The position numbers and the translations under genes were made by a program. From contig NZ_BDMM01000007.1 in assembly GCF_002157625.1 (NCBI RefSeq), positions 1 through 64,000 of the forward strand: a stretch of DNA of 64,000 nucleotides, written 5' to 3'. The notes below the pieces were generated by a model. The model saw only the letters and a program-made list of their open reading frames with translations, had not been told where the DNA came from and did not search any database. Shown one piece after another: positions 1 to 64,000 of the stretch. Positions within the stretch are counted from its first letter, which is position 1. Each line of letters starts with the position of its first letter. This DNA comes from Brevundimonas sp. SH203 (lineage in GTDB: Bacteria; Pseudomonadota; Alphaproteobacteria; Caulobacterales; Caulobacteraceae).

Positions 1-264
1 CCCCTTCACCAAACCGGCGATTCGATTGAAGCGCGGAAACTAATCAAACCAACCCAGGAAAGCAAGAAGTTTCTCAACCCCCGCTCCCCTCAAAACCCCG
101 GAGAACCAGCCCCCAAGGCCCCGAAAGACCAGCCCGTTCCCGAGCGAGGCAGCCCTATACGGGGACACATTTTCCGCAGCAAGTAGAATCTGGAAACGAA
201 GCGAAGTTTCTCGCGGAGTCGGAATCGGCGAACGGCGCCCGATACCTTCTGACGCCCTCTAGGA
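1..264. other. Non-coding left edge
   Basis: No reading frame here looks like a gene. On the minus strand it could be the 5' leader of a gene lying left of the window: TTGAGA (complement of 72-77) resembles a -35 element, but no -10 box follows at a normal distance. The stretch 155-168 reads GTGTCCCCGTATAG on the minus strand, a motif I associate loosely with leaders of mobile or stable-RNA genes. Nothing firmer can be said. Confidence 0.3.
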
Positions 265-471
265 TCAGGCCCCGCCTAGCCTGGACATCAGTTCGGGGTC
301 TTTCTCGGCTCGCGCGACCTCGGCGTCGAAAGCCTGACGCGCCTGGTCTTCGTCGTCGAACACGGCGGGCGCTTCGGTTCTCAGACTCACGACGGCGAAC
401 CCGTCGTTGCGCTGTTCGAGTGTCACGCCGCTGCGGGCGTGAAGGATTCGCGTTTGCGAGGGATCGGTCAT
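265..471 (-). CDS. Small conserved hypothetical protein (68 aa)
   Basis: I do not recognise the family. The 68-residue protein is acidic and soluble, with no signal peptide or membrane segment. Its central part (VTLEQRNDGFAVVSL) looks like a beta hairpin, and an acidic helix follows. ATG at 471 is chosen because CTGGAGACGACC just upstream contains GGAG at good spacing; the frame stays open further 5' without a better start. It is last in a minus-strand series etfB, etfA, DUF167, this gene, and may be co-transcribed with the DUF167 gene 55 bases upstream. Confidence 0.6.
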   Translation of the reverse strand: MTDPSQTRILHARSGVTLEQRNDGFAVVSLRTEAPAVFDDEDQARQAFDAEVARAEKDPELMSRLGGA

Positions 472-526
472 CGGTCGTCTCCAGATTTCGAAGACAACGC
501 GCCGTGAACCGGATTCGTCCCTTCGA

Positions 527-817
527 TCAGGCGTGGGAGAGCCTTTGTTCAATCCGGGCGAGGAGCGCGGCGTCGTCCAGACCATCCAAGGCGATCATCT
601 TGAGCCGGGACTGGCCGCCCCGCGCCAGGGCGACGGTCGATTTCGGAAGACCGAGGCTCTTGGCCAGAAACCGGACCAGGGCGTCATTGGCCTCTCTGTC
701 GACGGGCCGCGCGCGGACGCGGACCTTCAGCACCGGGCGACCGGACGCATCCACGTCCCATCCGTCGATCCGGTCCATCGCGGCGCCGGGCTGCAGCTTC
801 ACGGCCAATGTCGCCAT
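527..817 (-). CDS. DUF167 / YggU-family protein (UPF0235)
   Basis: A 96-residue protein of the YggU/DUF167 family, small alpha/beta proteins of unknown function found across bacteria and eukaryotes. The family core is visible: VKLQPGA near the N-terminus, then [18 protein letters not shown] (about residues 30-47, the usual LKVxVxAxPxxGxAN pattern) and [22 protein letters not shown] at 817 is preferred to GTG at 820 because GGAAGGGCCGTG precedes it. It starts 78 bases downstream of etfA, so it may be the tail of the etfBA transcript. Confidence 0.85.
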
Positions 818-895
818 CACGGCCCTTCCAGAATGGCGAAAGGGCGCGACGTCGGCTTCGACATCGCGCCCTTGCCGTATTTGATCGCCCAGGCG

Positions 896-1825
896 TCAGC
901 CCAGTGCGGCCAGCAGTTCGGGCACGGCGGTCTTGTAGTCGGCGACCAGACCATAGTCGGCGACCTGGAAGATCGGGGCGTCCGGGTCCTTGTTGATGGC
1001 CACGATGGTCTTGGAATCCTTCATGCCCGCCAGGTGCTGGATGGCGCCCGAGATGCCCACGGCGACATAGAGCTGGGGCGCGACCACCTTGCCGGTCTGG
1101 CCGACCTGATAGTCGTTGGGCGCATAGCCGGCGTCCACTGCCGCGCGCGAGGCGCCGATGGCGGCGCCCAGCTTGTCGGCCAGCGGTTCCATGACGGCAT
1201 GGAACTCCTCCGCCGAACCCAGGGCCCGTCCGCCCGAAACGATGATCTTGGCGGCGCCCAGTTCGGGGCGGTCCGACTTGACCATTTCCTCCGAGACGAA
1301 GGCGGTCCTGGGCGCATCGGCGCCGGCGACGGACTCAACCGGGGCCGAACCGCCCTCTGCGGCGGCGTTGAAGGCCGTCGGACGAACCGTGATGACCTTC
1401 TTGGCGTCGGACGACTGCACCGTCTCCAGCGCATTGCCCGCATAGATGGGCCGCACGAAGGTGTCGGCGGACACGACCTCGACAATGTCGGAGATCGGGG
1501 CGACGTCCAGTTTGGCGGCGATGCGCGGCGCGAAATTCTTGCCGTCGGTCGAGGCCGGGGTCAGGATCGCGTCATAGTCAGCGGCCAGCGGCGCGACGGT
1601 CGCCTCGACCGCCTCGGCCAGGCCGTGGCCCAGACCGGCGCTTTCGGCCAAAAGCACCTTGCGGACGCCCGCGATCCTGGCGGCGCTGTCGGCGGCGGCC
1701 TGCGCCCCCTGCCCCACGACCAGAACGTCCACGTCGGACGACAGGCCGAGCGCGGCGGTCACGGTCTTGTTGGTGGTGTCGCGAACGGTCGAACCGTCGT
1801 GATCGGCGATGACGAGGACAGCCAT
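896..1825 (-). CDS. etfA: Electron transfer flavoprotein subunit alpha
   Basis: A 309-residue alpha subunit of the soluble heterodimeric ETF, which carries electrons from acyl-CoA and other dehydrogenases to ETF:quinone oxidoreductase. It begins [11 protein letters not shown]. The C-terminal FAD-binding signature is present: [11 protein letters not shown], then [21 protein letters not shown] and [15 protein letters not shown], over about residues 210-290. Length matches the family (310-320). It starts one base after etfB stops, a typical translationally coupled etfBA operon. The ETF:quinone oxidoreductase is not in the window. Confidence 0.97.
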
Positions 1826-1826
1826 A

Positions 1827-2591
1827 TTACAGCGCTCCCGCGGACTTGAGCTTGGAAACCAGTTCGGCGGCGTCGGCGACCTTGACCCCGGCGGACCGCT
1901 TGGGCGGTTCCGTGACCTTCACGACCTTCAGACGATCAGCGACATCGACGCCGTAGTCGCCGACCGCCTTGACCGCGATCTCCTTCTTCTTGGCCTTCAT
2001 GATGTTGGGCAGCGACGCATAGCGCGGCGTGTTCAGCCGCAGATCGACCGTCACCACGGCGGGCAGTTCAGCCGCGACCGTCTGAAGGCCGCCATCCACT
2101 TCGCGCGTCACCGTGGCCTTGCCGCCGTCGATGACCAGCTTGCCGGCGAAGGTCGCCTGGGGCCAGTCCAGCAGGGCGGCCAGCATCTGACCCACCGCAT
2201 TATTGTCGCCGTCGATGGACTGTTTGCCCATCAGGACCAGGTCCGGCTTCTCCTCGTCGACCACCGCCTTCAGCAGTTTGGCGACGGCCAGCGGCTCAAG
2301 ATCCGCATCCGACTGGATCAGCAGGCCGCGATCCGCGCCCATGGCCAGGGCCGTGCGGATCGTCTCCTGGGCCTGGGTCACGCCGATGGAGACGACCACG
2401 ATCTCGGTCGCCGTGCCGGCCGCGTGATGCTCCTTGCCTTCCTTCAGACGAACCGCCTCTTCGACCGCGATCTCGTCGAACGGGTTCATGCTCATCTTGA
2501 CGTTGGCCAGATCGACGCCCGACTGATCCGCCTTGACGCGGGCCTTGACGTTATAGTCGATCACCCGTTTGACGGGGACGAGTACCTTCAT
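1827..2591 (-). CDS. etfB: Electron transfer flavoprotein subunit beta
   Basis: A 254-residue beta subunit of ETF, which binds AMP and forms the docking surface for partner dehydrogenases. Visible features are the N-terminal [16 protein letters not shown], the motif [16 protein letters not shown] near residue 40, and the C-terminal KAKKKEI segment typical of bacterial EtfB. ATG at 2591 is chosen because it gives the family N-terminus; the 22 upstream in-frame codons are not conserved-looking. It is the first gene of the etfBA operon. The 116-base gap to the divergent gene at 2708 presumably holds both promoters. Confidence 0.96.
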
Positions 2592-2707
2592 GGGTCTATC
2601 CGTGAAATCGCCTGAATGCAGGGGCAAGGACATGGAGCGGTCGCGAAGGCCTGTCAATGTAACGTGGCGTCAAGCTGCGGCTGCGATTTCACCTAACGGA
2701 CCACCAG

Positions 2708-3052
2708 ATGAAGCGTTTCCTGACCTTTCCCCGCCTGGCGATGATTTTCTTCGGCCTGTTCGGGCTCGCCATCGTCGGGATCTTCGTGCTGCAGGACTAT
2801 TGGGTCGCACCGGGCAAACGGTGCGAGGCGGCGGGCAAGTGGTACGACATGGAAAGCCGCATCTGCGCCCAGCCCATCTCCATCGCCCAGATCACCGGCC
2901 GTCCCAACGGCATGTCGCGCGAGGAGGCCTCGGCCGAGAAGAACCGCGAACTGGTCCGCATCGAACATGAGCTGGCCGCCGAAAGCCGCGCTCGCGCCGC
3001 CGAGGCCCAGCGTCAGAAGGCGGCCCTGGCGGCCGCGCGACCGGCGGCCTGA
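2708..3052 (+). CDS. Small membrane-anchored hypothetical protein
   Basis: A 114-residue protein of no recognised family. Residues about 8-28 form one hydrophobic segment, followed by a short region with two cysteines (KRCEAAGKWYDMESRICAQP) that could form a disulfide in the periplasm. The C-terminal third is a charged Ala/Glu/Arg helix, likely a coiled coil. It is divergent from etfB and convergent with the adenosyltransferase gene that ends at 3062. Conserved in appearance, function unknown. Confidence 0.65.
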   Translation: MKRFLTFPRLAMIFFGLFGLAIVGIFVLQDYWVAPGKRCEAAGKWYDMESRICAQPISIAQITGRPNGMSREEASAEKNRELVRIEHELAAESRARAAEAQRQKAALAAARPAA

Positions 3053-3061
3053 GGACGACGC

Positions 3062-3634
3062 CTAGCGAGTCGCACCCGGCTTCCATTTGACGTCGCCGGC
3101 GCCGTTGGCGTTGGCGCGCCGGGCGGCGACGAACAGATGGTCGGACAGCCGGTTCAGATAGCGGATAGCCGCGCCGTTCACCGCCTCCCCGGCCTCGACC
3201 AGACGCACCGCCTCACGCTCGGCCCGGCGACAGACGGTTCGGGCCATGTGCAGATGCGCCGACAGGGGCGCGCCGCCGGGCAGGATGAAGCTGTCGAGCG
3301 CCTTGAGGCTCTCGTTCATCCAGTCGATCTCCTGCTCCAACCGCTCGACCTGGCTGTCGATGATCCGCAGCGCCTCCCACGCCGGGGGCGGATCGAGCGG
3401 CGTGGCCAGGTCGGCGCCCAGGTCGAACAACTCGTTCTGGATGCGGCCCAGCATGGCGTCGATCCGGTCGTTCTGGCCGCTGTTCAACCGCGCGATGCCG
3501 ATCACGGCGTTCAGTTCGTCCACCGCCCCATAGGCTTCGACCCGGGCGTCGGTCTTGGAGACGGGCGCGCCCGAGGCCAGTCGCGTCTGACCGCCGTCGC
3601 CGGTCCGGGTGTAGATCTTGTTCAGCGTCACCAT
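3062..3634 (-). CDS. Cob(I)yrinic acid a,c-diamide / cob(I)alamin adenosyltransferase, PduO type
   Basis: A 190-residue PduO-type ATP:corrinoid adenosyltransferase, which makes adenosylcobalamin from ATP and cob(I)alamin. The ATP-binding N-terminus KIYTRTGDGGQTRL (residues 5-18) is intact, as are VDELNAVIG, the ARTVCRRAERE helix and LNRLSDHLFVAAR near the C-terminus that form the trimeric active site. ATG at 3634 is the family start. It follows the HIG1-type gene with a two-base gap, so the two are co-transcribed. Confidence 0.94.
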   Translation of the reverse strand: MVTLNKIYTRTGDGGQTRLASGAPVSKTDARVEAYGAVDELNAVIGIARLNSGQNDRIDAMLGRIQNELFDLGADLATPLDPPPAWEALRIIDSQVERLEQEIDWMNESLKALDSFILPGGAPLSAHLHMARTVCRRAEREAVRLVEAGEAVNGAAIRYLNRLSDHLFVAARRANANGAGDVKWKPGATR

Positions 3635-3636
3635 GA

Positions 3637-3840
3637 TCAGCCGCCCCGCGTCGCCTTCCACATCATGCCGATCACCAGCAGCAGCACCGCCACCGCCTGC
3701 AGGCCGACGCGCAGCCGCATCAGCCGATTGGAATGGCTCAGCGCATAGTCTCCGCCGCGAAACAGCGAATAGAGCCCCAGCCCCAGGGTGACGGTCACGG
3801 CGACGATGGCGGCGACGATCAGAAGGTCGAAAATCTGCAT
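3637..3840 (-). CDS. HIG1-domain / twin-transmembrane small protein
   Basis: A 67-residue protein with two membrane helices (about 5-25 and 46-63) joined by a short basic loop, RGGDYALSHSNRLMRLRV. This arrangement matches the hypoxia-induced HIG1 domain. In alphaproteobacteria and mitochondria, members associate with cytochrome oxidase or respiratory supercomplexes. Its stop is two bases before the adenosyltransferase start, so it leads a two-gene operon. The respiratory role is inferred from the family only. Confidence 0.75.
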   Translation of the reverse strand: MQIFDLLIVAAIVAVTVTLGLGLYSLFRGGDYALSHSNRLMRLRVGLQAVAVLLLVIGMMWKATRGG

Positions 3841-3948
3841 GACGTCGTTCTAGACCCGGATCGCGACCGGGCGCCAGCGTCGGGCGCCGGAGCGTCATCC
3901 GCATACGGCGCAGCTTGCGACGGATCGGCGCACCCCCCTTGGACGACG

Positions 3949-3979
3949 ATTGCGAATGATGTTGAGAGGCGCTCGCAAT
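3949..3979 (+). promoter_or_regulatory. Candidate iron-responsive (Fur-like) operator upstream of the TonB receptor
   Basis: ATTGCGA at 3949-3955 and TCGCAAT at 3973-3979 form a perfect 7-base inverted repeat with a 17-base spacer, ending 18 bases before the receptor start. The left part, TGCGAATGAT, resembles a half of alphaproteobacterial Fur boxes. This fits an iron-uptake receptor, but the assignment to Fur is inference. Confidence 0.4.
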
Positions 3980-3997
3980 TAATTGGGGCTGCTTCAC

Positions 3998-6160
3998 ATG
4001 ACGATTTCGACCCGCTCACGCCTGCTGGCCGGCGCCTCCCTCGCCTTCGGCCTGACGGCCAACGCCGCCTGGGCCCAGAGCGCGCCGCAGCCCGTCGCCG
4101 GCCAGACCGCCGAGCTGGGCGAGATCGTCGTCACCGCCTCGGGCTTCGAACAGCGGATCACCCAGGCCCCCGCCTCCATCAGCGTGATCCCGCGCGCCGA
4201 GATCGAGGAGGTGCGCGCCGTCTCCATCGCCGAGATCCTGAACAATGTCGAAGGTGTCGACACCGGCGCCGCTGTCGGCAAGTCGGGCGGCCAGACCATC
4301 AATATTCGCGGCATGGGATCGGACTACACCCTGGTCCTGATCGACGGTCGCCGCCAGAACACGGCCGGCAGCGTCACCCCCAACGGATTCGGCGAGACCG
4401 CCACCAGCTTCCTGCCCCCGGTGTCGGCCATCGACCGGGTCGAGGTGGTGCGCGGCCCCGTCTCGACCCTGTACGGCTCCGACGCCATGGGCGGGGTGGT
4501 CAACATCATCACCCGCAAGATCGGCGACAGCTGGCATGGGTCGGCGACGGCCCACTACACCCTTCAGGGCGACGAGGAGTTCGGCGACATTCGCGGCGGC
4601 GACATCTATTTGGCCGGGCCGCTTGTGGCCGATCGCGTCGGCGTCTCGATCCGGGCCTCGCGCTCGGAGCGGGAGCAGTCCCGACTGACCTATGAGACCG
4701 TCGCGGGCGTCCAGACCCCGGTGTCCGGCTTCGGCCGCAGCGCCACCGCCAACCAGATCTGGTCGGCCGGCGGGCGGGTGGCCTTCAACCTGCATCCCGA
4801 CCATGATCTGTGGATCGATGGCGACGTGACGCGCCAGTGGTACGACAACTCCAAGGGCCAGATGGGCACCGCCACCACCGCCGGCGGCTATGACAAATTC
4901 CTGGAGTTCAATCGCGACCAGATCGCCGTGGCCCACAACTGGCGCCTGCCGTTCGGCGTGCTGGAATCCAACTATTCGGTCGCCAGAACCGAGACCCGCG
5001 GCCGGATCATTCCGAACGGCGTCGCCGGGGCCGGCGGGGCCCGCAGTCTGGAGAGCGAGAACCGCATCTTCGACACCAAGCTGTTCTCCCAATGGCGTAA
5101 CAACACCTTCACCGTCGGCGGCCAGCACTGGGACGCCGAAATGACCGACGGCGTGGTGTCCGGCGCCTTCAGCCACACCCAGTGGGCCGTCTTCGCCGAG
5201 GACGAGTGGCGTTTCACCGACAGCCTGGCCCTGACGCTGGGCGCGCGCCACGACGACCACTCGACCTTCGGCTCGCACTTCAGCCCGCGCGCCTATCTGG
5301 TGTGGAACCCCAACGCGGTCTGGACCGTGAAGGGCGGCGTCAGCCAGGGCTTCAAGACACCGCGTCTGGAACAGCTGGCCTCGGGCATCAACGGCTTCGG
5401 CGCCCAGGGCCGCCTGCCCCTTCTGGGCAGCCCCGGTCTGATGCCGGAAACCTCGACCTCGACCGAGTTCGCTGTGCTGTATGACGACCACAGCCGCCTG
5501 CGGGCCGGAATCACCGTCTTCCACAATCAGTTCGACGACAAGATCGCCAGCGGCGTGCCGATCGCCAACTGCCTGTTCGGCCTGACCCAGGCCCAGTTCG
5601 CCGCCGGCGGCTACAACAAGTCCGGCTGCTACGACGTGGGCTTCTACACCGCCTATATCGCCGGGGTTCCCACCTTCGGCCAGAGCGTGAACATCGATGA
5701 GGCGGTGACGAAGGGGATCGAGGCCACGGCCCGCTTCCGCTTCGACGACGCCTGGACGCTTCAGGGCAACTACACCTTCACCAACAGCGAACAGAAGTCC
5801 GGCGCGGCGGCAGGTCGGCCCTTGACCGACACGCCCGAGCATATGGTGAACGCCAATCTGCGCTGGGTCGCCAACGACCGGCTGAACCTGTGGCTGCGCG
5901 GCGAATATCGGTCGTCGCGTTACCGGGGCGTGGGCGACGCCCAGACCGCGCTCGGCGACTACAAGGCCTACAGCCTGTTCCACCTCGGCGGCGCCTATCG
6001 GATCGACGACAATCTGACGGTGAACGCCGTGGTCTATAATGTCTTCGACAAGGACTTCGTCAGCCTGCTGCCCTACGGCAGCCCCGTGGCCTATGCGCCG
6101 GAATTCGCCAACAATCAGGAGCCGCGCCGCCTCTGGGTTTCGGTCACGGCCGCCTTCTGA
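3998..6160 (+). CDS. TonB-dependent outer-membrane receptor, siderophore/colicin I receptor type
   Basis: A 720-residue TonB-dependent receptor. The signal peptide ends at about AWA-Q (residue 25). The TonB box-like EIVVTASG lies at 42-49. The plug domain spans about 50-165, with IAEILNNVEGVD, INIRGMGSDYTLVLIDGRR and VSTLYGSDAMGGVVNIIT, all family hallmarks. The rest is a 22-strand barrel ending in the aromatic residue typical of outer-membrane proteins (VTAAF). ATG at 3998 is chosen because GGGG at 3985-3988 is the ribosome site; a TTG at 3983 has none. The plug resembles CirA/FepA-type ferric-catecholate receptors. Substrate is not predictable, and no transporter genes are adjacent. Confidence 0.93.
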   Translation: MTISTRSRLLAGASLAFGLTANAAWAQSAPQPVAGQTAELGEIVVTASGFEQRITQAPASISVIPRAEIEEVRAVSIAEILNNVEGVDTGAAVGKSGGQTINIRGMGSDYTLVLIDGRRQNTAGSVTPNGFGETATSFLPPVSAIDRVEVVRGPVSTLYGSDAMGGVVNIITRKIGDSWHGSATAHYTLQGDEEFGDIRGGDIYLAGPLVADRVGVSIRASRSEREQSRLTYETVAGVQTPVSGFGRSATANQIWSAGGRVAFNLHPDHDLWIDGDVTRQWYDNSKGQMGTATTAGGYDKFLEFNRDQIAVAHNWRLPFGVLESNYSVARTETRGRIIPNGVAGAGGARSLESENRIFDTKLFSQWRNNTFTVGGQHWDAEMTDGVVSGAFSHTQWAVFAEDEWRFTDSLALTLGARHDDHSTFGSHFSPRAYLVWNPNAVWTVKGGVSQGFKTPRLEQLASGINGFGAQGRLPLLGSPGLMPETSTSTEFAVLYDDHSRLRAGITVFHNQFDDKIASGVPIANCLFGLTQAQFAAGGYNKSGCYDVGFYTAYIAGVPTFGQSVNIDEAVTKGIEATARFRFDDAWTLQGNYTFTNSEQKSGAAAGRPLTDTPEHMVNANLRWVANDRLNLWLRGEYRSSRYRGVGDAQTALGDYKAYSLFHLGGAYRIDDNLTVNAVVYNVFDKDFVSLLPYGSPVAYAPEFANNQEPRRLWVSVTAAF

Positions 6161-6206
6161 GGCGGCCTAAGCCATTTGGTGACGATTTCGCGTCTAGGCT
6201 GATCGC

Positions 6207-7361
6207 ATGACCGATCGCGCCGTTCGCAGCCTGGAACATCTGAAGAGCTCGGCCTCCACGGCGCGGGTGCTGAACCTGCTGCGGGTCTGGGAAGAGAACG
6301 GCGACAGCGGCCCGGACGGCGCCGTGCGCAATCCAGAATGGGCCAGCTTCCCCATCTTCCGCACCACCGCGCTGAACCGCGCCCTGATCATCAAACACCG
6401 GCTGCGCCGCAACGAGACGGACCTGTTCACCGGCCGCCGCCAGGTCGTCACCAAGATCGTCATCCCCATCGACGAGGCGGACCTGAAGACCGGCGGCCGC
6501 TATGTCTTCGTCAATCAGATCGGCTTCGAGCGGATGATGATGGAGGCGTTCGGGGTGCCCGCCAGCCATCCCGACATCGCGACCCTGCGTCTGATCGACA
6601 AATTGCCGTCGCTCGATCCCTTCCTGCTGCGCGAACAGCTTCGACGCGGCGGGCTGGACCCGGCCTCATGCTATTTCTCGATCAGCGAAAGCGATCTTCA
6701 GCGGATGCTGGCCTTCGTGCGCAGCGAGATCGAACCCCTGGTCACGCTCAGCCTTGGGGCGGATACGATTGCGATCAACGCCGATTCGGCCGGACGGATG
6801 GCGGCCAAGATCCTGTCCAACACGCCCGGCGACCAGCTGGACGCCCTGCGCCTGACCCTGCGTCTGGCCCCGGAACAGTACCAGGAGGGGGTCTTCTGCT
6901 GGAAAGGCTTCCTCTATTACAAATGGACGCTGGCCGCGCTTCTGCACGACGTCGCCACCGTCGCCGAGGCTGTTCGCACCATTCGACCCGTGGGCAAGAT
7001 CGACCGTCCCGCCAAGGAATATCTGGCGCGCAGCCGCGACGTGCTGCGCGGCCGGATCATCAAGACCTGCGACGAGGTCAGCCGAACCCTGCGCGTCTAT
7101 GACGACGCCTACGCCAAGCTGACGCTTGAAGGACAGCCCACCGCCTTCCGCGACTTCCTGCTGGATGCGCCGTCGATGTTCGCCAAGCTGGGCGACCAGC
7201 TGGGGGCAGTCCAGCACATCGTCAGCTACTGGCGCTTCCGCTTCGGTCCCAACGCCTCGCCGGTCAATGTCGAGGAGCTGATGGACATCTTCATGGACTT
7301 CGAAACCGGCCTCCTGGGCCGCGGCGAACTCCCCGACGACATCGGCATGGCCGCCGCCTGA
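6207..7361 (+). CDS. Conserved hypothetical protein (384 aa)
   Basis: I do not recognise a family. The 384-residue protein looks cytoplasmic: no signal peptide, no membrane helix, mixed alpha/beta composition. The first third has LNRALIIKHRLRRNE and VTKIVIPIDEADLKTGG. The last part is largely helical with YLARSRDVLRGRIIKTCDEV. Codon use matches the neighbours, so it is probably resident rather than acquired. It stands alone, 46 bases after the receptor and 82 before the nuclease-like gene, all on the same strand. Confidence 0.75.
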   Translation: MTDRAVRSLEHLKSSASTARVLNLLRVWEENGDSGPDGAVRNPEWASFPIFRTTALNRALIIKHRLRRNETDLFTGRRQVVTKIVIPIDEADLKTGGRYVFVNQIGFERMMMEAFGVPASHPDIATLRLIDKLPSLDPFLLREQLRRGGLDPASCYFSISESDLQRMLAFVRSEIEPLVTLSLGADTIAINADSAGRMAAKILSNTPGDQLDALRLTLRLAPEQYQEGVFCWKGFLYYKWTLAALLHDVATVAEAVRTIRPVGKIDRPAKEYLARSRDVLRGRIIKTCDEVSRTLRVYDDAYAKLTLEGQPTAFRDFLLDAPSMFAKLGDQLGAVQHIVSYWRFRFGPNASPVNVEELMDIFMDFETGLLGRGELPDDIGMAAA

Positions 7362-7443
7362 CGGCGCCGCACACTCGCTTTAAGGTATATAGACTCTCCC
7401 GCAGGTTGCTGATTAGCTCGGGCTGTCAGAATTGGGGGAAGCC

Positions 7444-8511
7444 TTGGACATTCAAACGAAACTCGCCGAACTTCAGAAGCGGACGATGGAACACCGCGAG
7501 GTGTTGCTGACCGAAGAAGCCGCCAAGACGGCGCTCGTCATGCCGTTCATCCAGGCACTTGGCTACGACGTGTTCAATCCGTCCGAGGTCATCCCGGAAT
7601 ACACCGCCGATGTCGGCACCAAGAGGGGCGAGAAGGTCGACTACGCCATCTGCGACGGCGGCAAGGTCCGCATTCTGGTCGAATGCAAACCCAGCAACGT
7701 GGCGCTGAATCTCAACCATGCCAGCCAGTTGTTCCGCTACTTCTCCGTCACGGATGCGCGGCTCGCCATCCTGACCAATGGCGTCGTCTATCAGTTCTAT
7801 TCGGATGTCGAAGCCACCAACAAGATGGACGACAAGCCGTTTTTCACCTTCAGCATGGATGCGTTGAAGCCGACCGACGGGCGTACCGTCGAGAAGTTCA
7901 CCAAACTCTCGTTCGACATCGACAAGATCGTCCAGGAAGCGGGGCTGCTCAAGCTCCAGTCCCTGCTCCGCAAGGAGCTGGAAAACGAGATGGCCGAGCC
8001 TTCGGAAGAATTCGTGCGGATGATGGCCGCTCGCGTTCACGATGGCCGCGTCACGGCTCAGGTGCGCGAAAACTTCGGCAAGATGGTCGTCGCGACCTTC
8101 TCGTCGATCATCCGCGACAAGGTCAACGAACGCCTGTCCACCGCCCTGAACGCCACGGGCCCCTCCATGGTCGATCAGGAAGAGGCGCCCCCCAGCGACC
8201 CTGAAATGATCGTGACCACCGCTGAGGAAGTGTCAGGCTTCCACATCGTCCAGGCGATCGCCTCGAAACTGGTGAAGCCCAATCGCATCGTCATGCGAGA
8301 CGCCCAGTCCTATTGCGCGATCCTGCTGGACGACAACAACCGCAAGACCATCGCCCGACTGCACTTCAACGGCGTCACCAAGAAATATGTCGGCACCTTC
8401 GCCGAGAAGGGCGAAACTCGACATCTCATCGGCGACCTGACGGACATCTACCAACTGTCGGATCAGATCGAGGCGCGGATCAAAGAGTTGGAAGGCGCCA
8501 CGCCGACCTGA
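7444..8511 (+). CDS. HsdR_N-type PD-(D/E)XK nuclease-like protein, orphan
   Basis: A 355-residue protein whose first 130 residues match the N-terminal nuclease domain of type I restriction R subunits. The core reads EVIPEY (about 48-53), GEKVDYAI with D66, and ILVECKP with E80 and K82, which is the D-x(n)-E-x-K catalytic pattern. The helicase motor of a true HsdR is absent, and no hsdM or hsdS is near. Residues 250-350 form a second alpha/beta domain of unknown role. TTG at 7444 is chosen because GGGGGAA (7434-7440) precedes it; TTG at 7432 is the alternative. It could be a solitary DNA repair or defence enzyme. A/T-ending codons look more frequent than in neighbours. Confidence 0.7.
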   Translation: MDIQTKLAELQKRTMEHREVLLTEEAAKTALVMPFIQALGYDVFNPSEVIPEYTADVGTKRGEKVDYAICDGGKVRILVECKPSNVALNLNHASQLFRYFSVTDARLAILTNGVVYQFYSDVEATNKMDDKPFFTFSMDALKPTDGRTVEKFTKLSFDIDKIVQEAGLLKLQSLLRKELENEMAEPSEEFVRMMAARVHDGRVTAQVRENFGKMVVATFSSIIRDKVNERLSTALNATGPSMVDQEEAPPSDPEMIVTTAEEVSGFHIVQAIASKLVKPNRIVMRDAQSYCAILLDDNNRKTIARLHFNGVTKKYVGTFAEKGETRHLIGDLTDIYQLSDQIEARIKELEGATPT

Positions 8512-8518
8512 CCTCCGA

Positions 8519-11431
8519 TCAGTGGGCCTCGTCCCAGTTGGCGGCGGCGCGGGCCTCGACCACCAACGGCACGGTCAGTGCGACGGCCGGTTCGGCGGCG
8601 TTTTCCATGATGCGGCGGATCACGGGAATGGCGCGTTCGGCCTCGGCTTCCGGGGTCTCGAACACCAGTTCGTCGTGGACCTGCAGCAGCATGCGCGTTG
8701 ACAGTCCGGCCTCGGTCAGGGCGTTCGGCATGCGGATCATGGCGCGGCGGATGATGTCGGCGGCCGCGCCCTGGATCGGGGCGTTGATGGCCGCGCGTTC
8801 GCCGAACTGACGCTCGGCGCCCGACTTGGACAGGATGGCGGGGATGTGGATGCGACGGCCGAAGACGGTCGAGACGAAGCCCGTCTGGCGCACCTCGGCC
8901 TTGGTCCGGTCCATATAGTCGCGGATGCCGGGGAAGCGTTCGAAATAGGTCTTGATATAGGCCCCCGCCTCGCCCTGATCGATGCCCAGCTGGTTGGCCA
9001 GGCCGAAGGCGGAAATGCCATAGACGATGCCGAAGTTGATGGCCTTGGCCCGACGGCGCGTCTCGGCCGGCATCCCCTCGACCGGCACGCCGAACATTTC
9101 GCTGGCGGTCGCGGCGTGAATGTCCAGCCCCGCCTTGAAGGCGCGTTTCAACTCGGCGATGTCGCCGATATGGGCCAGAAGCCGCAGCTCGATCTGGCTG
9201 TAGTCGGCGCTGATCAGCACATGGCCCGGCGCGGCGATGAAGGCCTGACGGATTTCGCGGCCCGTCTCGGTGCGGATCGGAATGTTCTGAAGGTTCGGAT
9301 CGCTGGACGCCAGACGCCCGGTCGAGGCGGCCGCCAGCTGATAGCTGGTGTGGACCCGGTCGGTCTTCGGATCGGCGGCGGCGATCAGGGCGTCGGTGTA
9401 GGTGCCCTTCAGCTTGGACAGCTGGCGCCAGTCCAGGATGGTGCGCGGCAAGTCGTGGCTCAGCGCCAGCTCCTCCAGCACGCTGGCGTCGGTGCCCCAC
9501 TGGCCGCTGGCGGTCTTCTTGCCGCCCGGCAGGTTCAGCTCGCCGAACAGGATTTCGCCGATCTGACGCGGCGAGCCGATGTTGAAGGGCCGGCCGGCGA
9601 TCCGTTCGGCCTCGGCCTCCAGCTCTGCCATCCGCAGGCCGAACTCGCTGGACAGCCGTTTCAGCCGGTCGGGATCGATGCGGACGCCCGCCGTCTCCAT
9701 CTCGGCCAGAACCGTCGGCATCCCGCGCTCCAGCGTCTCATAGACCGTGGACAGGCCCTCGCGCGCCAGACGCGGCTTCAGGATGCGCCACAGGCGCAGC
9801 GTCACATCGGCGTCCTCGGCGGCGTATTCCGAGGCGGGTCGCAAGGCCACGTGCTTGAACGACTTCTGGCTCTTGCCCGTCCCCGCCACCGACTTGAACG
9901 GGATGGGGTCGTGGCCGAGGTGCAGCCGCGCCAGCTCGTCCATGCCGTGTCCGTGCAGACCGCCCTCCAGCACATAGGAGATCAGCATGGTGTCGTCATA
10001 GGGCGCCACGCGGATGCCCCGGCGCGCCATCACGGCGATGTCGTATTTGGCGTTCTGCAACACCTTCAGGACCGACGGGTTCTCCAGCAGGGTCTTCAGC
10101 CTGGCCAGGGTCGGCGGCTTGTCCAGCTGATGGATCGGCTCGCGCGCCTCGCCCGGTTCGCCGAACAGGCCGCCGTCATTGGCCTGCGGCTCATGCTCGT
10201 GGGTCAGGGGGATGTAGCAGGCTTCGTTCGGCCCGACCGCCAGCGATACGCCGCACAGACCCGCATGGGTCGCCGACAGGGCGTCCGTCTCGGTGTCGAA
10301 ACCGACCACACCGACCTCGGTCGCGCGAGCGATCCAGCGATCCAGCGCCTCCTCGGTCTGGACGCATTCATAGGTCGAGTGGTCGAAGGTCTGGACCTCG
10401 GCCGGGCCGTCCACGACCTGGCCATAACGCGGCGTGGCGACCGGGGCGGACAGGTTGGGCGCGCGCTTGGGCGCAAAGGCCGAGACCTCGCTGGGCCCGG
10501 CCTTGCCGTCGCCGACCCGGCGTTGCAGCGACCGGAACTCCATCGCCTCAAGAAAGGCCGACAGGGTCGCGGGATCGGGGTCGCGCACCGCAAAGTCGTC
10601 GATGGCCTCGGGCGCGGGCGCATCGCAGGTCAGACGCACCAGTTCGCGTGACAAACGGATCTGGTCGGCGAAGTCGATCAGGGTCTGGCGACGCTTGGGC
10701 TGTTTGATCTCGCCGGCATTCGCCAGCAGGGTGTCCAGATCGCCGTATTCGTCCAGCAGCTGAGCCGCCGTCTTCGGCCCAATGCCCGGGGCGCCCGGCA
10801 CATTGTCGACGCTGTCGCCGATCAGGGCCTGCAGATCGACCATCTTCTCGGGCCCGACGCCGAACTTCTCGAACACCTCCGGCTCGGCCAGACGCCGGTC
10901 CTTCATCGGGTCCCACATCACGACGCCGCCGCCGATCAGCTGCATCAGGTCCTTATCGGACGACACGATCACCGCCTCGCCGCCCCTATCCCGCGCCTTG
11001 CAGGCGTAGGTGGCGATCAGGTCGTCGGCCTCGTATCCGGGCAGTTCGACGCAATGGACCCCGAACGCCGCCGTCGCCTCGCGCACCAGCGGGAACTGAG
11101 GCACCAGATCTTCGGGCGGCGGCGGACGGTGGGCCTTGTACTGATCGTACAGGGTGTTGCGGAACGTCTTTTCCGAGTGGTCGAAGATGGCCACCAGATG
11201 GGTGGGGCCGTCCGCGCCCTTCATGTCCTTCAGCAGCTTCCACAACATGTTGCAGTAGCCCTGGACCGCCCCCACCGGCAGGCCGTCCGACTTGCGCGTC
11301 AAGGGCGGCAGGGCGTGATAGGCGCGGAAGATATAGGCCGAGGCGTCGATCATCCACAGCCGCAGCGCCGGGCCGTCCTGCGTCATCTGGCGTTCGGTTT
11401 CTGTCGGCTCGGGCGCGGTCGTCTCGGTCAT
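8519..11431 (-). CDS. polA: DNA polymerase I
   Basis: A 970-residue three-domain polymerase for Okazaki-fragment processing and repair. Residues about 20-300 are the 5'-3' exonuclease (IDASAYIFRAYHAL; YEADDLIATYA; SSDKDLMQL; GDSVDNVPGAPGIGPKTA). A 3'-5' exonuclease domain follows, with DTETD near residue 375 and the last acidic motif DADVTLRL, so proofreading looks intact. The polymerase domain has motif A DYSQIELR near 742, the O-helix RRAKAINFGIVYGIS, and motif C VHDE near 917. Full length for the family (about 930-1000). It ends only eight bases after the convergent nuclease-like gene stops. Confidence 0.97.
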   Translation of the reverse strand: MTETTAPEPTETERQMTQDGPALRLWMIDASAYIFRAYHALPPLTRKSDGLPVGAVQGYCNMLWKLLKDMKGADGPTHLVAIFDHSEKTFRNTLYDQYKAHRPPPPEDLVPQFPLVREATAAFGVHCVELPGYEADDLIATYACKARDRGGEAVIVSSDKDLMQLIGGGVVMWDPMKDRRLAEPEVFEKFGVGPEKMVDLQALIGDSVDNVPGAPGIGPKTAAQLLDEYGDLDTLLANAGEIKQPKRRQTLIDFADQIRLSRELVRLTCDAPAPEAIDDFAVRDPDPATLSAFLEAMEFRSLQRRVGDGKAGPSEVSAFAPKRAPNLSAPVATPRYGQVVDGPAEVQTFDHSTYECVQTEEALDRWIARATEVGVVGFDTETDALSATHAGLCGVSLAVGPNEACYIPLTHEHEPQANDGGLFGEPGEAREPIHQLDKPPTLARLKTLLENPSVLKVLQNAKYDIAVMARRGIRVAPYDDTMLISYVLEGGLHGHGMDELARLHLGHDPIPFKSVAGTGKSQKSFKHVALRPASEYAAEDADVTLRLWRILKPRLAREGLSTVYETLERGMPTVLAEMETAGVRIDPDRLKRLSSEFGLRMAELEAEAERIAGRPFNIGSPRQIGEILFGELNLPGGKKTASGQWGTDASVLEELALSHDLPRTILDWRQLSKLKGTYTDALIAAADPKTDRVHTSYQLAAASTGRLASSDPNLQNIPIRTETGREIRQAFIAAPGHVLISADYSQIELRLLAHIGDIAELKRAFKAGLDIHAATASEMFGVPVEGMPAETRRRAKAINFGIVYGISAFGLANQLGIDQGEAGAYIKTYFERFPGIRDYMDRTKAEVRQTGFVSTVFGRRIHIPAILSKSGAERQFGERAAINAPIQGAAADIIRRAMIRMPNALTEAGLSTRMLLQVHDELVFETPEAEAERAIPVIRRIMENAAEPAVALTVPLVVEARAAANWDEAH

Positions 11432-11468
11432 GGCTGGAACATAGGGCTCCGAAGCCCCCGCGTCAGCG

Positions 11469-12086
11469 TCAGAATTCGGTCCAGCTCGATCCGGGGTCGC
11501 GTTGACCCGGCTGGGCCTGCTGCTGGCCCCAGGACACGACCATGAAGGCCTTGTGGCTGCGGATGCGATAGGTGCCGATCATCGGCGTGACGGCGCCCAG
11601 CGGCGCCCCTGTCTTGGCCTCGTAGAGAAAGCCCGAGAATTCGGCGACGCCGACCCGGTCGCGGTGGCTGTACACCGACAGCTCCGGCAGGGAGACGACG
11701 TTGAAGGTCTCGTTGATCGGAATACGCATTTCGGGAATGCCGAAGACGCGCCGCATCTGCTCCAGCGACAGGGCGCCGGCGCGAATCTCGAACACGGCGT
11801 TGGCCTCGTCCTTGGTGCGGGCCAGGCTGAACCCGGCGTCGGACAGGGCGCCACGAATGGCGCTGACGGCGTAGCGCGTGCCCTCGCCCTGGAAATAGGC
11901 GTCGTCCACGAACACCGAGGCCCCCAGCGGCAGGGGCAGGACCAGACCCTCGATGGCCCGGTCCGACGCACGCGCCAGCAGCAACTGTTCGGTCGCCGTG
12001 CGCCCGATGTTGCTCTCGGTGGTCGAGGCGCAGGCCGACAGCGCCAACGCCACGGCCGACAGCGATGCGACCCGCCGCAGACCCAT
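11469..12086 (-). CDS. DUF6655-like outer-membrane lipoprotein
   Basis: A 205-residue lipoprotein. The signal ends in LSAC with the lipidated cysteine at residue 19; the next residues ASTT suggest outer-membrane targeting. The body (LPLGASVFVDDAYFQGEGTRYAVSAIR) resembles the alphaproteobacterial lipoproteins grouped as DUF6655; I am moderately sure of that name. ATG at 12086 overlaps the glyoxalase stop by one base (TGATG), so the two genes are translationally coupled. Function unknown. Confidence 0.75.
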   Translation of the reverse strand: MGLRRVASLSAVALALSACASTTESNIGRTATEQLLLARASDRAIEGLVLPLPLGASVFVDDAYFQGEGTRYAVSAIRGALSDAGFSLARTKDEANAVFEIRAGALSLEQMRRVFGIPEMRIPINETFNVVSLPELSVYSHRDRVGVAEFSGFLYEAKTGAPLGAVTPMIGTYRIRSHKAFMVVSWGQQQAQPGQRDPGSSWTEF

Positions 12087-12541
12087 CACCAGACCCCGGT
12101 GTTGGGCATGGACGCCCAGGGCTCGGCCGGCGCCAGGGGCTCGCCGTCCTGCAGCAGTTCGATGGAGATGCCGTCGGGCGAGCGGACGAAGGCCATATTG
12201 CCGTCGCGCGGCGGGCGGTTGATCGTCACCCCGCCGTCCATCAACCGCCGGCAGGCGGCGTAGATGTCATCGACCTTATAGGCCAGATGGCCGAAGTTCC
12301 GGCCGCCGTCATACGTTTGCGGGTCCCAGTTGAAGGTCAGTTCGACCTCGGGACAGCGTTCCGCCGCCGACTGCGCCAGGTTCTTTGGCGCGGCGAGGAA
12401 GATCAGGGTGAACCGGCCGGCCTCGTTCTCGGTGCGGCGCACCTCCTGCAGGCCCAGCAGGTCGCAGTAGAAACGCAGAGAGGCGTCGATGTCCGTCACC
12501 CGGACCATGGTATGCAGATAACGCAAGGGTCGGGTCTCCAT
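12086..12541 (-). CDS. gloA: Lactoylglutathione lyase (glyoxalase I)
   Basis: A 151-residue glyoxalase I, which converts the hemithioacetal of methylglyoxal and glutathione to S-lactoylglutathione. All four metal ligands are visible: H10 in LHTMVRV, E67 in VELTFNW, H85 in GHLAYKV and E128 in SIELLQ. The pattern is that of the Ni/Co-dependent bacterial type (short form). It lies directly upstream of, and one base overlapping, the lipoprotein gene. Confidence 0.94.
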   Translation of the reverse strand: METRPLRYLHTMVRVTDIDASLRFYCDLLGLQEVRRTENEAGRFTLIFLAAPKNLAQSAAERCPEVELTFNWDPQTYDGGRNFGHLAYKVDDIYAACRRLMDGGVTINRPPRDGNMAFVRSPDGISIELLQDGEPLAPAEPWASMPNTGVW

Positions 12542-12613
12542 CCAGAACAGGCGTTCAGGCGATCCTATAGACCCTGACCGCCCGACCTCGCGACTGAACT
12601 GAGGTTACGGCCT

Positions 12614-12853
12614 TTAGTGCGCCTCGGCCGCGCGGGCCGCCGGACTCAGATATTCGTTCTCGTCGTGCGGATGGGCCGACAGGACGAAGCGGCGGTCGCA
12701 ATAGCCGCATTCGATGAAATCGTCCTCGCCCATGTCCATATAGACCAGCGGGTGGCCCAGGGCGCCGCCGCCGCCGTCGCAGGCCACGCGCTTGGTCGAA
12801 ACGACGATCTCTTCGGGCGGCGGGATGATGGCGTCGGCGTGGCGCGGGGGCAT
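12614..12853 (-). CDS. zf-CHCC zinc-finger protein (NDUFS6-like)
   Basis: A 79-residue protein of the zf-CHCC family, related to the mitochondrial complex I accessory subunit NDUFS6. The four ligands are C25 (VACDGGGG), H34 (LGHPLVYM), C49 and C52 (ECGYCDRRF). In alphaproteobacteria such proteins co-purify with or assist complex I, but that role is inferred from the family. It stands alone between gloA and a small membrane-protein gene. Confidence 0.88.
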   Translation of the reverse strand: MPPRHADAIIPPPEEIVVSTKRVACDGGGGALGHPLVYMDMGEDDFIECGYCDRRFVLSAHPHDENEYLSPAARAAEAH

Positions 12854-12908
12854 GGCGGGGTCCGATGTGGAAGACTTGCGGGCTTCCTAGGCGGCCCCGC
12901 CCCCAAGG

Positions 12909-13202
12909 TCAAACCTCGGACGCCGCCGTCGGACGACGACCCAGCAGGCGGTTCAGCATCGCCTTGCGCTTCTTGAACAGCGTCAGACCCAGGCAGGCCG
13001 CGCCGACCCACAGACCGATTTCGCCGATCAGCAACAAACCCGCGCCGGCGACGGCCGCATGGGTCATGTCGATCTGATCGGTCTTGCCGGCCAACAGCAC
13101 AAGGCCGCCGCCGATATAGCCGATGGCGCACACGGTCATGGCGGCGAAACCGATCAGACGGGTGCGGGTCAGGGGCGTCCTGGAATTCTGAACGACAGTC
13201 AT
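12909..13202 (-). CDS. Small two-helix membrane protein
   Basis: A 97-residue protein with two hydrophobic helices (about 17-38 and 48-74) and a basic C-terminal tail (LFKKRKAMLNRLLGRR). I do not recognise the family. ATG at 13202 is chosen because GGAGATCGCC precedes it; ATG at 13214 lies within that ribosome site. It sits behind a well-formed promoter flanked by two dyad symmetries (13224-13282), so its expression is probably controlled. The regulator is not adjacent. Confidence 0.7.
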   Translation of the reverse strand: MTVVQNSRTPLTRTRLIGFAAMTVCAIGYIGGGLVLLAGKTDQIDMTHAAVAGAGLLLIGEIGLWVGAACLGLTLFKKRKAMLNRLLGRRPTAASEV

Positions 13203-13223
13203 GGCGATCTCCATCAAGTTAGG

Positions 13224-13282
13224 TTGTCTTTATGACAAGTACGCTAGACACAAAGAATATGATCGTCAAGTGTCATTGACAC
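13224..13282 (-). promoter_or_regulatory. Promoter with two flanking dyad operators for the small membrane protein
   Basis: On the minus strand TTGACG (complement of 13264-13269) and TAGCGT (complement of 13241-13246) are separated by 17 bases. Upstream of the -35 lies GTGTCA-N-TGACAC (13270-13282, arms perfect). Downstream of the -10 lies TTGTC-N5-GACAA (13224-13238). Both share the TGTC/GACA core. This looks like a repressor bound on both sides of the promoter. The regulator is unknown. Confidence 0.55.
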
Positions 13283-13386
13283 AAGGACAGGCGAACTTGT
13301 CGTTCCTTCCATTTGGACAGGTTGGCGAAGGCGGCCGCGCGCCCTACCTATGCCGCTCGCCGTCCCGCCCGAGTGAATAGCCGATC

Positions 13387-14361
13387 ATGTCCGAGACCCT
13401 CGCCCTGCCCGACAACGCCATCGCGGTGCGCGGGCTGAAAAAGACCTATGCCGGGTCCAAGAAGGCGCCGCCCAAGACGGCCCTGCGCGGCGTCGATCTG
13501 GTCATTCCGCGCGGCTCGGTCTTCGGCCTGCTCGGCCCCAACGGCGCCGGAAAATCTACCCTGATCAACATTCTGGCCGGGGTGGTGAAGAAGTCCGAAG
13601 GCTCCGTGACCATCTGGGGCCGCGACATCGACAAGGAGCCGCGCGACGCCGCCGCCGCCCTGGGCGTCGTGCCGCAGGAGATCGTCGCCGACGTCTTCTT
13701 CACCCCGCGCGAATCGCTGGAGGTCCAGGCCGGCTTCTATGGCGTGCCCAGGGACGAGCGGCGATCCGACGAACTGCTGGCGGCCCTGGGCCTGTCGGAC
13801 AAGGCCAACGCCTATGTCCGCGCCCTGTCCGGCGGCATGAAACGTCGCCTGATGGTGGCCAAGGCGCTGGTCCACAATCCGCCCATCCTGATCCTGGACG
13901 AGCCGACGGCGGGGGTGGACGTCGAACTGCGCCGCCAGCTGTGGGCCTATGTCCGCCGCATCAACGAAGAGGGCGTGACCATCGTCCTGACCACCCACTA
14001 TCTGGAAGAGGCGCAGGAGCTTTGCGACACCATCGCCATCGTCAACCGGGGCGAGGTGGTGGCCTGCGAACCGACGCCGCAACTGCTGCGCCGTCTGGAC
14101 AGCCGCAACGTCGTCGTGACGCCCGAGACGCCCCAGGCGACGCCGCCGGTTCTGGCGGGCTTCGAGGTCACGGCCCGGCCGGGCGGCGCCTTCGCCGTCG
14201 CCTATAAGAAGGGGCAGTCGTCGGTGGAGCAGGTCATCAACGCCGTCCGCACCGCCGGCGTCACCATCGCCGACATCACCACCGAGGACCCGGATCTGGA
14301 GGACGTCTTCCTGGCCCTGACCTATGGCGACACGTCGCGCGTCGATCCGACAAAGGACTGA
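13387..14361 (+). CDS. ABC transporter ATP-binding protein (ABC-2 / DrrA type)
   Basis: A 324-residue ATPase subunit. Walker A GPNGAGKST is at 50-58, the signature LSGGMKRR near 147, Walker B ILILDEPT near 167, and the switch histidine in LTTHYLEEA. The C-terminal extension of about 90 residues is typical of DrrA/CcmA-like exporters of drugs or polysaccharides. The matching permease, usually the next gene, is missing here: an intergenic repeat and an opposite-strand hydrolase follow. It must pair with a permease elsewhere. Confidence 0.9.
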   Translation: MSETLALPDNAIAVRGLKKTYAGSKKAPPKTALRGVDLVIPRGSVFGLLGPNGAGKSTLINILAGVVKKSEGSVTIWGRDIDKEPRDAAAALGVVPQEIVADVFFTPRESLEVQAGFYGVPRDERRSDELLAALGLSDKANAYVRALSGGMKRRLMVAKALVHNPPILILDEPTAGVDVELRRQLWAYVRRINEEGVTIVLTTHYLEEAQELCDTIAIVNRGEVVACEPTPQLLRRLDSRNVVVTPETPQATPPVLAGFEVTARPGGAFAVAYKKGQSSVEQVINAVRTAGVTIADITTEDPDLEDVFLALTYGDTSRVDPTKD

Positions 14362-14380
14362 GCGACCACCCATCGTAGAG

Positions 14381-14490
14381 CGTCACCCTTAGGGCTTGGC
14401 CCTAGGACCGGAGGTGAAGTGGGCTGTGCGCCCCCGCTGAAGCACAGCGGCGGATGGCTCGATCCCCGGATCAAGCCCGAGGATGACGGG
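14381..14490. repeat. Dispersed intergenic palindromic repeat, copy 1
   Basis: The element opens with CGTCACCCTTAGGGCTTGG and closes with CAAGCCCGAGGATGACGGG, so its ends are an imperfect inverted repeat. Each half also folds on itself (CCTAGG-type arms). The same architecture recurs at 18412-18520. Such elements are common between genes in this group of bacteria. It may also act as the transcription end for the ABC ATPase gene. Confidence 0.7.
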
Positions 14491-14506
14491 GATGGTGCAA
14501 GCCCCC

Positions 14507-15400
14507 TCACTGCGCCTCGGACAGAAACGCGAAGATCGCCGCCTGCGCTTCCGGCTCGTCCAGCATAGGGGCATGGCCGACGCCGGGAACCTCCACATAG
14601 GCCATCGACGAGGCGGCCTTGCGCATTCTGTCGGCGATGTCGGCGCTCAGCAGATCGGAGTTTCCGCCCCGCACGAGCAGGGTCGGCTTCTGGGCCAGGC
14701 GCAGGAAATCCGGCCAGAGGTCTGGAACCAGCGCCCTGGCCCCCGCCGCCCGGATCGGCACGGCGATGTCGGGGTCATAGTTCAGGCCGATCGCACCATC
14801 CGGCTGCTGGCGGAAGATGCGGCGGGCGAACCCGTCCCAGTCGGCGTCCGAATAGTGGGGAAAGGCCACGCCGTTGATCCGCCGGGCGTAGGCGGCGGCG
14901 TCCGCCCAGGTCGCGATCTCGACCGGCTGACCGCTGTAGCTGGCGATCCGCGCCAGACCTTCCGGCGCCACCTCCGGGCCGATGTCGTTCAGGATGGCCG
15001 CGACCACCGCCTTGGGCCGCATCGCCGTCAGCGCCATGGTGATCAGCCCGCCCATGGAGGTGCCGACGAAGACCGCCCGCGCGATCCCCGCCTGATCCAT
15101 CAGGGCCAGGACGTCGCGCGCATAGACGTCCGGCGTATAGGTCATCGGATCGGGCGCCCAGTCCGACAGGCCGCGCCCCCGCACGTCCACGGCCAGCACC
15201 CGCCGTCCGCCCTGCGCCATCAGCGGCGCGATGGCCTCGAAGTCCGCGCTGTTTCGCGTCAGCCCATGGATGGCGATGATCGGCTTCCGCGCCGGGCCGG
15301 GACCGGCCGCATAGTCGCGGGCGAACAGATGAAGGCCGTCCGGCGAGGCCCAGCGCCGCTCGACGAACGGTTTGGGATCAGGCGATGGCGAACCCGGCAT
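14507..15400 (-). CDS. Alpha/beta hydrolase
   Basis: A 297-residue alpha/beta hydrolase. The oxyanion region AIHGLTRN lies near residue 43, and DVRGRGLSDW follows. The nucleophile elbow is GTSMGG (Ser near 115), and the catalytic His is in GVGHAPML near the C-terminus. No signal peptide, so cytoplasmic. Family members include esterases, enol-lactonases and epoxide hydrolases; the substrate cannot be told. It is flanked by opposite-strand or separate units and seems monocistronic. Confidence 0.88.
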   Translation of the reverse strand: MPGSPSPDPKPFVERRWASPDGLHLFARDYAAGPGPARKPIIAIHGLTRNSADFEAIAPLMAQGGRRVLAVDVRGRGLSDWAPDPMTYTPDVYARDVLALMDQAGIARAVFVGTSMGGLITMALTAMRPKAVVAAILNDIGPEVAPEGLARIASYSGQPVEIATWADAAAYARRINGVAFPHYSDADWDGFARRIFRQQPDGAIGLNYDPDIAVPIRAAGARALVPDLWPDFLRLAQKPTLLVRGGNSDLLSADIADRMRKAASSMAYVEVPGVGHAPMLDEPEAQAAIFAFLSEAQ

Positions 15401-15459
15401 GGGCGATCTCCTCCAGCGTTTTCGCCAGAGTAATTCACCGGACGAGGAAATGCGACGCC

Positions 15460-15969
15460 TTACAGGCCGACCGTCTCGCGCACGAAGTCGTCCAGATCGC
15501 CGCCCGCGAACAGAAAGCCCTTCACCCCCGCGCGTCGCCCCGCCTCGATGTCGGTGGGCTGGTCGCCGATGATGAAGCTGCGGGCGGGGTCCAGATGGTG
15601 CTCGGCGATGGCGCGCGTCAGCATTCCGGGATTGGGCTTGCGATCCGGGTGATCGGCATGGCGATAGCGCGCCTCGACCGCATCGGCGTGAAAGGGGCAG
15701 GCATAGACGGCGTCGATGACGGCGCCCTGTTCGGCCAGGGTCTCCACCAACAGGGCGTTGAAGGCGTGCATCCGATCTTCGCTGAACAGGCCCCGCGCCA
15801 CGCCCGACTGATTGGTGACGATGACGGTGCGATAGCCCGCCTGGTTCATCCGACGCACCGCCGCCGCCACGCCGGGCGTCAGCTTCAGATCCTCGGGCCG
15901 ATGCGGATAGCCGCAGTCCTCGATCAGGACGCCGTCGCGATCCAGAAAGGCGGCGGGGGTTCCGGTCAT
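15460..15969 (-). CDS. HAD-IIIA phosphatase, GmhB-like (heptose-bisphosphate phosphatase family)
   Basis: A 169-residue HAD phosphatase. Motif I is FLDRDGVL with D10 and D12, motif II TNQSG, motif III RKPNPGM and motif IV GDQPTD. The closest family is GmhB, which removes the 7-phosphate from D-glycero-D-manno-heptose 1,7-bisphosphate for LPS or S-layer glycan precursors. The zinc loop of GmhB is altered: CPFH supplies one half, but the usual CxC pair before RKP is HADHP. Its start overlaps the stop of the upstream AGE-family epimerase gene by four bases, pointing to a joint role in sugar metabolism. Confidence 0.8.
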   Translation of the reverse strand: MTGTPAAFLDRDGVLIEDCGYPHRPEDLKLTPGVAAAVRRMNQAGYRTVIVTNQSGVARGLFSEDRMHAFNALLVETLAEQGAVIDAVYACPFHADAVEARYRHADHPDRKPNPGMLTRAIAEHHLDPARSFIIGDQPTDIEAGRRAGVKGFLFAGGDLDDFVRETVGL

Positions 15970-17054
15970 AGGTCCAGTCTCAGCAGTTCGGAAAAGGCGG
16001 TCATCAGGTGATAGAGGCTGGAGGCCGGCGCCGCGCGGTCGTTGGATCGCCCGTCCGCCTCATAGCTGTCGACCCACAGACCCGGCACGTCGGTCGCCAG
16101 ATGGGTGTCCAGAATGCGGTCGATCAACCCCGCCACGCCTTCGTCCCTGAAGCTCAGGCCCGTCCGCACCGCCTCGGTCTGGGCCCACAGACGCCGGCCG
16201 CCGTCCAAGGGCGCGCCGGACGGATCGATCTCGCGGATCAGGAAGCCGTCGCGGCGGCCTTGCCTCACCGCGCGGCGATGCAGCGTCTCGGCGGTCGCTT
16301 CGGCGTCGGGGTCCAGCGATCCGGCCTGACGCAGCAGCCAGGCCCATTCCTCCAGATGGCCCGGCTCGATCACCCGGCCATTCTGCGGATCGAGCCGCCA
16401 GTCGGCGCCGAAATATTCGCGGATCGCCCCATCGACCATGAAATGGCGCCGACACAGATCCAGCGAGACGCCCGCCGCCGCCGCGAACGCCGGGTCGGGG
16501 GCCGTCGCCTGCCAGGCCAGCATGGCCTCCAGCATATGCATATGCGGGTTCTGGCGGCGCGGCAGGCGCGGCGGCAGGGCCTCATGCCATCCGTCGTGCG
16601 GCGCGGCCATCCGCGCCTCGATCGCCGCCAGGGTCTGAAGCGCCAGGGGCCGGGCGCGCGGATCGCCCAGCACCCGATGCGCGGCGGCCAGAGCGAACAT
16701 CACGAAGGCCACGTCATACAGATCGGGCGCCGCGTCGATCACCGCGCCCTCGTCGTCCGTCGCGCCGATCCACAGGCCGTCATCGCGCCGGCCCGTGGCG
16801 ATCAGACAATCCAGCCCCGCCTGGGCCACGCCGCGCCCCGCCTGCCAGCCCAAGGCGGCGGCTTCGCAAAACACATAGACCTGACGCGCCTGGACGCGGG
16901 TGCGCCGGCGCTGGCCCAGGACCGGCCGCCCGTCGAAGTCCAGCTGTTCGAAAAAGCGGCCTTTGGCGTCGACGCCGCGTTCGACCCACAACGGCAAGGC
17001 ATGGTCGAACAGCCAGTTGGAAACCCTGGTCTGAGCGGCGGCGAGGGCGATCAT
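15966..17054 (-). CDS. AGE-family sugar epimerase/isomerase
   Basis: A 362-residue (alpha/alpha)6-barrel protein of the N-acylglucosamine 2-epimerase / mannose-isomerase family. Recognisable segments are RVQARQVYVF (about 53-62), YDVAFVMFALA (about 112-122), NPHMHMLEAMLAW (about 168-180) and EPGHLEEWAWLL (about 225-236), which supply the family's catalytic His and Arg residues. Members epimerise GlcNAc/ManNAc or isomerise mannose/glucose. Its stop overlaps the phosphatase start by four bases. Substrate unknown; a joint step in activated-sugar synthesis is an inference from the pairing. Confidence 0.85.
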   Translation of the reverse strand: MIALAAAQTRVSNWLFDHALPLWVERGVDAKGRFFEQLDFDGRPVLGQRRRTRVQARQVYVFCEAAALGWQAGRGVAQAGLDCLIATGRRDDGLWIGATDDEGAVIDAAPDLYDVAFVMFALAAAHRVLGDPRARPLALQTLAAIEARMAAPHDGWHEALPPRLPRRQNPHMHMLEAMLAWQATAPDPAFAAAAGVSLDLCRRHFMVDGAIREYFGADWRLDPQNGRVIEPGHLEEWAWLLRQAGSLDPDAEATAETLHRRAVRQGRRDGFLIREIDPSGAPLDGGRRLWAQTEAVRTGLSFRDEGVAGLIDRILDTHLATDVPGLWVDSYEADGRSNDRAAPASSLYHLMTAFSELLRLDL

Positions 17055-17101
17055 GGGGCTGGCTTAGAGCATCAGCCCGGCCCCCGCCAAGCGAAAGCGA
17101 C

Positions 17102-17118
17102 CGTTGCAAAGGGCAACG
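17102..17118. promoter_or_regulatory. Short inverted repeat between divergent sugar genes
   Basis: CGTTGC at 17102-17107 and GCAACG at 17113-17118 are perfect inverted arms with a five-base spacer. They lie in the 181-base gap between the divergent epimerase and aminotransferase genes. An operator is possible, but there is no adjacent regulator and a chance match cannot be excluded. Confidence 0.25.
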
Positions 17119-17235
17119 CGATGTGACGCCCCGCGATTTGGCCCCCGCGTCCGATCTTGCTAGGACGGCGCGACATCGGCGGCCCGCAGAGGCCCGGCCG
17201 CGCGGCCCCGATCCTGTTATGGAGAGAGCGACCCC

Positions 17236-18393
17236 ATGATCCCCTTCATCGACCTTCAGGCCCAGCGCCTGCGTCTCGCCGGCAAGATCGAGGCCGCCGT
17301 TCAGGACGCCGTCGTCGGCGGCGCCTGGGTCATGGGCCCGCAGGTGCGTCAGTTCGAGGCCGACCTCGCCGCCTTCGGCCGGGCCAAACACGCCCTGGGC
17401 TGCGCCAACGGCACGGACGCCCTGGCCCTGCCGCTGATGGCCTGGGGCGTGGGACGCGGCGACGCGGTCTTCGTGCCCAGCTTCACCTTCGCCGCCACCG
17501 CCGAGGTCGTGCCCTGGTTTGACGCCGAGCCGGTGTTCGTCGATGTGGACGCCGACACCTACAACATGGACCCGGCCGCGCTGGAGCGCGCCATCGAAGG
17601 GATCAAGGCCGAGGGCCGTCTGACGCCGCGCGTGGTCATCGCCGTCGACCTGTTCGGCCAGCCCGCCGACTATCCGGCGATCAAGGCCATTTGCGACAAA
17701 CACGGGCTGAAGCTGATCTCGGATTCGGCGCAAGGCTTCGGCTGCACCATCGCGGGCGAACATCCGCTGAAATGGGCCGACGTCACCACCACCAGCTTCT
17801 TCCCCGCCAAGCCGCTGGGCTGCTACGGCGACGGCGGGGCGGTGCTGACCAATGACGACGAACTGGCCCAGCTGATGGATTCCATCCGCGTCCACGGCAA
17901 GGCCGTCGCCGTGGACCTGAAGGACCGCGCCTTCGACCACGACCCCAAATATCTGAACATGCGGATCGGTCTGAACAGCCGTCTGGACACGATCCAGGCC
18001 GCCGTCCTGATCGAAAAGCTGAAGGTCTTCGCCCAGGAGATCGAATGGCGGAACGCCGCCGCCGCCCGCTACAACGAAGCCTTGCGCCCCCACGTCGCCA
18101 AGGTCCCGGACGTGCCGACCGGAAACATCTCCAACTGGGCGCAATATACGATCGAACACCCGAACCGCGACGGTCTGGCCGCGCACCTGAAGGAACAGGG
18201 CGTGCCCACGGCGGTCTATTATCCGATCCCGCTGCACCTCCAGCCCGCCTATGAACACTATCCGCGCGGCGCGGGCGGCCTGCCCGTGACCGAGCGGCTA
18301 AAGGACGTGGTCGTCAGCCTGCCGATGCATTCGGACCTGGACGCCGCGACCCAGGACCGCATCGTCGCCGCCGTCGCTTCGTTCAAAGGCTGA
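17236..18393 (+). CDS. DegT/DnrJ/EryC1/StrS aminotransferase, WbpE-like
   Basis: A 385-residue PLP-dependent sugar aminotransferase. It opens MIPFIDLQAQR, has CANGTDAL (PLP phosphate site), DSAQGFG and the lysine of SFFPAKPLGCYGDGG near residue 192 that forms the Schiff base. The C-terminal half has NSRLDTIQAAVL and YYPIPLHLQPAY. From memory, line-by-line similarity is strongest to Pseudomonas WbpE, which transaminates UDP-3-keto-GlcNAcA. GGAGAGAGCG is the ribosome site. The dehydrogenase gene that follows, after a repeat element, fits such a pathway, but acetyltransferase and UDP-GlcNAc dehydrogenase genes are not in the window. Confidence 0.88.
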   Translation: MIPFIDLQAQRLRLAGKIEAAVQDAVVGGAWVMGPQVRQFEADLAAFGRAKHALGCANGTDALALPLMAWGVGRGDAVFVPSFTFAATAEVVPWFDAEPVFVDVDADTYNMDPAALERAIEGIKAEGRLTPRVVIAVDLFGQPADYPAIKAICDKHGLKLISDSAQGFGCTIAGEHPLKWADVTTTSFFPAKPLGCYGDGGAVLTNDDELAQLMDSIRVHGKAVAVDLKDRAFDHDPKYLNMRIGLNSRLDTIQAAVLIEKLKVFAQEIEWRNAAAARYNEALRPHVAKVPDVPTGNISNWAQYTIEHPNRDGLAAHLKEQGVPTAVYYPIPLHLQPAYEHYPRGAGGLPVTERLKDVVVSLPMHSDLDAATQDRIVAAVASFKG

Positions 18394-18411
18394 ACGTCGA
18401 AGCTATTTCTT

Positions 18412-18520
18412 TCGTCATCCTAGGCCTTGTGCCTAGGATCCATAAAGTCGGACCTACGACCCGTCGCACCGGACCACACCGGGAGTATGGATCCTCGCCA
18501 CAAGGGCGAGGATGACGGGA
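18412..18520. repeat. Dispersed intergenic palindromic repeat, copy 2
   Basis: This copy starts CGTCATCCTAGG and ends CGAGGATGACGGG, with inner GGATCC arms (CTAGGATCC / GGATCCTCG). Each half is a small hairpin, for example CCTAGG-N7-CCTAGG. It is the same family as 14381-14490 and fills most of the gap between the aminotransferase and the dehydrogenase genes. Confidence 0.75.
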
Positions 18521-18546
18521 AGAGAGAAGCAATAAGGGTCGTCCTC

Positions 18547-19479
18547 ATGCCAACCACCGCCCCCCTCAAGATCGGCGTCGCCGGCGCCGGCGTCATGGGC
18601 CGCAACCATGCGCGCGTCGCCTCGGAAATGCGCGAGTTCGACCTGACGACCATCTTCGATCCCGACGCCGTGACGGCTGAGGGCGTCGCCGCCGCCTATG
18701 AGGCGTCGGCGGTCACGACGGCCCAGGCCTTCGTCGATGCGGGTCTGGACGCCGCCGTCGTCGCCACGCCCAACCGCTTCCACGCCGAGGTGGGGGTGGC
18801 CCTGCTGGAGAAGGGCGTCCATGTCCTGGTCGAAAAGCCCATCGCCGCTACGGTCGCCGACGCCGAGCGCATGATCGACGCGGCCCGCGCCAACGACCGC
18901 GTCCTGATGGTCGGCCAGGTCGAACGGTTCAATCCGGCGGTCGAGACGGTCAAGCGCGCGGTCGCGGACGACGAGATCATCTCCATCCAGATCACCCGCG
19001 TCGGTCCCTTCCCGCCCCGCATGGGCGAGGTCGGGGTGGTCATCGACCTCGCCGTCCACGACATCGACATCATCCGCCACCTGACCGGCTCGGAAATCAC
19101 CGAGGTCCAGCCCCAGCTGGCCCGCACCCGCGCCGACCGCGAGGATACGGCCCTGCTGCAGTTCCGTCTGGACAATGGCGTGATCGCCCACATCACCACC
19201 AACTGGGTCACGCCCTACAAGACCCGCACCCTTCAGGTCGCCACCAAGACCAAGTTCATCGTCGCCGACCTGATCACGCGCCAGGTGACGGAATATTTCG
19301 GCCAGCAGCCGGACGGCTCCTATTCGACGCGGATGCTGAACGCCTGGCCCGCCGAACCGCTGAAGAAGGAACTGGAAGCCTTCGCCCGCGCCATCAACAC
19401 GGGCGAGACGGCGGCTGTGACCGGCGAGGACGGTCTGCGAAACCTGGAGGTCGCCCTGCGCTGCCTGGGCGAGGCCTGA
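18547..19479 (+). CDS. Gfo/Idh/MocA-family NAD(P)-dependent sugar dehydrogenase
   Basis: A 310-residue oxidoreductase. The Rossmann fingerprint GVAGAGVMG spans residues 10-18, and the family lysine lies in LVEKPIAAT near 97. The substrate-side motif VIDLAVHDIDIIRHL carries the usual D and H. ATG at 18547 is used because AAGGG precedes it; upstream in-frame codons fall inside the repeat. It likely acts with the WbpE-like aminotransferase in making an amino sugar or uronic acid nucleotide, an inference from the pairing. Which carbon is oxidised is not known. Confidence 0.87.
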   Translation: MPTTAPLKIGVAGAGVMGRNHARVASEMREFDLTTIFDPDAVTAEGVAAAYEASAVTTAQAFVDAGLDAAVVATPNRFHAEVGVALLEKGVHVLVEKPIAATVADAERMIDAARANDRVLMVGQVERFNPAVETVKRAVADDEIISIQITRVGPFPPRMGEVGVVIDLAVHDIDIIRHLTGSEITEVQPQLARTRADREDTALLQFRLDNGVIAHITTNWVTPYKTRTLQVATKTKFIVADLITRQVTEYFGQQPDGSYSTRMLNAWPAEPLKKELEAFARAINTGETAAVTGEDGLRNLEVALRCLGEA

Positions 19480-19526
19480 TCGACGCCAGCCCCGTTATCG
19501 CCGCAAAACCTGAGGAAGAGACACCT

Positions 19527-20030
19527 ATGCGCCGTCTGAACGCCCTTTCTCTCGGTCTTGCCGCCGCCCTCGCCATGGCGGCGCCGGCCCATGCGGACAC
19601 CCGGTTTCTGTCCTACAACGCCTCGGATCGCATCACCCAGGCCCTGACCAAGGGGGTTACCCTGGAGGTGCGGCGCGGCCTGTTCGGCGCGGTGCAGGTG
19701 GAGCGGCTGTTTTCCACCACCGCGCGCGGCACGGCCGGCTTTACGCGCGGCGGCCCCGATGCGGCGCGGCGCGTCCTGCCCGACGGCGCGACCGAGAGCG
19801 ACATCTATTCCGTGGATCAGGACGGCGACGGCCGGGGCCTGGCCCGCGCCCTGTGTCCCGGGGCCGACGAGGTCTGGCTGATCATGAGCCGCGTGCGCGC
19901 GCCCCGCCCCCTGACCATGCAGGCCGTGGGCCGGTGGTCCGACGGCGCCTATCGGCACTGCGTCACCCTCAGCTACGACTGGCGCGGCGAATGGGCCACC
20001 GCGCCCGCCTCTCCCGCCATCACGAACTGA
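19527..20030 (+). CDS. Secreted hypothetical protein (167 aa)
   Basis: A 167-residue exported protein with a clear signal peptide ending AHA-D at about residue 23. The mature part contains VTLEVRRGLFGAVQVERLF and two cysteines (LCPG, HCVTL) that may form a disulfide. I do not recognise the family. AGGAAGAG gives a good ribosome site. It lies 47 bases after the dehydrogenase gene and may share its transcript. Confidence 0.7.
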   Translation: MRRLNALSLGLAAALAMAAPAHADTRFLSYNASDRITQALTKGVTLEVRRGLFGAVQVERLFSTTARGTAGFTRGGPDAARRVLPDGATESDIYSVDQDGDGRGLARALCPGADEVWLIMSRVRAPRPLTMQAVGRWSDGAYRHCVTLSYDWRGEWATAPASPAITN

Positions 20031-20137
20031 TCCCGACCCCAAGGCGATTCGTCCGCCGCCGGACTGTTTCATAATGAACACGCGCAAGCGGACATTATGG
20101 GTGTTTGACTTTTATATTCGACAGTGACACTTTCGGC

Positions 20138-20243
20138 ACAGGAACGGCGGCGGCCGTTCTACCGCCACGGAAGATATCCCCCTCCCCGGCGGCGAGAGAG
20201 ACGAACCTCCCAGAGCCCGGCCCGTCACGGCCGGGCTTTTTTT
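20138..20243 (+). ncRNA. Candidate small RNA with CCTCC loops
   Basis: Three consecutive hairpins can be drawn. Hairpin 1: GAACGGC (20142-20148) with GCCGTTC (20153-20159). Hairpin 2: CCGCC (20162-20166) with GGCGG (20188-20192), whose loop contains CCCCCTCCCC. Then a single-stranded linker with AACCTCCC, and a terminator at 20215-20243. TTGACT at 20105-20110 could be a -35 element, but the -10 is weak. The C-rich loops are complementary to Shine-Dalgarno sequences, as in many alphaproteobacterial regulatory RNAs. No protein frame fits. Homology to a named RNA was not established. Confidence 0.5.
20215..20243 (+). terminator. Rho-independent terminator
   Basis: GCCCGGCC (20215-20222) and GGCCGGGC (20229-20236) form a perfect 8-bp stem with a six-base loop, followed by seven T. 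It would end either the transcript of the secreted-protein gene or the candidate small RNA. Confidence 0.9.
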
Positions 20244-20269
20244 AACCGCCGCGCCTGCTAGACGGGGGC

Positions 20270-21067
20270 ATGACCCTTCGCCTCGCCACCTGGAACATCA
20301 ACTCCGTCCGCCTGCGCATCGATCAGGTCGCCCGTTTCGTCGCCGAACGCGCGCCCGACGTCCTGATGCTGCAGGAAATCAAATGCACCACGGACCAGTT
20401 CCCCCGCGCCGCCTTCGAAGAGATGGGCCTGCCGCATCTGCGGGTGGCGGGTCAGAAGGGCTGGCACGGCGTGGCCATCGCCAGCCGCCTGCCGCTTGAG
20501 GACAGCGACACCTTCCAGGTCTGCAAGCTGGGCCACGCGCGCTGCGTCTCGGCCAGCGTCGCCGGAATCGACGTGCAGAACTTCTACATCCCGGCGGGCG
20601 GCGACATCCCCGACCGGGCGCTGAACCCCAAGTTCGATCACAAGATGGACTTCTATGAACAGTTGACCGGCATCGTCGCCAAACAGGACAAGGCGCGGCC
20701 GCTGGTGATGGCCGGCGACTTCAACATCGCTCCGGGCGAAGGCGATGTGTGGAACCACCGCTATATGTCCAAGATCGTCAGCCATACGCCGATCGAGGTC
20801 GAGACCCTGAACCGGCTTCAGGAGACCGGCGGTTTCGCCGACGTGCTGCGCGACCGTTTCCCCGAGCCGCAGAAGCTCGCCAGCTGGTGGAGCTATCGCG
20901 CCGCCGACTTCCGCAAGTCCAATCGCGGCCTGCGCCTGGACCACGTCTGGACCTCGCCCGGCCTGACGCCCGCCGTGGTCAGGGACACGGCCCGCATCCA
21001 CGACGACGTGCGTGAATGGGAACGCCCCAGCGACCACGCCCCCGTGACCGTGGACCTGGACGTCTGA
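20270..21067 (+). CDS. xth: Exodeoxyribonuclease III (AP endonuclease)
   Basis: A 265-residue ExoIII-family enzyme for base excision repair: it cleaves abasic sites and has 3'-5' exonuclease and 3'-phosphatase activity. Catalytic motifs are visible: TWNINSVR (residues 7-14), LQEIKC (Mg-binding Glu near 36), GDFNIAP, LRLDHVW and the terminal SDHAPV with the catalytic His. Full length. It follows a strong terminator by 26 bases, so it has its own promoter or relies on read-through. Confidence 0.95.
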   Translation: MTLRLATWNINSVRLRIDQVARFVAERAPDVLMLQEIKCTTDQFPRAAFEEMGLPHLRVAGQKGWHGVAIASRLPLEDSDTFQVCKLGHARCVSASVAGIDVQNFYIPAGGDIPDRALNPKFDHKMDFYEQLTGIVAKQDKARPLVMAGDFNIAPGEGDVWNHRYMSKIVSHTPIEVETLNRLQETGGFADVLRDRFPEPQKLASWWSYRAADFRKSNRGLRLDHVWTSPGLTPAVVRDTARIHDDVREWERPSDHAPVTVDLDV

Positions 21068-21070
21068 TCC

Positions 21071-22525
21071 TCAATAGACGGCGACCGGCCTGATCGCCCT
21101 CACGGCGGCGGCGGCGCCACCGACCCTCCCGGCCGCGCGGGCCAGGCGCGTCACCGCCTCGTCCAGCTCGGCTTCGGGCAGGGTATAGGGCAGACGCAGT
21201 CGGCGCTCGAAGGCGCCGTCGACGCCGAAGCGGGGACCGGCGGCGAGGCGCAGGCCTTCGACCTCGGCCTGGATGGTCAGGGCGGAACTGATCGGCCCGG
21301 GCAGCCGCGCCCATAAGGACAGCCCTCCGGCTGGATGCGGACACGTCCAATCCGGCAAGCGTTCGGCCAGACGGGCGCGCAGGTGATCGCGGCGCGCGCG
21401 CAGCAGGGGCCGGCGCGCGGCCAGGGCCTTGCCGCCGTCGTTCAACAGCTCGACCGCCGCGAGCTGCTCCAGGATCGGCACGCCCAGGTCGAAGCTGGCG
21501 CGGCTCTGGGCCAGTCGTTGGATCACGGCCCGGTCGGCGCGGACCCAGCCGATTCGCAGTCCGCCCCAGACGCTCTTGGACATCGAACCCAGCCGCACCA
21601 TGCGCGGCGCATCGACGGCGGAAGCGCTCAAGGCCGGCGGCCCGCTCAGCGTCAGATCGACCAGGGTCTCGTCCAGCACCAGCAAGGTCTCCGACCCCTT
21701 CAGGCCCGCCAGCAGCCGCGTCCGATCCGACGCCCGCATCATTCGCCCCGTTGGATTGTTGTGGTCCAGCACCAGATAGGCCATCGCCGCCCCGCTGCTG
21801 CGACAGGCCGAGACCAGACCCTCGACATCCCAGCCCTCCTCGCCTTCGACGTCCGGCAGGGCCACAGGCACGGCGCGGCCGCCCGCGGCCAGAATGGCGT
21901 CGATGGCCTGGGGATAGGTCGGGTGGTCGAACACCACCGGTCTGCCCACCCGCACCGTCAGCCGCAGCAGATGGACCAGGCCGTTGTGCGCGCCGTGGGT
22001 GATCAGGATCTGGCCCGGCGAGGTCGGCAGGCCACGCCGCCGATAGCCGGCCGCCACCGCCTCGCGCAGTTCCTCCAGGCCCGCCGTCTCGTAACCGTGG
22101 CCCGGCAGGTTCGCCGGCAGTCGCTCCAGCGCCCGGACATAGGCGGCGTGGACATTGGGATCGGCCGGCAGGACGGCGGACGTCAGATCGATCAGGCCCG
22201 GCCAGTCGCCCCGATCCTCGATGCCCCCTTTGCGCGGTCCCGGCCCGGCGGGAAGGCGGGTGCGAGCCGCCGCCCCCTGACCGCCCGACAGGAAGCCTTC
22301 GTCGCGCAATCGCCCATAGGCGGCCGATACGGTGGTGCGGCTCAGGCTCAACGCCTGCGCCAGTTCGCGCTCGCCCGGCAACCGCGCCGCCAGCGGCAGA
22401 CGACCGTCCAGAATCAGCAGCCGGAGCGCGCCCGCCAGCTGGCGATAGGCCGCGCCGGCGCCCGGCGCACGCCAGGCGCCGAGATGGCGGGTCAATGAGA
22501 CAAGACCGATGGAACGGGGCGACAT
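21071..22525 (-). CDS. MocR/PdxR-like GntR-aminotransferase fusion regulator
   Basis: A 484-residue MocR-type regulator. Residues about 20-85 form a GntR winged helix (LPGERELAQALSLSRTTVSAAYGRLRDEGFL). The rest is a class I aminotransferase-like domain with ITHGAHNG, DHNNPTG and the PLP lysine in GSMSKSVWGG near residue 315. ATG at 22525 is the first that leads directly into the winged helix. It is divergent from a YczE-type membrane gene, a pairing known for MocR regulators, and the gap holds a palindrome. It probably senses PLP or an amine and controls the membrane gene. Confidence 0.9.
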   Translation of the reverse strand: MSPRSIGLVSLTRHLGAWRAPGAGAAYRQLAGALRLLILDGRLPLAARLPGERELAQALSLSRTTVSAAYGRLRDEGFLSGGQGAAARTRLPAGPGPRKGGIEDRGDWPGLIDLTSAVLPADPNVHAAYVRALERLPANLPGHGYETAGLEELREAVAAGYRRRGLPTSPGQILITHGAHNGLVHLLRLTVRVGRPVVFDHPTYPQAIDAILAAGGRAVPVALPDVEGEEGWDVEGLVSACRSSGAAMAYLVLDHNNPTGRMMRASDRTRLLAGLKGSETLLVLDETLVDLTLSGPPALSASAVDAPRMVRLGSMSKSVWGGLRIGWVRADRAVIQRLAQSRASFDLGVPILEQLAAVELLNDGGKALAARRPLLRARRDHLRARLAERLPDWTCPHPAGGLSLWARLPGPISSALTIQAEVEGLRLAAGPRFGVDGAFERRLRLPYTLPEAELDEAVTRLARAAGRVGGAAAAVRAIRPVAVY

Positions 22526-22541
22526 GACGCCAGCTTGGCAC

Positions 22542-22568
22542 AACTGGCCCTTTTTTACATAGCCAGTT
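22542..22568. promoter_or_regulatory. Operator palindrome between MocR regulator and YczE gene
   Basis: AACTGGC at 22542-22548 and GCCAGTT at 22562-22568 are perfect inverted arms 20 bases apart, in the 60-base gap between the divergent genes. The spacer holds the T-rich TTTTTTACATA. Position and symmetry fit a MocR dimer site controlling both genes. Confidence 0.65.
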
Positions 22569-22585
22569 TCAGGCAAGTCCCGATC

Positions 22586-23185
22586 ATGACCCGTCGCCTG
22601 ACCCAGCTATTCGCCGGCCTTGTTCTCTACGGCCTCTCCATTGCGATGATCGTGCGCGCCGATCTGGGGCTGGACCCGTGGGACGTGCTGAACCAGGGCG
22701 TGTTCGAACGGTTCGCCCATCCGGCCGGGATCAGCTTCGGTCTGGTCGTCAATCTGATCGGCCTGGCCGTGCTGTTGCTTTGGATACCCCTGCGCCAGAA
22801 GCCGGGCGTCGGCACGGTGGCCAATGTTCTTGTCATCGGGACGGTCGCGAACGTCGGACTGGATCTTATCCCGTCCGGCCTGGGCCTGCCGTTGCGAACA
22901 GGCCTGCTCGTCCTTGGGATCGTCCTGAACGGCGTGGCCAGCGGCGCCTATATCGGTGCAGGTCTGGGGCCCGGTCCGCGCGACGGCCTGATGACCGGCA
23001 TCGTCGCCCGCACCGGCTGGCCGGTGAAATGGGTTCGGACCAGTATCGAACTGACCGTCATCGCCGTGGGATGGCTGCTGGGCGGCTCGGTCGGTCTGGG
23101 CACGGTGCTGTACGCCGTGACCATCGGCCCCTTGGTCCACGTCTTCCTGCCGATGTTCGCGATCCGCCCGAAGACGGCCGACTGA
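22586..23185 (+). CDS. YczE/YyaS/YitT-family membrane protein
   Basis: A 199-residue integral membrane protein with about five helices. The family motif RADLGLDPWDVLNQG lies near residues 21-35, and a second related copy, GAGLGPGPRDGLMTG, near 130, as in YczE proteins. ATG at 22586 is chosen over the upstream in-frame start at 22535, which would lie inside the operator. Its function is unknown; MocR-linked members have been proposed as vitamer or amino-acid transporters. Confidence 0.85.
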   Translation: MTRRLTQLFAGLVLYGLSIAMIVRADLGLDPWDVLNQGVFERFAHPAGISFGLVVNLIGLAVLLLWIPLRQKPGVGTVANVLVIGTVANVGLDLIPSGLGLPLRTGLLVLGIVLNGVASGAYIGAGLGPGPRDGLMTGIVARTGWPVKWVRTSIELTVIAVGWLLGGSVGLGTVLYAVTIGPLVHVFLPMFAIRPKTAD

Positions 23186-23188
23186 GCC

Positions 23189-23875
23189 TTACGGCTGAAG
23201 CCGATAGCCGCCCGCGTCGGTCAGCAGCAGACGGGCATGACCCGGCTCCGGCTCGATCTTCTGACGCAGGCGATAGATGTGGGTTTCCAGCGTGTGGGTC
23301 GTGACCCCGGCGTTGTAGCCCCAGACCTCGGTCAGCAGTTCTTCGCGCGACACCGGCTTGGCCCCGGCGCGATAGAGGTATTTCAGGATGTTGGTTTCCT
23401 TCTCGGTCAACCGCACCTTCTTGCCCTTAGCGTCCATCAACACCTTGGCGGCGGGCCGGAACTCATACGGGCCGATGGTGAAGACCGCGTCCTCGGACTG
23501 TTCGTGGCTACGCAGATGGGCGCGGATGCGCGCCAGCAGAACGGCGAACCGGAAGGGCTTGGTCACATAGTCGTTGGCGCCCGCGTCCAGTCCGAGGATG
23601 GCGTCCGCGTCCGCCGATTGCGCCGTCAACATGATGACGGGCGTGGACACCCCGTCCTTCCTCAACAGGCGACAGGCCTCGCGCCCGTCCATATCGGGCA
23701 GATCGACGTCCAGCAGGATCAGGTCGGCGCGGATCTCGCGCCCCATCCGCACCCCGTCCGTCGCGGTCGAAGCCTGCTGGGTGCGAAACTCCTCATGCAG
23801 GTTCAACTGCTCGGCCAGGGCCTCGCGCAGGTCGTCGTCGTCGTCGATGATCAGGATGGTCTTGGGCGTAGGCAT
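23189..23875 (-). CDS. cenR: Response regulator, CenR-like (OmpR family)
   Basis: A 228-residue OmpR-type regulator: receiver domain with DDDDD at 11-15, phospho-acceptor D56 (LLDVDLPDMDG), MLTAQ and VTKPFRF, then a winged-helix DNA-binding domain ending TDAGGYRLQP. The linker SEDAVFTIGPYEF and the domain sequence match Caulobacter CenR, an essential regulator of cell-envelope integrity that pairs with the kinase CenK. Its place near the left flank of the origin agrees with C. crescentus. ATG at 23875 gives the family start. The partner kinase is not in the window. Confidence 0.83.
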   Translation of the reverse strand: MPTPKTILIIDDDDDLREALAEQLNLHEEFRTQQASTATDGVRMGREIRADLILLDVDLPDMDGREACRLLRKDGVSTPVIMLTAQSADADAILGLDAGANDYVTKPFRFAVLLARIRAHLRSHEQSEDAVFTIGPYEFRPAAKVLMDAKGKKVRLTEKETNILKYLYRAGAKPVSREELLTEVWGYNAGVTTHTLETHIYRLRQKIEPEPGHARLLLTDAGGYRLQP

Positions 23876-23958
23876 GGGACTGACAATGGCGAGGCTTGGC
23901 CCCCGCGCCAAGGCTTGGGGGCGTGAATATTCACATCGGGTTACGGGCTAGAGGCCCT

Positions 23959-24657
23959 TTAGGGCCGATTTCGTTCCCCGAACAGCGCCGTTCCGACCCG
24001 CACATGGGTCGCGCCGCACCGGATCGCGGTCTCGTAATCGCCGCTCATCCCCATCGACAGCACCGACAGACCGTTGCGCTCGGCCAAGCCGCGCAGCATC
24101 GCGAAATGCGGTTCCGCGTCCTTATCCGCGGGGGGAATGCACATCAGCCCCTCCACTGTCAGCCCATAAGTTTCCCGCGCCGCCGCGATCAGGGCGTCGG
24201 CGGCATCGGGAAGCACGCCGGCCTTCTGAGGTTCGGCCCCCGTATTGACCTGGACCAGCAGACGCGGCGATCGGCCGCGTTTCTCGGCCGCCTCGGCCAG
24301 GGCCCAGGCCAGCTTCTCGCGGTCCAGGGTCTCGATCACATCGAAAAGGGCTGCCGCGTCCTCGACCTTGTTGGTCTGCAGCGGCCCGATCAGCCGCAGT
24401 TCCAGGCCCGGCAGACCGGCGATGCGGTCGGTCCAGCGGCCTTGCGCCTCCTGCACCCGGTTTTCGCCGAACACGCGCTGGCCGGTGGCCAGTATGGTGT
24501 CGATGGCTTCCGGTTCCTGCGTCTTGGACACGGCGGTCAGGACGACATCGGCGGGATCGCGCCCGGCCGCCCGGCAGGCGGCGTCGATGCGGGCGCGGAC
24601 CTCGGCCACCCGTTCGGCGATGGACGGCGAGGCGGAAGCGGGAGAAGAAGGGGTCAT
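23959..24657 (-). CDS. yggS: YggS/PLPBP-family PLP-homeostasis protein
   Basis: A 232-residue single-domain PLP-binding protein. The PLP lysine is K45 in LTAVSKTQ, followed by FGENRVQEA, LIGPLQTNK, LVQVNTG, GLMCIPP, SMGMSGDYETAI and VRVGTALFG, all family signatures. It balances vitamin B6 and amino-acid pools rather than catalysing a known reaction. AGGATC precedes the ATG. Its start codon (24655-24657) overlaps the start of the divergent thiE-like gene (24656-24658) inside one CATG. Confidence 0.95.
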   Translation of the reverse strand: MTPSSPASASPSIAERVAEVRARIDAACRAAGRDPADVVLTAVSKTQEPEAIDTILATGQRVFGENRVQEAQGRWTDRIAGLPGLELRLIGPLQTNKVEDAAALFDVIETLDREKLAWALAEAAEKRGRSPRLLVQVNTGAEPQKAGVLPDAADALIAAARETYGLTVEGLMCIPPADKDAEPHFAMLRGLAERNGLSVLSMGMSGDYETAIRCGATHVRVGTALFGERNRP

Positions 24658-25315
24658 GATCCTGCCAGCCGGTTACAGCGACGATGCGCGCACGCTCTGG
24701 AACGTCGCGACCGCTCTAAACCGCGCCGCCGCCGCTGTCAGCCCGGCCGCCGTCGGTCTGCCGCCCCTGCTGTTCTTCACCGATCCCGCCCGCACCCCCA
24801 GGCCGTGGGCGACGGCGGTCCGGCTGCCGGCCGGTTCGGCGGTGATCTATCGCGCCTTCGGGGCGACGGACGCGGTCGAGACCGGACGGAAACTTCGCGA
24901 GGCGACGACGAAGGCCGGGGTTCGGCTTCTGGTCGGGCTGGACGTCCATCTGGCGCAAGCGGTGTCGGCCGACGGCCTGCATCTGCCCGAACGATCGGCG
25001 GACCAGGCGCCGGTGCTGCGCGCGGCCCGCCCCGACTGGCTGCTGACCGCCGCCTGGCATGGCGAGGCGGCGCCGCCGACAGGTCTGGACGCCCTGGTGC
25101 TGTCGCCTGTTTTCCCCGCCGGCGGGGCCTCGGCGTCGAAGCCGGCCCTGGGCGTGGACGGGTTCGCCACGCACGCGGCGCAGGCGAACGCGCCGGTCTA
25201 TGCGCTGGGCGGGATCGAGGCGAAAAACGCGGGACGGATCGTCGGCGCCTGCGGTCTGGCGGGCGTCGATGCGATCCGGCGGGCCTTCGGCGAGCCGCCG
25301 AAGATCAGAATTTGA
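24656..25315 (+). CDS. Thiamine-phosphate synthase-like protein (ThiE/TenI family)
   Basis: A 219-residue TIM-barrel protein of the ThiE/TenI family. Matching segments are FFTDPAR at the N-terminus, ADGLHLPERSA (substrate-phosphate side), DALVLSPVFPAGGASASKPALG (the usual GPVFxTxSK region) and YALGGIEAKNA. It is longer at the N-terminus and diverged in the pyrophosphate site, so it may be a TenI-type paralogue rather than the true synthase. GAAGAAGGGG precedes ATG 24656. Its last 11 bases overlap the convergent NtrZ-like gene. Confidence 0.75.
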   Translation: MILPAGYSDDARTLWNVATALNRAAAAVSPAAVGLPPLLFFTDPARTPRPWATAVRLPAGSAVIYRAFGATDAVETGRKLREATTKAGVRLLVGLDVHLAQAVSADGLHLPERSADQAPVLRAARPDWLLTAAWHGEAAPPTGLDALVLSPVFPAGGASASKPALGVDGFATHAAQANAPVYALGGIEAKNAGRIVGACGLAGVDAIRRAFGEPPKIRI

Positions 25316-25688
25316 AGATGGTTTCCAGACGCACGCGCGGCTGGGCGCGACCGTTGGTTTCGGCCGCACGGGCCGGATCGGCCTCGGGCGTCGCCACGGC
25401 GGCGGCGGCGCCGACGCGCAGACGGTCGTTAAGGCGATAATAGGCGCCCGCCTCGACATCGCCCCAGTCGGTTTCGCGTCCGACCGGCTGGTTCAGGTTG
25501 AAATCCAGACCCCAGCGGCCCCGGTCGTTCAGGCGAAGGCCACGACGTTGCGGTGTCGTAGAATTGCGCTGGGCGCTCTGGGCTTCCGACAGCGAGACCG
25601 TGTTGGACGCGCTCTGAGCGAGCGCGGACGTCGAGACGGCAAGCGCCATCGTCGCCATCACCACAGCCAGGAAACCACCGAACCGCAT
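25305..25688 (-). CDS. NtrZ-like periplasmic regulatory protein
   Basis: A 127-residue exported protein; the signal peptide ends ALA-Q at about residue 24. The mature domain reads GRWGLDFNLNQPVGRE, WGDVEAGAYYRLNDRLRVG and, at the end, PRVRLETIFKF, resembling a small beta-barrel-like repeat. This matches my recollection of Caulobacter NtrZ, a periplasmic protein that inhibits the phosphatase activity of the NtrY kinase toward NtrX. No ntrX or ntrY is in the window. ATG at 25688 starts the signal peptide. Confidence 0.6.
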   Translation of the reverse strand: MRFGGFLAVVMATMALAVSTSALAQSASNTVSLSEAQSAQRNSTTPQRRGLRLNDRGRWGLDFNLNQPVGRETDWGDVEAGAYYRLNDRLRVGAAAAVATPEADPARAAETNGRAQPRVRLETIFKF

Positions 25689-26053
25689 AACCAAATCCTT
25701 CGAACCCCGCCGAAAGGCGACGTTTCCACCCCGGACCGACCTTATATAGTCGTGAACCCGGCGATTAGACACCGGGCGTCGGCCCGGTCAACGGAATGAC
25801 CGCTCGATAACAAGGTTCCCCTTCATTGTTGTCGGCGTATGTGTCTCAAGCGTCACGGGATTTGGCCGGCTTCGGGCCGAATGACGTCGCTTTGTCGCAA
25901 ACGTGGGCCGCATAGGACTGCGCCGGCCGCGACTTCGCCTTGTCATCGCCCCTTTTCACCGTGTTATAGAGCCGTGCAGTCGGCGTTTCATCGCGTCGCG
26001 CGCCCGTGCGAGCGAGGGCTCCCACGTCCCTGAGTTTACGGAGACTTCTCTTG
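25689..26053. other. Divergent intergenic region with promoter
   Basis: This 365-base gap separates the divergent NtrZ-like and DUF3576 genes and holds no gene I can support. TTGTCA (25940-25945) and TTATAG (25964-25969), 18 bases apart, make a plausible plus-strand promoter about 85 bases before the lipoprotein start. On the minus strand TATATAAGG (complement of 25741-25749) may be the -10 region for the NtrZ-like gene. A small in-frame ORF across 25839-26033 has no ribosome site. Confidence 0.5.
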
Positions 26054-26518
26054 ATGAGCCTCAACAAGGCCCTGGTTCGCAACGTCGCGGTCGTGCTGGT
26101 GTCTGGCGTGGCCCTGGGCGCGTCGCTTTCGGCCTGCTCCAGCCTTCCCTTCGTCGGTGGCAAGAAGTCCGCGCCCAAGACGAATGTCCAGCAGGGCATC
26201 GGGGTCAACGCCTATCTGTGGCGCGCCTCGCTCGATACCCTCAGCTTCATGCCGCTGCTGACCGCCGATCCGTGGGGCGGCGTGATCAACTACGACTGGT
26301 ACATCAACCCCCAGACGCCGAACGAACGCTTCAAGGCGACCGTCTTCATCCTGGACACTCGTCTGCGCGCCGACGCGCTGAACGTCACGGTGACCAAGGA
26401 AATGAAGGGCGCCGACGGTCAATGGACCGCCGCCCCGGTCGCCGCCCAGACCGAGGCCGATCTGGAAAACGCCATCCTGACCAAGGCGCGCCAGCTGAAC
26501 CTGTCCAACGCGGGCTGA
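26054..26518 (+). CDS. DUF3576-domain lipoprotein
   Basis: A 154-residue lipoprotein of the alphaproteobacterial DUF3576 family. The signal ends LSAC with the lipidated cysteine at residue 28. The conserved body reads IGVNAYLWRASLDTLSFMPL, DPWGGVINYDWY and LTKARQLNLS. ATG at 26054 has GGAGA about ten bases upstream. The function is unknown. It precedes leuS here, on the left flank of the origin. Confidence 0.9.
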   Translation: MSLNKALVRNVAVVLVSGVALGASLSACSSLPFVGGKKSAPKTNVQQGIGVNAYLWRASLDTLSFMPLLTADPWGGVINYDWYINPQTPNERFKATVFILDTRLRADALNVTVTKEMKGADGQWTAAPVAAQTEADLENAILTKARQLNLSNAG

Positions 26519-26659
26519 GGCCCGCCTTGGTTCTTTGTCGGCGCCAACGCCTTTCGGGCTGTTTGAACGCCGACTAGTCTAGTTTCGTCGGACCTGCTGG
26601 GAACGCCGAAACGCATTACTTCTTGGGCGCTGTCGTCCTTCGGGCTAGTTCAGTCGGGA

Positions 26660-26677
26660 GGGCGTCAGCGCCCTTTT
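26660..26677 (+). terminator. Terminator-like hairpin in the leuS leader
   Basis: GGGCG (26660-26664), a TCAG loop, CGCCC (26669-26673) and TTTT form a small terminator-like hairpin only 18 bases before the leuS start codon. It could end the lipoprotein transcript or act as an attenuator for leuS. The stem is short, so strength is uncertain. Confidence 0.45.
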
Positions 26678-26694
26678 CGACTTTCAGGACGACC

Positions 26695-29274
26695 GTGGCC
26701 CGTTACGAACCCAAGACCGCCGAACCCCGCCAGCAGGCCCGTTGGGCCGAGGCCTCCGCCTTCGTCACCAGGGACACCGGCCGGCCGAAATACTATGTGC
26801 TGGAGATGTTCCCCTATCCGTCGGGCGCCATCCACATGGGCCACGCCCGCAACTATGTGATGGGCGACGTGGTGGCGCGATCCAAGCGCGCCCAGGGGTT
26901 CGACGTTCTGCACCCGATGGGCTGGGACGCCTTCGGCATGCCGGCCGAGAATGCGGCGATGGAACGCGGCATCCATCCCAAGGGCTGGACCTATTCCAAC
27001 ATCGCCACCATGCGCGAGCAACTGAAGCTTCTGGGTCTGTCGCTGGACTGGTCGCGCGAGTTCGCCACCTGCGACCCGGAATATTACGGCAAGCAGCAGG
27101 CCTGGTTCCTGGAGCTGTATCGGCGCGGCCTGGTCTATCGCAAGGACGGCGTCGTCAACTGGGATCCGGTCGATAACACCGTCCTGGCCAATGAGCAGGT
27201 CATCGACGGGCGGGGCTGGCGCTCGGGAGCGTTGGTCGAGAAGCGCAAGCTGAACCAGTGGTTCCTGCGGATCACCGACTATGCCGACGACCTGATCGAG
27301 GGTCTCAAGACCCTGGACCGCTGGCCCGAAAAGGTCCGGCTGATGCAGGAGAACTGGATCGGCAAGTCCAAGGGCGCGACCCTGTGGTGGACCATCGCCG
27401 AGGCGCCGGCCTTCCTGCCCGCCTCGCCCGAGGGCGAACCGAACCATGCCCGCGACCCCATCGAGGTCTATACGACCCGCCCCGACACCCTGTTCGGCGC
27501 CAGCTTCCTGGCCCTGGCCCCCGACCACCCGCTGACCAAGGCCATCGCCGAACATCGGCCGGACGTCGCCGACTTCATCAAGGCCTGCGCCCAGACCGGG
27601 ACCAGCGAGGCCGAGATCGAAAAGGCCGAGAAACTGGGCGTCGATCTGGGCGTCCGCGTCCGCCACCCGTTCGACCCGGACAAGACCCTGCCCGTCTGGG
27701 CGGCCAACTTCGTGCTGTCGACCTATGGCTCGGGCGCCATCTTCGGCTGCCCCGCCCACGACCAGCGCGATCTGGATTTCGCCCGCAAATACGATCTGCC
27801 GGTGACGCCCGTGGTCAAGCCGGACGACGCCGAAACGGTCGAGATCGGGAGCGAGGCCTATGTCGGTCCCGGCCGCATCTTCAACTCCGGCTTCCTAGAC
27901 GGGATGGACGTGGAGGCCGCCAAGGCCGCCGCCATCGCCAGGGTCGAGGCCGCAGGCCAGGGCCGGGCCGAAACCATCTATCGCCTGCGCGACTGGGGCG
28001 TGTCGCGCCAGCGCTACTGGGGCTGCCCCATCCCGATCATCCACTGCGCGTCCTGCGGCCCGGTGGAGGTTCCGGCCGACCAGCTTCCGGTCGAACTGCC
28101 GGACGACGTGACCTTCGACGTGCCCGGCAACCCGCTGGCGCGTCACGCGACCTGGAAGCACGTCAAATGCCCGTCGTGCGGCGCGGACGCCACGCGCGAG
28201 ACCGACACCCTCGACACCTTCGTCGATTCCAGCTGGTATTTCGCCCGTTTCACCGACCCGACTGCCGAGGCGCCGATCGACAAGGCCGCCGCCGACCGCT
28301 GGCTGGCGGTCGATCAATATATCGGCGGCGTCGAACACGCGGTGCTGCACCTGCTCTACGCCCGCTTCATCACCCGCGCCCTGTCCGACGCCGGCATGTT
28401 GTCGGTGAAGGAGCCGTTCGCCGGTCTGTTCACACAAGGCATGGTCGTCCACGAGACCTATCGCCGCGCCGACGGCGGCTGGGTCGAGCCGACCGACATC
28501 GAGCTCAAGAACGACAATGGCGTGCGTTCGGCCCGCCAACTGTCGACCGGCGAGACCTTGATCATCGGCGACATCGAAAAGATGTCCAAGTCCAAGAAGA
28601 ACGTCGTCGCCCCGGCCGAAATCCTGGAAAGCCACAGCGTGGACGCCGGCCGTCTGTTCGTCCTGTCCGACAGCCCGCCCGAGCGCGACGTGCAATGGAC
28701 CCCCGGCGGCGTCGAGGGCGCCAGCCGCTTCGTCCAGCGCGCCTGGTCGCTTTTCGACGCCTATGACGCGGCCTTCGCCGGCGAGGACAAGGCCAACGCC
28801 GATCTGCTGCGCGAGACGCACAAGGCCATCAAGGCCGTGTCCGAAGGCGTCGAGGGCTTCCGCTTCAACTCCGCCATCGCCAAGCTCTACGCCTTCGTCG
28901 CCGCCATCCGCGACGCGGGCCAGGCGGGCGGTGACGCCAAACGTCAGGCCCTGTCGGCCCTGGCCCGTCTGATCGCGCCCTTCACCCCGCACCTGGCCGA
29001 GGAATGCTGGACCCGGCTGGGCGAGGACGGCATGGTTCTGGACGCGCCGTGGCCCGTGTGGGACGCTGCGCTGGCGGCCGACGACGAGGTGGTCCTGCCC
29101 ATCCAGATCAACGGCAAGCGTCGCGCGGAAATCCGCGTGCCGCGCGGCATGGAGCCCGCCGAGGTCGAGGCGCTGGTTCTGGCCGACGACACCGTCAAGG
29201 CGCGTCTGGAGGGTCTGAGCGTGAAGAAGATCGTCGTGGTCAAGGACCGCATCGTCAATCTGGTGGCCGGCTGA
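26695..29274 (+). CDS. leuS: Leucyl-tRNA synthetase
   Basis: An 859-residue class I synthetase that charges tRNA-Leu. The HIGH motif is HMGH at 47-50, the KMSKS loop KMSKSKKN near residue 627. Between them lies the CP1 editing domain ([35 protein letters not shown]). GTG at 26695 is chosen because AGGA precedes it and the protein starts ARYEPK; the longer upstream frame runs through the leader hairpin. Its stop overlaps the lptE start by one base (TGATG). Confidence 0.97.
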
Positions 29275-29750
29275 TGCGCGTCGCGGCCGCTCTCGCTGTC
29301 CTGGCGTCGCTGGCCCTGTCGGCCTGCGGCTTCACGCCCCTGTACGCCGGACCGGCCGTGGGGTCGTCGCTGCGCCGCATCGCCGTCACCACGCAGGACG
29401 ACCGGCTGGGCTACCGGCTGCGCGAGCAGCTGGAGGACGCCCTGGCCTGGGACCGCGCCGCCACGCCGCTGTATCGCCTGACTACCCAGGTCGAGCAGAA
29501 GCGTCGTCCCCTGGGCCGACGCATCGACGACACCGCGACCCGATACGAACTGACGGTCAAGGCGACCTGGACCCTGACCCCGGCCGCCGGCGGCGCGCCC
29601 GTCACCGGCACGGAGACGGTCACGACCACCTACGCCGCCGCCGACCAGCCCTATGCCGCCATCGCCGCCCAGCAGGACGGCGAAGAGCGCGCCGCGTCGG
29701 AGCTGGCCCGCCTGATCCGGCTCGACCTCATGCAGGCGTTGTCCAAGTGA
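29274..29750 (+). CDS. lptE: LPS-assembly lipoprotein LptE
   Basis: A 158-residue lipoprotein; the lipobox LSAC places the lipid on C18, followed by GFTPLYA, the alphaproteobacterial LptE signature. It forms the plug of the LptD barrel that inserts lipopolysaccharide in the outer membrane. Translationally coupled to leuS through TGATG, and followed by a repeat and then holA: the leuS-lptE-holA order is conserved widely in proteobacteria. Confidence 0.92.
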   Translation: MRVAAALAVLASLALSACGFTPLYAGPAVGSSLRRIAVTTQDDRLGYRLREQLEDALAWDRAATPLYRLTTQVEQKRRPLGRRIDDTATRYELTVKATWTLTPAAGGAPVTGTETVTTTYAAADQPYAAIAAQQDGEERAASELARLIRLDLMQALSK

Positions 29751-29751
29751 T

Positions 29752-29885
29752 CCTCCCCCGCACAGCGGGGGAGGGGGACCACGGAGTGGTAGAGGGGGCG
29801 ACCCCAAACTCGGTGTGCGCCCTCGCCCCCTCCACCACCTGCGGCGGTCCCCCTCCCCCGTTTCGCTGCGCTTCTCGGGGGAGGA
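29752..29885. repeat. Dispersed GGGGGAGG intergenic repeat
   Basis: The element begins CCTCCCCCGC and ends CGGGGGAGG, with inner segments GGGGACCACGGAGTGG and CCACCACCTGCGGCGGTCCCC, so it is a long imperfect palindrome. Elements of this type (gggggagg...ccccctccc) are scattered between genes in Caulobacterales. Its right end supplies the purine-rich ribosome site of holA. Confidence 0.75.
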
Positions 29886-29889
29886 TCGA

Positions 29890-30942
29890 TTGATCCTGGC
29901 CAAACGCCCAGAGATCGAACGCTTCCTGAAGGCGCCCGATCCGGCGATCCGAGCTGCGGTGATCCACGGCAAGGACCGATCCGGGGTGGCGGAGCGGGCG
30001 GAAACGCTGTGCAAGACCGTCACGCCGGACCTGAACGACCCCTTCAACGTCACCGTTCTGACCGACAGCGACATCGACAGCGATGAAACCCGGCTGGAAG
30101 AGGCCCTGACGGCCATGTCCCTGATGGGCGGCCGTCGTCTGGTGCGTATTCGTCTGTCGGCCCTGAAGCCCGGCGTGGACAAGGCCGTCGCCGCCGCGCT
30201 GAAGATCCATGCCCAGGGCGGCTACAATCCCGACGCCATGCTGGTGGTCGAGGCCGATCAGCTGGGCCGCGAATCGGCGCTGCGCAAGACGGCGGAAAAG
30301 GAAGACGGCGCGGTCGGCATCGTCTGCTACGAGGACGAAACCGGCGACGTGGCCCGGATGGTGCGCGAGGCTTTAGCCGCCGACAAGGTCGGCCTGACAT
30401 CGGACGCCCTGGATCGTTTCGTCGCCCGACTGCCCCGCGAACGCGGCCTGATGCGTCAGGAGATCGAGCGTCTGGCCCTTTTCATCGGCCCCGGTTCCGG
30501 CCGGACGCTGGATACGGACGCTCTGGAGCAGCATCTGGGGGTCGAGCCGGACGCCTCCCTGTCCGAAGCCGCGCTCCAGGCCTTCGGCGCCCGCCCCGCC
30601 CCCGCTCAGTCGGGCCTGAGACGCGCCTTCGCCGAGGGCGAATCCTCGGTCATGGCCGTGCGGTTCGCCGCCATGCACCTCGGAAAACTACGTCGAATCA
30701 ATATCTTGCAAGCCAATGGCGCGAACGCCAAGGAGGCCGCAAAGGCCGCCGGCGTCTTCTGGAAGCAGGAGGCGGAAATGCTGCGTCAGGCCAGGTCCTG
30801 GCGGCTGGAGGCGTTGGACGAGGTCATGGACAGCATCAACACCGCCGATGTCGCCACCAAGACGACCGGAATGCCCGACCAGCTGATCGCCGAACGCCTG
30901 TTGCTGGAGATCGCGAGCCGCGCCCGACGGCTGGGGCTTTAG
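29890..30942 (+). CDS. holA: DNA polymerase III subunit delta
   Basis: A 350-residue clamp-loader delta subunit, which opens the beta clamp. It starts ILAKRPEIERFLKAPD and has the pattern of alphaproteobacterial HolA: RAAVIHGKDRSGVAERAE, MGGRRLVRIRL, VVEADQLG, RLPRERGLMRQEIERLALF. TTG at 29890 is chosen: GGGGAGGA sits 5 bases upstream and the residues after it are the family N-terminus. An upstream ATG at 29815 lies in the repeat. Its last four bases overlap the convergent small gene. Confidence 0.92.
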   Translation: MILAKRPEIERFLKAPDPAIRAAVIHGKDRSGVAERAETLCKTVTPDLNDPFNVTVLTDSDIDSDETRLEEALTAMSLMGGRRLVRIRLSALKPGVDKAVAAALKIHAQGGYNPDAMLVVEADQLGRESALRKTAEKEDGAVGIVCYEDETGDVARMVREALAADKVGLTSDALDRFVARLPRERGLMRQEIERLALFIGPGSGRTLDTDALEQHLGVEPDASLSEAALQAFGARPAPAQSGLRRAFAEGESSVMAVRFAAMHLGKLRRINILQANGANAKEAAKAAGVFWKQEAEMLRQARSWRLEALDEVMDSINTADVATKTTGMPDQLIAERLLLEIASRARRLGL

Positions 30943-31121
30943 CCGCGCTTCGAGGCGCGGCGGAAGGCGGGCTTGGCCATGGCGACATTGCGCGCCGCAA
31001 CGGTCTTTTCCTCCGCCTTTGCGCCGACCTGGCCGTTGAAGCCATGCCCCGCCTTGGCCTTCTTGGCGGCGAGCGCCTGTTTCAGCTTTTCGGCGGCGGT
31101 GGGCGTGTTCTGATCGGTCAT
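30939..31121 (-). CDS. Small basic conserved protein (60 aa)
   Basis: A 60-residue lysine/alanine-rich protein without membrane segment: AAEKLKQALAAKKAKAGHGFNGQ, then a tail KPAFRRASKRG. It looks disordered and nucleic-acid-friendly. It overlaps holA convergently by four bases and precedes parB-parA on the same strand direction. The reading frame, codon usage and position suggest a true gene, but no function is known to me. Confidence 0.6.
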   Translation of the reverse strand: MTDQNTPTAAEKLKQALAAKKAKAGHGFNGQVGAKAEEKTVAARNVAMAKPAFRRASKRG

Positions 31122-31147
31122 GCGCCCACCCTATCACATCCCGCCTC

Positions 31148-32038
31148 TCAACCCCGCATCAGGCGTCGGCACAGGTCGTCCAGCTGCTCCAGCGTGCCGT
31201 AACGGATCGTCAGCTCGCCCTTGCCGTCCCGGTCGGTCAGCTGGACGTTCAGCCCCAGGGCGTCGGCCAAATCCTGCTGCAGGGCGACGACATCCGCCGA
31301 TCCGCCGCCGCTGGTCTTGCTCCCACCCGACCGGGCCTTTGGCGCCTTGGGCCCCTCCAGCGCGCGGCGGGCCAATGCCTCGGTCTCGCGCACGCTGAGA
31401 CCGTCGACGAAGGCGATATCGGCCAGCTGCCCCGGATCGGGCGTGTTGATCAGCGCCCGCGCATGGCCCGCCGACAGCTTGCCTTCGCGCACATAGAACA
31501 GCACCCGTTCCGGCAGCTGCAGCAGGCGCATGGTGTTGGCCACATGGCTGCGACTCTTGCCGACCACGCCGGCGACCGCATCCTGGGTCCGACCGAACCG
31601 CTCCATCAGCACGCGATAGGCTTCGGCCTCTTCCAGGGGGTTCAGATCGGCGCGCTGCACGTTCTCGACGATGGCGACCTCGAACACTTCCACGTCGTCC
31701 ATCTCGTGGACCACGATCGGCACTTCGGTCAGGCGCGCGGCCTGCGACGCGCGCCAGCGCCGCTCGCCGGCGATGATCTGCCAGACGCCCTCCTCGCCCG
31801 GCTGGGTCCGCACCAGGATCGGCTGAAGCACGCCCTTGTCGCGGATCGAGGCGGTCAGCTCTTCCAGGTCTTCCTGACGGAAAACTTTTCTCGGCTGGTC
31901 CGGGTTGGGTTTCAGGCTTTCGATCGGCGCGCGCCGCACGCCGGCGGGCGTCGGCGCATCGGCGGCGACCGGCGCCTCCGCATTCTCGCCCATCAACGCC
32001 GACAGGCCGCGGCCCAGACCTCTGTGTCGTTCAGCCAA
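31148..32038 (-). CDS. parB: Chromosome-partitioning protein ParB
   Basis: A 296-residue ParB. The N-terminus RGLGRGLSALMGE is the ParA-stimulating segment. The CTPase domain follows (SLKPNPDQPRKVF; GVLQPILVR; GERRWRASQAA, the CTP/arginine patch; ENVQRADLNPLEEAEAY). The helix-turn-helix VVGKSRSHVANTMRLLQLP reads parS, and the C-terminal 40 residues dimerise. ParB loads at parS as a CTP-gated clamp and spreads. Four parS sites lie in the next 6 kb. It is downstream of parA in a parA-parB pair (29-base gap). Confidence 0.97.
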   Translation of the reverse strand: MAERHRGLGRGLSALMGENAEAPVAADAPTPAGVRRAPIESLKPNPDQPRKVFRQEDLEELTASIRDKGVLQPILVRTQPGEEGVWQIIAGERRWRASQAARLTEVPIVVHEMDDVEVFEVAIVENVQRADLNPLEEAEAYRVLMERFGRTQDAVAGVVGKSRSHVANTMRLLQLPERVLFYVREGKLSAGHARALINTPDPGQLADIAFVDGLSVRETEALARRALEGPKAPKARSGGSKTSGGGSADVVALQQDLADALGLNVQLTDRDGKGELTIRYGTLEQLDDLCRRLMRG

Positions 32039-32067
32039 GATACTGCTTCCGTTTCTTCTTCTAGGGT

Positions 32068-32898
32068 TCAGGCGGCCAGTTTCAGCCGTTGGCGCTCACG
32101 CTTCACGACCTCGCGCGCCAGACGCAGATAGGCCTGGCTGCCGGCGCATTTCAGGTCATAGATCAGGGCCGGTTTGCCGAAAGACGGCGCCTCGGCCACA
32201 CGCACGTTGCGCGGTATGACGCTCTCATAGACCTTGTCGCCGAAATGAGCGCGGACATCGTTGGCCACCTGGCCCGACAGGGCGCTGCGGCGATCGAACA
32301 TGGTCAGGACCAGACCCTGGATTTCCAGCGACGGGTTCAAACTGTGTTTGACCATGTCGATGGTCCGCATCAGCTGGCTCAGTCCCTCCAGCGCGAAGAA
32401 TTCGCACTGCAGCGGCACCAGCACCGCATCCGCCGCCGCCATGGCGTTCAGCGTCAGCAGGTTCAGGGACGGCGGGCAGTCGATCAGCACATAGTCATAC
32501 GCGGTAGGGCCGTTATCATGTGCTCTCAGCGCATCGCGCAGTCGATAGGACCGACGATCCGCCTGACTCAGTTCGATTTCGACGCCCGACATATCCGCAT
32601 CCGCCGGCACGATCCAAAGCCCCGGAACCGTGGTCTGCACCGCCGCATCGTCGATGGACCGCTGATCCACGACCACATCGTATATAGTCACGCGCCGTGT
32701 TTCACGTGGAACACCCAGTCCGGTGGAGGCATTGCCCTGCGGGTCCATGTCCACGATCAGGACGCGCTCGCCGATAGCCGCCAAAGCCGTGCCGAGGTTG
32801 ATGGCCGTCGTGGTCTTGCCCACGCCGCCCTTCTGGTTGGAGACGGCCAGGACCCGTGCGGGCTGTTTGCTACGACCTGTTGCGGGCACGTCGAACAC
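32068..32898 (-). CDS. parA: Chromosome-partitioning ATPase ParA
   Basis: A 276-residue ParA. The deviant Walker A KGGVGKTT is at 23-30, Walker A' DMDPQGNAST near 50, and Walker B VLIDCPPSL near 138. It forms DNA-bound gradients that pull ParB-parS. Translation starts at GTG 32898, 28 bases inside the end of rsmG, so the two are coupled. One parS (32698-32713) lies inside this gene. Confidence 0.97.
   Translation of the reverse strand: MFDVPATGRSKQPARVLAVSNQKGGVGKTTTAINLGTALAAIGERVLIVDMDPQGNASTGLGVPRETRRVTIYDVVVDQRSIDDAAVQTTVPGLWIVPADADMSGVEIELSQADRRSYRLRDALRAHDNGPTAYDYVLIDCPPSLNLLTLNAMAAADAVLVPLQCEFFALEGLSQLMRTIDMVKHSLNPSLEIQGLVLTMFDRRSALSGQVANDVRAHFGDKVYESVIPRNVRVAEAPSFGKPALIYDLKCAGSQAYLRLAREVVKRERQRLKLAA
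32698..32713. other. parS site 1 (within parA)
   Basis: TGTTTCACGTGGAACA differs from the parS consensus TGTTTCACGTGAAACA at one position (A to G). It is in the coding sequence of parA. Confidence 0.9.
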
Positions 32899-33502
32899 TC
32901 CGAATTGTCACGATGCGGCCGCGCGGGTCGCTCTGCGACGGGGCCAGTTCGGCTTCGAAATGCCAGGATTTCCGCGCTTCGATCAACTCGGATTCGGCCT
33001 TCTCCCCCTTGAGGAACAGACCTTGTGCACCCCTTTCAAAGTAGGGCTGTGCATAACCCAGCAACTTGTCCATCGGCGCAACGGCGCGCGCCGTCACGAT
33101 GTCGCATGTCACGGCCTGCGCCTCCGCCCGACCATTGATGACCGTCGCCGGCAGGTCGAGCCCATCGACGATCTCCTGCAGAAAACGGCACCGTTTCCCC
33201 AGCGAATCGATCAGCCACACATGGGCGTCCGGTCGCCCCTTCGACAGGATCGCCAGCACCACGCCCGGAAATCCGGCCCCCGCCCCCAGATCGGCCCAGG
33301 TCAGGGCCTCCGGCGCCCTTTGCATCAGTTGGGCGCTATCCCAGGCGTGGCGGTTCCAGAAATCCGGCAGACTGTCTGGCCCGACCAGGTTCATCACGGC
33401 ATTGGCCTCCCCCAGCCGAAGGCGAAACGCCTCCAGATCGGAGAGTTGATCCGGCGTCGCGCCGGCCCACGCCTGAAAGGCGGCCCTTTGTTCGTCCAGC
33501 AT
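32870..33502 (-). CDS. rsmG: 16S rRNA (guanine-N7) methyltransferase
   Basis: A 210-residue SAM-dependent methyltransferase that modifies G527 of 16S rRNA. The SAM loop DLGAGAGFPG is at 71-80, followed by VVLAIL and HVWLIDSLGKRCRFL. Its start overlaps the mnmG stop by one base and its 3' end overlaps the parA start by 29 bases, so mnmG-rsmG-parA-parB is one coupled operon, as in most Caulobacterales. Confidence 0.95.
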   Translation of the reverse strand: MLDEQRAAFQAWAGATPDQLSDLEAFRLRLGEANAVMNLVGPDSLPDFWNRHAWDSAQLMQRAPEALTWADLGAGAGFPGVVLAILSKGRPDAHVWLIDSLGKRCRFLQEIVDGLDLPATVINGRAEAQAVTCDIVTARAVAPMDKLLGYAQPYFERGAQGLFLKGEKAESELIEARKSWHFEAELAPSQSDPRGRIVTIRSVRRARNRS

Positions 33503-35382
33503 CAGGCGGCGATCGTTTCGCGCGGACCGCGCTTCACATGGGCCAGCAACGCGGTTAGCGCGCCCGGCGTCATCCCCTCGATCCGACCCGCTTGCCCGAG
33601 GGTCAGGGGCCTGATCCGCGCCAGCTTCTCGCGCACCTCATTGGACAGCCCACCGATGCTTTCGTAGTCCAGGTCTATCGGCAGCTTCAGCGCCTCCTCG
33701 GTTTTGAGCGCCTTGGCGTCCAGAGACTGCCGATCCAGATAGTTGGCGTAACCGGCGTCGATCACAACCTGCTCCCGGACGTCCTCCGACCAAGCGGCGA
33801 TCTCCGCGATGGCAGGGAGGAACTGATCGAGCGTCACGTCCGGAAAGGCGAGCAGTTCGCGCATGGACCGACGCCGACCGTCGGCGTTCACGGCGATTCC
33901 CAAGGCGCCCGCTTCCTTGGGTGTAAACAGCGTTTCACGTGAAACAGTCTGGGCCTTGGCCAACTGCTTCGCCTTGCGCTGGAACCGCTCGCGACGGGCC
34001 TCTCCGACGATGCCGATCTCGATCCCCAGCGGCGTGAGCCTCTGATCGGCATTGTCCGCCCGCAGGGTCAGTCTGTATTCCGCCCGGCTGGTGAACATCC
34101 GATACGGCTCTGTCACGCCGCGTGTAACCAGATCGTCGATCATCACTCCGATATAGGCTTGGTCGCGGCCCAGGATCACAGGCCCCTCGCCCGCCGCCGC
34201 ACGGGCAGCGTTCAGTCCCGCCATCAGCCCCTGCGCCGCCGCCTCTTCGTAGCCTGTCGTGCCATTGATCTGGCCTGCCAGATACAGGCCCGGCCGTTTC
34301 TTGGCCTCCAGCGCCGGCGTCAGTTCGCGCGGATCAACATAGTCGTATTCAATGGCGTAGCCGTAGCGAAACACCTCCACGGCCTCCAAGCCCGGGATGG
34401 TGCGCAGAAAGGCCAGCTGGGTCGGTTCCGACACCGAGGTCGATATGCCGTTCGGATAGACAGTCGGATCGTCCAGACCTTCCGGTTCGAGGAAGATCTG
34501 GTGGCTCGTCTTGTCCGCGAACCGCACCACCTTGTCCTCGATGGAGGGGCAATAGCGCGGCCCCCGCCCCGACAGCCGCCCACCATAGACGGCGCTTTCG
34601 CCCAGATTTTCGGCGATGATGCGGTGGGTCTCTTCCGTCGTATGGGTCACGCCGCACGCGATCTGTGGTACGGTGATGGCTTCGGTCATGAAGGAGAAGG
34701 CGGACGGCGCCGCGTCCGCCTGCTGCATCTCCAGCCGGTCCCAGGCGATGGTCCGGCCGTCCAGCCGCGCCGGCGTGCCCGTCTTCAATCGTCCCATCGT
34801 CAAGTCGGCCGCGTGAAGATCGGCCGCCAGACCTGTGGACGGGTCTTCTCCATGACGCCCTGCGGGAATGCGCGCATCGCCGCGATGGATGACGCCGTTC
34901 AGGAAGGTGCCGGTCGTCAGAACCACGGCGCCGGCTCGGATCGTTTCTCCGGCCCCGGTCGTCACGCCCACGACCTTTTCGCCATCCAGCAGCAACCGCT
35001 CGGCGGTTCCGGCCATCAGCGTCAGGTTCGGCGTCGACGCCAACTCCGCCTGCATCGCCTCGCGATAGAGGCGGCGGTCGATCTGGCTGCGCGGCCCCCG
35101 CACAGCCGCGCCCTTGGAACGATTCAGCAGACGGAACTGAATGCCTGAGACATCGGCTAACCGCCCCATGACGCCGTCCAGGGCGTCGATTTCGCGCACG
35201 AGGTGCCCCTTGCCCAGACCGCCGATGGCGGGGTTGCAGGACATTTCGCCGATGGTTTCCAGCTTCTGCGTCAGCAGGATCGTGCGAGCGCCCGCGCGCG
35301 CCGAGGCTGCGGCGGCCTCGCAGCCGGCATGGCCTCCGCCGATGACGACGACGTCGCAGACGATTTCGTTGGGATCGATCAT
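33502..35382 (-). CDS. mnmG: tRNA uridine-5-carboxymethylaminomethyl modification enzyme MnmG
   Basis: A 626-residue FAD protein that with MnmE puts cmnm5 on the wobble U34 of several tRNAs. The dinucleotide fold [10 protein letters not shown] is at 15-24, and family signatures [31 protein letters not shown] and [19 protein letters not shown] follow. ATG at 35382 gives the family N-terminus (MIDPNEI); a TTG at 35427 would add 15 residues. parS site 2 lies inside it and site 3 just upstream. Confidence 0.96.
33931..33946. other. parS site 2 (within mnmG)
   Basis: CGTTTCACGTGAAACA matches the parS consensus except for the first base (T to C). Located in the coding region of mnmG. Confidence 0.9.
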
Positions 35383-35442
35383 CCGCGCCACATAGGCCAA
35401 ATCAGGTGTTTTCGCCAGTGACAGCAAACCGATGTCGGCCTC

Positions 35443-35458
35443 TGTTTCACGTGAAACA
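35443..35458. other. parS site 3 (perfect, mnmE-mnmG gap)
   Basis: TGTTTCACGTGAAACA, a perfect 16-base parS palindrome, in the 93-base gap between mnmE and mnmG. Confidence 0.96.
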
Positions 35459-35475
35459 TCGGTATGGCTAAGGCG

Positions 35476-36783
35476 TCACTTGCCGATGCAGAAGGTCGAA
35501 AAGACCTGTCCCAGTATGTCCTCTACACCGATGCCGCCGGTCACGCGCGCCAGGGCCTCCGCCGCACGTCGCAGATCGTCGCCCGCCATTTCCGGCGAAA
35601 CATCCAGCATAGCCTTGCCGGCCTCAACGGCGGAAAGCGCCTCGACCAGACGCAGACGGTGGCGTTCCCGCGTCACGGCGGGAAAGTCCGCCCCCGCCAG
35701 ATCCTTCGCCAGCCGGGCGGCGATCCAGTCGTGCAGCGCGCCGAGCCCCTCCCCGGTCGTGGTGCTGATGTGCAGGACTTCATGGTCGCTGCCGAGGTCT
35801 TGCTTGCCGAGATCACGCTTGGTCGCAACGATCAGATCACCCGGTTGAGCGTAGTCCGCGGCCGTTCCCTCGGCATCACCCGGCGCCCGAACCCAAAGGC
35901 GAAGGTCGGCCTGGGCCGCGCGGGCGCGGGCGCGACGCACCCCCTCGGCCTCGACAGGATCGTCGCTGTCTCGCAAGCCCGCCGTATCGGACAGGGTGAC
36001 GGCATAGCCGCCGATCACCAGTTCGGCGTCCAGAACGTCGCGCGTCGTGCCCGCGATGGGGGTTACGATGGCGGCTTCACGCGCGATCAGGGCATTGAAC
36101 AACGAAGACTTGCCGGCGTTGGTTTCGCCGATCAGGACGATGCGATAGCCGTCCCTGACCCGCTCTCCGCGCCGTCCCGTGTCGATGGCGCGGCGCAAGT
36201 CGGCGATCAGCCGGTCCAGCACCGGACCCGCCGTCCGCGCCAGATTGTCAGGCACCTCCTCGTCGGGGAAGTCGATCTCGGCCTCGACCAGGGCCAGGGC
36301 GTGAAGCAGATCGCGGCGGAAACCGGCGTAGGTTTCGCTCAACCGGCCATCCAGTTGACCCAGCGCCTGTTTCGCCTGAGCGGCCGTCTCGGCGTCGATC
36401 AGGTCAGCGACGGCCTCGGCCTGGGCCAGGTCCATACGGCCGTTCTGGAAGGCGCGGCGCGTGAACTCGCCGGGCTCGGCCGGTCGAACGCCGAGCGCGA
36501 TCAGGGCTCGGCTGGCGGCCTCCACCACCGCGCGTCCGCCGTGAAGATGCAGTTCGGCCGAATCTTCGCCTGTATAGGAATGCGGGGCGACGAACCGCAG
36601 GACCAGCGCCTGGTCGATATGTGCGCCGTCGTGGTTTAGACTGCGAACCGACGCCATGCGCGGCTTCAGCCCATGGGCGCCCAAAGCCGTCAGGGTCGGC
36701 TCCACCTGTGGTCCCGACAGACGGATCACGGCGATGGCTCCGCGACCAGGCGGGGTCGCGAGGGCGAAGATGGTGTCGCTCAA
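35476..36783 (-). CDS. mnmE: tRNA modification GTPase MnmE
   Basis: A 435-residue partner of MnmG. The N-terminal formyl-THF-binding domain starts SDTIFALATPPGRGAIAVIRLSG. A G domain sits inside a helical domain: G1 GETNAGKSSL near 218-227, G2 GTTRD, G3 DTAGL. The invariant C-terminal CIGK (432-435) carries the catalytic cysteine. Start is TTG 36783; no ATG is in frame nearby and no good ribosome site is visible, so coupling to the DUF6489 gene 10 bases upstream is likely. Confidence 0.95.
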   Translation of the reverse strand: MSDTIFALATPPGRGAIAVIRLSGPQVEPTLTALGAHGLKPRMASVRSLNHDGAHIDQALVLRFVAPHSYTGEDSAELHLHGGRAVVEAASRALIALGVRPAEPGEFTRRAFQNGRMDLAQAEAVADLIDAETAAQAKQALGQLDGRLSETYAGFRRDLLHALALVEAEIDFPDEEVPDNLARTAGPVLDRLIADLRRAIDTGRRGERVRDGYRIVLIGETNAGKSSLFNALIAREAAIVTPIAGTTRDVLDAELVIGGYAVTLSDTAGLRDSDDPVEAEGVRRARARAAQADLRLWVRAPGDAEGTAADYAQPGDLIVATKRDLGKQDLGSDHEVLHISTTTGEGLGALHDWIAARLAKDLAGADFPAVTRERHRLRLVEALSAVEAGKAMLDVSPEMAGDDLRRAAEALARVTGGIGVEDILGQVFSTFCIGK

Positions 36784-36793
36784 GACGCGCGTT

Positions 36794-37018
36794 TCATTTC
36801 ACGGCCGCTTCCATCAGCCGGCGGAACTGATCCTGCGCCTGGAGGCCGAAGCTGGTCCAGGTCTTCATCAGTTCCTCGGGCTGCATGGCGGCGACATTGT
36901 CCTGCATCCGCTTCTGCATCTCGGCGACCATGGCGTCGTTCAGAGGCGTGACGTCAGGCAGACCCAGAAACGCCCGCGCCTCGGCGGGTGTGCAATCGAC
37001 CTCGACATTGATCTTCAT
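36794..37018 (-). CDS. DUF6489-family small protein
   Basis: A 74-residue protein: MKINVEVDCTPAEARAFLGLPDV at the start, then an amphipathic helix (MVAEMQKRMQDNVAAMQPEELMKTW). This matches the alphaproteobacterial family DUF6489, typically encoded next to mnmE as here. It resembles phasin-like helical proteins, but the function is unknown. GGCCGATG-type start after a parS-containing gap. Confidence 0.85.
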   Translation of the reverse strand: MKINVEVDCTPAEARAFLGLPDVTPLNDAMVAEMQKRMQDNVAAMQPEELMKTWTSFGLQAQDQFRRLMEAAVK

Positions 37019-37031
37019 CGGCCTCAGCTCC

Positions 37032-37047
37032 GTTTCACGTGAAACAG
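37032..37047. other. parS site 4 (rho-DUF6489 gap)
   Basis: CGTTTCACGTGAAACA, one mismatch (first base) to the parS consensus, in the 52-base gap between rho and the DUF6489 gene. Confidence 0.92.
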
Positions 37048-37070
37048 AACGCCCGACGGCGAGCGCCGTC

Positions 37071-38504
37071 TCAGGTGTTCATCGACTGGAAGAAGTCGGA
37101 ATTGTTCTTCGACTGGCGCAGTTTGTCGAGCAGGAATTCGATCGCGTCCTGCGGCCCCATGGGGTTCAGGATGCGACGCAGCACATAGGTCTTGGCCAGC
37201 TGATCCTTGGGCGTGATCAGGTCTTCCTTGCGGGTGCCGGACTTCAGCACGTCGATGGCGGGGAAGATTCGCTTGTCGGCGACCTTGCGGTCCAGCACGA
37301 TTTCCGAGTTGCCGGTGCCCTTGAACTCTTCGAAGATCACCTCGTCCATGCGGCTGCCGGTGTCGATCAGGGCCGTGGCGATGATGGTCAGCGAACCGCC
37401 CTGCTCCACATTGCGCGCGGCGCCGAAGAAGCGTTTGGGCCGCTGCAGGGCGTTGGCGTCGACGCCGCCGGTCAGCACCTTGCCCGACGACGGGACGGTG
37501 GCGTTATAGGCCCGGCCCAGACGGGTGATGGAGTCCAGCAGGATCACCACGTCCTTCTTGTGCTCGACCAGACGCTTGGCCTTTTCGATCACCATTTCGG
37601 CGACCGCGACGTGGCGGGTGGCGGGCTCGTCGAAGGTGGAGGCCACGACCTCGCCCTTCACTGTGCGCTGCATGTCCGTCACTTCTTCCGGGCGTTCGTC
37701 GATCAGAAGGACGATCAGGAAGACCTCGGGGTGGTTCTTCTCGATCGACTTGGCGATGTTCTGCAGCATCACCGTCTTGCCGACGCGCGGCGGCGCCACG
37801 ATCAGGCAGCGCTGGCCTTTGCCCAGGGGCGCGACGATGTCGATGACGCGCCCCGAGCGGTCCTTCAGGGTCGGGTCCTGGATTTCCATGTGCAGCCGCT
37901 CCTCGGGATAGAGGGGCGTCAGGTTGTCGAACAGGACCTTGGTCTTGACCAGTTCCGGGTCTTCCAGATTGATCGTGTCGACCTTCAGCAGGGCGAAGTA
38001 GCGCTCACCCTCGCGCGGGCCGCGCACGGCGCCATGGACGGTGTCGCCCGAGCGCAAGCCGAAGCGGCGGATCTGCGAGGGCGAGACATAGATATCGTCC
38101 GGCCCCGGAAGATAGTTGGCGTCGGGGCTGCGCAGGAAGCCGAACCCGTCTGGCAGGATTTCCAGCACGCCGTCGGCGATGATCTCGACCTCTTCGTCCG
38201 ACAGCGCCTTTAGGATGGCGAACAGCAGATCCTGTTTGCGCAGATTGGAGGCGTTCTCGACTTCCAGCTGTTCGGCGAAGGCGACCAGGTCGGCCGGTGT
38301 CTTCTCGTTCAGTTCCGCCAGGGTGATGCGGCCGTTGGCGACGACGGGTTCGCCGTCGTCCTCTTCCTCGGCCGTGGTGTCGACGCCGGAGTCGGCGCCC
38401 GCCGCCTCGCCCGCTTCATGTGCGGCGCCGTGATGGGTCGGGGTTTGGGCCTCAACGCCTTCGTTTTCGGGAGTATCAGGATTTGTGTCGCGGACGTCGG
38501 TCAT
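37071..38504 (-). CDS. rho: Transcription termination factor Rho
   Basis: A 477-residue hexameric RNA helicase. Residues 1-58 are an acidic, low-complexity extension before the family start [21 protein letters not shown]. The RNA-binding cold-shock fold has DGFGFLRSP; the P-loop APPRVGKTV lies near residue 238; [11 protein letters not shown] and the Q/R-loops [14 protein letters not shown] follow. ATG at 38504 is chosen; further upstream codons have no sign of selection. It is longer than E. coli Rho (419) because of the acidic extension. A 205-base leader separates it from hemJ. Confidence 0.97.
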
Positions 38505-38709
38505 GATGCAGGCTCGCGGGCGCACGCAGACGAACGCTGCGGCGTCGGGTCTCTGGGAATGTCTGGCCTTTCGGCCGGAGGAGGGCGCGACGGAGTCCCG
38601 CTGGTCGAACCGGCAGGCGTCGCGAGGAAGAGAGGGACCGCCGACGCCAGGGTCGAACGGTTCGCCGCCAGCGGAACCACAGCCGGCGGCCCAGGTCAAG
38701 CGAAGCCGC

Positions 38710-39177
38710 CTAGCCGAACCGCCATTCGGTCGTCACCGACAGCACCATGACGATGGCCAGGACGAACGGAACCTCATTGGTCATGCGCCAGAACTTGCCG
38801 GAATATTTCGACGTGCCGGCGGCGATCTTCTTTCTCTGCACGGCCAGGAAGCCGTGCCAGCCGCTGAGCAGGAAAACGCCGACCAGTTTCGTCACCATCC
38901 ACGGCTCGGCCAGAAAGGCCGCGCCGCGCGCCGAGACGTCGATATGGATCAGCCACAGGCCAAACCCCCAGGCCAGGATCATCGCCGGATTGATGATGAT
39001 ACGCAGAAGCCGCGTCTGCCACAGCCGCAACAACCCCTGCATTTCGCTGCGCAGCGGTTCCGGCTTGGCGTTCTGCTCCACGTCGTAGGCGTAGAGGCGC
39101 GGCAGAAACAGCATCCCGGCCATCCAGGCGATGACCGCCAGAATGTGCAGGCCGCGCGCCAGATCATACAGGTTCAT
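38710..39177 (-). CDS. hemJ: Protoporphyrinogen IX oxidase HemJ
   Basis: A 155-residue four-helix membrane protein that oxidises protoporphyrinogen IX to protoporphyrin IX. The catalytic-region histidine H11 is in [22 protein letters not shown], and GFGLWLIH and LLSGWHGFL follow. The start overlaps the hemH stop by four bases (ATGA-type), and hemH overlaps hemE likewise: hemE-hemH-hemJ form one heme operon pointing away from the origin. Confidence 0.94.
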
Positions 39178-40250
39178 GCCGCGTGTCTCCCGTTACGATG
39201 CGGACAGGCCTTCCAGTCCGCCTTGCAGCCTTGGCCGTGCGGCGCGACGCCGGTTCGGTTCAAGGCCCCCAAGGCCGCATCGGCCAGGGTGTCGATGAAC
39301 AGAGGCTCGATCCCGACGGCCGGGGCGCGCAGATAGGGCTGGACACCCTTCTGATGGGCCAGTTCGGCGTATTCGATGTCCAGCTCGACCAGGGTTTCGA
39401 TATGTTCGGAGACGAAGGCGATAGGGGTGACGACCACCCCGACCCCGTCGTCGGCCGCGCTCTGGATCGCCTCGGGCGTCGACGGCCCCAGCCATTTCAT
39501 CGGTCCGACCCGGCTCTGATAGCAGAGGGCGTGGTCGATGGGGCCGCGCCGGGCCTCGATCTCGGCGACCACGGCGGCGACGGTTGTTTCGACCTGCTCC
39601 TGATAGGGGTCGCCCTTGCCGTTGATCAGCTTTTCAGGAATGCCGTGGGCGGAGAACAGCACCCGCACCGACGCCTCGCCCGCCTCGTCCAGCTTCCGTT
39701 CGATGGCCTGGGCCTGGGCGGCGATCCAGCCGGCGGCCCTAGGATAACAGCAGACGGCCCGGCTGACGCCCGATCCGGCATAGGTCGCGGTCCAGAGCTG
39801 CAGCGACGACTGGGTCGTGGTCGTCGAATACTGCGGATAGAGGGGCAGCAGCACCACCTCGTCCGGGCCGAACACGGCGACGTCGGCGGCCGTTTCCTCG
39901 GTCAAAGGGTTCCAGTAGCGCATGGCGATGAAGACCCGAACCTCGTCGCCCGGCATCCGGTCGGCTATCACGGCCTGAAGCGCCTGGGCCTGGGCCTGGG
40001 TTTCGGGCAACAGCGGCGATCCCCCGCCCATCAGCCGATAGTTGGCCTGGGCGGCGGTCTCCCGGCGGCTGGAGATCAGCCGGGCCAACGGCGTTCTCAC
40101 CAGGCCGGGCAGGCCGATGATGGCCGGGTCGTTGAACAGGTTGAACAGAAAGGGCTTGACCGAGGCCTGATCGTCCGGCCCGCCCAGATTGAACAGGACG
40201 ACGGCGATCCGGCGTCCCTTCAGACCCGCCCCCTCCCGCGCGTCGGTCAT
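39174..40250 (-). CDS. hemH: Ferrochelatase
   Basis: A 358-residue enzyme that inserts Fe(II) into protoporphyrin IX. Family segments are VVLFNLGGPDDQASVKPFLFNLFNDPAII, YPQYSTTTT and the catalytic His in LFSAHGIPEKLI near 198, then YQSRVGPMKWLGPSTPEAI. The C-terminal tail holds two cysteines (C-x6-C); some ferrochelatases, including that of C. crescentus as I recall, bind a [2Fe-2S] cluster using C-terminal cysteines. Four-base overlaps with both neighbours. Confidence 0.96.
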   Translation of the reverse strand: MTDAREGAGLKGRRIAVVLFNLGGPDDQASVKPFLFNLFNDPAIIGLPGLVRTPLARLISSRRETAAQANYRLMGGGSPLLPETQAQAQALQAVIADRMPGDEVRVFIAMRYWNPLTEETAADVAVFGPDEVVLLPLYPQYSTTTTQSSLQLWTATYAGSGVSRAVCCYPRAAGWIAAQAQAIERKLDEAGEASVRVLFSAHGIPEKLINGKGDPYQEQVETTVAAVVAEIEARRGPIDHALCYQSRVGPMKWLGPSTPEAIQSAADDGVGVVVTPIAFVSEHIETLVELDIEYAELAHQKGVQPYLRAPAVGIEPLFIDTLADAALGALNRTGVAPHGQGCKADWKACPHRNGRHAA

Positions 40251-41317
40251 TGGGCGCCGATCCGTTTCAGCACCCGTTCGACATGGTCGATCGGCACATC
40301 CGGCAGGATGCCGTGACCCAGGTTGAAGATCCACGGCCCCTGCCCCCAGGCCTCCATCAGCTGATCCACGCGGCGGTCCAGCAGATCGCCGCCCGCACGC
40401 AGCAGAAGAGGATCGAGCGCGCCCTGGATCGGCTTGATCGCCTGCACCCGTTTGCCGACCTCCAGAGGACAGGCGGTGTCCAGCGCCACGGCGTCGACCT
40501 CGACCTCTTCCGCATACCGCTCCGCCAGCGCCGCAGAGCCGCGTGGGAAGCCGATCAGGGGCACGTCGACCCCCAGCTCCCGCGTGCGCCGGACCAGCGC
40601 CTGGTGAGGCTTCAGAACCAGCCGTTCGAACAGGTCGTCGGGAAGCCCCTCGGCCCAGCTCTCGAAGATCTTCAGCACCTGGGCGCCCGCGTCGGCCTGC
40701 ATCTTCAGATACCGGGCCGTGGCCTCGACCAGAACCTCCAGCGTCTCGTCCACCCGTTTCGGATCGGCATAGGCATAGGTGCGGGCCTGGGCGCGCTCGC
40801 CCTTGCCGATGGTGCGGTGTTCGCCGTCCAGCATATAGGTGGCGACCGTCCAGGGGGCGCCCGCGAAGCCGATCAGGGCGCGTTCCGGCTCCAGCGCCGC
40901 GCGCACGATCGACAGGGTCTGGCCCACGGCCGATAGATGCTCGCCCGCGCCGGGCGCCAGTTCCGCCATCCGGCCGGGGATCGGCATTTCGCCCAGGCGC
41001 GGCCCCTCCCCCGTCTCGAACCAGACGTCCTGACCCAGGGCGCGCGGGATCAACAGGATGTCGGCGAAGACGATGGCGGCGTCGAAGCCGAACCGGCGCA
41101 TCGGCTGAAGTGTCGCCTCCGCCGCCATCTCGGGGTTCAGGCAGAAGGCGATGAAGTCCGACGCCTCGGCCCTCAGCCGACGGTATTCCGGCAGATACCG
41201 CCCGGCCTGACGCATGAACCAGACGGGCGGACGCTCCAGCGTCTCCCCGCGAAGAGCCCGGATCATCCGGGGCGTATCCGGGCGGATCTGATCGTCGGTT
41301 CGGTTCGGATCGGTCAT
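40247..41317 (-). CDS. hemE: Uroporphyrinogen decarboxylase
   Basis: A 356-residue TIM-barrel that decarboxylates uroporphyrinogen III to coproporphyrinogen III. The signatures PPVWFMRQAGRYLPEYRR (about 31-48) and IVFADILLIPRALGQ, with FAGAPWTVATYM, are intact. It is the first gene left of the origin gap, transcribed away from it. In C. crescentus hemE likewise borders Cori, and its promoter region overlaps the origin. Confidence 0.97.
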   Translation of the reverse strand: MTDPNRTDDQIRPDTPRMIRALRGETLERPPVWFMRQAGRYLPEYRRLRAEASDFIAFCLNPEMAAEATLQPMRRFGFDAAIVFADILLIPRALGQDVWFETGEGPRLGEMPIPGRMAELAPGAGEHLSAVGQTLSIVRAALEPERALIGFAGAPWTVATYMLDGEHRTIGKGERAQARTYAYADPKRVDETLEVLVEATARYLKMQADAGAQVLKIFESWAEGLPDDLFERLVLKPHQALVRRTRELGVDVPLIGFPRGSAALAERYAEEVEVDAVALDTACPLEVGKRVQAIKPIQGALDPLLLRAGGDLLDRRVDQLMEAWGQGPWIFNLGHGILPDVPIDHVERVLKRIGAQ

Positions 41318-41512
41318 GCGGGACGATTAAGGTCACAGCCCCCCGCTCTCAATCCCTAATCAAAATAAGAATTAAAAGATTCGAAGTGGCAGGTAGGGCG
41401 GTGGAATGACGGGGATGACTCGCGCCGTGGCGGCGGAACAAAAGCGGATATCCCCGGCCCGACTATCGTTAACGGGGATCGTCGTCGGGCCTTTCCCGGC
41501 GGTGGACAATCC

Positions 41513-41528
41513 CTAACGAAACCTTAAC
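41513..41528 (+). promoter_or_regulatory. CtrA box in the origin (1)
   Basis: CTAA-N7-TTAAC matches the CtrA consensus TTAA-N7-TTAAC with one change. CtrA bound here would block initiation in swarmer cells, as known for Caulobacter Cori. Confidence 0.6.
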
Positions 41529-41564
41529 GGCAAAGGCTTTGCGGGGCTTTGCGCCTGTGAATGC

Positions 41565-41582
41565 GGTTAAGCGACGTTAACC
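41565..41582. promoter_or_regulatory. Perfect TTAA palindrome in the origin
   Basis: GGTTAA (41565-41570) and TTAACC (41577-41582) form a perfect inverted repeat with a six-base spacer. It resembles a CtrA box with spacing shortened by one; its right arm is shared with the next CtrA box (41577-41591). Confidence 0.5.
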
Positions 41583-41591
41583 TTCCATTAG
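41577..41591 (+). promoter_or_regulatory. CtrA box in the origin (2)
   Basis: TTAA-N7-TTAG differs from TTAA-N7-TTAA at the last base. It ends two bases before the DnaA box TTTTCCACA (41594-41602), so CtrA and DnaA could compete here. Confidence 0.6.
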
Positions 41592-41593
41592 GA

Positions 41594-41602
41594 TTTTCCA
41601 CA
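41594..41602 (+). other. DnaA box
   Basis: TTTTCCACA matches TTATCCACA at eight of nine positions. Best DnaA box seen in the origin gap. Confidence 0.7.
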
Positions 41603-41764
41603 GCGAAGGCGAAACGGGTTTTCCGCCTTGGGATGAACCGGCCGCCTTCGGATGATGCGATCCACCTTCATCCCCGCTCGCGGCGCGAACGCGGAGCGGC
41701 TAAGACAGACGGCGCCCCGGCGATCCCCCGCCGTCCCCGAACTTTCAACAGGGAGACCGACCGT

Positions 41765-42649
41765 ATGAGCCCTGCCCGACCGCCCGGCGTCCGGCCGTCC
41801 AATCCCGGTCGTCTGGCCACCTATTTCCACGTCCATCTGGTGTCGGATTCCACCGGCGAGACGCTGAACGCCATGGCCAAGGCGGTCACGGCCCGTTTCG
41901 ACGGCGTCATCCCCATCGAACACATCTACGCCCTGGTCCGTTCGGACAAACAGATGGAGCGGGTGCTGCAGGAGGTCGCCTCGGCCCCCGGCGTGGTTCT
42001 CCACACCCTGGTCGATCGCGATCTGCGCGAACAGCTGGAAGAGGGGTGTCGTCGGCTGGACATGCCCCAGATCGGCGCGCTCGATCCGCTGGTGGGGGCC
42101 ATGTCGCGCTATCTCGGCGCGGCCCTGTCCACCCGGGTCGGCGCCCAGCACGCCCTAGACCACGACTATTTCAACAGGATCGCGGCGCTGGACTTCGCCA
42201 TGGCGTATGACGACGGCCAGGGCTCGTTGGAGCAGCTGGAGGGGGCCGACGTGGTGCTGTGCGGCGTCAGCCGGACGTCCAAGACCCCGACCTGCATCTA
42301 TCTGGCCCACCGGGGCATCCGCGCCGCCAACGTCCCCCTGGTGCCGGGACAGGAGGACGGCGAGCGGCTGACGCAGCTGAAGAACCCGCTGGTCATCGGC
42401 CTGACCGTCTCGCCGGATCGCCTGGTCCAGATCCGGCGCAACCGGATCGACAATCTGAACGCCAATCCGTCCTCCGCCTATACCGATCAGGAGGCGGTGC
42501 GCGACGAGACGATCAAGGCGCGGCGGGCCTTCGAACGGCGCGGCTGGCCCACCATCGACGTCAGCCGACGTTCGGTCGAGGAAACGGCGGCCGCCATCAC
42601 CAATCTGCTCAGCGAGCATCGCAACCACAAGATCGGAACCACCTGGTGA
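41765..42649 (+). CDS. ppsR: Kinase/pyrophosphorylase, PpsR/YdiA-like (DUF299)
   Basis: A 294-residue bifunctional regulator: an ADP-dependent kinase and Pi-dependent pyrophosphorylase acting on PEP synthase or pyruvate phosphate dikinase. It begins FHVHLVSDSTGETLNAMAKA, has the P-loop-like GVSRTSKTPTCIYLA near residue 160, and ends with the RRSVEETAAAI helix. ATG at 41765 has GGGAGA upstream; the frame open from 41561 runs through CtrA and DnaA sites and is rejected. It is the first gene right of the origin, like CC_0001 in C. crescentus. Confidence 0.92.
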   Translation: MSPARPPGVRPSNPGRLATYFHVHLVSDSTGETLNAMAKAVTARFDGVIPIEHIYALVRSDKQMERVLQEVASAPGVVLHTLVDRDLREQLEEGCRRLDMPQIGALDPLVGAMSRYLGAALSTRVGAQHALDHDYFNRIAALDFAMAYDDGQGSLEQLEGADVVLCGVSRTSKTPTCIYLAHRGIRAANVPLVPGQEDGERLTQLKNPLVIGLTVSPDRLVQIRRNRIDNLNANPSSAYTDQEAVRDETIKARRAFERRGWPTIDVSRRSVEETAAAITNLLSEHRNHKIGTTW

Positions 42650-43239
42650 GCGACGCCCTGATTTTGGCCTCCAAGAGCGCGGCGCGTCGGGCCATGCTGG
42701 AAAACGCCGGGGTTGCCTTCGACGTGCGGGTCGCCGGCGTGGACGAGGACGCGATCAAGGCCGCCTCCGGCGATCTGGACCCCGCCGCCCTGGCGGTACG
42801 TCTGGCTGAGGCCAAGGCCCTGGCCGTGTCGCGCGACGACGAAGACGCCTGGGTTCTGGGGTCGGACCAGACCCTGGCCTTCGACGGCGGCTTGGTGTCC
42901 AAGGCCCGGTCGCTGGACGAGGCACGCGAGCGGCTGAAGGCCATGCGCGGCCGCTCGCACCAGCTTCATTCCGGCGCCGCCCTGGCGAACAAGGGCCAGA
43001 TCGTCTGGTCCGGCGTCGATACGGTCGAGATGCGGATGCGCGACTTTTCCGACGCCTTCCTGGATGCCTATCTGGCGGCCGAGGGCGAGGCCCTGTTGGC
43101 TTGCGTCGGTTCCTATCGGCTGGAGGGACTGGGCGCCCAGTTGTTCGCGGCGGTGGACGGCGACTATTTCACCGTTCTGGGCCTGCCGTTGTGGCCGGTT
43201 CTGGCGGAGCTGCGCCGGGCCGGGGTGCTGGACCGATGA
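42646..43239 (+). CDS. maf: Maf-family nucleotide pyrophosphatase
   Basis: A 197-residue Maf/YceF-type house-cleaning NTP pyrophosphatase. It starts LILASKSAARRAML (usual LASxSxxR), with AKALAVS, LGSDQTL (catalytic Asp) and GAQLFAAVDGDYFTVLGLPL at the end. Starts at GTG 42646, overlapping the ppsR stop by four bases. In E. coli this subgroup prefers m7GTP; specificity here is inferred. Confidence 0.92.
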   Translation: MSDALILASKSAARRAMLENAGVAFDVRVAGVDEDAIKAASGDLDPAALAVRLAEAKALAVSRDDEDAWVLGSDQTLAFDGGLVSKARSLDEARERLKAMRGRSHQLHSGAALANKGQIVWSGVDTVEMRMRDFSDAFLDAYLAAEGEALLACVGSYRLEGLGAQLFAAVDGDYFTVLGLPLWPVLAELRRAGVLDR

Positions 43240-44042
43240 CCGTCCAGGCCGGGGTCGCCGGCTGGCCCATCGCCCATTCGCTCAGCCCCCTGATCCACAC
43301 GACCTGGATCGCGGCGGCGGGTCTGGACGCCGCCTATGTCGCCCATGGGCCGGAGACGCCCGATCAGTTCGCGGCCCTGCTGGATCAGGGGCGTTCGGGC
43401 CGGCTGCGTGGGCTGAACGTCACCGCCCCCTATAAGGAACAGGCCTTCGCCGCTGCGGATCGCGTGTCCGACGCCGCCCGTCTGGCGGGGTCGGCCAATC
43501 TCTTGGTGTTCGAGGACGGGCGCGTCGCGGCCGACAGCACCGACGGTCATGGGCTGATGAACGCTCTTGCGGAACAGGCGCCGGCGCTTCGTGTCGAGGG
43601 CCAGCCGGTGGTGATCGTGGGCGCGGGCGGGGCGGCGCGCGCGGCGGCGGGCGCCCTGGCGGCGGCCGGGGCCGGAGTCCGCATCCTCAATCGCTCGCGC
43701 GACCGGGCCGAACGGCTGGCCGCCGATATCGGCGCGGGCGTGACGGTAGTCGAGGCGCAGGGCGCCTTTATTGACGCCGTCCTGGTGGTCAATGCGCTCA
43801 GCGTCCGGCCCGATCTCGACGTCGCGCGGCTGGAGGCGGACACGGTGGTCATGGACATGACCTATCGCCCGCTGGAGACGCCGCTGCTGGCCGCCGCACG
43901 GGCGCGAGGCTTGGTCGGGGTCGATGGTCTGGCCATGCTGATCGGTCAGGCGCGGCCGTCGTTCGAGGCGATCTTCGGCTGTGCGGTTCCCGAGACCGAC
44001 GTGCGCCGGCGGGTGCTGAACCATCTGGGAGAGGCGGGGTGA
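43236..44042 (+). CDS. aroE: Shikimate dehydrogenase
   Basis: A 268-residue NADP-dependent enzyme of the shikimate pathway (3-dehydroshikimate to shikimate). Shikimate-binding [12 protein letters not shown] (residues 10-21) and NVTAPYKEQ with the catalytic Lys are present, then [11 protein letters not shown] and the NADP loop GAGGAARAA. It overlaps maf by four bases and coaE by four bases. Confidence 0.94.
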
Positions 44043-44680
44043 TCCTGATCGGTCTGACGGGCTCCATCGGCATGGGCAAGTCGACGACCACGGCCATGTT
44101 CGCCGACCGGGGCGCCGTGGTCTGGAACGCCGACGAAACGGTGCATCGGCTTTACGCCCCCGGCGGCGCGGCGGTCGATCTGGTCGGCGCCGCCTTCCCC
44201 GGCGTGGTGGCGGACGGCGCGGTGGACCGGGTGCGTTTAGCCGAGGCGCTGGGGCGCGACGAGACCGCCTTTCGCCGGCTGGAGGCCATCGTCCATCCGC
44301 TGGTCGCGGCGGGCCGCGTCGAGGATCTGGAGGCGGCGCGGGCGGCGGGCGTGCGTCTGGCCGTTCTGGATATTCCCCTGCTGTTCGAAACCGGCGGCGA
44401 CGCCGGGGTGGATGCGGTGGTGGTGGTCTCGGCCGATCCCGCCATTCAGGCCGAGCGGGTGCTGGCCCGTCCCGGCATGACGCGCGAACGGTTCGAGGCC
44501 ATTCTGGCGCGCCAGCTGCCCGATGCGGAAAAGCGCGCGCGCGCCGACTTCGTCATCGACACCGGCCGGGGTCTGGACGCCGCCCGAGCCCAGGTCGGCG
44601 CCGTGGTCGACACGGTGCTGAACCCGGCGTGGATATCTCCGCGTCGCGCTCTTTCGCCGGACGCCGAACGCCGCCATTAA
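44039..44680 (+). CDS. coaE: Dephospho-CoA kinase
   Basis: A 213-residue kinase for the last step of coenzyme A synthesis. The P-loop [12 protein letters not shown] is at residues 5-16; [14 protein letters not shown] and [10 protein letters not shown] match the family CoA-site segments. Starts at GTG 44039 overlapping the aroE stop. Full length, with a 15-residue C-terminal tail. Confidence 0.95.
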
Positions 44681-44686
44681 GGGCGT

Positions 44687-45409
44687 ATGGCGCGCGAGAT
44701 CGTTCTGGACACCGAAACCACCGGCTTCGACCCCAAGACGGGCGACCGGCTGATCGAGGTCGGCTGTATAGAGATTCAGGACCTGCTGCCGACGGGCCGC
44801 ACCTTCCACCGCTTCGTCAATCCCGAGCGGCTGATCCCGCCCGACGCCATCCGCGTCCATGGCATCACCGACGAAAAGGTGAAGGATGCGCCCAAGTTCG
44901 CCGAGATCGCCGACGACCTGATCGAATTCATCGGCGACGCGCCGATGATCGCCCACAATGCGGCCTTCGACCGGAACTTCATCGATTTCGAATACAATCG
45001 CTGCGGCCGGCCGATCACGGGCGAGGCGCGCTGGATCGACACGCTGAAACTGGCCCAGAGCCGGTTTCCGGGCATGCCCAATTCGCTGGACGCCCTGTGC
45101 AAACGCTTCAAGGTGTCGCTGGTCGAGCGCACCCTGCACGGCGCCCTGATCGACGCCCGCCTGCTGGCCGAGGTGTATCTGGAGCTGCGTGGCGGCAAGG
45201 AACGGGTGCTGGACCTGTCGTCGGGTCCGGTCGGCCGGGGCCAGGGCGGGACGGTCCAGATCGCCGCCTACGGTCCTCGCCCTCGCCCCCTCGCCCCGCG
45301 CTCCACGCCCGAGGAACAGGCCGTCCACCTCGCCTTCCTGGCCAAGATGCTGAAGGACCGCACGCTGTGGGACGCCTACGGCCTGCCCGCCCAGAACGAC
45401 GCGGCCTAG
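44687..45409 (+). CDS. dnaQ: DNA polymerase III subunit epsilon
   Basis: A 240-residue 3'-5' proofreading exonuclease. ExoI DTETTGFD is at 7-14, ExoII HNAAFDRNFIDFE near 99-111, ExoIII LHGALIDARLLAEVY with the catalytic His. The tail past residue 180 should carry the clamp and alpha-subunit contacts. It is the last gene of the origin-proximal right operon and starts six bases after coaE. Confidence 0.95.
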   Translation: MAREIVLDTETTGFDPKTGDRLIEVGCIEIQDLLPTGRTFHRFVNPERLIPPDAIRVHGITDEKVKDAPKFAEIADDLIEFIGDAPMIAHNAAFDRNFIDFEYNRCGRPITGEARWIDTLKLAQSRFPGMPNSLDALCKRFKVSLVERTLHGALIDARLLAEVYLELRGGKERVLDLSSGPVGRGQGGTVQIAAYGPRPRPLAPRSTPEEQAVHLAFLAKMLKDRTLWDAYGLPAQNDAA

Positions 45410-45486
45410 ATAGTTCGGTATCGCTCAGTCAAAATGCGCTCAAGTCGTGAGCGACCGAGTCGCGAACGTATCGCCCCAGCATAAAT

Positions 45487-45514
45487 CTTGGGTTCAGGCC
45501 TGCCTGAACCCAAG
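45487..45514. terminator. Bidirectional terminator-like hairpin at the end of dapB
   Basis: CTTGGGTTCAGG (45487-45498) and CCTGAACCCAAG (45503-45514) are perfect 12-base inverted arms with a four-base loop. The dapB stop codon lies inside the left arm. It sits between the convergent dnaQ and dapB genes. T-runs on either side are poor, so it may work with Rho or mainly protect the RNA ends. Confidence 0.65.
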
Positions 45515-46243
45515 CACATCCTGCATGTCGTAGAGGCCGGGCCGACGGGTGCGGACCCAGGCGGCGGCGGCGACGGCGCCGCGCGCGAACAGCGAACGGT
45601 CGATGGCCGAATGGCTGAGGGTCAGGACCTCGTCCTCAGAGGCGAACAAAACGGTGTGTTCGCCCACGATGCCGCCGGCGCGGATCGAGGAGAAGCCGAT
45701 CTTGCCCGTCTCCCGCTCGCCCTGCACCCCGTCGTAGGGGGCGGTGCGCAGATCGGCCAGATCGGTGAACCGCCCCTCGGCCGCCGCCTCGCCCAGCATC
45801 AGGGCGGTGCCGGACGGGGAATCCACCTTGCGGCGATGGTGGGCCTCGGTGATCTCGATGTCCCAGTCGCGGGCGTCCAGACGCTGGGCCGCATGTTGGA
45901 CCAGGCCGATCAGGATGTTCACGCCCAGGGAGAAGTTGCCGCTCTTGACGATGGCGACCATCTCGGAAGCCTTCAGCAGGGCGGCCTCCTGCTCGGGCGT
46001 GAAGCCGGTCGAGCCGATGACCAGGGCCGGGCCGTTTTCCACCGCCGCCTTTTCGGCCAGGGAGACCGAGGCGTCCGGCGTCGAGAAGTCGATGATCACG
46101 TCGCACAGCGACAGGTCGGCGGTCTCCCCCCAGTCGAACCGGGCGGCGACCACCACGTCCTCGCGCGCATCCAGCACCTGGGACACCGCGCGGCCCATCC
46201 GGCCGCGATAGCCGGAGATGCCGGCGTGGAAGATTGCGCTCAA
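45494..46243 (-). CDS. dapB: 4-hydroxy-tetrahydrodipicolinate reductase
   Basis: A 249-residue NAD(P)H-dependent enzyme of lysine and peptidoglycan precursor synthesis. The nucleotide loop GYRGRMGRAV is near residues 11-20, DFSTP near 70, GSTGF, SGNFSLGVNIL, and the family signature EITEAHHRRKVDSPSGTAL. It starts with a four-base overlap with the dnaJ stop, so it is read from the dnaJ transcript toward the origin. Confidence 0.95.
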   Translation of the reverse strand: MSAIFHAGISGYRGRMGRAVSQVLDAREDVVVAARFDWGETADLSLCDVIIDFSTPDASVSLAEKAAVENGPALVIGSTGFTPEQEAALLKASEMVAIVKSGNFSLGVNILIGLVQHAAQRLDARDWDIEITEAHHRRKVDSPSGTALMLGEAAAEGRFTDLADLRTAPYDGVQGERETGKIGFSSIRAGGIVGEHTVLFASEDEVLTLSHSAIDRSLFARGAVAAAAWVRTRRPGLYDMQDVLGFRQA

Positions 46244-47445
46244 GCCGCGTTTTCTTTCGACCCGTCCGCGTCCTGATTGCCCAGGATGTCGGCCCAGAAA
46301 CGCTTCGCCTTTCCGGCGAAGCTGGAATTGCGGGGGTTTTGCCCTTCCCCGAACGACAGGGCAAGCTCTTCCAACAACTCACGCTGGCGCGCGGTCAGAT
46401 CGGTGGGCGTCTCGACGAACAGTTCGACCACCAGATCGCCGCGGTTGCGGCCGTTCAGATGGGGCATCCCCTTGCCCTTGATCCGCACGGTCTTGCCGGT
46501 CTGGGCGCCGGCGGGCACGGCGACGGAGGCCTTGCACTTGCCGTCGCAGGCCGAGGACACCAGGCAGGGGGCGTCGATCTCTCCGCCCAGGGCCGCCACC
46601 GTCATCGGCACCGGCACCGTGACCAACAGGTCCAGATTGTCGCGTTCGAACAGGTCGTGCGGCGTCACCGAGATGAAGACATACAGGTCGCCGCGCGGGC
46701 CGCCGCGCTGTCCCGCATCGCCCTCGCCCGACAGGCGGATGCGCGATCCGTCGTCCACGCCGGCGGGGATCTTCAGGTTCAGGGTGCGCGTCTTGCGCAC
46801 CTGGCCGTGACCGTGGCAGGTGGTGCAGGGATCGGCGATCATCTGGCCCTGGCCGTGGCAGCGGGGGCAGGTGCGTTCGACCTGGAAGAATCCGTTCGCC
46901 TGGCGCACCCGGCCCGCGCCGTTGCAGGTGGTGCAGGTGACGGGCTTGGTTCCCGGCTTGGCCCCCGACCCCTCGCAGGTGTCGCAGGTCAGGGTGGCGG
47001 GGATGTCCAGCGCGACCTCCTCGCCCTTGTAGGCCTGCTCCAGCGTGATCTCCAGGTCGTAGCGCAGGTCCGATCCGCGACGCGGCCCGCCCTGCTGGCC
47101 CCGGCCCTGACGCCCGCCGAAGGCGTCGCCGAACGCATCGCCGAAGACTTGGGAGAAGATGTCGTTGATGTCGGAGAAGCCCTGCTGGCCCTGGCCGAAC
47201 GGGTTTCCGCCGCCGCCGCCGCCATTGACGCCCGCATGGCCAAAGCGATCATAGGCCGCGCGCTTGTTGTCGTCCGACAGGACCGAATAGGCCTCGGAGA
47301 TCTCCTTGAACTGGGCCACCGAATCCTCGGAACCACCGTTGCGGTCGGGGTGGTGGATCATGGCCAGCTTGCGGTAGGCGGCCTTCAGGCCGGGCGCGTC
47401 GATCGTGCGTTCGACGCCCAGAATCTCGTAATAGTCACGCGCCAT
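46240..47445 (-). CDS. dnaJ: Co-chaperone DnaJ
   Basis: A 401-residue Hsp40. J domain with HPD in IHHPDRNGG (about residue 32), a Gly/Phe-rich linker with GGGGGGNPFGQGQQGF, four zinc-binding repeats (CDTCEGSG, CTTCNGAG, CPRCHGQG, CTTCHGHG) and a C-terminal substrate domain. It stimulates DnaK ATP hydrolysis. A terminator-like hairpin separates it from dnaK 174 bases upstream. Confidence 0.97.
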   Translation of the reverse strand: MARDYYEILGVERTIDAPGLKAAYRKLAMIHHPDRNGGSEDSVAQFKEISEAYSVLSDDNKRAAYDRFGHAGVNGGGGGGNPFGQGQQGFSDINDIFSQVFGDAFGDAFGGRQGRGQQGGPRRGSDLRYDLEITLEQAYKGEEVALDIPATLTCDTCEGSGAKPGTKPVTCTTCNGAGRVRQANGFFQVERTCPRCHGQGQMIADPCTTCHGHGQVRKTRTLNLKIPAGVDDGSRIRLSGEGDAGQRGGPRGDLYVFISVTPHDLFERDNLDLLVTVPVPMTVAALGGEIDAPCLVSSACDGKCKASVAVPAGAQTGKTVRIKGKGMPHLNGRNRGDLVVELFVETPTDLTARQRELLEELALSFGEGQNPRNSSFAGKAKRFWADILGNQDADGSKENAA

Positions 47446-47563
47446 CGGGCGTTCGTCCTCATACTTCCCCTGCCGGCTCCTTTTCGCCTCTGCGGGCGAC
47501 GGCGGAACTCCGGTGTCCCGGCTGACATGGGGGCCGGGACGAATGATGCAAGTTTCATGAAAA

Positions 47564-47593
47564 GACCCCGCCTATCGCAAGACAAGCGGGGCC
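47564..47593 (-). terminator. Hairpin terminator between dnaK and dnaJ
   Basis: On the minus strand GCGGGGTC follows GGCCCCGC with a 14-base loop, then CTTTTC. It would stop most dnaK transcripts before dnaJ and lower DnaJ relative to DnaK. Confidence 0.65.
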
Positions 47594-47619
47594 TTATCAT
47601 TTCAGCGACCTGTGGCGGA

Positions 47620-49527
<1,908 letters not shown>

Positions 49528-49667
49528 TGGCGTTCTTTGTCTCTCTCGTTCAGCGGGCGATGCGGCGGCCTTCGACGAAGCGCCGCGCGTGACCGCCCCC
49601 GGTTGGGTTGGCGTTGCAGAAGCCGGATAGCCCCAGTTTTCGCGGGGTTTCTCCGAAGCTGGCCCCG

Positions 49668-49697
49668 ATATGGGAAAATCCACCGGCCCCGCAAGGG
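49668..49697 (-). promoter_or_regulatory. Heat-shock (sigma-32) promoter for dnaK
   Basis: On the minus strand CCCTTGCGG (complement of 49689-49697) is followed 13 bases later by TCCCATAT (complement of 49668-49675). The -10 equals the sigma-32 CCCATNT consensus; the -35 has the CTTG core. It would start transcripts about 135 bases before dnaK. Confidence 0.7.
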
Positions 49698-49819
49698 CGA
49701 TGTGCGATTCCTTAGATTCGAAGAACGCTGAAATTTCGGGATGGCAGGGTGTTGTTCGTAGGGCATAAGGTCGGGACGGCGAGGTTCAGAGAGGCGTCGT
49801 CGAGGGAAGGGAAAACGTC

Positions 49820-50203
49820 ATGACCAAGCTGATGCTGAAAACCGCTGTCGCCCTGGCCGTTCTGGCGGGCGCCGGAACCGCCGTCGCCGCGCCGCCGTCT
49901 GCGCCCGCGACCCAGCCTGCGGCGACGCAATCGCGCGACGGCCATGATCGCCACGTCACCATCAAGAACCGGACGGGCTGGACCATGCTGCGCTTCTACG
50001 CCTCGGATTCACGCACCGACGACTGGGAAGAGGACATCCTGGGCGAAGACGTGCTGGAGGACGGTCAGAACGTCCGCATCAATATCGATGACGGTTCGGG
50101 CGCCTGCGTCTATGACTTCAAGGCCGAATTCACCAACGGCCAGGAGCTGACGCGGTCACGCATCAATGTCTGTGAGATCAGCGACTACACCTACACCCGC
50201 TGA
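49820..50203 (+). CDS. Periplasmic hypothetical protein (127 aa)
   Basis: A 127-residue exported protein; signal peptide to about AVAA-P (residue 24), then a Pro/Ala-rich linker. The folded part has NRTGWTMLRFYAS, DDWEEDILGEDVLEDGQNV and two cysteines (ACVYDF, NVCEI) probably in a disulfide. I recognise it as a recurrent periplasmic protein in Caulobacterales without known function. GGAAGGG precedes the ATG. It is divergent from dnaK and overlaps the AlkB gene. Confidence 0.72.
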   Translation: MTKLMLKTAVALAVLAGAGTAVAAPPSAPATQPAATQSRDGHDRHVTIKNRTGWTMLRFYASDSRTDDWEEDILGEDVLEDGQNVRINIDDGSGACVYDFKAEFTNGQELTRSRINVCEISDYTYTR

Positions 50204-50816
50204 GGTCGACACCGCCGTCGAAGGCTTTCGGCTGTGGCCTGGCGCACTCGATGCGGCGGGTCAGGCGGCGCTGGTCGCCGAGGTGTTCGCGCGGCTGCGG
50301 GACGCGCCCCCCTATCGGCCTGTCACGCCGGGCGGGCGGCCGTTCTCGGTCGAAATGAGCAATTTCGGGCCGCTGGGCTGGGTGTCGGACCGGGCGGGCT
50401 ATCGCTATCAGGCGACGCATCCCGGGACGGGCCATTCCTGGCCTGCGATCCCGGACGCGCTGCTGGATCTGTGGCGCGACACGGTGGACTGGCCCGAACC
50501 GCCCGACGCCTGTCTGGTCAATCTGTATCGCGACGGGGCCAGGATGGGCCTGCATCAGGATCGTGACGAAGCCGATCTCGGCGCGCCGGTCCTGTCGGTG
50601 TCGCTGGGCGACGCGGCCGTTTTCCGCATCGGCCCGGCCGAGGGCGGTCGCACGACCAGTCTCAGGCTGAACAGCGGCGACGTCTGCGCCCTGACGGGGC
50701 CGGCCCGCCTGGCGCGGCACGGGGTCGATCGCGTGCTGGCGGGCTCGTCGCGCCTGATCCCCGGCGGCGGGCGCCTGAACCTGACGCTGCGACGCGCTGG
50801 CCTCAATCCAGATTGA
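50166..50816 (+). CDS. alkB: AlkB-family 2-oxoglutarate dioxygenase
   Basis: A 216-residue Fe(II)/2OG oxygenase that removes methyl groups from 1-meA and 3-meC in nucleic acid. Iron ligands are H and D of LHQDRDEADLG (near residue 125) and the distal H in LARHGVDRV; 2OG is bound by the Arg of RLNLTLRRAG near the C-terminus. It begins at ATG 50166, 38 bases inside the preceding gene, with no clear ribosome site, so translation may be coupled. The start is uncertain. Its 3' end overlaps the convergent NfeF-like gene by 14 bases. Confidence 0.9.
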   Translation: MSVRSATTPTPAEVDTAVEGFRLWPGALDAAGQAALVAEVFARLRDAPPYRPVTPGGRPFSVEMSNFGPLGWVSDRAGYRYQATHPGTGHSWPAIPDALLDLWRDTVDWPEPPDACLVNLYRDGARMGLHQDRDEADLGAPVLSVSLGDAAVFRIGPAEGGRTTSLRLNSGDVCALTGPARLARHGVDRVLAGSSRLIPGGGRLNLTLRRAGLNPD

Positions 50817-51612
50817 TCTTTTCGCCGCCGGGTCCGCCCAGCCGCCAATAGCCGGCCGCCTTCATCGCCTTGGGCGAGAAACCGAGCGCCAGGATGCGGG
50901 CGCGCAGGGCCTTGGCCACGTCCGCCTCGGCGGCGATCCAGACATAGGCGTCGGCTGTATCGACCCCGGCCAGGGCCGTTTCGACCGCTGACAGCAGGGT
51001 ATCGGCCCGGCCGCGCGGGGCGCCGTCGCGCGTCGCCCAGGTCACGGCGACCTCGGCCCGGCTGTCCAGGTCCAGACGCGACGCCGCATCGGCGACCTCG
51101 ATCACCGCATGGGCGCGCACGCCCGCAGGCAACTCCTCCAGCCGGCGGGTGATGGCCGGGATCGCCGTCTCGTCGCCGATCAGCACATGGTCCGCGAAGT
51201 CGGTGGGCACGACGAAGGAGCCGCGCGGCCCGCCGATGCCCAGGAGCGAGCCGACCCGCGCCGCCATGGCCCATTCGGTCGCGGGTCCGCCGTGGCCGGT
51301 GGCGAAGTCCAGCGTCAGCCGGTTCGTCGCCGGGTCATGGGCGCGGGGCGTATAGTCGCGGGCGACCGGACGCGGTTCGGGAAAGATCGGCCCGTCCGGC
51401 CCCGCCACGGGCAGGATCGGCGTCTGCCCCTCGGCGGCGGGAAAGATCTTCACATGATCGTCGAACCCCAGGGAGACGAAGCCCGCCAGATCCGGTCCCT
51501 CCAGCACGATGCGCCGCAGATCGGGCGTCAGCTCCTGGATGGAGACGACGCTCAGGGTGCGGAATTTCAGATCGTGCCGCACCCGGCGCGTGAGGCGCGG
51601 GGCGTCGCTCAT
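50803..51612 (-). CDS. Siderophore-interacting ferric-chelate reductase, NfeF/ViuB-like
   Basis: A 269-residue SIP-family flavoprotein. The FAD-binding barrel includes HDLKFRTLSVVSIQELTPDLRRIVLEGPDL and RDYTPRAHD (RxYT motif), then GPRGSFVVP. The NAD(P)H-side domain has GDETAIPAITRRLEELP and WIAAEADVAKALR. It reduces ferric siderophores in the cytoplasm to release iron. It overlaps the PadR regulator gene by four bases; this order copies the E. coli yqjI-yqjH (nfeR-nfeF) pair. Confidence 0.9.
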   Translation of the reverse strand: MSDAPRLTRRVRHDLKFRTLSVVSIQELTPDLRRIVLEGPDLAGFVSLGFDDHVKIFPAAEGQTPILPVAGPDGPIFPEPRPVARDYTPRAHDPATNRLTLDFATGHGGPATEWAMAARVGSLLGIGGPRGSFVVPTDFADHVLIGDETAIPAITRRLEELPAGVRAHAVIEVADAASRLDLDSRAEVAVTWATRDGAPRGRADTLLSAVETALAGVDTADAYVWIAAEADVAKALRARILALGFSPKAMKAAGYWRLGGPGGEKINLD

Positions 51613-52250
51613 GCCTTTTCCACCTTGTCGGCGGCCTCGGCCAGGATGGCGGCGATGGCCTGGACCTGGGCCTCGGTCAGGGCGGTCTCACCCGTCAGCC
51701 GGGCGTGGATGGCGTGGCGCAGACGGCCGATGGCGTCGTGGATGACGGCGGGTCGCATGGCGCGGGCGGCGAACTTGTCCATCGTCGCCTCGGCCGCCTT
51801 CAGCACCTCTTCGTTTTCGGCCAGCATGGCGCGGCCGGCGCCGGTGATGGCGTACAGCTTCTTGCCGCCCTGGGCCTCGGACTCTAGCGCGCCCATTTCT
51901 TCCAGCAGGGTCAGGCTGGGATAGATGACGCCGGGGCTGGGCGAATAGGCGCCGCCCAGTTTGGTTTCGACCGCCTTGATCAGTTCGTAGCCGTGGCTGG
52001 GCTTTTCGGCGATCAGCGACAGCAGCACCCAGCGCAGCGTGCCGTGGTCGAACAGACGCCCGCCGCCGCGCCGGCCATGGCCGTGACCGCGTCCGCGCGC
52101 CTCGCGCCCTTCCCAGCCCGGGCCGAAGTCGGCGCGGTGCGGACCGCGCATCCCCCGCCCGAAGCCGTGACCGAAGGCGAAGCCGCCATGACGGCCGTGT
52201 TCGCCGCCGCAGTTATCGCGGCGTCCTCTGAAGATCCCCATGGATCGCAT
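51609..52250 (-). CDS. PadR-family regulator, NfeR/YqjI-like, with His/Gly/Arg-rich N-terminus
   Basis: A 213-residue regulator. Residues 1-65 are rich in His, Gly and Arg (HGRHGGFAFGHGFGRG; GRGHGHGRRGGG), as in E. coli YqjI, which senses nickel/iron. A PadR winged helix follows: LRWVLLSLIAEKPSHGYELIKAVE and YSPSPGVIYPSLTLLEE, then GGKKLYAITGAG. ATG at 52250 has AAGGAA upstream. It is coupled to the ferric-chelate reductase and preceded by a large AT-rich palindrome, its likely operator. Confidence 0.9.
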   Translation of the reverse strand: MRSMGIFRGRRDNCGGEHGRHGGFAFGHGFGRGMRGPHRADFGPGWEGREARGRGHGHGRRGGGRLFDHGTLRWVLLSLIAEKPSHGYELIKAVETKLGGAYSPSPGVIYPSLTLLEEMGALESEAQGGKKLYAITGAGRAMLAENEEVLKAAEATMDKFAARAMRPAVIHDAIGRLRHAIHARLTGETALTEAQVQAIAAILAEAADKVEKA

Positions 52251-52261
52251 GATCGATTCCT

Positions 52262-52309
52262 TTTCGATATATCTAATAACTAGGGTTTAGATATATCTGA
52301 ATATCGAAA
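52262..52309. promoter_or_regulatory. Palindromic operator upstream of the NfeR-like gene
   Basis: GATATATCTAA (52266-52276) and TTAGATATATC (52287-52297) are perfect 11-base inverted arms, ten bases apart. TTTCGATAT (52262-52270) and ATATCGAAA (52301-52309) form a further, offset inverted repeat. The site lies between the PadR gene and the divergent hydrolase gene and probably binds the PadR protein as several dimers. Confidence 0.75.
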
Positions 52310-52357
52310 TGCGCAAGGGGGCTGGTTTTCGCCTTCAAGCTGCGGCGTAAAGCGGGG

Positions 52358-53107
52358 ATGGACGATCTGAAGCGCCGCTGGGCCCGCCTCGAACCGCATG
52401 TGATTGTCGTGGGGCCGGACGACGACGCGCCGCGCCCGGCGGTCCTGCTGTTCCACGGCTGCGGCGGCCTGCGCGATCACCTGCCGCGCTATGCCGAGGT
52501 CGCCCGGGCGGCGGGCTGGCGCGCCTTCATCATCGATTCCTATGGACCGCGCGGCTGGGGGCGGGCCTTCACCCTGACGGCGGTCTGCACCGGCCTGTCG
52601 TTCCGGGGCTACGACCGCGCCGGCGACGTTCTGGCCGCCATCCAGGGCGTGTCGGCCCGGCCCGATGTCGATGCGAGCCGACTGGCCCTGGGCGGCTGGA
52701 GCCATGGCGGCTGGTCGATCATGGAGATGATGAGCGCCGCGCCCGCCCCGGGCGCCATGGGGGTGTCGAACCCCGGCGACGCCGACCTGTCGGGCGTGCG
52801 CGCCGTCTGGCTGATGTATCCCTATGTCGGGCCATTCGCCTTCAACCGGATGAAGCCGTGGCGGCATTGTCCGAAGGTTCTGGCCGTGACCTGCAAGCGG
52901 GATCACCTGACCACGGTGCGCAACGCCGAGCGGGTCAATGCGATGATCGGCGACTGCGGCGCCCAGGTCGAAAGCTGGATCGCCGCCGGGACCCACGCCT
53001 TCGACGAGCCCACCAACAACGGGCCGATGCGTCATGACCCGGAACTGACCCAAGAAGCCCTGCGTCGTTTCCGCGCCTTCCTGATCGACGCCGTCCCGAC
53101 CGTCTGA
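52358..53107 (+). CDS. Dienelactone-hydrolase-like alpha/beta hydrolase
   Basis: A 249-residue alpha/beta hydrolase of the dienelactone-hydrolase group. LLFHGCGGLRDHLPRYAEVARAAGW leads to the nucleophile GGWSHGGW (Ser near residue 116); CKRDHL has the Asp and GTHAFDE the His. No signal peptide. It is divergent from the NfeR-like gene; the palindrome between them might affect both. Substrate unknown. Confidence 0.82.
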   Translation: MDDLKRRWARLEPHVIVVGPDDDAPRPAVLLFHGCGGLRDHLPRYAEVARAAGWRAFIIDSYGPRGWGRAFTLTAVCTGLSFRGYDRAGDVLAAIQGVSARPDVDASRLALGGWSHGGWSIMEMMSAAPAPGAMGVSNPGDADLSGVRAVWLMYPYVGPFAFNRMKPWRHCPKVLAVTCKRDHLTTVRNAERVNAMIGDCGAQVESWIAAGTHAFDEPTNNGPMRHDPELTQEALRRFRAFLIDAVPTV

Positions 53108-53164
53108 AAAGAATCCTCGCCCGCCGCCTTGACGCGCGACCTATCACGTAACAATTGAAGTTGC

Positions 53165-53644
53165 ATGAAAAGGGATTCCCGCCTCTCCAACATTCTCCAC
53201 GCCCTGCTGCACATGGCGGAGCATCAGACCCGAACGGGCGCGCCCATGACCTCCGATCAGTTGGCCGTCTGTCTGTCGACCAATCCGGTGGTGGTGCGCC
53301 GGACCATGGCCGGCCTGCGTGAACAGGGGCTGGTCGTTTCCGAAAAAGGCCACGGCGGCGGCTGGCGACTGGCGCGGCCGCTGGATCGGGTCAGCCTGGG
53401 CCAGGTCAATGCGGCTTTGGGCGAACCCGGCCTGATCCCCGAGGCCCCGCCGGTCGAGGCCGAGGGCTGTCTGGTCGAGGCGGCGGTCAACGACGCCCTG
53501 GGCGAAACCTACGCCGCCGCCCGCGCCCTGCTGGTCGCCCGGCTGAATGAAATCACCCTGGCCGATCTGGCGGCGGACTTCTCGCGCCGCCTGGCCGAAC
53601 ACCCGAACAGAGACCTGCTCCATGTCCGCAGTCCAAAGTCCTGA
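53165..53644 (+). CDS. Rrf2-family regulator, YwnA-like
   Basis: A 159-residue Rrf2 regulator. The winged helix reads RLSNILHALLHMAEH, MTSDQLAVCLSTNPVVVRRTMAGLREQGLV and KGHGGGWRLARP. Only two cysteines are present (AVCLS, GCLVEA), too few and badly spaced for the Fe-S cluster of IscR, so it is of the thiol-sensing or cluster-free YwnA/HypR type. GTAACAATTGAAGTTGC just upstream may be its own operator. It is coupled to the flavoprotein gene, whose start overlaps it. Confidence 0.88.
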   Translation: MKRDSRLSNILHALLHMAEHQTRTGAPMTSDQLAVCLSTNPVVVRRTMAGLREQGLVVSEKGHGGGWRLARPLDRVSLGQVNAALGEPGLIPEAPPVEAEGCLVEAAVNDALGETYAAARALLVARLNEITLADLAADFSRRLAEHPNRDLLHVRSPKS

Positions 53645-54560
53645 CCTCATGCCTCACGACGCCCTGATCATCGGCGGCTCCTACGCCGGCCTGTCCGCCG
53701 CCCTGCAGCTGGTCCGGGCGCGCCGACGGGTGCTGGTCATAGACGACGGCCGGCCGCGCAATCGTTTCGCCGCCCGCGCCCATGGCGTCCTGGCCAACGA
53801 CGGCAGGCCCGGCGCCGAGATAGCCGCCGCCGCCCACGCCCAGGTCGCGGCCTATCCCACCGCCGCCTTCCGCAGGACCGAGGCCGTGGCCGTCGAACGG
53901 ATCGACGGCGGCTTCCAGGTCGCCTTCGCCGACGGAACCCGGACCACCGGGCGGCGGCTGTTGCTGTCGCATGGAGTGGAGGACGTGCCGGCCGATATTC
54001 CGGGGGTCAAGGAACGCTGGGGCCGCACCGCCCTGCATTGTCCGTGGTGCCACGGTTATGAGATCGGAGGCGGTCCCGTCGGCGTGCTGGGCTGGGGCGA
54101 TCATGCCGCGGCCTATGCCTCGACCGTCGCCGAATGGGGTCAGGCGACGCTGTTCCTGGGCCCGGACACGGTCCTGTCGCCCGAGGACGTCCGCCTGCTG
54201 CATCGACGTGGAGTGACTATCGAGACCACGCCCATCGCCCGGCTGGAGGGCGAGGCCCAGACCCTGACCGGCGTGCGTCTGGCCGACGGCCGGTTCGTGG
54301 TGCTGAAGGCCCTGTTCGTCGGCGCCAATGTGCGTATCGCCAGCCCCTTCGCGGAACATCTGGGATGCGAGATGACCGACACCCCCGTAGGGCGCGTGAT
54401 CAAGGTGGACGCCCAGCAGCAGACGACCCAGCCCGGCGTCTTCGCCGCCGGCGACCTGGCCCGGGCCGCCTCAAACATCACCCTGGCGACTTCGGACGGC
54501 ATGACCGCCGCCCACGCCCTATTCCGCTCGCTGATCGAGGAGGAGACGGCCGCCGCCTAA
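53622..54560 (+). CDS. Thioredoxin-reductase-like FAD oxidoreductase with CPWC
   Basis: A 312-residue flavoprotein of the TrxB fold. FAD-binding IIGGSYAGLSAALQL lies near residues 16-30, the redox pair CPWCHGYE near 145, the NAD(P) loop GVLGWGDHAAAYA, and the second FAD motif GVFAAGDLARA at the end. CPWC differs from the CATC of true thioredoxin reductase and is typical of a subgroup of unknown partner. ATG at 53622 (AGAGAC upstream) overlaps the Rrf2 gene by 23 bases; ATG at 53649 is the alternative. Probably under Rrf2 control. Confidence 0.87.
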   Translation: MSAVQSPDLMPHDALIIGGSYAGLSAALQLVRARRRVLVIDDGRPRNRFAARAHGVLANDGRPGAEIAAAAHAQVAAYPTAAFRRTEAVAVERIDGGFQVAFADGTRTTGRRLLLSHGVEDVPADIPGVKERWGRTALHCPWCHGYEIGGGPVGVLGWGDHAAAYASTVAEWGQATLFLGPDTVLSPEDVRLLHRRGVTIETTPIARLEGEAQTLTGVRLADGRFVVLKALFVGANVRIASPFAEHLGCEMTDTPVGRVIKVDAQQQTTQPGVFAAGDLARAASNITLATSDGMTAAHALFRSLIEEETAAA

Positions 54561-55021
54561 CCGATCGTCGCCTCGACCGTGATGGCGGCCCGCACCGAAT
54601 AGGCCATCTCGCAATGGTCGTGGGCCTGGTGGTGCAGGGCGTCGATCTCGGCCTGGTCCGGTTCGCGGCCGCTGAAGCTGGTGAAGGGGCGCAGCGTCAC
54701 CTCGGCCAGATAGCGGCGGCCGTTCTCATCCTTGCCCATCCTGCCGGACGCCTCGTCGGCATAGGTGTCGACGACCAGACCCGCATTGGCGGCGAAGGCC
54801 AGGAACCACAGCATATGACAGCTGGACAGAGAGGCGATCATCGCCTCCTCCGGGTCGACGGCCGAGGCGTCGGACATCGGCAGGGGCACGCTGGATGGCG
54901 CCGACGATCCCGGCACCACGGCCCCGCCGTCGAAGGCCCAGGTGTGGGCGCGGCTGTAACGCTTGTCCAGGAAGGGCTGATCGCCGCGTTCCCAGACGAT
55001 CCTGGCCTCATAGACGCCCAT
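54557..55021 (-). CDS. OsmC-family peroxiredoxin-like protein
   Basis: A 154-residue OsmC/Ohr-fold protein. The conserved cysteines are in SSCHMLWFLAFA (near residue 68) and HDHCEMAYSV (near 136), the pair that reduces organic hydroperoxides. DPEEAMIASLSSCHM is the family signature. Its last four bases overlap the convergent flavoprotein gene, consistent with a shared redox role though read from the other strand. Confidence 0.92.
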   Translation of the reverse strand: MGVYEARIVWERGDQPFLDKRYSRAHTWAFDGGAVVPGSSAPSSVPLPMSDASAVDPEEAMIASLSSCHMLWFLAFAANAGLVVDTYADEASGRMGKDENGRRYLAEVTLRPFTSFSGREPDQAEIDALHHQAHDHCEMAYSVRAAITVEATIG

Positions 55022-55035
55022 GTCGCGCTCCTCCG

Positions 55036-55728
55036 TCAGTCCGCCAGAACCGTATAGGTCATCCGCGCCCGAACCTCGAACCCCAGCGAACCATAAAAGG
55101 CGATGGTCGCCGCGTGGTCGGCGAAGGCGTGCAGGAAGACGGTCTCTCCGCTGGCCAGAATCTCGGCGGCGACCGCGCGCGACAGGGCCGCGGCCAGACC
55201 CCGACCGCGGTGGTCGGGATGGGTGCAGACCCCGCTCAGTTCGGTAAAGCCGTCCACCCGCAGGCGCCGCCCGGCCATGGCGATCAGCTGCCCGTCCTGT
55301 TTCACCCCGATGAATGGCCCCAGTTTGCGGGTCGCCGACCGGAAGGGACCGGGCCGGGTCAGGGTCGCCAGCGCCAGCATGGCCGGCGCATCGGCCTCGG
55401 TCAGGGTCTCATAGCTTATCGACGGCCCGCCCGCCGTCAGGGCGCTCGCGGTCATCTGCACCAGAGGAATACGGCCGACGACACCGATCCCGTCCGGCAG
55501 GACGTCGGCGATGGGGCTGCCTTCGACCTCGATCAGACCTGCGCCGGGATGTGTTCGGGCGAGGTCGCCCAGCGCCGCGAGACTGTCGGGCGAACCGTCG
55601 GCGCAGGCCATGAAGACCCCGACCTCGGGGTCGATGCGAACCGCCCGGGGGCTGGAGTCCGGCGTTGCGAACGATGACAGTCGGGTGGTCAGCGCGTTCC
55701 AGACGGCGCGGTCGAGAGGATGGTTCAT
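55036..55728 (-). CDS. GNAT-family acetyltransferase (FR47-like)
   Basis: A 230-residue protein with a diverged N-terminal half and a C-terminal GNAT domain. LSGVCTHPDHRGRGLAAALSRAV is the acetyl-CoA loop (RGRGLA), and FLHAFADHAATIAFYGSLGFEVRA the family end. FR47-type members are often encoded alone; substrate unknown. It sits 14 bases upstream of the OsmC gene, so they may share a transcript. Confidence 0.87.
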   Translation of the reverse strand: MNHPLDRAVWNALTTRLSSFATPDSSPRAVRIDPEVGVFMACADGSPDSLAALGDLARTHPGAGLIEVEGSPIADVLPDGIGVVGRIPLVQMTASALTAGGPSISYETLTEADAPAMLALATLTRPGPFRSATRKLGPFIGVKQDGQLIAMAGRRLRVDGFTELSGVCTHPDHRGRGLAAALSRAVAAEILASGETVFLHAFADHAATIAFYGSLGFEVRARMTYTVLAD

Positions 55729-55803
55729 GCGCGCTGATCTAGGCGTTCACAGCGCCGGGCGGAACGGTCCGCCTGGACGCCGCGTCCGAAAATCGCCAGC
55801 GAT

Positions 55804-56853
55804 TCAGGGGCGCCAGAAGCCGACGATCTTCTTGACCTCGTCGACCACCGGATCGGCGACCTCGGCGGCGCGACGGGCGCCGTCCGCCAGCACGCGGTCG
55901 ATCTCGGCCGGGTCATCCAGCAGGCGTCGCATTTCCGCCGTGACGGGCGCCAGGGACGACACCGCCAGATCGGCCAGCGCCGGCTTGAAGGCGCCGAAGC
56001 CCTGGCCGCCGAACTCGGCGATGACCTGTTCGCGCGTCTGGCCCGACAGGGCGGCGTAGATGGCGACCAGGTTCCGGGCCTCCGCGCGGTCGTTCAGGCC
56101 GTCCAGGGTTTCCGGCAGCGGCTCGGGATCGGTCTTGGCCTTCCTGATCTTGGACGCGATGGTGTCCGCGTCGTCGGTCAGGTTGATGCGGCTGTTGTCC
56201 GACGGATCGGACTTGGACATCTTGGCCGCCCCGTCGCGCAGGGACATGACGCGCGTCGCCGGGCCCTGGATGACGGGCTCGGGCACGGGGAAGAAGCCGG
56301 GAACGCCGAAGTCGTTGTTGAACTTGGCGGCGATGTCGCGGGTCAGCTCCAGATGCTGTTTCTGGTCCTCGCCGACCGGAACCTCGGTCGCCTTGTAGAG
56401 CAGGATGTCCGCCGCCTGCAGCACCGGATAGGTGTAGAGGCCGACCGAGGCCCTTTCCTTATGCTTGCCCGACTTCTCCTTGAACTGGGTCATCCGGTCC
56501 AGCCAGCCGAGGCGGGCGACGCAGTTGAAGACCCAGGCCAGTTCGGCGTGGGCGCGCACCGACGACTGGGGGAAGATGATCGATTTCGCCGGATCGAGCC
56601 CGGAGGCCAGATAGGCGGCGGCGATCTCGCGCGTCTGGGCGGCCAGCTTGGCCGGGTCCTGCCACACGGTGATGGCGTGCATGTCGGCGACGAAGACGAA
56701 GACAGGCGCGCCCTGGTCCTGAAGCTCGACGAAACGCTTCAGCGCGCCGAGGTAGTTGCCCAGGTGCAGGGCGCCGGAGGCCTGGATGCCGGACAGGATG
56801 CGGCGCGGGCCGTCATAGGCCGGAGCGGCGGTCGGCGGGGTTTGATCGGTCAT
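55804..56853 (-). CDS. trpS: Tryptophanyl-tRNA synthetase
   Basis: A 349-residue class Ic synthetase. [18 protein letters not shown] includes the HIGH equivalent, [16 protein letters not shown] is the ATP-site segment, and the KMSKS loop is AAKMSKSDP. Length is usual. It lies 125 bases after murJ, an order I associate with Caulobacterales. Confidence 0.97.
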
Positions 56854-56978
56854 GAAATCGGGTCTCGAAAGGTCGAAAGGCAGGCGTGGCGACGGGTGCG
56901 GCGGTTCAGCCGCGCCATCGCCGGTCGGAAGTCGGGCCCGAGATCGTCATGGCCTCGCGCTTATCGGTTCTCCGCCGG

Positions 56979-58574
56979 TCAGTCCAGACCGGACGCCATG
57001 CCGCCGCCGGGCTCGCGACGAAGGGTCGCCTTCAGCTCCGACAGGGTGACGGCGCGGAAGGCCATCAGGCAGGCGCCGTAAAGCCCGGCCCCCGCGCCGC
57101 ACACCGCCAGCACCGCGATCTCCTTGGCCAGGAAGATGCGGCTGAGCTGCGGATAGAAGACGCCGGCGGCGAACAGCAGGGCGGCCATCATGGCGCTGGC
57201 GGCGACGACGCGGGCGAAGCGCGACAGGAAGGCGGGCGACGGCCGCCAGCTGTTCTCGCGGATCAGCACCCCGCCCAAGAGGCCGACGTTGATCCAGGCC
57301 GAGGTGCTGGTGGCGATGGCCAGGCCCAGCACGCCGTCCCAACCCTGCGCGCGAAACCAGAAGAACAGGGCCGACCCCAGAACGACGGTCACGATCACGC
57401 TGGCGACGGCGAAGATCATCGGCCGCCGCGTATCCTGGCGCGCGAAGAAGGGCGGGGTCAGCACCTTGGCCAGGACGAAGGCCGGCACGCCCCAGGCGAA
57501 CTGGCGCAATACGTCGGCGGTGCGGCTGGCGTCGGCCGAGGTGAAGGCCCCGCGCGTCACCGTCGCGTCGATGATGAAGAAGGGAATGACGAACAGGGCC
57601 ACCGCCGCCGGCAGGGTGAAGGCCATGGCCAGGTTGATCCCGTCGTCCAGCGTCTTCTGCCCGCCTTCATGGTCGCCGGAAACGAAGGCCTTGGTCAGGC
57701 GCGGCACCAAAGCCAGGCCGATGGCCACCCCGACCAGACCCAGCGGCAGCTGGTACAGACGGTCGGCGTTATACAGCACCGAGCGCGCGCCCTCGTCCGA
57801 GCCGGTCAGGAACTGCGACACCAGAGAGTTGATCTGAAGCGCCCCGCCGGCCAGGGCGCCCGGTACGGCCAGGGCCAGGGTGTGGCGCACATTGGGCGTG
57901 ATCCGGGGCAGGCCGATCTTCAGCCGCACGCCCAGCCGCCGCACGCCCCACCACAACAAGCCCGCCTGGATCAGGCCGGAAATCGTCACCGCCGCCGTCA
58001 CCATCATCAGCACCGTCTCCTGCGGAATCGGCAGGACCAGCGGCGGCATCAGGGCGGCCAGGGTGCAGAGGTTCAGGAACACCGGCACGGCGGCGGACAG
58101 GGCGAACCGGCCGCCGGTGTTCAGCACGCCGGACAGCAGCGAGGCCACGGTCATGCAGGCCAGATAGGGCATGGCCAGCTGGGTCGCCGTCACCGCCGCG
58201 CGCAGCACCTCGGGCTGGCCCTGATAGGCGGACAGCAGCCATGGCATGATCCACGGCATGATCACCTGAAGCAGGATGCAGAAGCCCGCGACCACCGCCA
58301 GCATGAAGCTGAGCGCCTCGGACGCCGTCACCGCCGCCGCGTCCTCACCCTCACGCGCGCGCACCCCGCCATAAACCGGCACAAACGCCTGAGCGAAGGC
58401 GCCCTCGGCGAACAGACGCCGGAACATATTGGGCAGCATCAACGCCGTGGTGAAGGCGTCCATCATCGGCCCCTGGCCGAACCGCGCCGCCAGCGCCATG
58501 TCGCGCACGAAGCCGAGAATTCGGCTGCCCAGCGTCAGGCTGGACTGGACCAGGGTGTTGCGGGCGAGGCTCAT
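56979..58574 (-). CDS. murJ: Lipid II flippase MurJ
   Basis: A 531-residue membrane protein with about 14 helices that flips lipid II to the periplasm. The N-terminus SSLTLGSRILGFVRDMALAARFG has the conserved Arg; DAFTTALMLPNMFRRLFAEGAFAQAFVP is the family signature. It is 36 bases downstream of glnD in the same direction. Confidence 0.95.
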   Translation of the reverse strand: MSLARNTLVQSSLTLGSRILGFVRDMALAARFGQGPMMDAFTTALMLPNMFRRLFAEGAFAQAFVPVYGGVRAREGEDAAAVTASEALSFMLAVVAGFCILLQVIMPWIMPWLLSAYQGQPEVLRAAVTATQLAMPYLACMTVASLLSGVLNTGGRFALSAAVPVFLNLCTLAALMPPLVLPIPQETVLMMVTAAVTISGLIQAGLLWWGVRRLGVRLKIGLPRITPNVRHTLALAVPGALAGGALQINSLVSQFLTGSDEGARSVLYNADRLYQLPLGLVGVAIGLALVPRLTKAFVSGDHEGGQKTLDDGINLAMAFTLPAAVALFVIPFFIIDATVTRGAFTSADASRTADVLRQFAWGVPAFVLAKVLTPPFFARQDTRRPMIFAVASVIVTVVLGSALFFWFRAQGWDGVLGLAIATSTSAWINVGLLGGVLIRENSWRPSPAFLSRFARVVAASAMMAALLFAAGVFYPQLSRIFLAKEIAVLAVCGAGAGLYGACLMAFRAVTLSELKATLRREPGGGMASGLD

Positions 58575-58610
58575 GCGGACATTCGACAGAGAGCGGAAGA
58601 TCGATTTCGC

Positions 58611-61310
58611 TTAGCGCGCTTGCTCGCCCGGCGATACGGGCTTGCGCGCCCGCCGGCCCAGTTCGGACACGTCACGGGCGCTGGCCCGGGCCGAGCGCAC
58701 CTTGCGACCCGCCGGCGCGGGCGCGCGGCTGTCCAGCACGGCCTCCAGCGCCGTGCGCAGCTCGGCGATCCGCTGTTCGGACGTCAGTTTCCGTCCCTTG
58801 CGGTCCACGACATAGAAGCTGTCCACCGCCCGCTCGCCATAGCTGGCCACATGGGCCGAGCGGATGCCGAGGCCCTCGTCGTTGAACACGCGCGACAGGT
58901 CGGCCAACAGGCCGGGTCGGTCGGCGCACGACACCTCGATCACCGTGGCCGCCTCGCTGGCGTGGTGGTCGACCATGACCACGGGCCGGACCTCGAAGGC
59001 GGCCTTTCGGGCGTTTCCGGCGGGCTGGGGCGCCTGGCCGATCCGGCCTTCCCCGCGCGCGGCCTTCTCCAGCGCCTCGACCAGGGTCTTCAGCCGACGC
59101 GGCTCGGCCTGACCATAGGGGGCGCCCGCCCCGTCCTGAACGCGGAAGACGTCCAGCACCACTCCGTCCTCGGTCGCCACCCGCGCATCGGTGACGTCGG
59201 CGCCCAGGGCCGCCATGGTCTGGGCCAGGTCGGCGAAAAGGCCGGGCCGGTCGGCGGCGGCGATGGAGATTTCGGTGGTCTGGACCGCCAGTCCCTGAAC
59301 CGGCGCCGTCGGGGACGCCTGCGCCGCCGCCCCGGTTTCGCGCGCGCGCCGGACCAGGGCCGGATGGGCCGCCAACGGGTCTTCGCGTGCCACGTCCTCA
59401 CCCCGGAACAGGGCGGCGACCTGATTGTAGAGGGTCCGCATCAGCTGACCCTTCCAGCCGTTCCACACGCCCGGCCCCACGGCCCGGATGTCGGCGACGG
59501 TCAGGACCAGCAGCATCCGCAGCCGCTCGGGATCGCCGACCAGTTCGGCGAAGGCGCGAATGGTCGCCGGGTCCGACAAATCTCGCTTCTGGGCGTAATC
59601 GCTGAGCGTCAGATGGCTGCGCACCAGCCAGACGACCAGTTCGATCCGGCGCGGATCGACGCCCAGCCGTTCGCAGGCCCGGCGCGCGGCGATGGCCCCG
59701 TCCTCCAGCTGCCCCCGCTCGCCACCCTTGCCTACGTCGTGCAACAGCATCCCCAGCATCAGGGCCTCCATGTCCGAGATCAGCTGCACGATCTCGGTGG
59801 CCAGCGGGTGGTCGTCTTTCAGCTTGCCGCGCGCGATGTCGTTGATGACGCCGATGGCCTGCAGCGTATGCTCGTCCACCGTATAGGCGTGGTACATGTT
59901 GAACTGGGTCTGGCCGACGATCCGGCCCCATTCGGGCAGGAACCGTCCCAGCAACCCCGTCTCGTTCATGATGGTCAGCACGCGATAGGGCCGCTGCCCG
60001 TGGGCCAGCACGTCCAGAAAGGCGCGCGTCGCCGCCGGATCGCGCCTCAGCCGGGGCGTCACCAGCGACAGCGACCGCGTCACCGCCGAAAAGGCGTCGG
60101 GGTGCAGGTCCAGATCCTGTTTGTCGGCGGCGACGAACAGGGTCAGCAGCTTGACCGGATCGGCGGCGAACACCTCCGGCCCCTCGACCGACAGCCGCCC
60201 CTGGTCGATCCAGAATCCGTCGATGTCCAGCTTGCGCCGCGCCGGGCGGAACGGGGTCATCAGGCGCGACAGCCCCTGCGCCGTCTTCTGATGCCGCGCC
60301 TCCAGCTTGGCCGACATGGCGCGGGTCAGGGCGCCGACGTCGCGCGCCACCAGGAAGTAGCGCCGCATGAACCGCTCCACCGCCGGTTCGTCGCCCCGCC
60401 CGCGCCAGCCCATGCGCCGCGCCACCTCGGGCTGCATGTCGAAGGTCAGCTTCTCCTCGGCCCGCCCCGCGATCAGGTGCAGATGGATGCGCACCCGCCA
60501 CAGGAAGTCGAAGGCCTCGTCCGAGGTGCGCCGTTCGCGCGGGGTGAACAGCTCGTCCATCACCGTCGCGCCCAGCCGGCTTTCCGGGGCCAGGGACCGG
60601 GCGATCCAGTACAGGGTGTTCAGGTCGCGCAGCCCTCCCTTGCCGTCCTTGACGTTGGGTTCGACCTTGTAGCGGGTCGAACCGGCCTTCTCGTGCCGCA
60701 CGGCCCGTTCTTCCAGCTTGGCGGCGATGAAGGGGCGCGGGTCGGACTTGGACACCATGTCGCGAAACCGGCCGATCATCAGTTCGGCCAGGCGCTGATC
60801 GCCGGCCAGCGGTCGCGCCTCCAACAACGTGGTCCGCACCGTCATGTCGGTGCGCGACAGGCTGAGACATTCCTCGACCGAGCGCACCGACGGCCCGACC
60901 TTCGCCCCCAGGTCCCACAGGACGTAGAGGACGAATTCGATCACGCTCTCGCCGCGCGGCGTCGCCTTGGCGGGGCGCAGGAACAGCAGGTCCAGGTCCG
61001 AGAAGGGCGCCAGGACGCCCCGCCCATAGCCGCCCACCGCCACCAGCGACAGCCGTTCGCTCTCGACCGGCGAAACAGGAAACAGGGTCTCGGTCGCCAC
61101 CCGCCACAGGGCCGTCAGCATGTCGTCGGCGGCCGCGGCGTACAGGCGGGCGACCTCGCGCCCCTTCGACCCGGCGTCCAGCTTGCGCTCGGCGCGGGTG
61201 CGGGCGGCCTCATAGGCTTCGCGCAGAACGAAAGAGACCGCCGCGCGCGGATCGTGCGCGGCGGCGGCCTCGTCTAGTCGGTCGTCCAGGCTGGGCGAAG
61301 CGGGGGTCAT
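58611..61310 (-). CDS. glnD: PII uridylyltransferase / uridylyl-removing enzyme
   Basis: An 899-residue glutamine sensor that uridylylates and deuridylylates PII. The nucleotidyltransferase domain has VGGYGRGVLAPFSDLDLLFL near residue 92, the HD domain GMLLHDVGKGGERGQ near 516, and two ACT domains at the end (TEISIAAADRPGLFADL; TVIEVSCADRPGLLADL). The C-terminal extension is basic. It is followed by murJ. Confidence 0.96.
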   Translation of the reverse strand: MTPASPSLDDRLDEAAAAHDPRAAVSFVLREAYEAARTRAERKLDAGSKGREVARLYAAAADDMLTALWRVATETLFPVSPVESERLSLVAVGGYGRGVLAPFSDLDLLFLRPAKATPRGESVIEFVLYVLWDLGAKVGPSVRSVEECLSLSRTDMTVRTTLLEARPLAGDQRLAELMIGRFRDMVSKSDPRPFIAAKLEERAVRHEKAGSTRYKVEPNVKDGKGGLRDLNTLYWIARSLAPESRLGATVMDELFTPRERRTSDEAFDFLWRVRIHLHLIAGRAEEKLTFDMQPEVARRMGWRGRGDEPAVERFMRRYFLVARDVGALTRAMSAKLEARHQKTAQGLSRLMTPFRPARRKLDIDGFWIDQGRLSVEGPEVFAADPVKLLTLFVAADKQDLDLHPDAFSAVTRSLSLVTPRLRRDPAATRAFLDVLAHGQRPYRVLTIMNETGLLGRFLPEWGRIVGQTQFNMYHAYTVDEHTLQAIGVINDIARGKLKDDHPLATEIVQLISDMEALMLGMLLHDVGKGGERGQLEDGAIAARRACERLGVDPRRIELVVWLVRSHLTLSDYAQKRDLSDPATIRAFAELVGDPERLRMLLVLTVADIRAVGPGVWNGWKGQLMRTLYNQVAALFRGEDVAREDPLAAHPALVRRARETGAAAQASPTAPVQGLAVQTTEISIAAADRPGLFADLAQTMAALGADVTDARVATEDGVVLDVFRVQDGAGAPYGQAEPRRLKTLVEALEKAARGEGRIGQAPQPAGNARKAAFEVRPVVMVDHHASEAATVIEVSCADRPGLLADLSRVFNDEGLGIRSAHVASYGERAVDSFYVVDRKGRKLTSEQRIAELRTALEAVLDSRAPAPAGRKVRSARASARDVSELGRRARKPVSPGEQAR

Positions 61311-61353
61311 GTCGCCGGTATAGGCCTCAAACCCTCGTCGCGTCAGTCGGCGA

Positions 61354-63186
61354 TTATTCCGGGCGGACGCGCTTCTTGCGGAACGAGGGGTTCAGCACCT
61401 GCTTGCGCAGACGGATGGACTTGGGCGTGACCTCGACCAGCTCGTCGTCGTCGATATAGGCGATGGCCTGTTCCAGCGACATCTGGCGCGGCGGGGTCAG
61501 GCGAACGGCCTCGTCCTTGCCGGCGGCGCGGACGTTGGTCAGCTGCTTGCCCTTGATCGGGTTGACGTCCAGGTCGTCCCAGCGGGCGTTCTCGCCGATG
61601 ATCATGCCCTGATAGGTCTTTTCCCCGGCGCCGACGAACATGACGCCGCGATCTTCCAGGTTCCACAGGGCGAAGGCCGCCGTGTCGCCGTCCGAGTTCG
61701 AGATCAGCACGCCCTTCAGACGGCCGGCGATGGCGCCCTTGTGCGGCTCATAGTGGCTGAACACGCGGTTCAGCACGCCCGAACCGCGCGTATCGGTCAG
61801 GAACTCGCCCCGATAGCCGATCAGGGCGCGCGACGGCGCCTTCAGGCTGATGCGGGTCTTGCCGGCGCCCGACGGGCCCATGTCGGCCAGCTCGGCCTTG
61901 CGGGCCGACAGCTTTTCGATGACCACGCCGGTGAACTCGTCGTCCACGTCGATCATGACGTCTTCGATCGGCTCCAGCTTCTCGCCGTTCTCGCCTTCCT
62001 TGAACACGACGCGCGGACGCGAGATCGAAACCTCGAAGCCTTCGCGACGCATGTTCTCGATCAGAACGCCCAGCTGCAGTTCGCCGCGGCCAGCGACCTC
62101 ATAGGCGTCGCCGCCTTCGGTCGTGGTCACGCGAATGGCGACGTTGGCCTCGGCTTCCTTCAGCAGGCGGTCGCGGATGACGCGCGACTGGACCTTGTCG
62201 CCTTCACGGCCGGCCAGGGGGCTGTCGTTGACCGAGACGGTCATGGAGATGGTCGGCGGATCGATCGGCTGGGCGTCCAGCGGCTCGGTCACTTCCATGG
62301 CGCACAGGGTGTCGGCGACGGTCGCCTTGGACATGCCGGCGATGGCGACGATGTCGCCCGCTTCCGAACCCTCGTCCAGCGGCTGGCGCTTCAGGCCGCG
62401 GAAGGCCAGCACCTTGGTGATGCGGCCGCGTTCGATTTCCTTGCCTTCGCGGTCCAGGGCATGGATCGCCATGCCGGGAACGGCCTTGCCGCTCTCGATC
62501 CGGCCGGTCAGCAGGCGGCCCAGGAACGGGTCGCTTTCGATCAGCACGTCCAGCATGCGGAACGGCTTGTCCTTGTTGGCCTGGACGGCGGGCGGCGGCA
62601 CGTGGTCGACGATCAGGTCGAACAGCGGGGCCAGGTTGTCGTTGGGCTGGTTCAGGTCCAGCGTCGCCCAGCCGTTGCGGCCCGAGGCGTAGATGTGCGG
62701 GAAGTCCAGCTGCTCGTCCGTCGCGCCGATGGCGGCGAACAGGTCGAAGGTCTCGTTGTGGACGCGGTCCGGGTCGGCGTGGGCGCGGTCGACCTTGTTG
62801 ATGCACAGGATCGGGCGCAGGCCCATCTTCAGCGCCTTGGTCAGCACGAACTTGGTCTGGGGCATGACGCCCTCTTCGGCGTCGACCAGGATGACGCAGC
62901 CGTCCACCATGCCCAGGATGCGCTCGACCTCGCCGCCGAAGTCGGCGTGGCCGGGGGTGTCGATGATGTTGATGCGCGTCTCGCCCGCCTTGCCGTTCCA
63001 CAGCACCGAGGTGCATTTGGCCAGGATGGTGATGCCGCGTTCCTTCTCCTGATCGTTGGAGTCCATGGCGCGCTCGGTCGTCGCCTCATTGGCTCGGAAC
63101 ACGCCGGACTGGGCCAGAAGTTGGTCCACCAGGGTGGTCTTGCCATGGTCGACGTGGGCGATGATGGCGACGTTGCGCAGGTTCAT
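61354..63186 (-). CDS. typA: Translational GTPase TypA/BipA
   Basis: A 610-residue ribosome-binding GTPase. G1 AHVDHGKTT near 10-18, switch [22 protein letters not shown]; then the EF-G-like domains and the BipA-specific C-terminal domain (PNPSFRKKR near the end). ATG at 63186 is the family start ([14 protein letters not shown]). It acts in ribosome assembly and cold or stress growth. Divergent from the UrcA-like gene. Confidence 0.97.
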
Positions 63187-63433
63187 GAAGGGCTCGGCCG
63201 GACTGTGTTCGGTCGCGGAGAATCCGCGCCGCTGCAAGGGATGCAGGCATTGGGGGGAGAAAGTTTCGCGGGCCTCATACAGGCATGTGGACAGAAACAC
63301 CAGAGCGGGCGTCGGCGGCGATGATCGCGCCTTACCGATATTTCATCCGCCCCGCCGCATCCGAAGCCGTCGAACGGCTCCTCTTTCGAGCAACGGCCTG
63401 ACCCCAGGGCCTGTCCTCGGATTGGAGAAGACG

Positions 63434-63739
63434 ATGAGTTTGATGTTCGCCGCCGCCCTCGCCGGCGCCTTGTTCGCCGGCGAGGCCCCGGACATGCATG
63501 TCGATGCGCGGGGCCTGAACATGGCCCGGCCGGGAGAGGCCCTGATCCTGGCCGGACGGATTCGGGTCGCCAGTCGCGACTGGTGCGCGCTCCATCGCGC
63601 CGTCCTGACGCCCGACAGCCTCGGCGATCCTCGCGTCTGCGAGCGCGAGATGCGACGCCGGGCCTATGTCGCCCTGCCCCGGCCTCAACGTGGCGATTTC
63701 GTGCGGGCGGGCGGCCAGACTGCGCTCAATCGCCCCTAG
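63434..63739 (+). CDS. UrcA-family secreted protein
   Basis: A 101-residue exported protein: short signal peptide ([17 protein letters not shown]), then a UrcA-like body, [28 protein letters not shown] and [17 protein letters not shown], with the two cysteines that form the family disulfide. GGAGAAG precedes ATG 63434. Function unknown. Its stop overlaps the convergent GNAT gene by four bases. Confidence 0.75.
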
Positions 63740-64000
63740 AGCGCCCGCAGCATATAGCGGGCGTCGGGGCCGTAGCTGGCCAGTTTGGCCGCCATGGCCT
63801 CGGCCGGCTGTTCGACGAAGCCGTGGCGCGACCAGAAGCCGACCGCGTCGTTGACCGCGACCAGGGCGATGGCGGGCCAGTCGTCCTCGACGGCCTGTGC
63901 GGCCAGCCGCTCCACGATCGCGCCGGTCACGCCCCCGCCCCGCGCCTCGGGATGCAGGGCCAGGTCGTGCAGATAGATCAGGGTCGCCTCGGCCGGCAGT
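63736..64000 (-). CDS. GNAT-family acetyltransferase, C-terminal part (cut by window edge)
   Basis: The last 88 residues of a GNAT protein; the 5' part lies beyond the window. Visible are [27 protein letters not shown] (acetyl-CoA loop, with RGGGVT) and [20 protein letters not shown] (the family's last strand and helix). The start cannot be given. Confidence 0.85.

Follow-up and report, generated by a model that had tools for sequence, protein, structure and literature searches.

Is the gap between hemE and ppsR in the window (the whole 64-kb stretch of Brevundimonas DNA analysed here) the origin of chromosome replication, and is it held in check by CtrA as Cori of Caulobacter is? A sequence-only reading of this stretch had placed in the gap a chromosomal origin whose CtrA and DnaA sites lie next to each other, and this claim is backed by position, parS sites, an A+T-rich block, the statistics of TTAA pairs spaced by seven bases (N7) and conservation, and by GC skew only coarsely. 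From these features we infer that the gap is very probably the Brevundimonas replication origin and the counterpart of Caulobacter Cori.

Genomic setting and sample

The divergent genes flanking positions 41318–41764 are both matched by NCBIfam profiles, in agreement with the borders given by the sequence-only reading (Table 1), and the ppsR product scores below the NCBIfam equivalog cut-off for PpsR. A genome search with ppsR gave 116 relatives, of which the best 80 were used; 67 of these records are titled Brevundimonas, and the others carry broader names or, in one case, Bordetella. Together with the window they make 81 rows, referred to as the Brevundimonas group, and these cluster together with support on the tree. 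hemE was divergent from ppsR in all of the best 80 of 116 relatives, with a gap of 380–515 bases. From other Caulobacteraceae 40 regions were taken and 34 yielded a gap; among the six that were dropped, four came from stretches that stop before both genes (L133, L135, L169 and L170) and two were without hemE at this place (L156 and L160). In the latter two, ppsR and rho are near neighbours with no hemE between them, indicating that the hemE/ppsR synteny is not universal in the family. The tree, calculated from hemE and ppsR, thus has 115 rows (81 of the Brevundimonas group and 34 other gaps). An Rfam search of the 64-kb window gave no match at the gathering thresholds.

Two clades of the group are referred to by name below, the window's (vesicularis) clade of 17 rows and the diminuta clade, a supported clade of ten rows that includes the B. 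diminuta records (L054, L056, L060, L063, L066, L067, L069, L075, L078 and L080). L066 is titled as a Bordetella sp. MAG, yet it has an origin region of the B. diminuta type and is probably mislabelled or mixed. In the gaps of the other 54 Brevundimonas-group rows, 40 copies of CTATAG were observed upstream of ppsR, and this hexamer is almost missing from the flanks of those 54 gaps (0.00 per kb); it is perhaps a ppsR promoter element.

Table 1. Features of the hemE/ppsR region, in positions of the window.
Feature	Position	Strand	Remark
parB	31148..32038	-	TIGR00180 above cut-off; nearest solved chain ParB 6t1f
parS-like site 1	32698..32713	.	
parS-like site 2	33931..33946	.	
parS-like site 3	35443..35458	.	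perfect match to the searched palindrome
parS-like site 4	37031..37046	.	
hemE, left border of gap	40247..41317	-	NCBIfam TIGR01464 above cut-off
Putative origin region, Cori counterpart	41318..41764	.	447 bases; hemE/ppsR order in relatives
Direct repeat CAATCCCTAA, left copy	41350..41359	+	
A+T-rich block	41357..41380	.	most A+T-rich 24-mer in 64-kb window
DnaA-like weak box TCATCCCCG	41410..41418	-	
DnaA-like box TTGTCCACC	41501..41509	-	3 bases left of CtrA-like box 1
Direct repeat CAATCCCTAA, right copy	41507..41516	+	supplies, with its CTAA, the left half of CtrA-like box 1
CtrA-like box 1, CTAA-N7-TTAAC, CTAACGAAACCTTAA	41513..41528	+	one mismatch
Palindrome GGTTAA-N6-TTAACC	41565..41582	.	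clade-specific
CtrA-like box 2, CTAA-N7-TTAAC on - (TTAA-N7-TTAG on +), with TTAACCTTCCATTAG at 41577..41591	41576..41591	-	one mismatch
DnaA-like box TTTTCCACA	41594..41602	+	2 bases right of CtrA-like box 2
DnaA-like weak box TCATCCCCG	41668..41676	+	followed by CTCGC
GGCGCC element	41711..41716	.	column reads GGCGCC in 47/81 aligned rows
ppsR (pyruvate, phosphate dikinase/PEP synthase regulator), right border	41765..42649	+	NCBIfam NF003742 above cut-off

parS cluster and GC skew

The four parS-like sites are the only ones of the genome at one mismatch or fewer and are located 4.3–8.6 kb left of the gap, placing a parS cluster within about 10 kb of it. Four such sites were likewise found in each of two single-contig relatives.

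GC skew, proposed by the sequence-only reading as a check, was sampled over 164 kb of the window's contig (171 kb long), in 48 samples of LR732816 and in 12 of B. albigilva. In the window's contig, the minimum fell at 150.7 kb within the 164 kb scanned, away from the gap. For LR732816 (a single contig of 3.32 Mb), 40 samples of 20 kb placed the cumulative minimum in the sample at 830–850 kb and the maximum near 3.08 Mb; finer samples located the change from negative to positive skew near 910 kb, about 80 kb from its gap at 994 kb, and the samples to either side of the gap were negative again. The 12 samples of B. albigilva showed no clear turn. The check thus agreed coarsely in LR732816 and gave no turn at the gap itself, and in all three sequences the skew was too coarse or too weak to be used as proof of an origin. 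A skew minimum elsewhere had been named by the sequence-only reading as refuting its claim, and the data do not clear this hurdle cleanly. Because inversions around the origin are reported to be frequent between Caulobacter genomes (PMC4221894), the skew turn could be shifted from the gap. The KOPS-like signal GGGNAGGG, scored in the 40 coarse samples of LR732816, was also rejected as a marker, its best split being at 1.34 Mb and 3.16 Mb, away from the gap. The sampled skew of LR732816 (G001) suggests that its replichores are unequal, with the turn at about 0.91 Mb and the maximum at about 3.1 Mb of 3.32 Mb.

A+T-rich block and DnaA-like boxes

The A+T-rich block named in the sequence-only reading was confirmed, since the 24-mer at 41357 (A+T 0.88) surpasses every other in the 64 kb, the runner-up elsewhere reaching 0.79; this block is likely an unwinding element or the hemE promoter. 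The ten-base direct repeat of the same reading was found at 41350 and 41507, with no further copy on either strand of the window, and at its left copy AATCCCTAA is present in all 17 rows of the window's clade.

The DnaA box that had been placed near the palindrome corresponds to the DnaA-like TTTTCCACA, and the reported distance of two bases between it and the end of the right-hand CtrA box matches as well. Absent from that earlier description were TTGTCCACC, the two TCATCCCCG boxes, the four parS-like sites and the GGCGCC at 41711. At the place of TTGTCCACC, the genus consensus is CGGGGATAA, that is, TTATCCCCG, and the columns of the TCATCCCCG box near ppsR (41668..41676) rank among the best conserved of the gap alignment. 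The DnaA-like octamer TTNTCCMC occurs at a mean of 1.4–3.0 per gap in five groups versus approximately 0.1 in shuffles, with single gaps in two of the groups having none. The gap holds both an A+T-rich block and a cluster of DnaA-like boxes. DnaA itself is encoded in the window's genome on another contig, outside the 64-kb window (G000:C4:75219-76619).

CtrA-like boxes and N7 spacing

TTAA-N7-TTAA boxes had been claimed for the gap. No exact one was found there; instead, there are two boxes of the form CTAA-N7-TTAAC, each with one mismatch, and the three exact copies of the genome are all on other contigs. Among 2000 shuffles of the gap, 12 contain two such one-mismatch boxes, and 6 of the window's 11 TTAA tetramers fall within the 447 bases of the gap. 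The CTAA end of each box has a DnaA-like box 2–3 bases away, and together with these DnaA-like boxes the pair makes up a module of 102 bases with mirror-image symmetry.

When exact TTAA pairs at spacings of 3–12 bases were counted, with shared ancestry of the rows included in all the counts, N7 gave 54 pairs in the 81 Brevundimonas-group gaps (0.15 in shuffles). The 34 gaps from other genera yielded 72 (0.4 in shuffles), and no other spacing exceeded 15 and 3, respectively. With one mismatch allowed, the peak was less sharp in the Brevundimonas group (129 at N7 versus 69 at the next, N3) and amounted to 114 versus 29 in the other genera. On these sequence counts, we take the N7 signal in the related gaps to be real. 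Across the whole of the window's genome, matches to CTAA/TTAA-N7-TTAAC hardly outnumber those to the reversed control (9 versus 5). The central box pair is found at near-identical positions in the majority of the 80 Brevundimonas-group loci, and the window's genome encodes a CtrA with 89% identity to that of C. crescentus. Competition between CtrA and DnaA is known for C. crescentus (PMC4468827, PMC3885167), and by analogy the adjacency of the boxes makes direct competition plausible in the Brevundimonas gap. A search of titles and abstract openings in the open literature found no publication on CtrA sites at Brevundimonas origins.

Comparison with Cori

The ParB of genome G079 is 100% identical over 235 residues to PDB chain 6t1f, which comes from C. 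vibrioides, and on this ground we take G079 to be C. vibrioides. Its gap contains five N7 boxes at one mismatch or fewer, four of them exact. Five CtrA sites are described for Cori (PMC4468827), and the published IHF site of Cori, TAACGCTCTGTT (PMC4285127), is contained in the N7 box at position 180 of the G079 gap.

The window's gap resembles the G079 gap in lying between hemE and ppsR, in length (447 versus 461 bases), in an A+T-rich hemE side, in N7-spaced TTAA boxes, and in DnaA-like boxes near the central boxes, with weak boxes of the TCATCCCC type in both. In contrast to the five CtrA boxes of G079, the window's gap has two, with none on the hemE side and none next to ppsR; both are one mismatch off, unlike the four exact ones of G079. 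The weak boxes of the window's gap end in G and those of Cori in A, and the window's gap has the N6 palindrome in addition. Under a narrow definition of Cori by its five CtrA sites a–e, the window's gap has two boxes. Neither an exact G-box TGATCCACA nor the W-box TCCCCA, both features of Cori, is present in the gap, the nearest exact G-box being at 43291, and the IHF site TAACGCTCTGTT, which lies within Cori CtrA site c, has no match in the gap at three mismatches or fewer. The alignment of gaps and the comparison with Cori that the sequence-only reading had called for were carried out on 115 Caulobacteraceae gaps, with the result that N7 boxes at one mismatch or fewer are present in all but 11 gaps and the N6 palindrome is bound to one clade.

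The N6 palindrome

GGTTAA-GCGACG-TTAACC is an exact instance of the palindrome reported by the sequence-only reading, and it overlaps the right-hand CtrA-like box, the two having one arm in common as had been described. Of 2000 dinucleotide shuffles of the gap, 13 produced an exact TTAA-N6-TTAA. A standing as a conserved, Cori-like element was not supported, because the palindrome is found in 15 of the 17 gaps belonging to the window's clade and in none of the 98 other gaps. In these 15 rows the arms are kept and the six-base spacer is variable; an intact left arm is missing in two of the 17 rows. The genus consensus at this place is GGGCGCCGTTAAC, and the sequence before the right-hand box is GGTTAA-N6 in the window's clade versus GGGCGCC in the consensus. 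Since it is confined to the window's clade and the consensus differs, the palindrome appears to be a local novelty and no old part of Cori.

Exact TTAA-N6-TTAA, whose spacing falls one base short of that of CtrA boxes, was also observed 98–100 bases upstream of ctrA in all seven genomes looked at (L090, L191–L196); in the window's genome this pair is GTTAACCCTTCTTAAGG, close in sequence to the right-hand origin box. As N6 pairs stand at the ctrA promoter too, the palindrome of the gap may still be bound. A second N6 site, TTAATCGCGGTTAA (L216, L217), is common to LR732816, B. diminuta ATCC 11568 and the window's genome; it is intergenic when the conserved start is taken, and probably lies between divergent genes. 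Exact N6 sites number 2–8 per genome and strand in six genomes against 0–6 in the reversed control, a mostly modest excess.

Loss of CtrA boxes in the diminuta clade

No N7 box at one mismatch or fewer was found in 11 of the 115 gaps, namely L034 and all ten rows of the diminuta clade, and in the latter none was found in any of the ten gaps even at two mismatches. A move of the boxes to a nearby place was rejected for eight of the ten loci, where 16–21 kb each contained none at one mismatch or fewer. DnaA-like boxes and parS-like sites are retained: TTNTCCMC is present three times in each of the ten gaps, and parS-like sites left of hemE number four in six of eight loci, three in L063 and one in L066, whose contig stops 5 kb away. 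In several rows, sequences of the TTGTCC/TTATCC type face each other at the former place of the right-hand CtrA box. CtrA is present with 88–89% identity in all four diminuta-clade genomes tested. Lowering the affinity for CtrA at all five Cori sites is reported to have mild effects in the laboratory (PMC4468827).

GGCGCC array and a candidate methyltransferase

GGCGCC occurs 6–11 times per gap in the diminuta clade, with a mean of 7.9 versus 0.53 in dinucleotide shuffles, whereas the mean is 2.5 in the other 54 Brevundimonas-group rows (shuffles 0.54), 1.3 in the window's clade (0.41), 1.4 in Caulobacter (0.32) and 1.6 in the other genera (0.30). In every group it is more frequent in the ppsR half of the gap. 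Relative to the density in the mostly coding flanks, the excess is large in the diminuta clade (7.9 versus 1.15 expected), and moderate in the 54 rows (2.5 versus 0.74) and the other genera (1.6 versus 0.67); the window's clade (1.29 versus 0.91) and Caulobacter (1.39 versus 0.84) show a small one. The diminuta clade thus differs from the other Brevundimonas-group origins in having neither CtrA box and 6–11 GGCGCC. This suggests, from the sequences compared, that one Brevundimonas branch lost the CtrA sites at its origin and gained a different repeated site. Complete box loss corresponds to two changes on the tree, too few for a statistical test of the array against CtrA-box loss; its pairing with an expansion of GGCGCC comes from a single evolutionary event.

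Within the diminuta gaps, the GGCGCC cores are 88% invariant versus 38% for the remaining gap. The commonest distance between neighbours over all gaps is 21 bases, largely due to one inherited pair. C stands on both sides of 54 of the 79 diminuta cores in one orientation, and the two bases ahead of the leading C are A or T in more than 80%, figures that are drawn from non-independent rows with an orientation rule that favours C. Since these flanks are non-random, we lean towards the site of a binding protein over a bare methylation site. Clusters of three GGCGCC also recur at many sites outside the origin in the two diminuta-clade genomes that were searched, so that the origin is not set apart by density alone.

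GANTC is also frequent in the diminuta clade (5–8 per gap, mean 6.4 versus 2.3 in shuffles), but the other Brevundimonas groups show no more of it than expected by chance (1.8 and 2.5 versus 2.2 and 2.5). A composite GANTC-GGCGCC element was rejected, because 33 of the 79 diminuta GGCGCC have a GANTC no more than 8 bases away and 30.9 are expected at random. Likewise, GGCGCC as Gly-Ala codons of a longer ppsR was rejected, as the frame is closed after 11 codons in five of the ten diminuta rows and the sites are not in one frame.

The enzyme CCNA_03741 of C. crescentus is reported to methylate GGCGCC, and B. subvibrioides to have its ortholog without a partner restriction enzyme (PMC7987155). 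It is one of two solitary cytosine methyltransferases; YGCCGGCR was discarded as its motif, since this belongs to the other, ScmA (CCNA_01085) (PMC12907096). G079 has a single PF00145 protein, approximately 131 kb from the origin, which by that place is presumably the counterpart of CCNA_03741. Relatives of this protein were found with 51–56% identity in all six Brevundimonas genomes compared, and a search of 50 genomes selected from the 80 detected relatives in 46. The gaps of the four genomes without a match have 0, 1, 0 and 0 GGCGCC, and one or fewer is also found in 13 of the 46 with a match; a tie between absence of the enzyme and few GGCGCC (Fisher p 0.01, kinship uncorrected) was set aside as weak. 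The window's genome has several PF00145 matches (contigs C1, C3, C4 and C9), some of them in pieces, versus one in G079.

Discussion

The explanation that we consider well supported and quite probable as a whole is an origin at the Cori position, opened by DnaA and braked by CtrA on a reduced pair of boxes, with a recently acquired N6 palindrome. DnaA would assemble on weak boxes across the gap and open the A+T-rich block beside hemE, and phosphorylated CtrA on the two opposite-strand boxes would, as in C. crescentus, exclude DnaA until CtrA is cleared. Compared with Cori, the central CtrA box pair alone would have been kept, both boxes one base off the consensus, and the palindrome would be a recent local addition.

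A different view accepts the gap as the origin and takes its TTAA boxes to be only promoter elements through which CtrA controls hemE or ppsR, with no part in the control of initiation. The gene order implies two divergent promoters in the gap, and the diminuta clade lives without the boxes, both of which suit that view; the boxes, however, stand in the middle of the gap and abut the DnaA-like boxes in mirror image, and a promoter role of this kind seems unlikely to us. That the gap is just an ordinary divergent promoter region, with the origin at some other place, such as close to the sampled skew minimum roughly 80 kb off, we regard as very improbable. The parS cluster, the hemE/ppsR synteny with Cori and the enrichment of DnaA-like and N7 boxes all argue against it, and the observations in its favour, the LR732816 turn at about 910 kb instead of 994 kb and the weak skew of the window's contig, have to be read with the Caulobacter origin inversions (PMC4221894), which could move a skew turn.

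As to the palindrome, it might be a true third CtrA site, or a pair of half-sites, that strengthens the brake in the vesicularis clade. Arms that are kept while the spacer varies (15 of 17 clade rows), exact N6 pairs that resemble the right-hand box upstream of ctrA in seven of seven genomes, and the second N6 site common to the vesicularis and diminuta clades point in this direction. Because it is missing from all 98 gaps outside the clade, two of the 17 clade rows are without an intact left arm, and the genome-wide excess over the reversed control is only modest, we hold this role to be possible but doubtful, and prefer the recent addition to a two-box origin.

E. coli oriC carries the GATC sites of Dam and SeqA, and the diminuta GGCGCC array would be no more than analogous, as an origin-located cluster of potential methyltransferase sites with a different motif and a different base. 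We know of no reader protein for the array. The open literature, searched by titles and abstract openings, yielded no publication on GGCGCC at any origin. In a speculative extension to which we give a low probability, the Brevundimonas GGCGCC (approximately WWCGGCGCCCNG) would be a second control element of the origin, either a sensor of methylation state or the site of an origin-binding factor. The array would have expanded with the box loss in B. diminuta and taken over part of the control, the conserved CtrA would no longer be a direct brake there, and the window's clade would have overwritten one GGCGCC with the N6 palindrome.

Silencing of Cori by CtrA is textbook cell-cycle control, and Brevundimonas offers a natural experiment on it, as the same origin carries two CtrA boxes, one or none in close relatives whose CtrA proteins are nearly identical. 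If B. diminuta initiates replication asymmetrically without CtrA at the origin, another brake must exist, and the GGCGCC array would be the obvious candidate.
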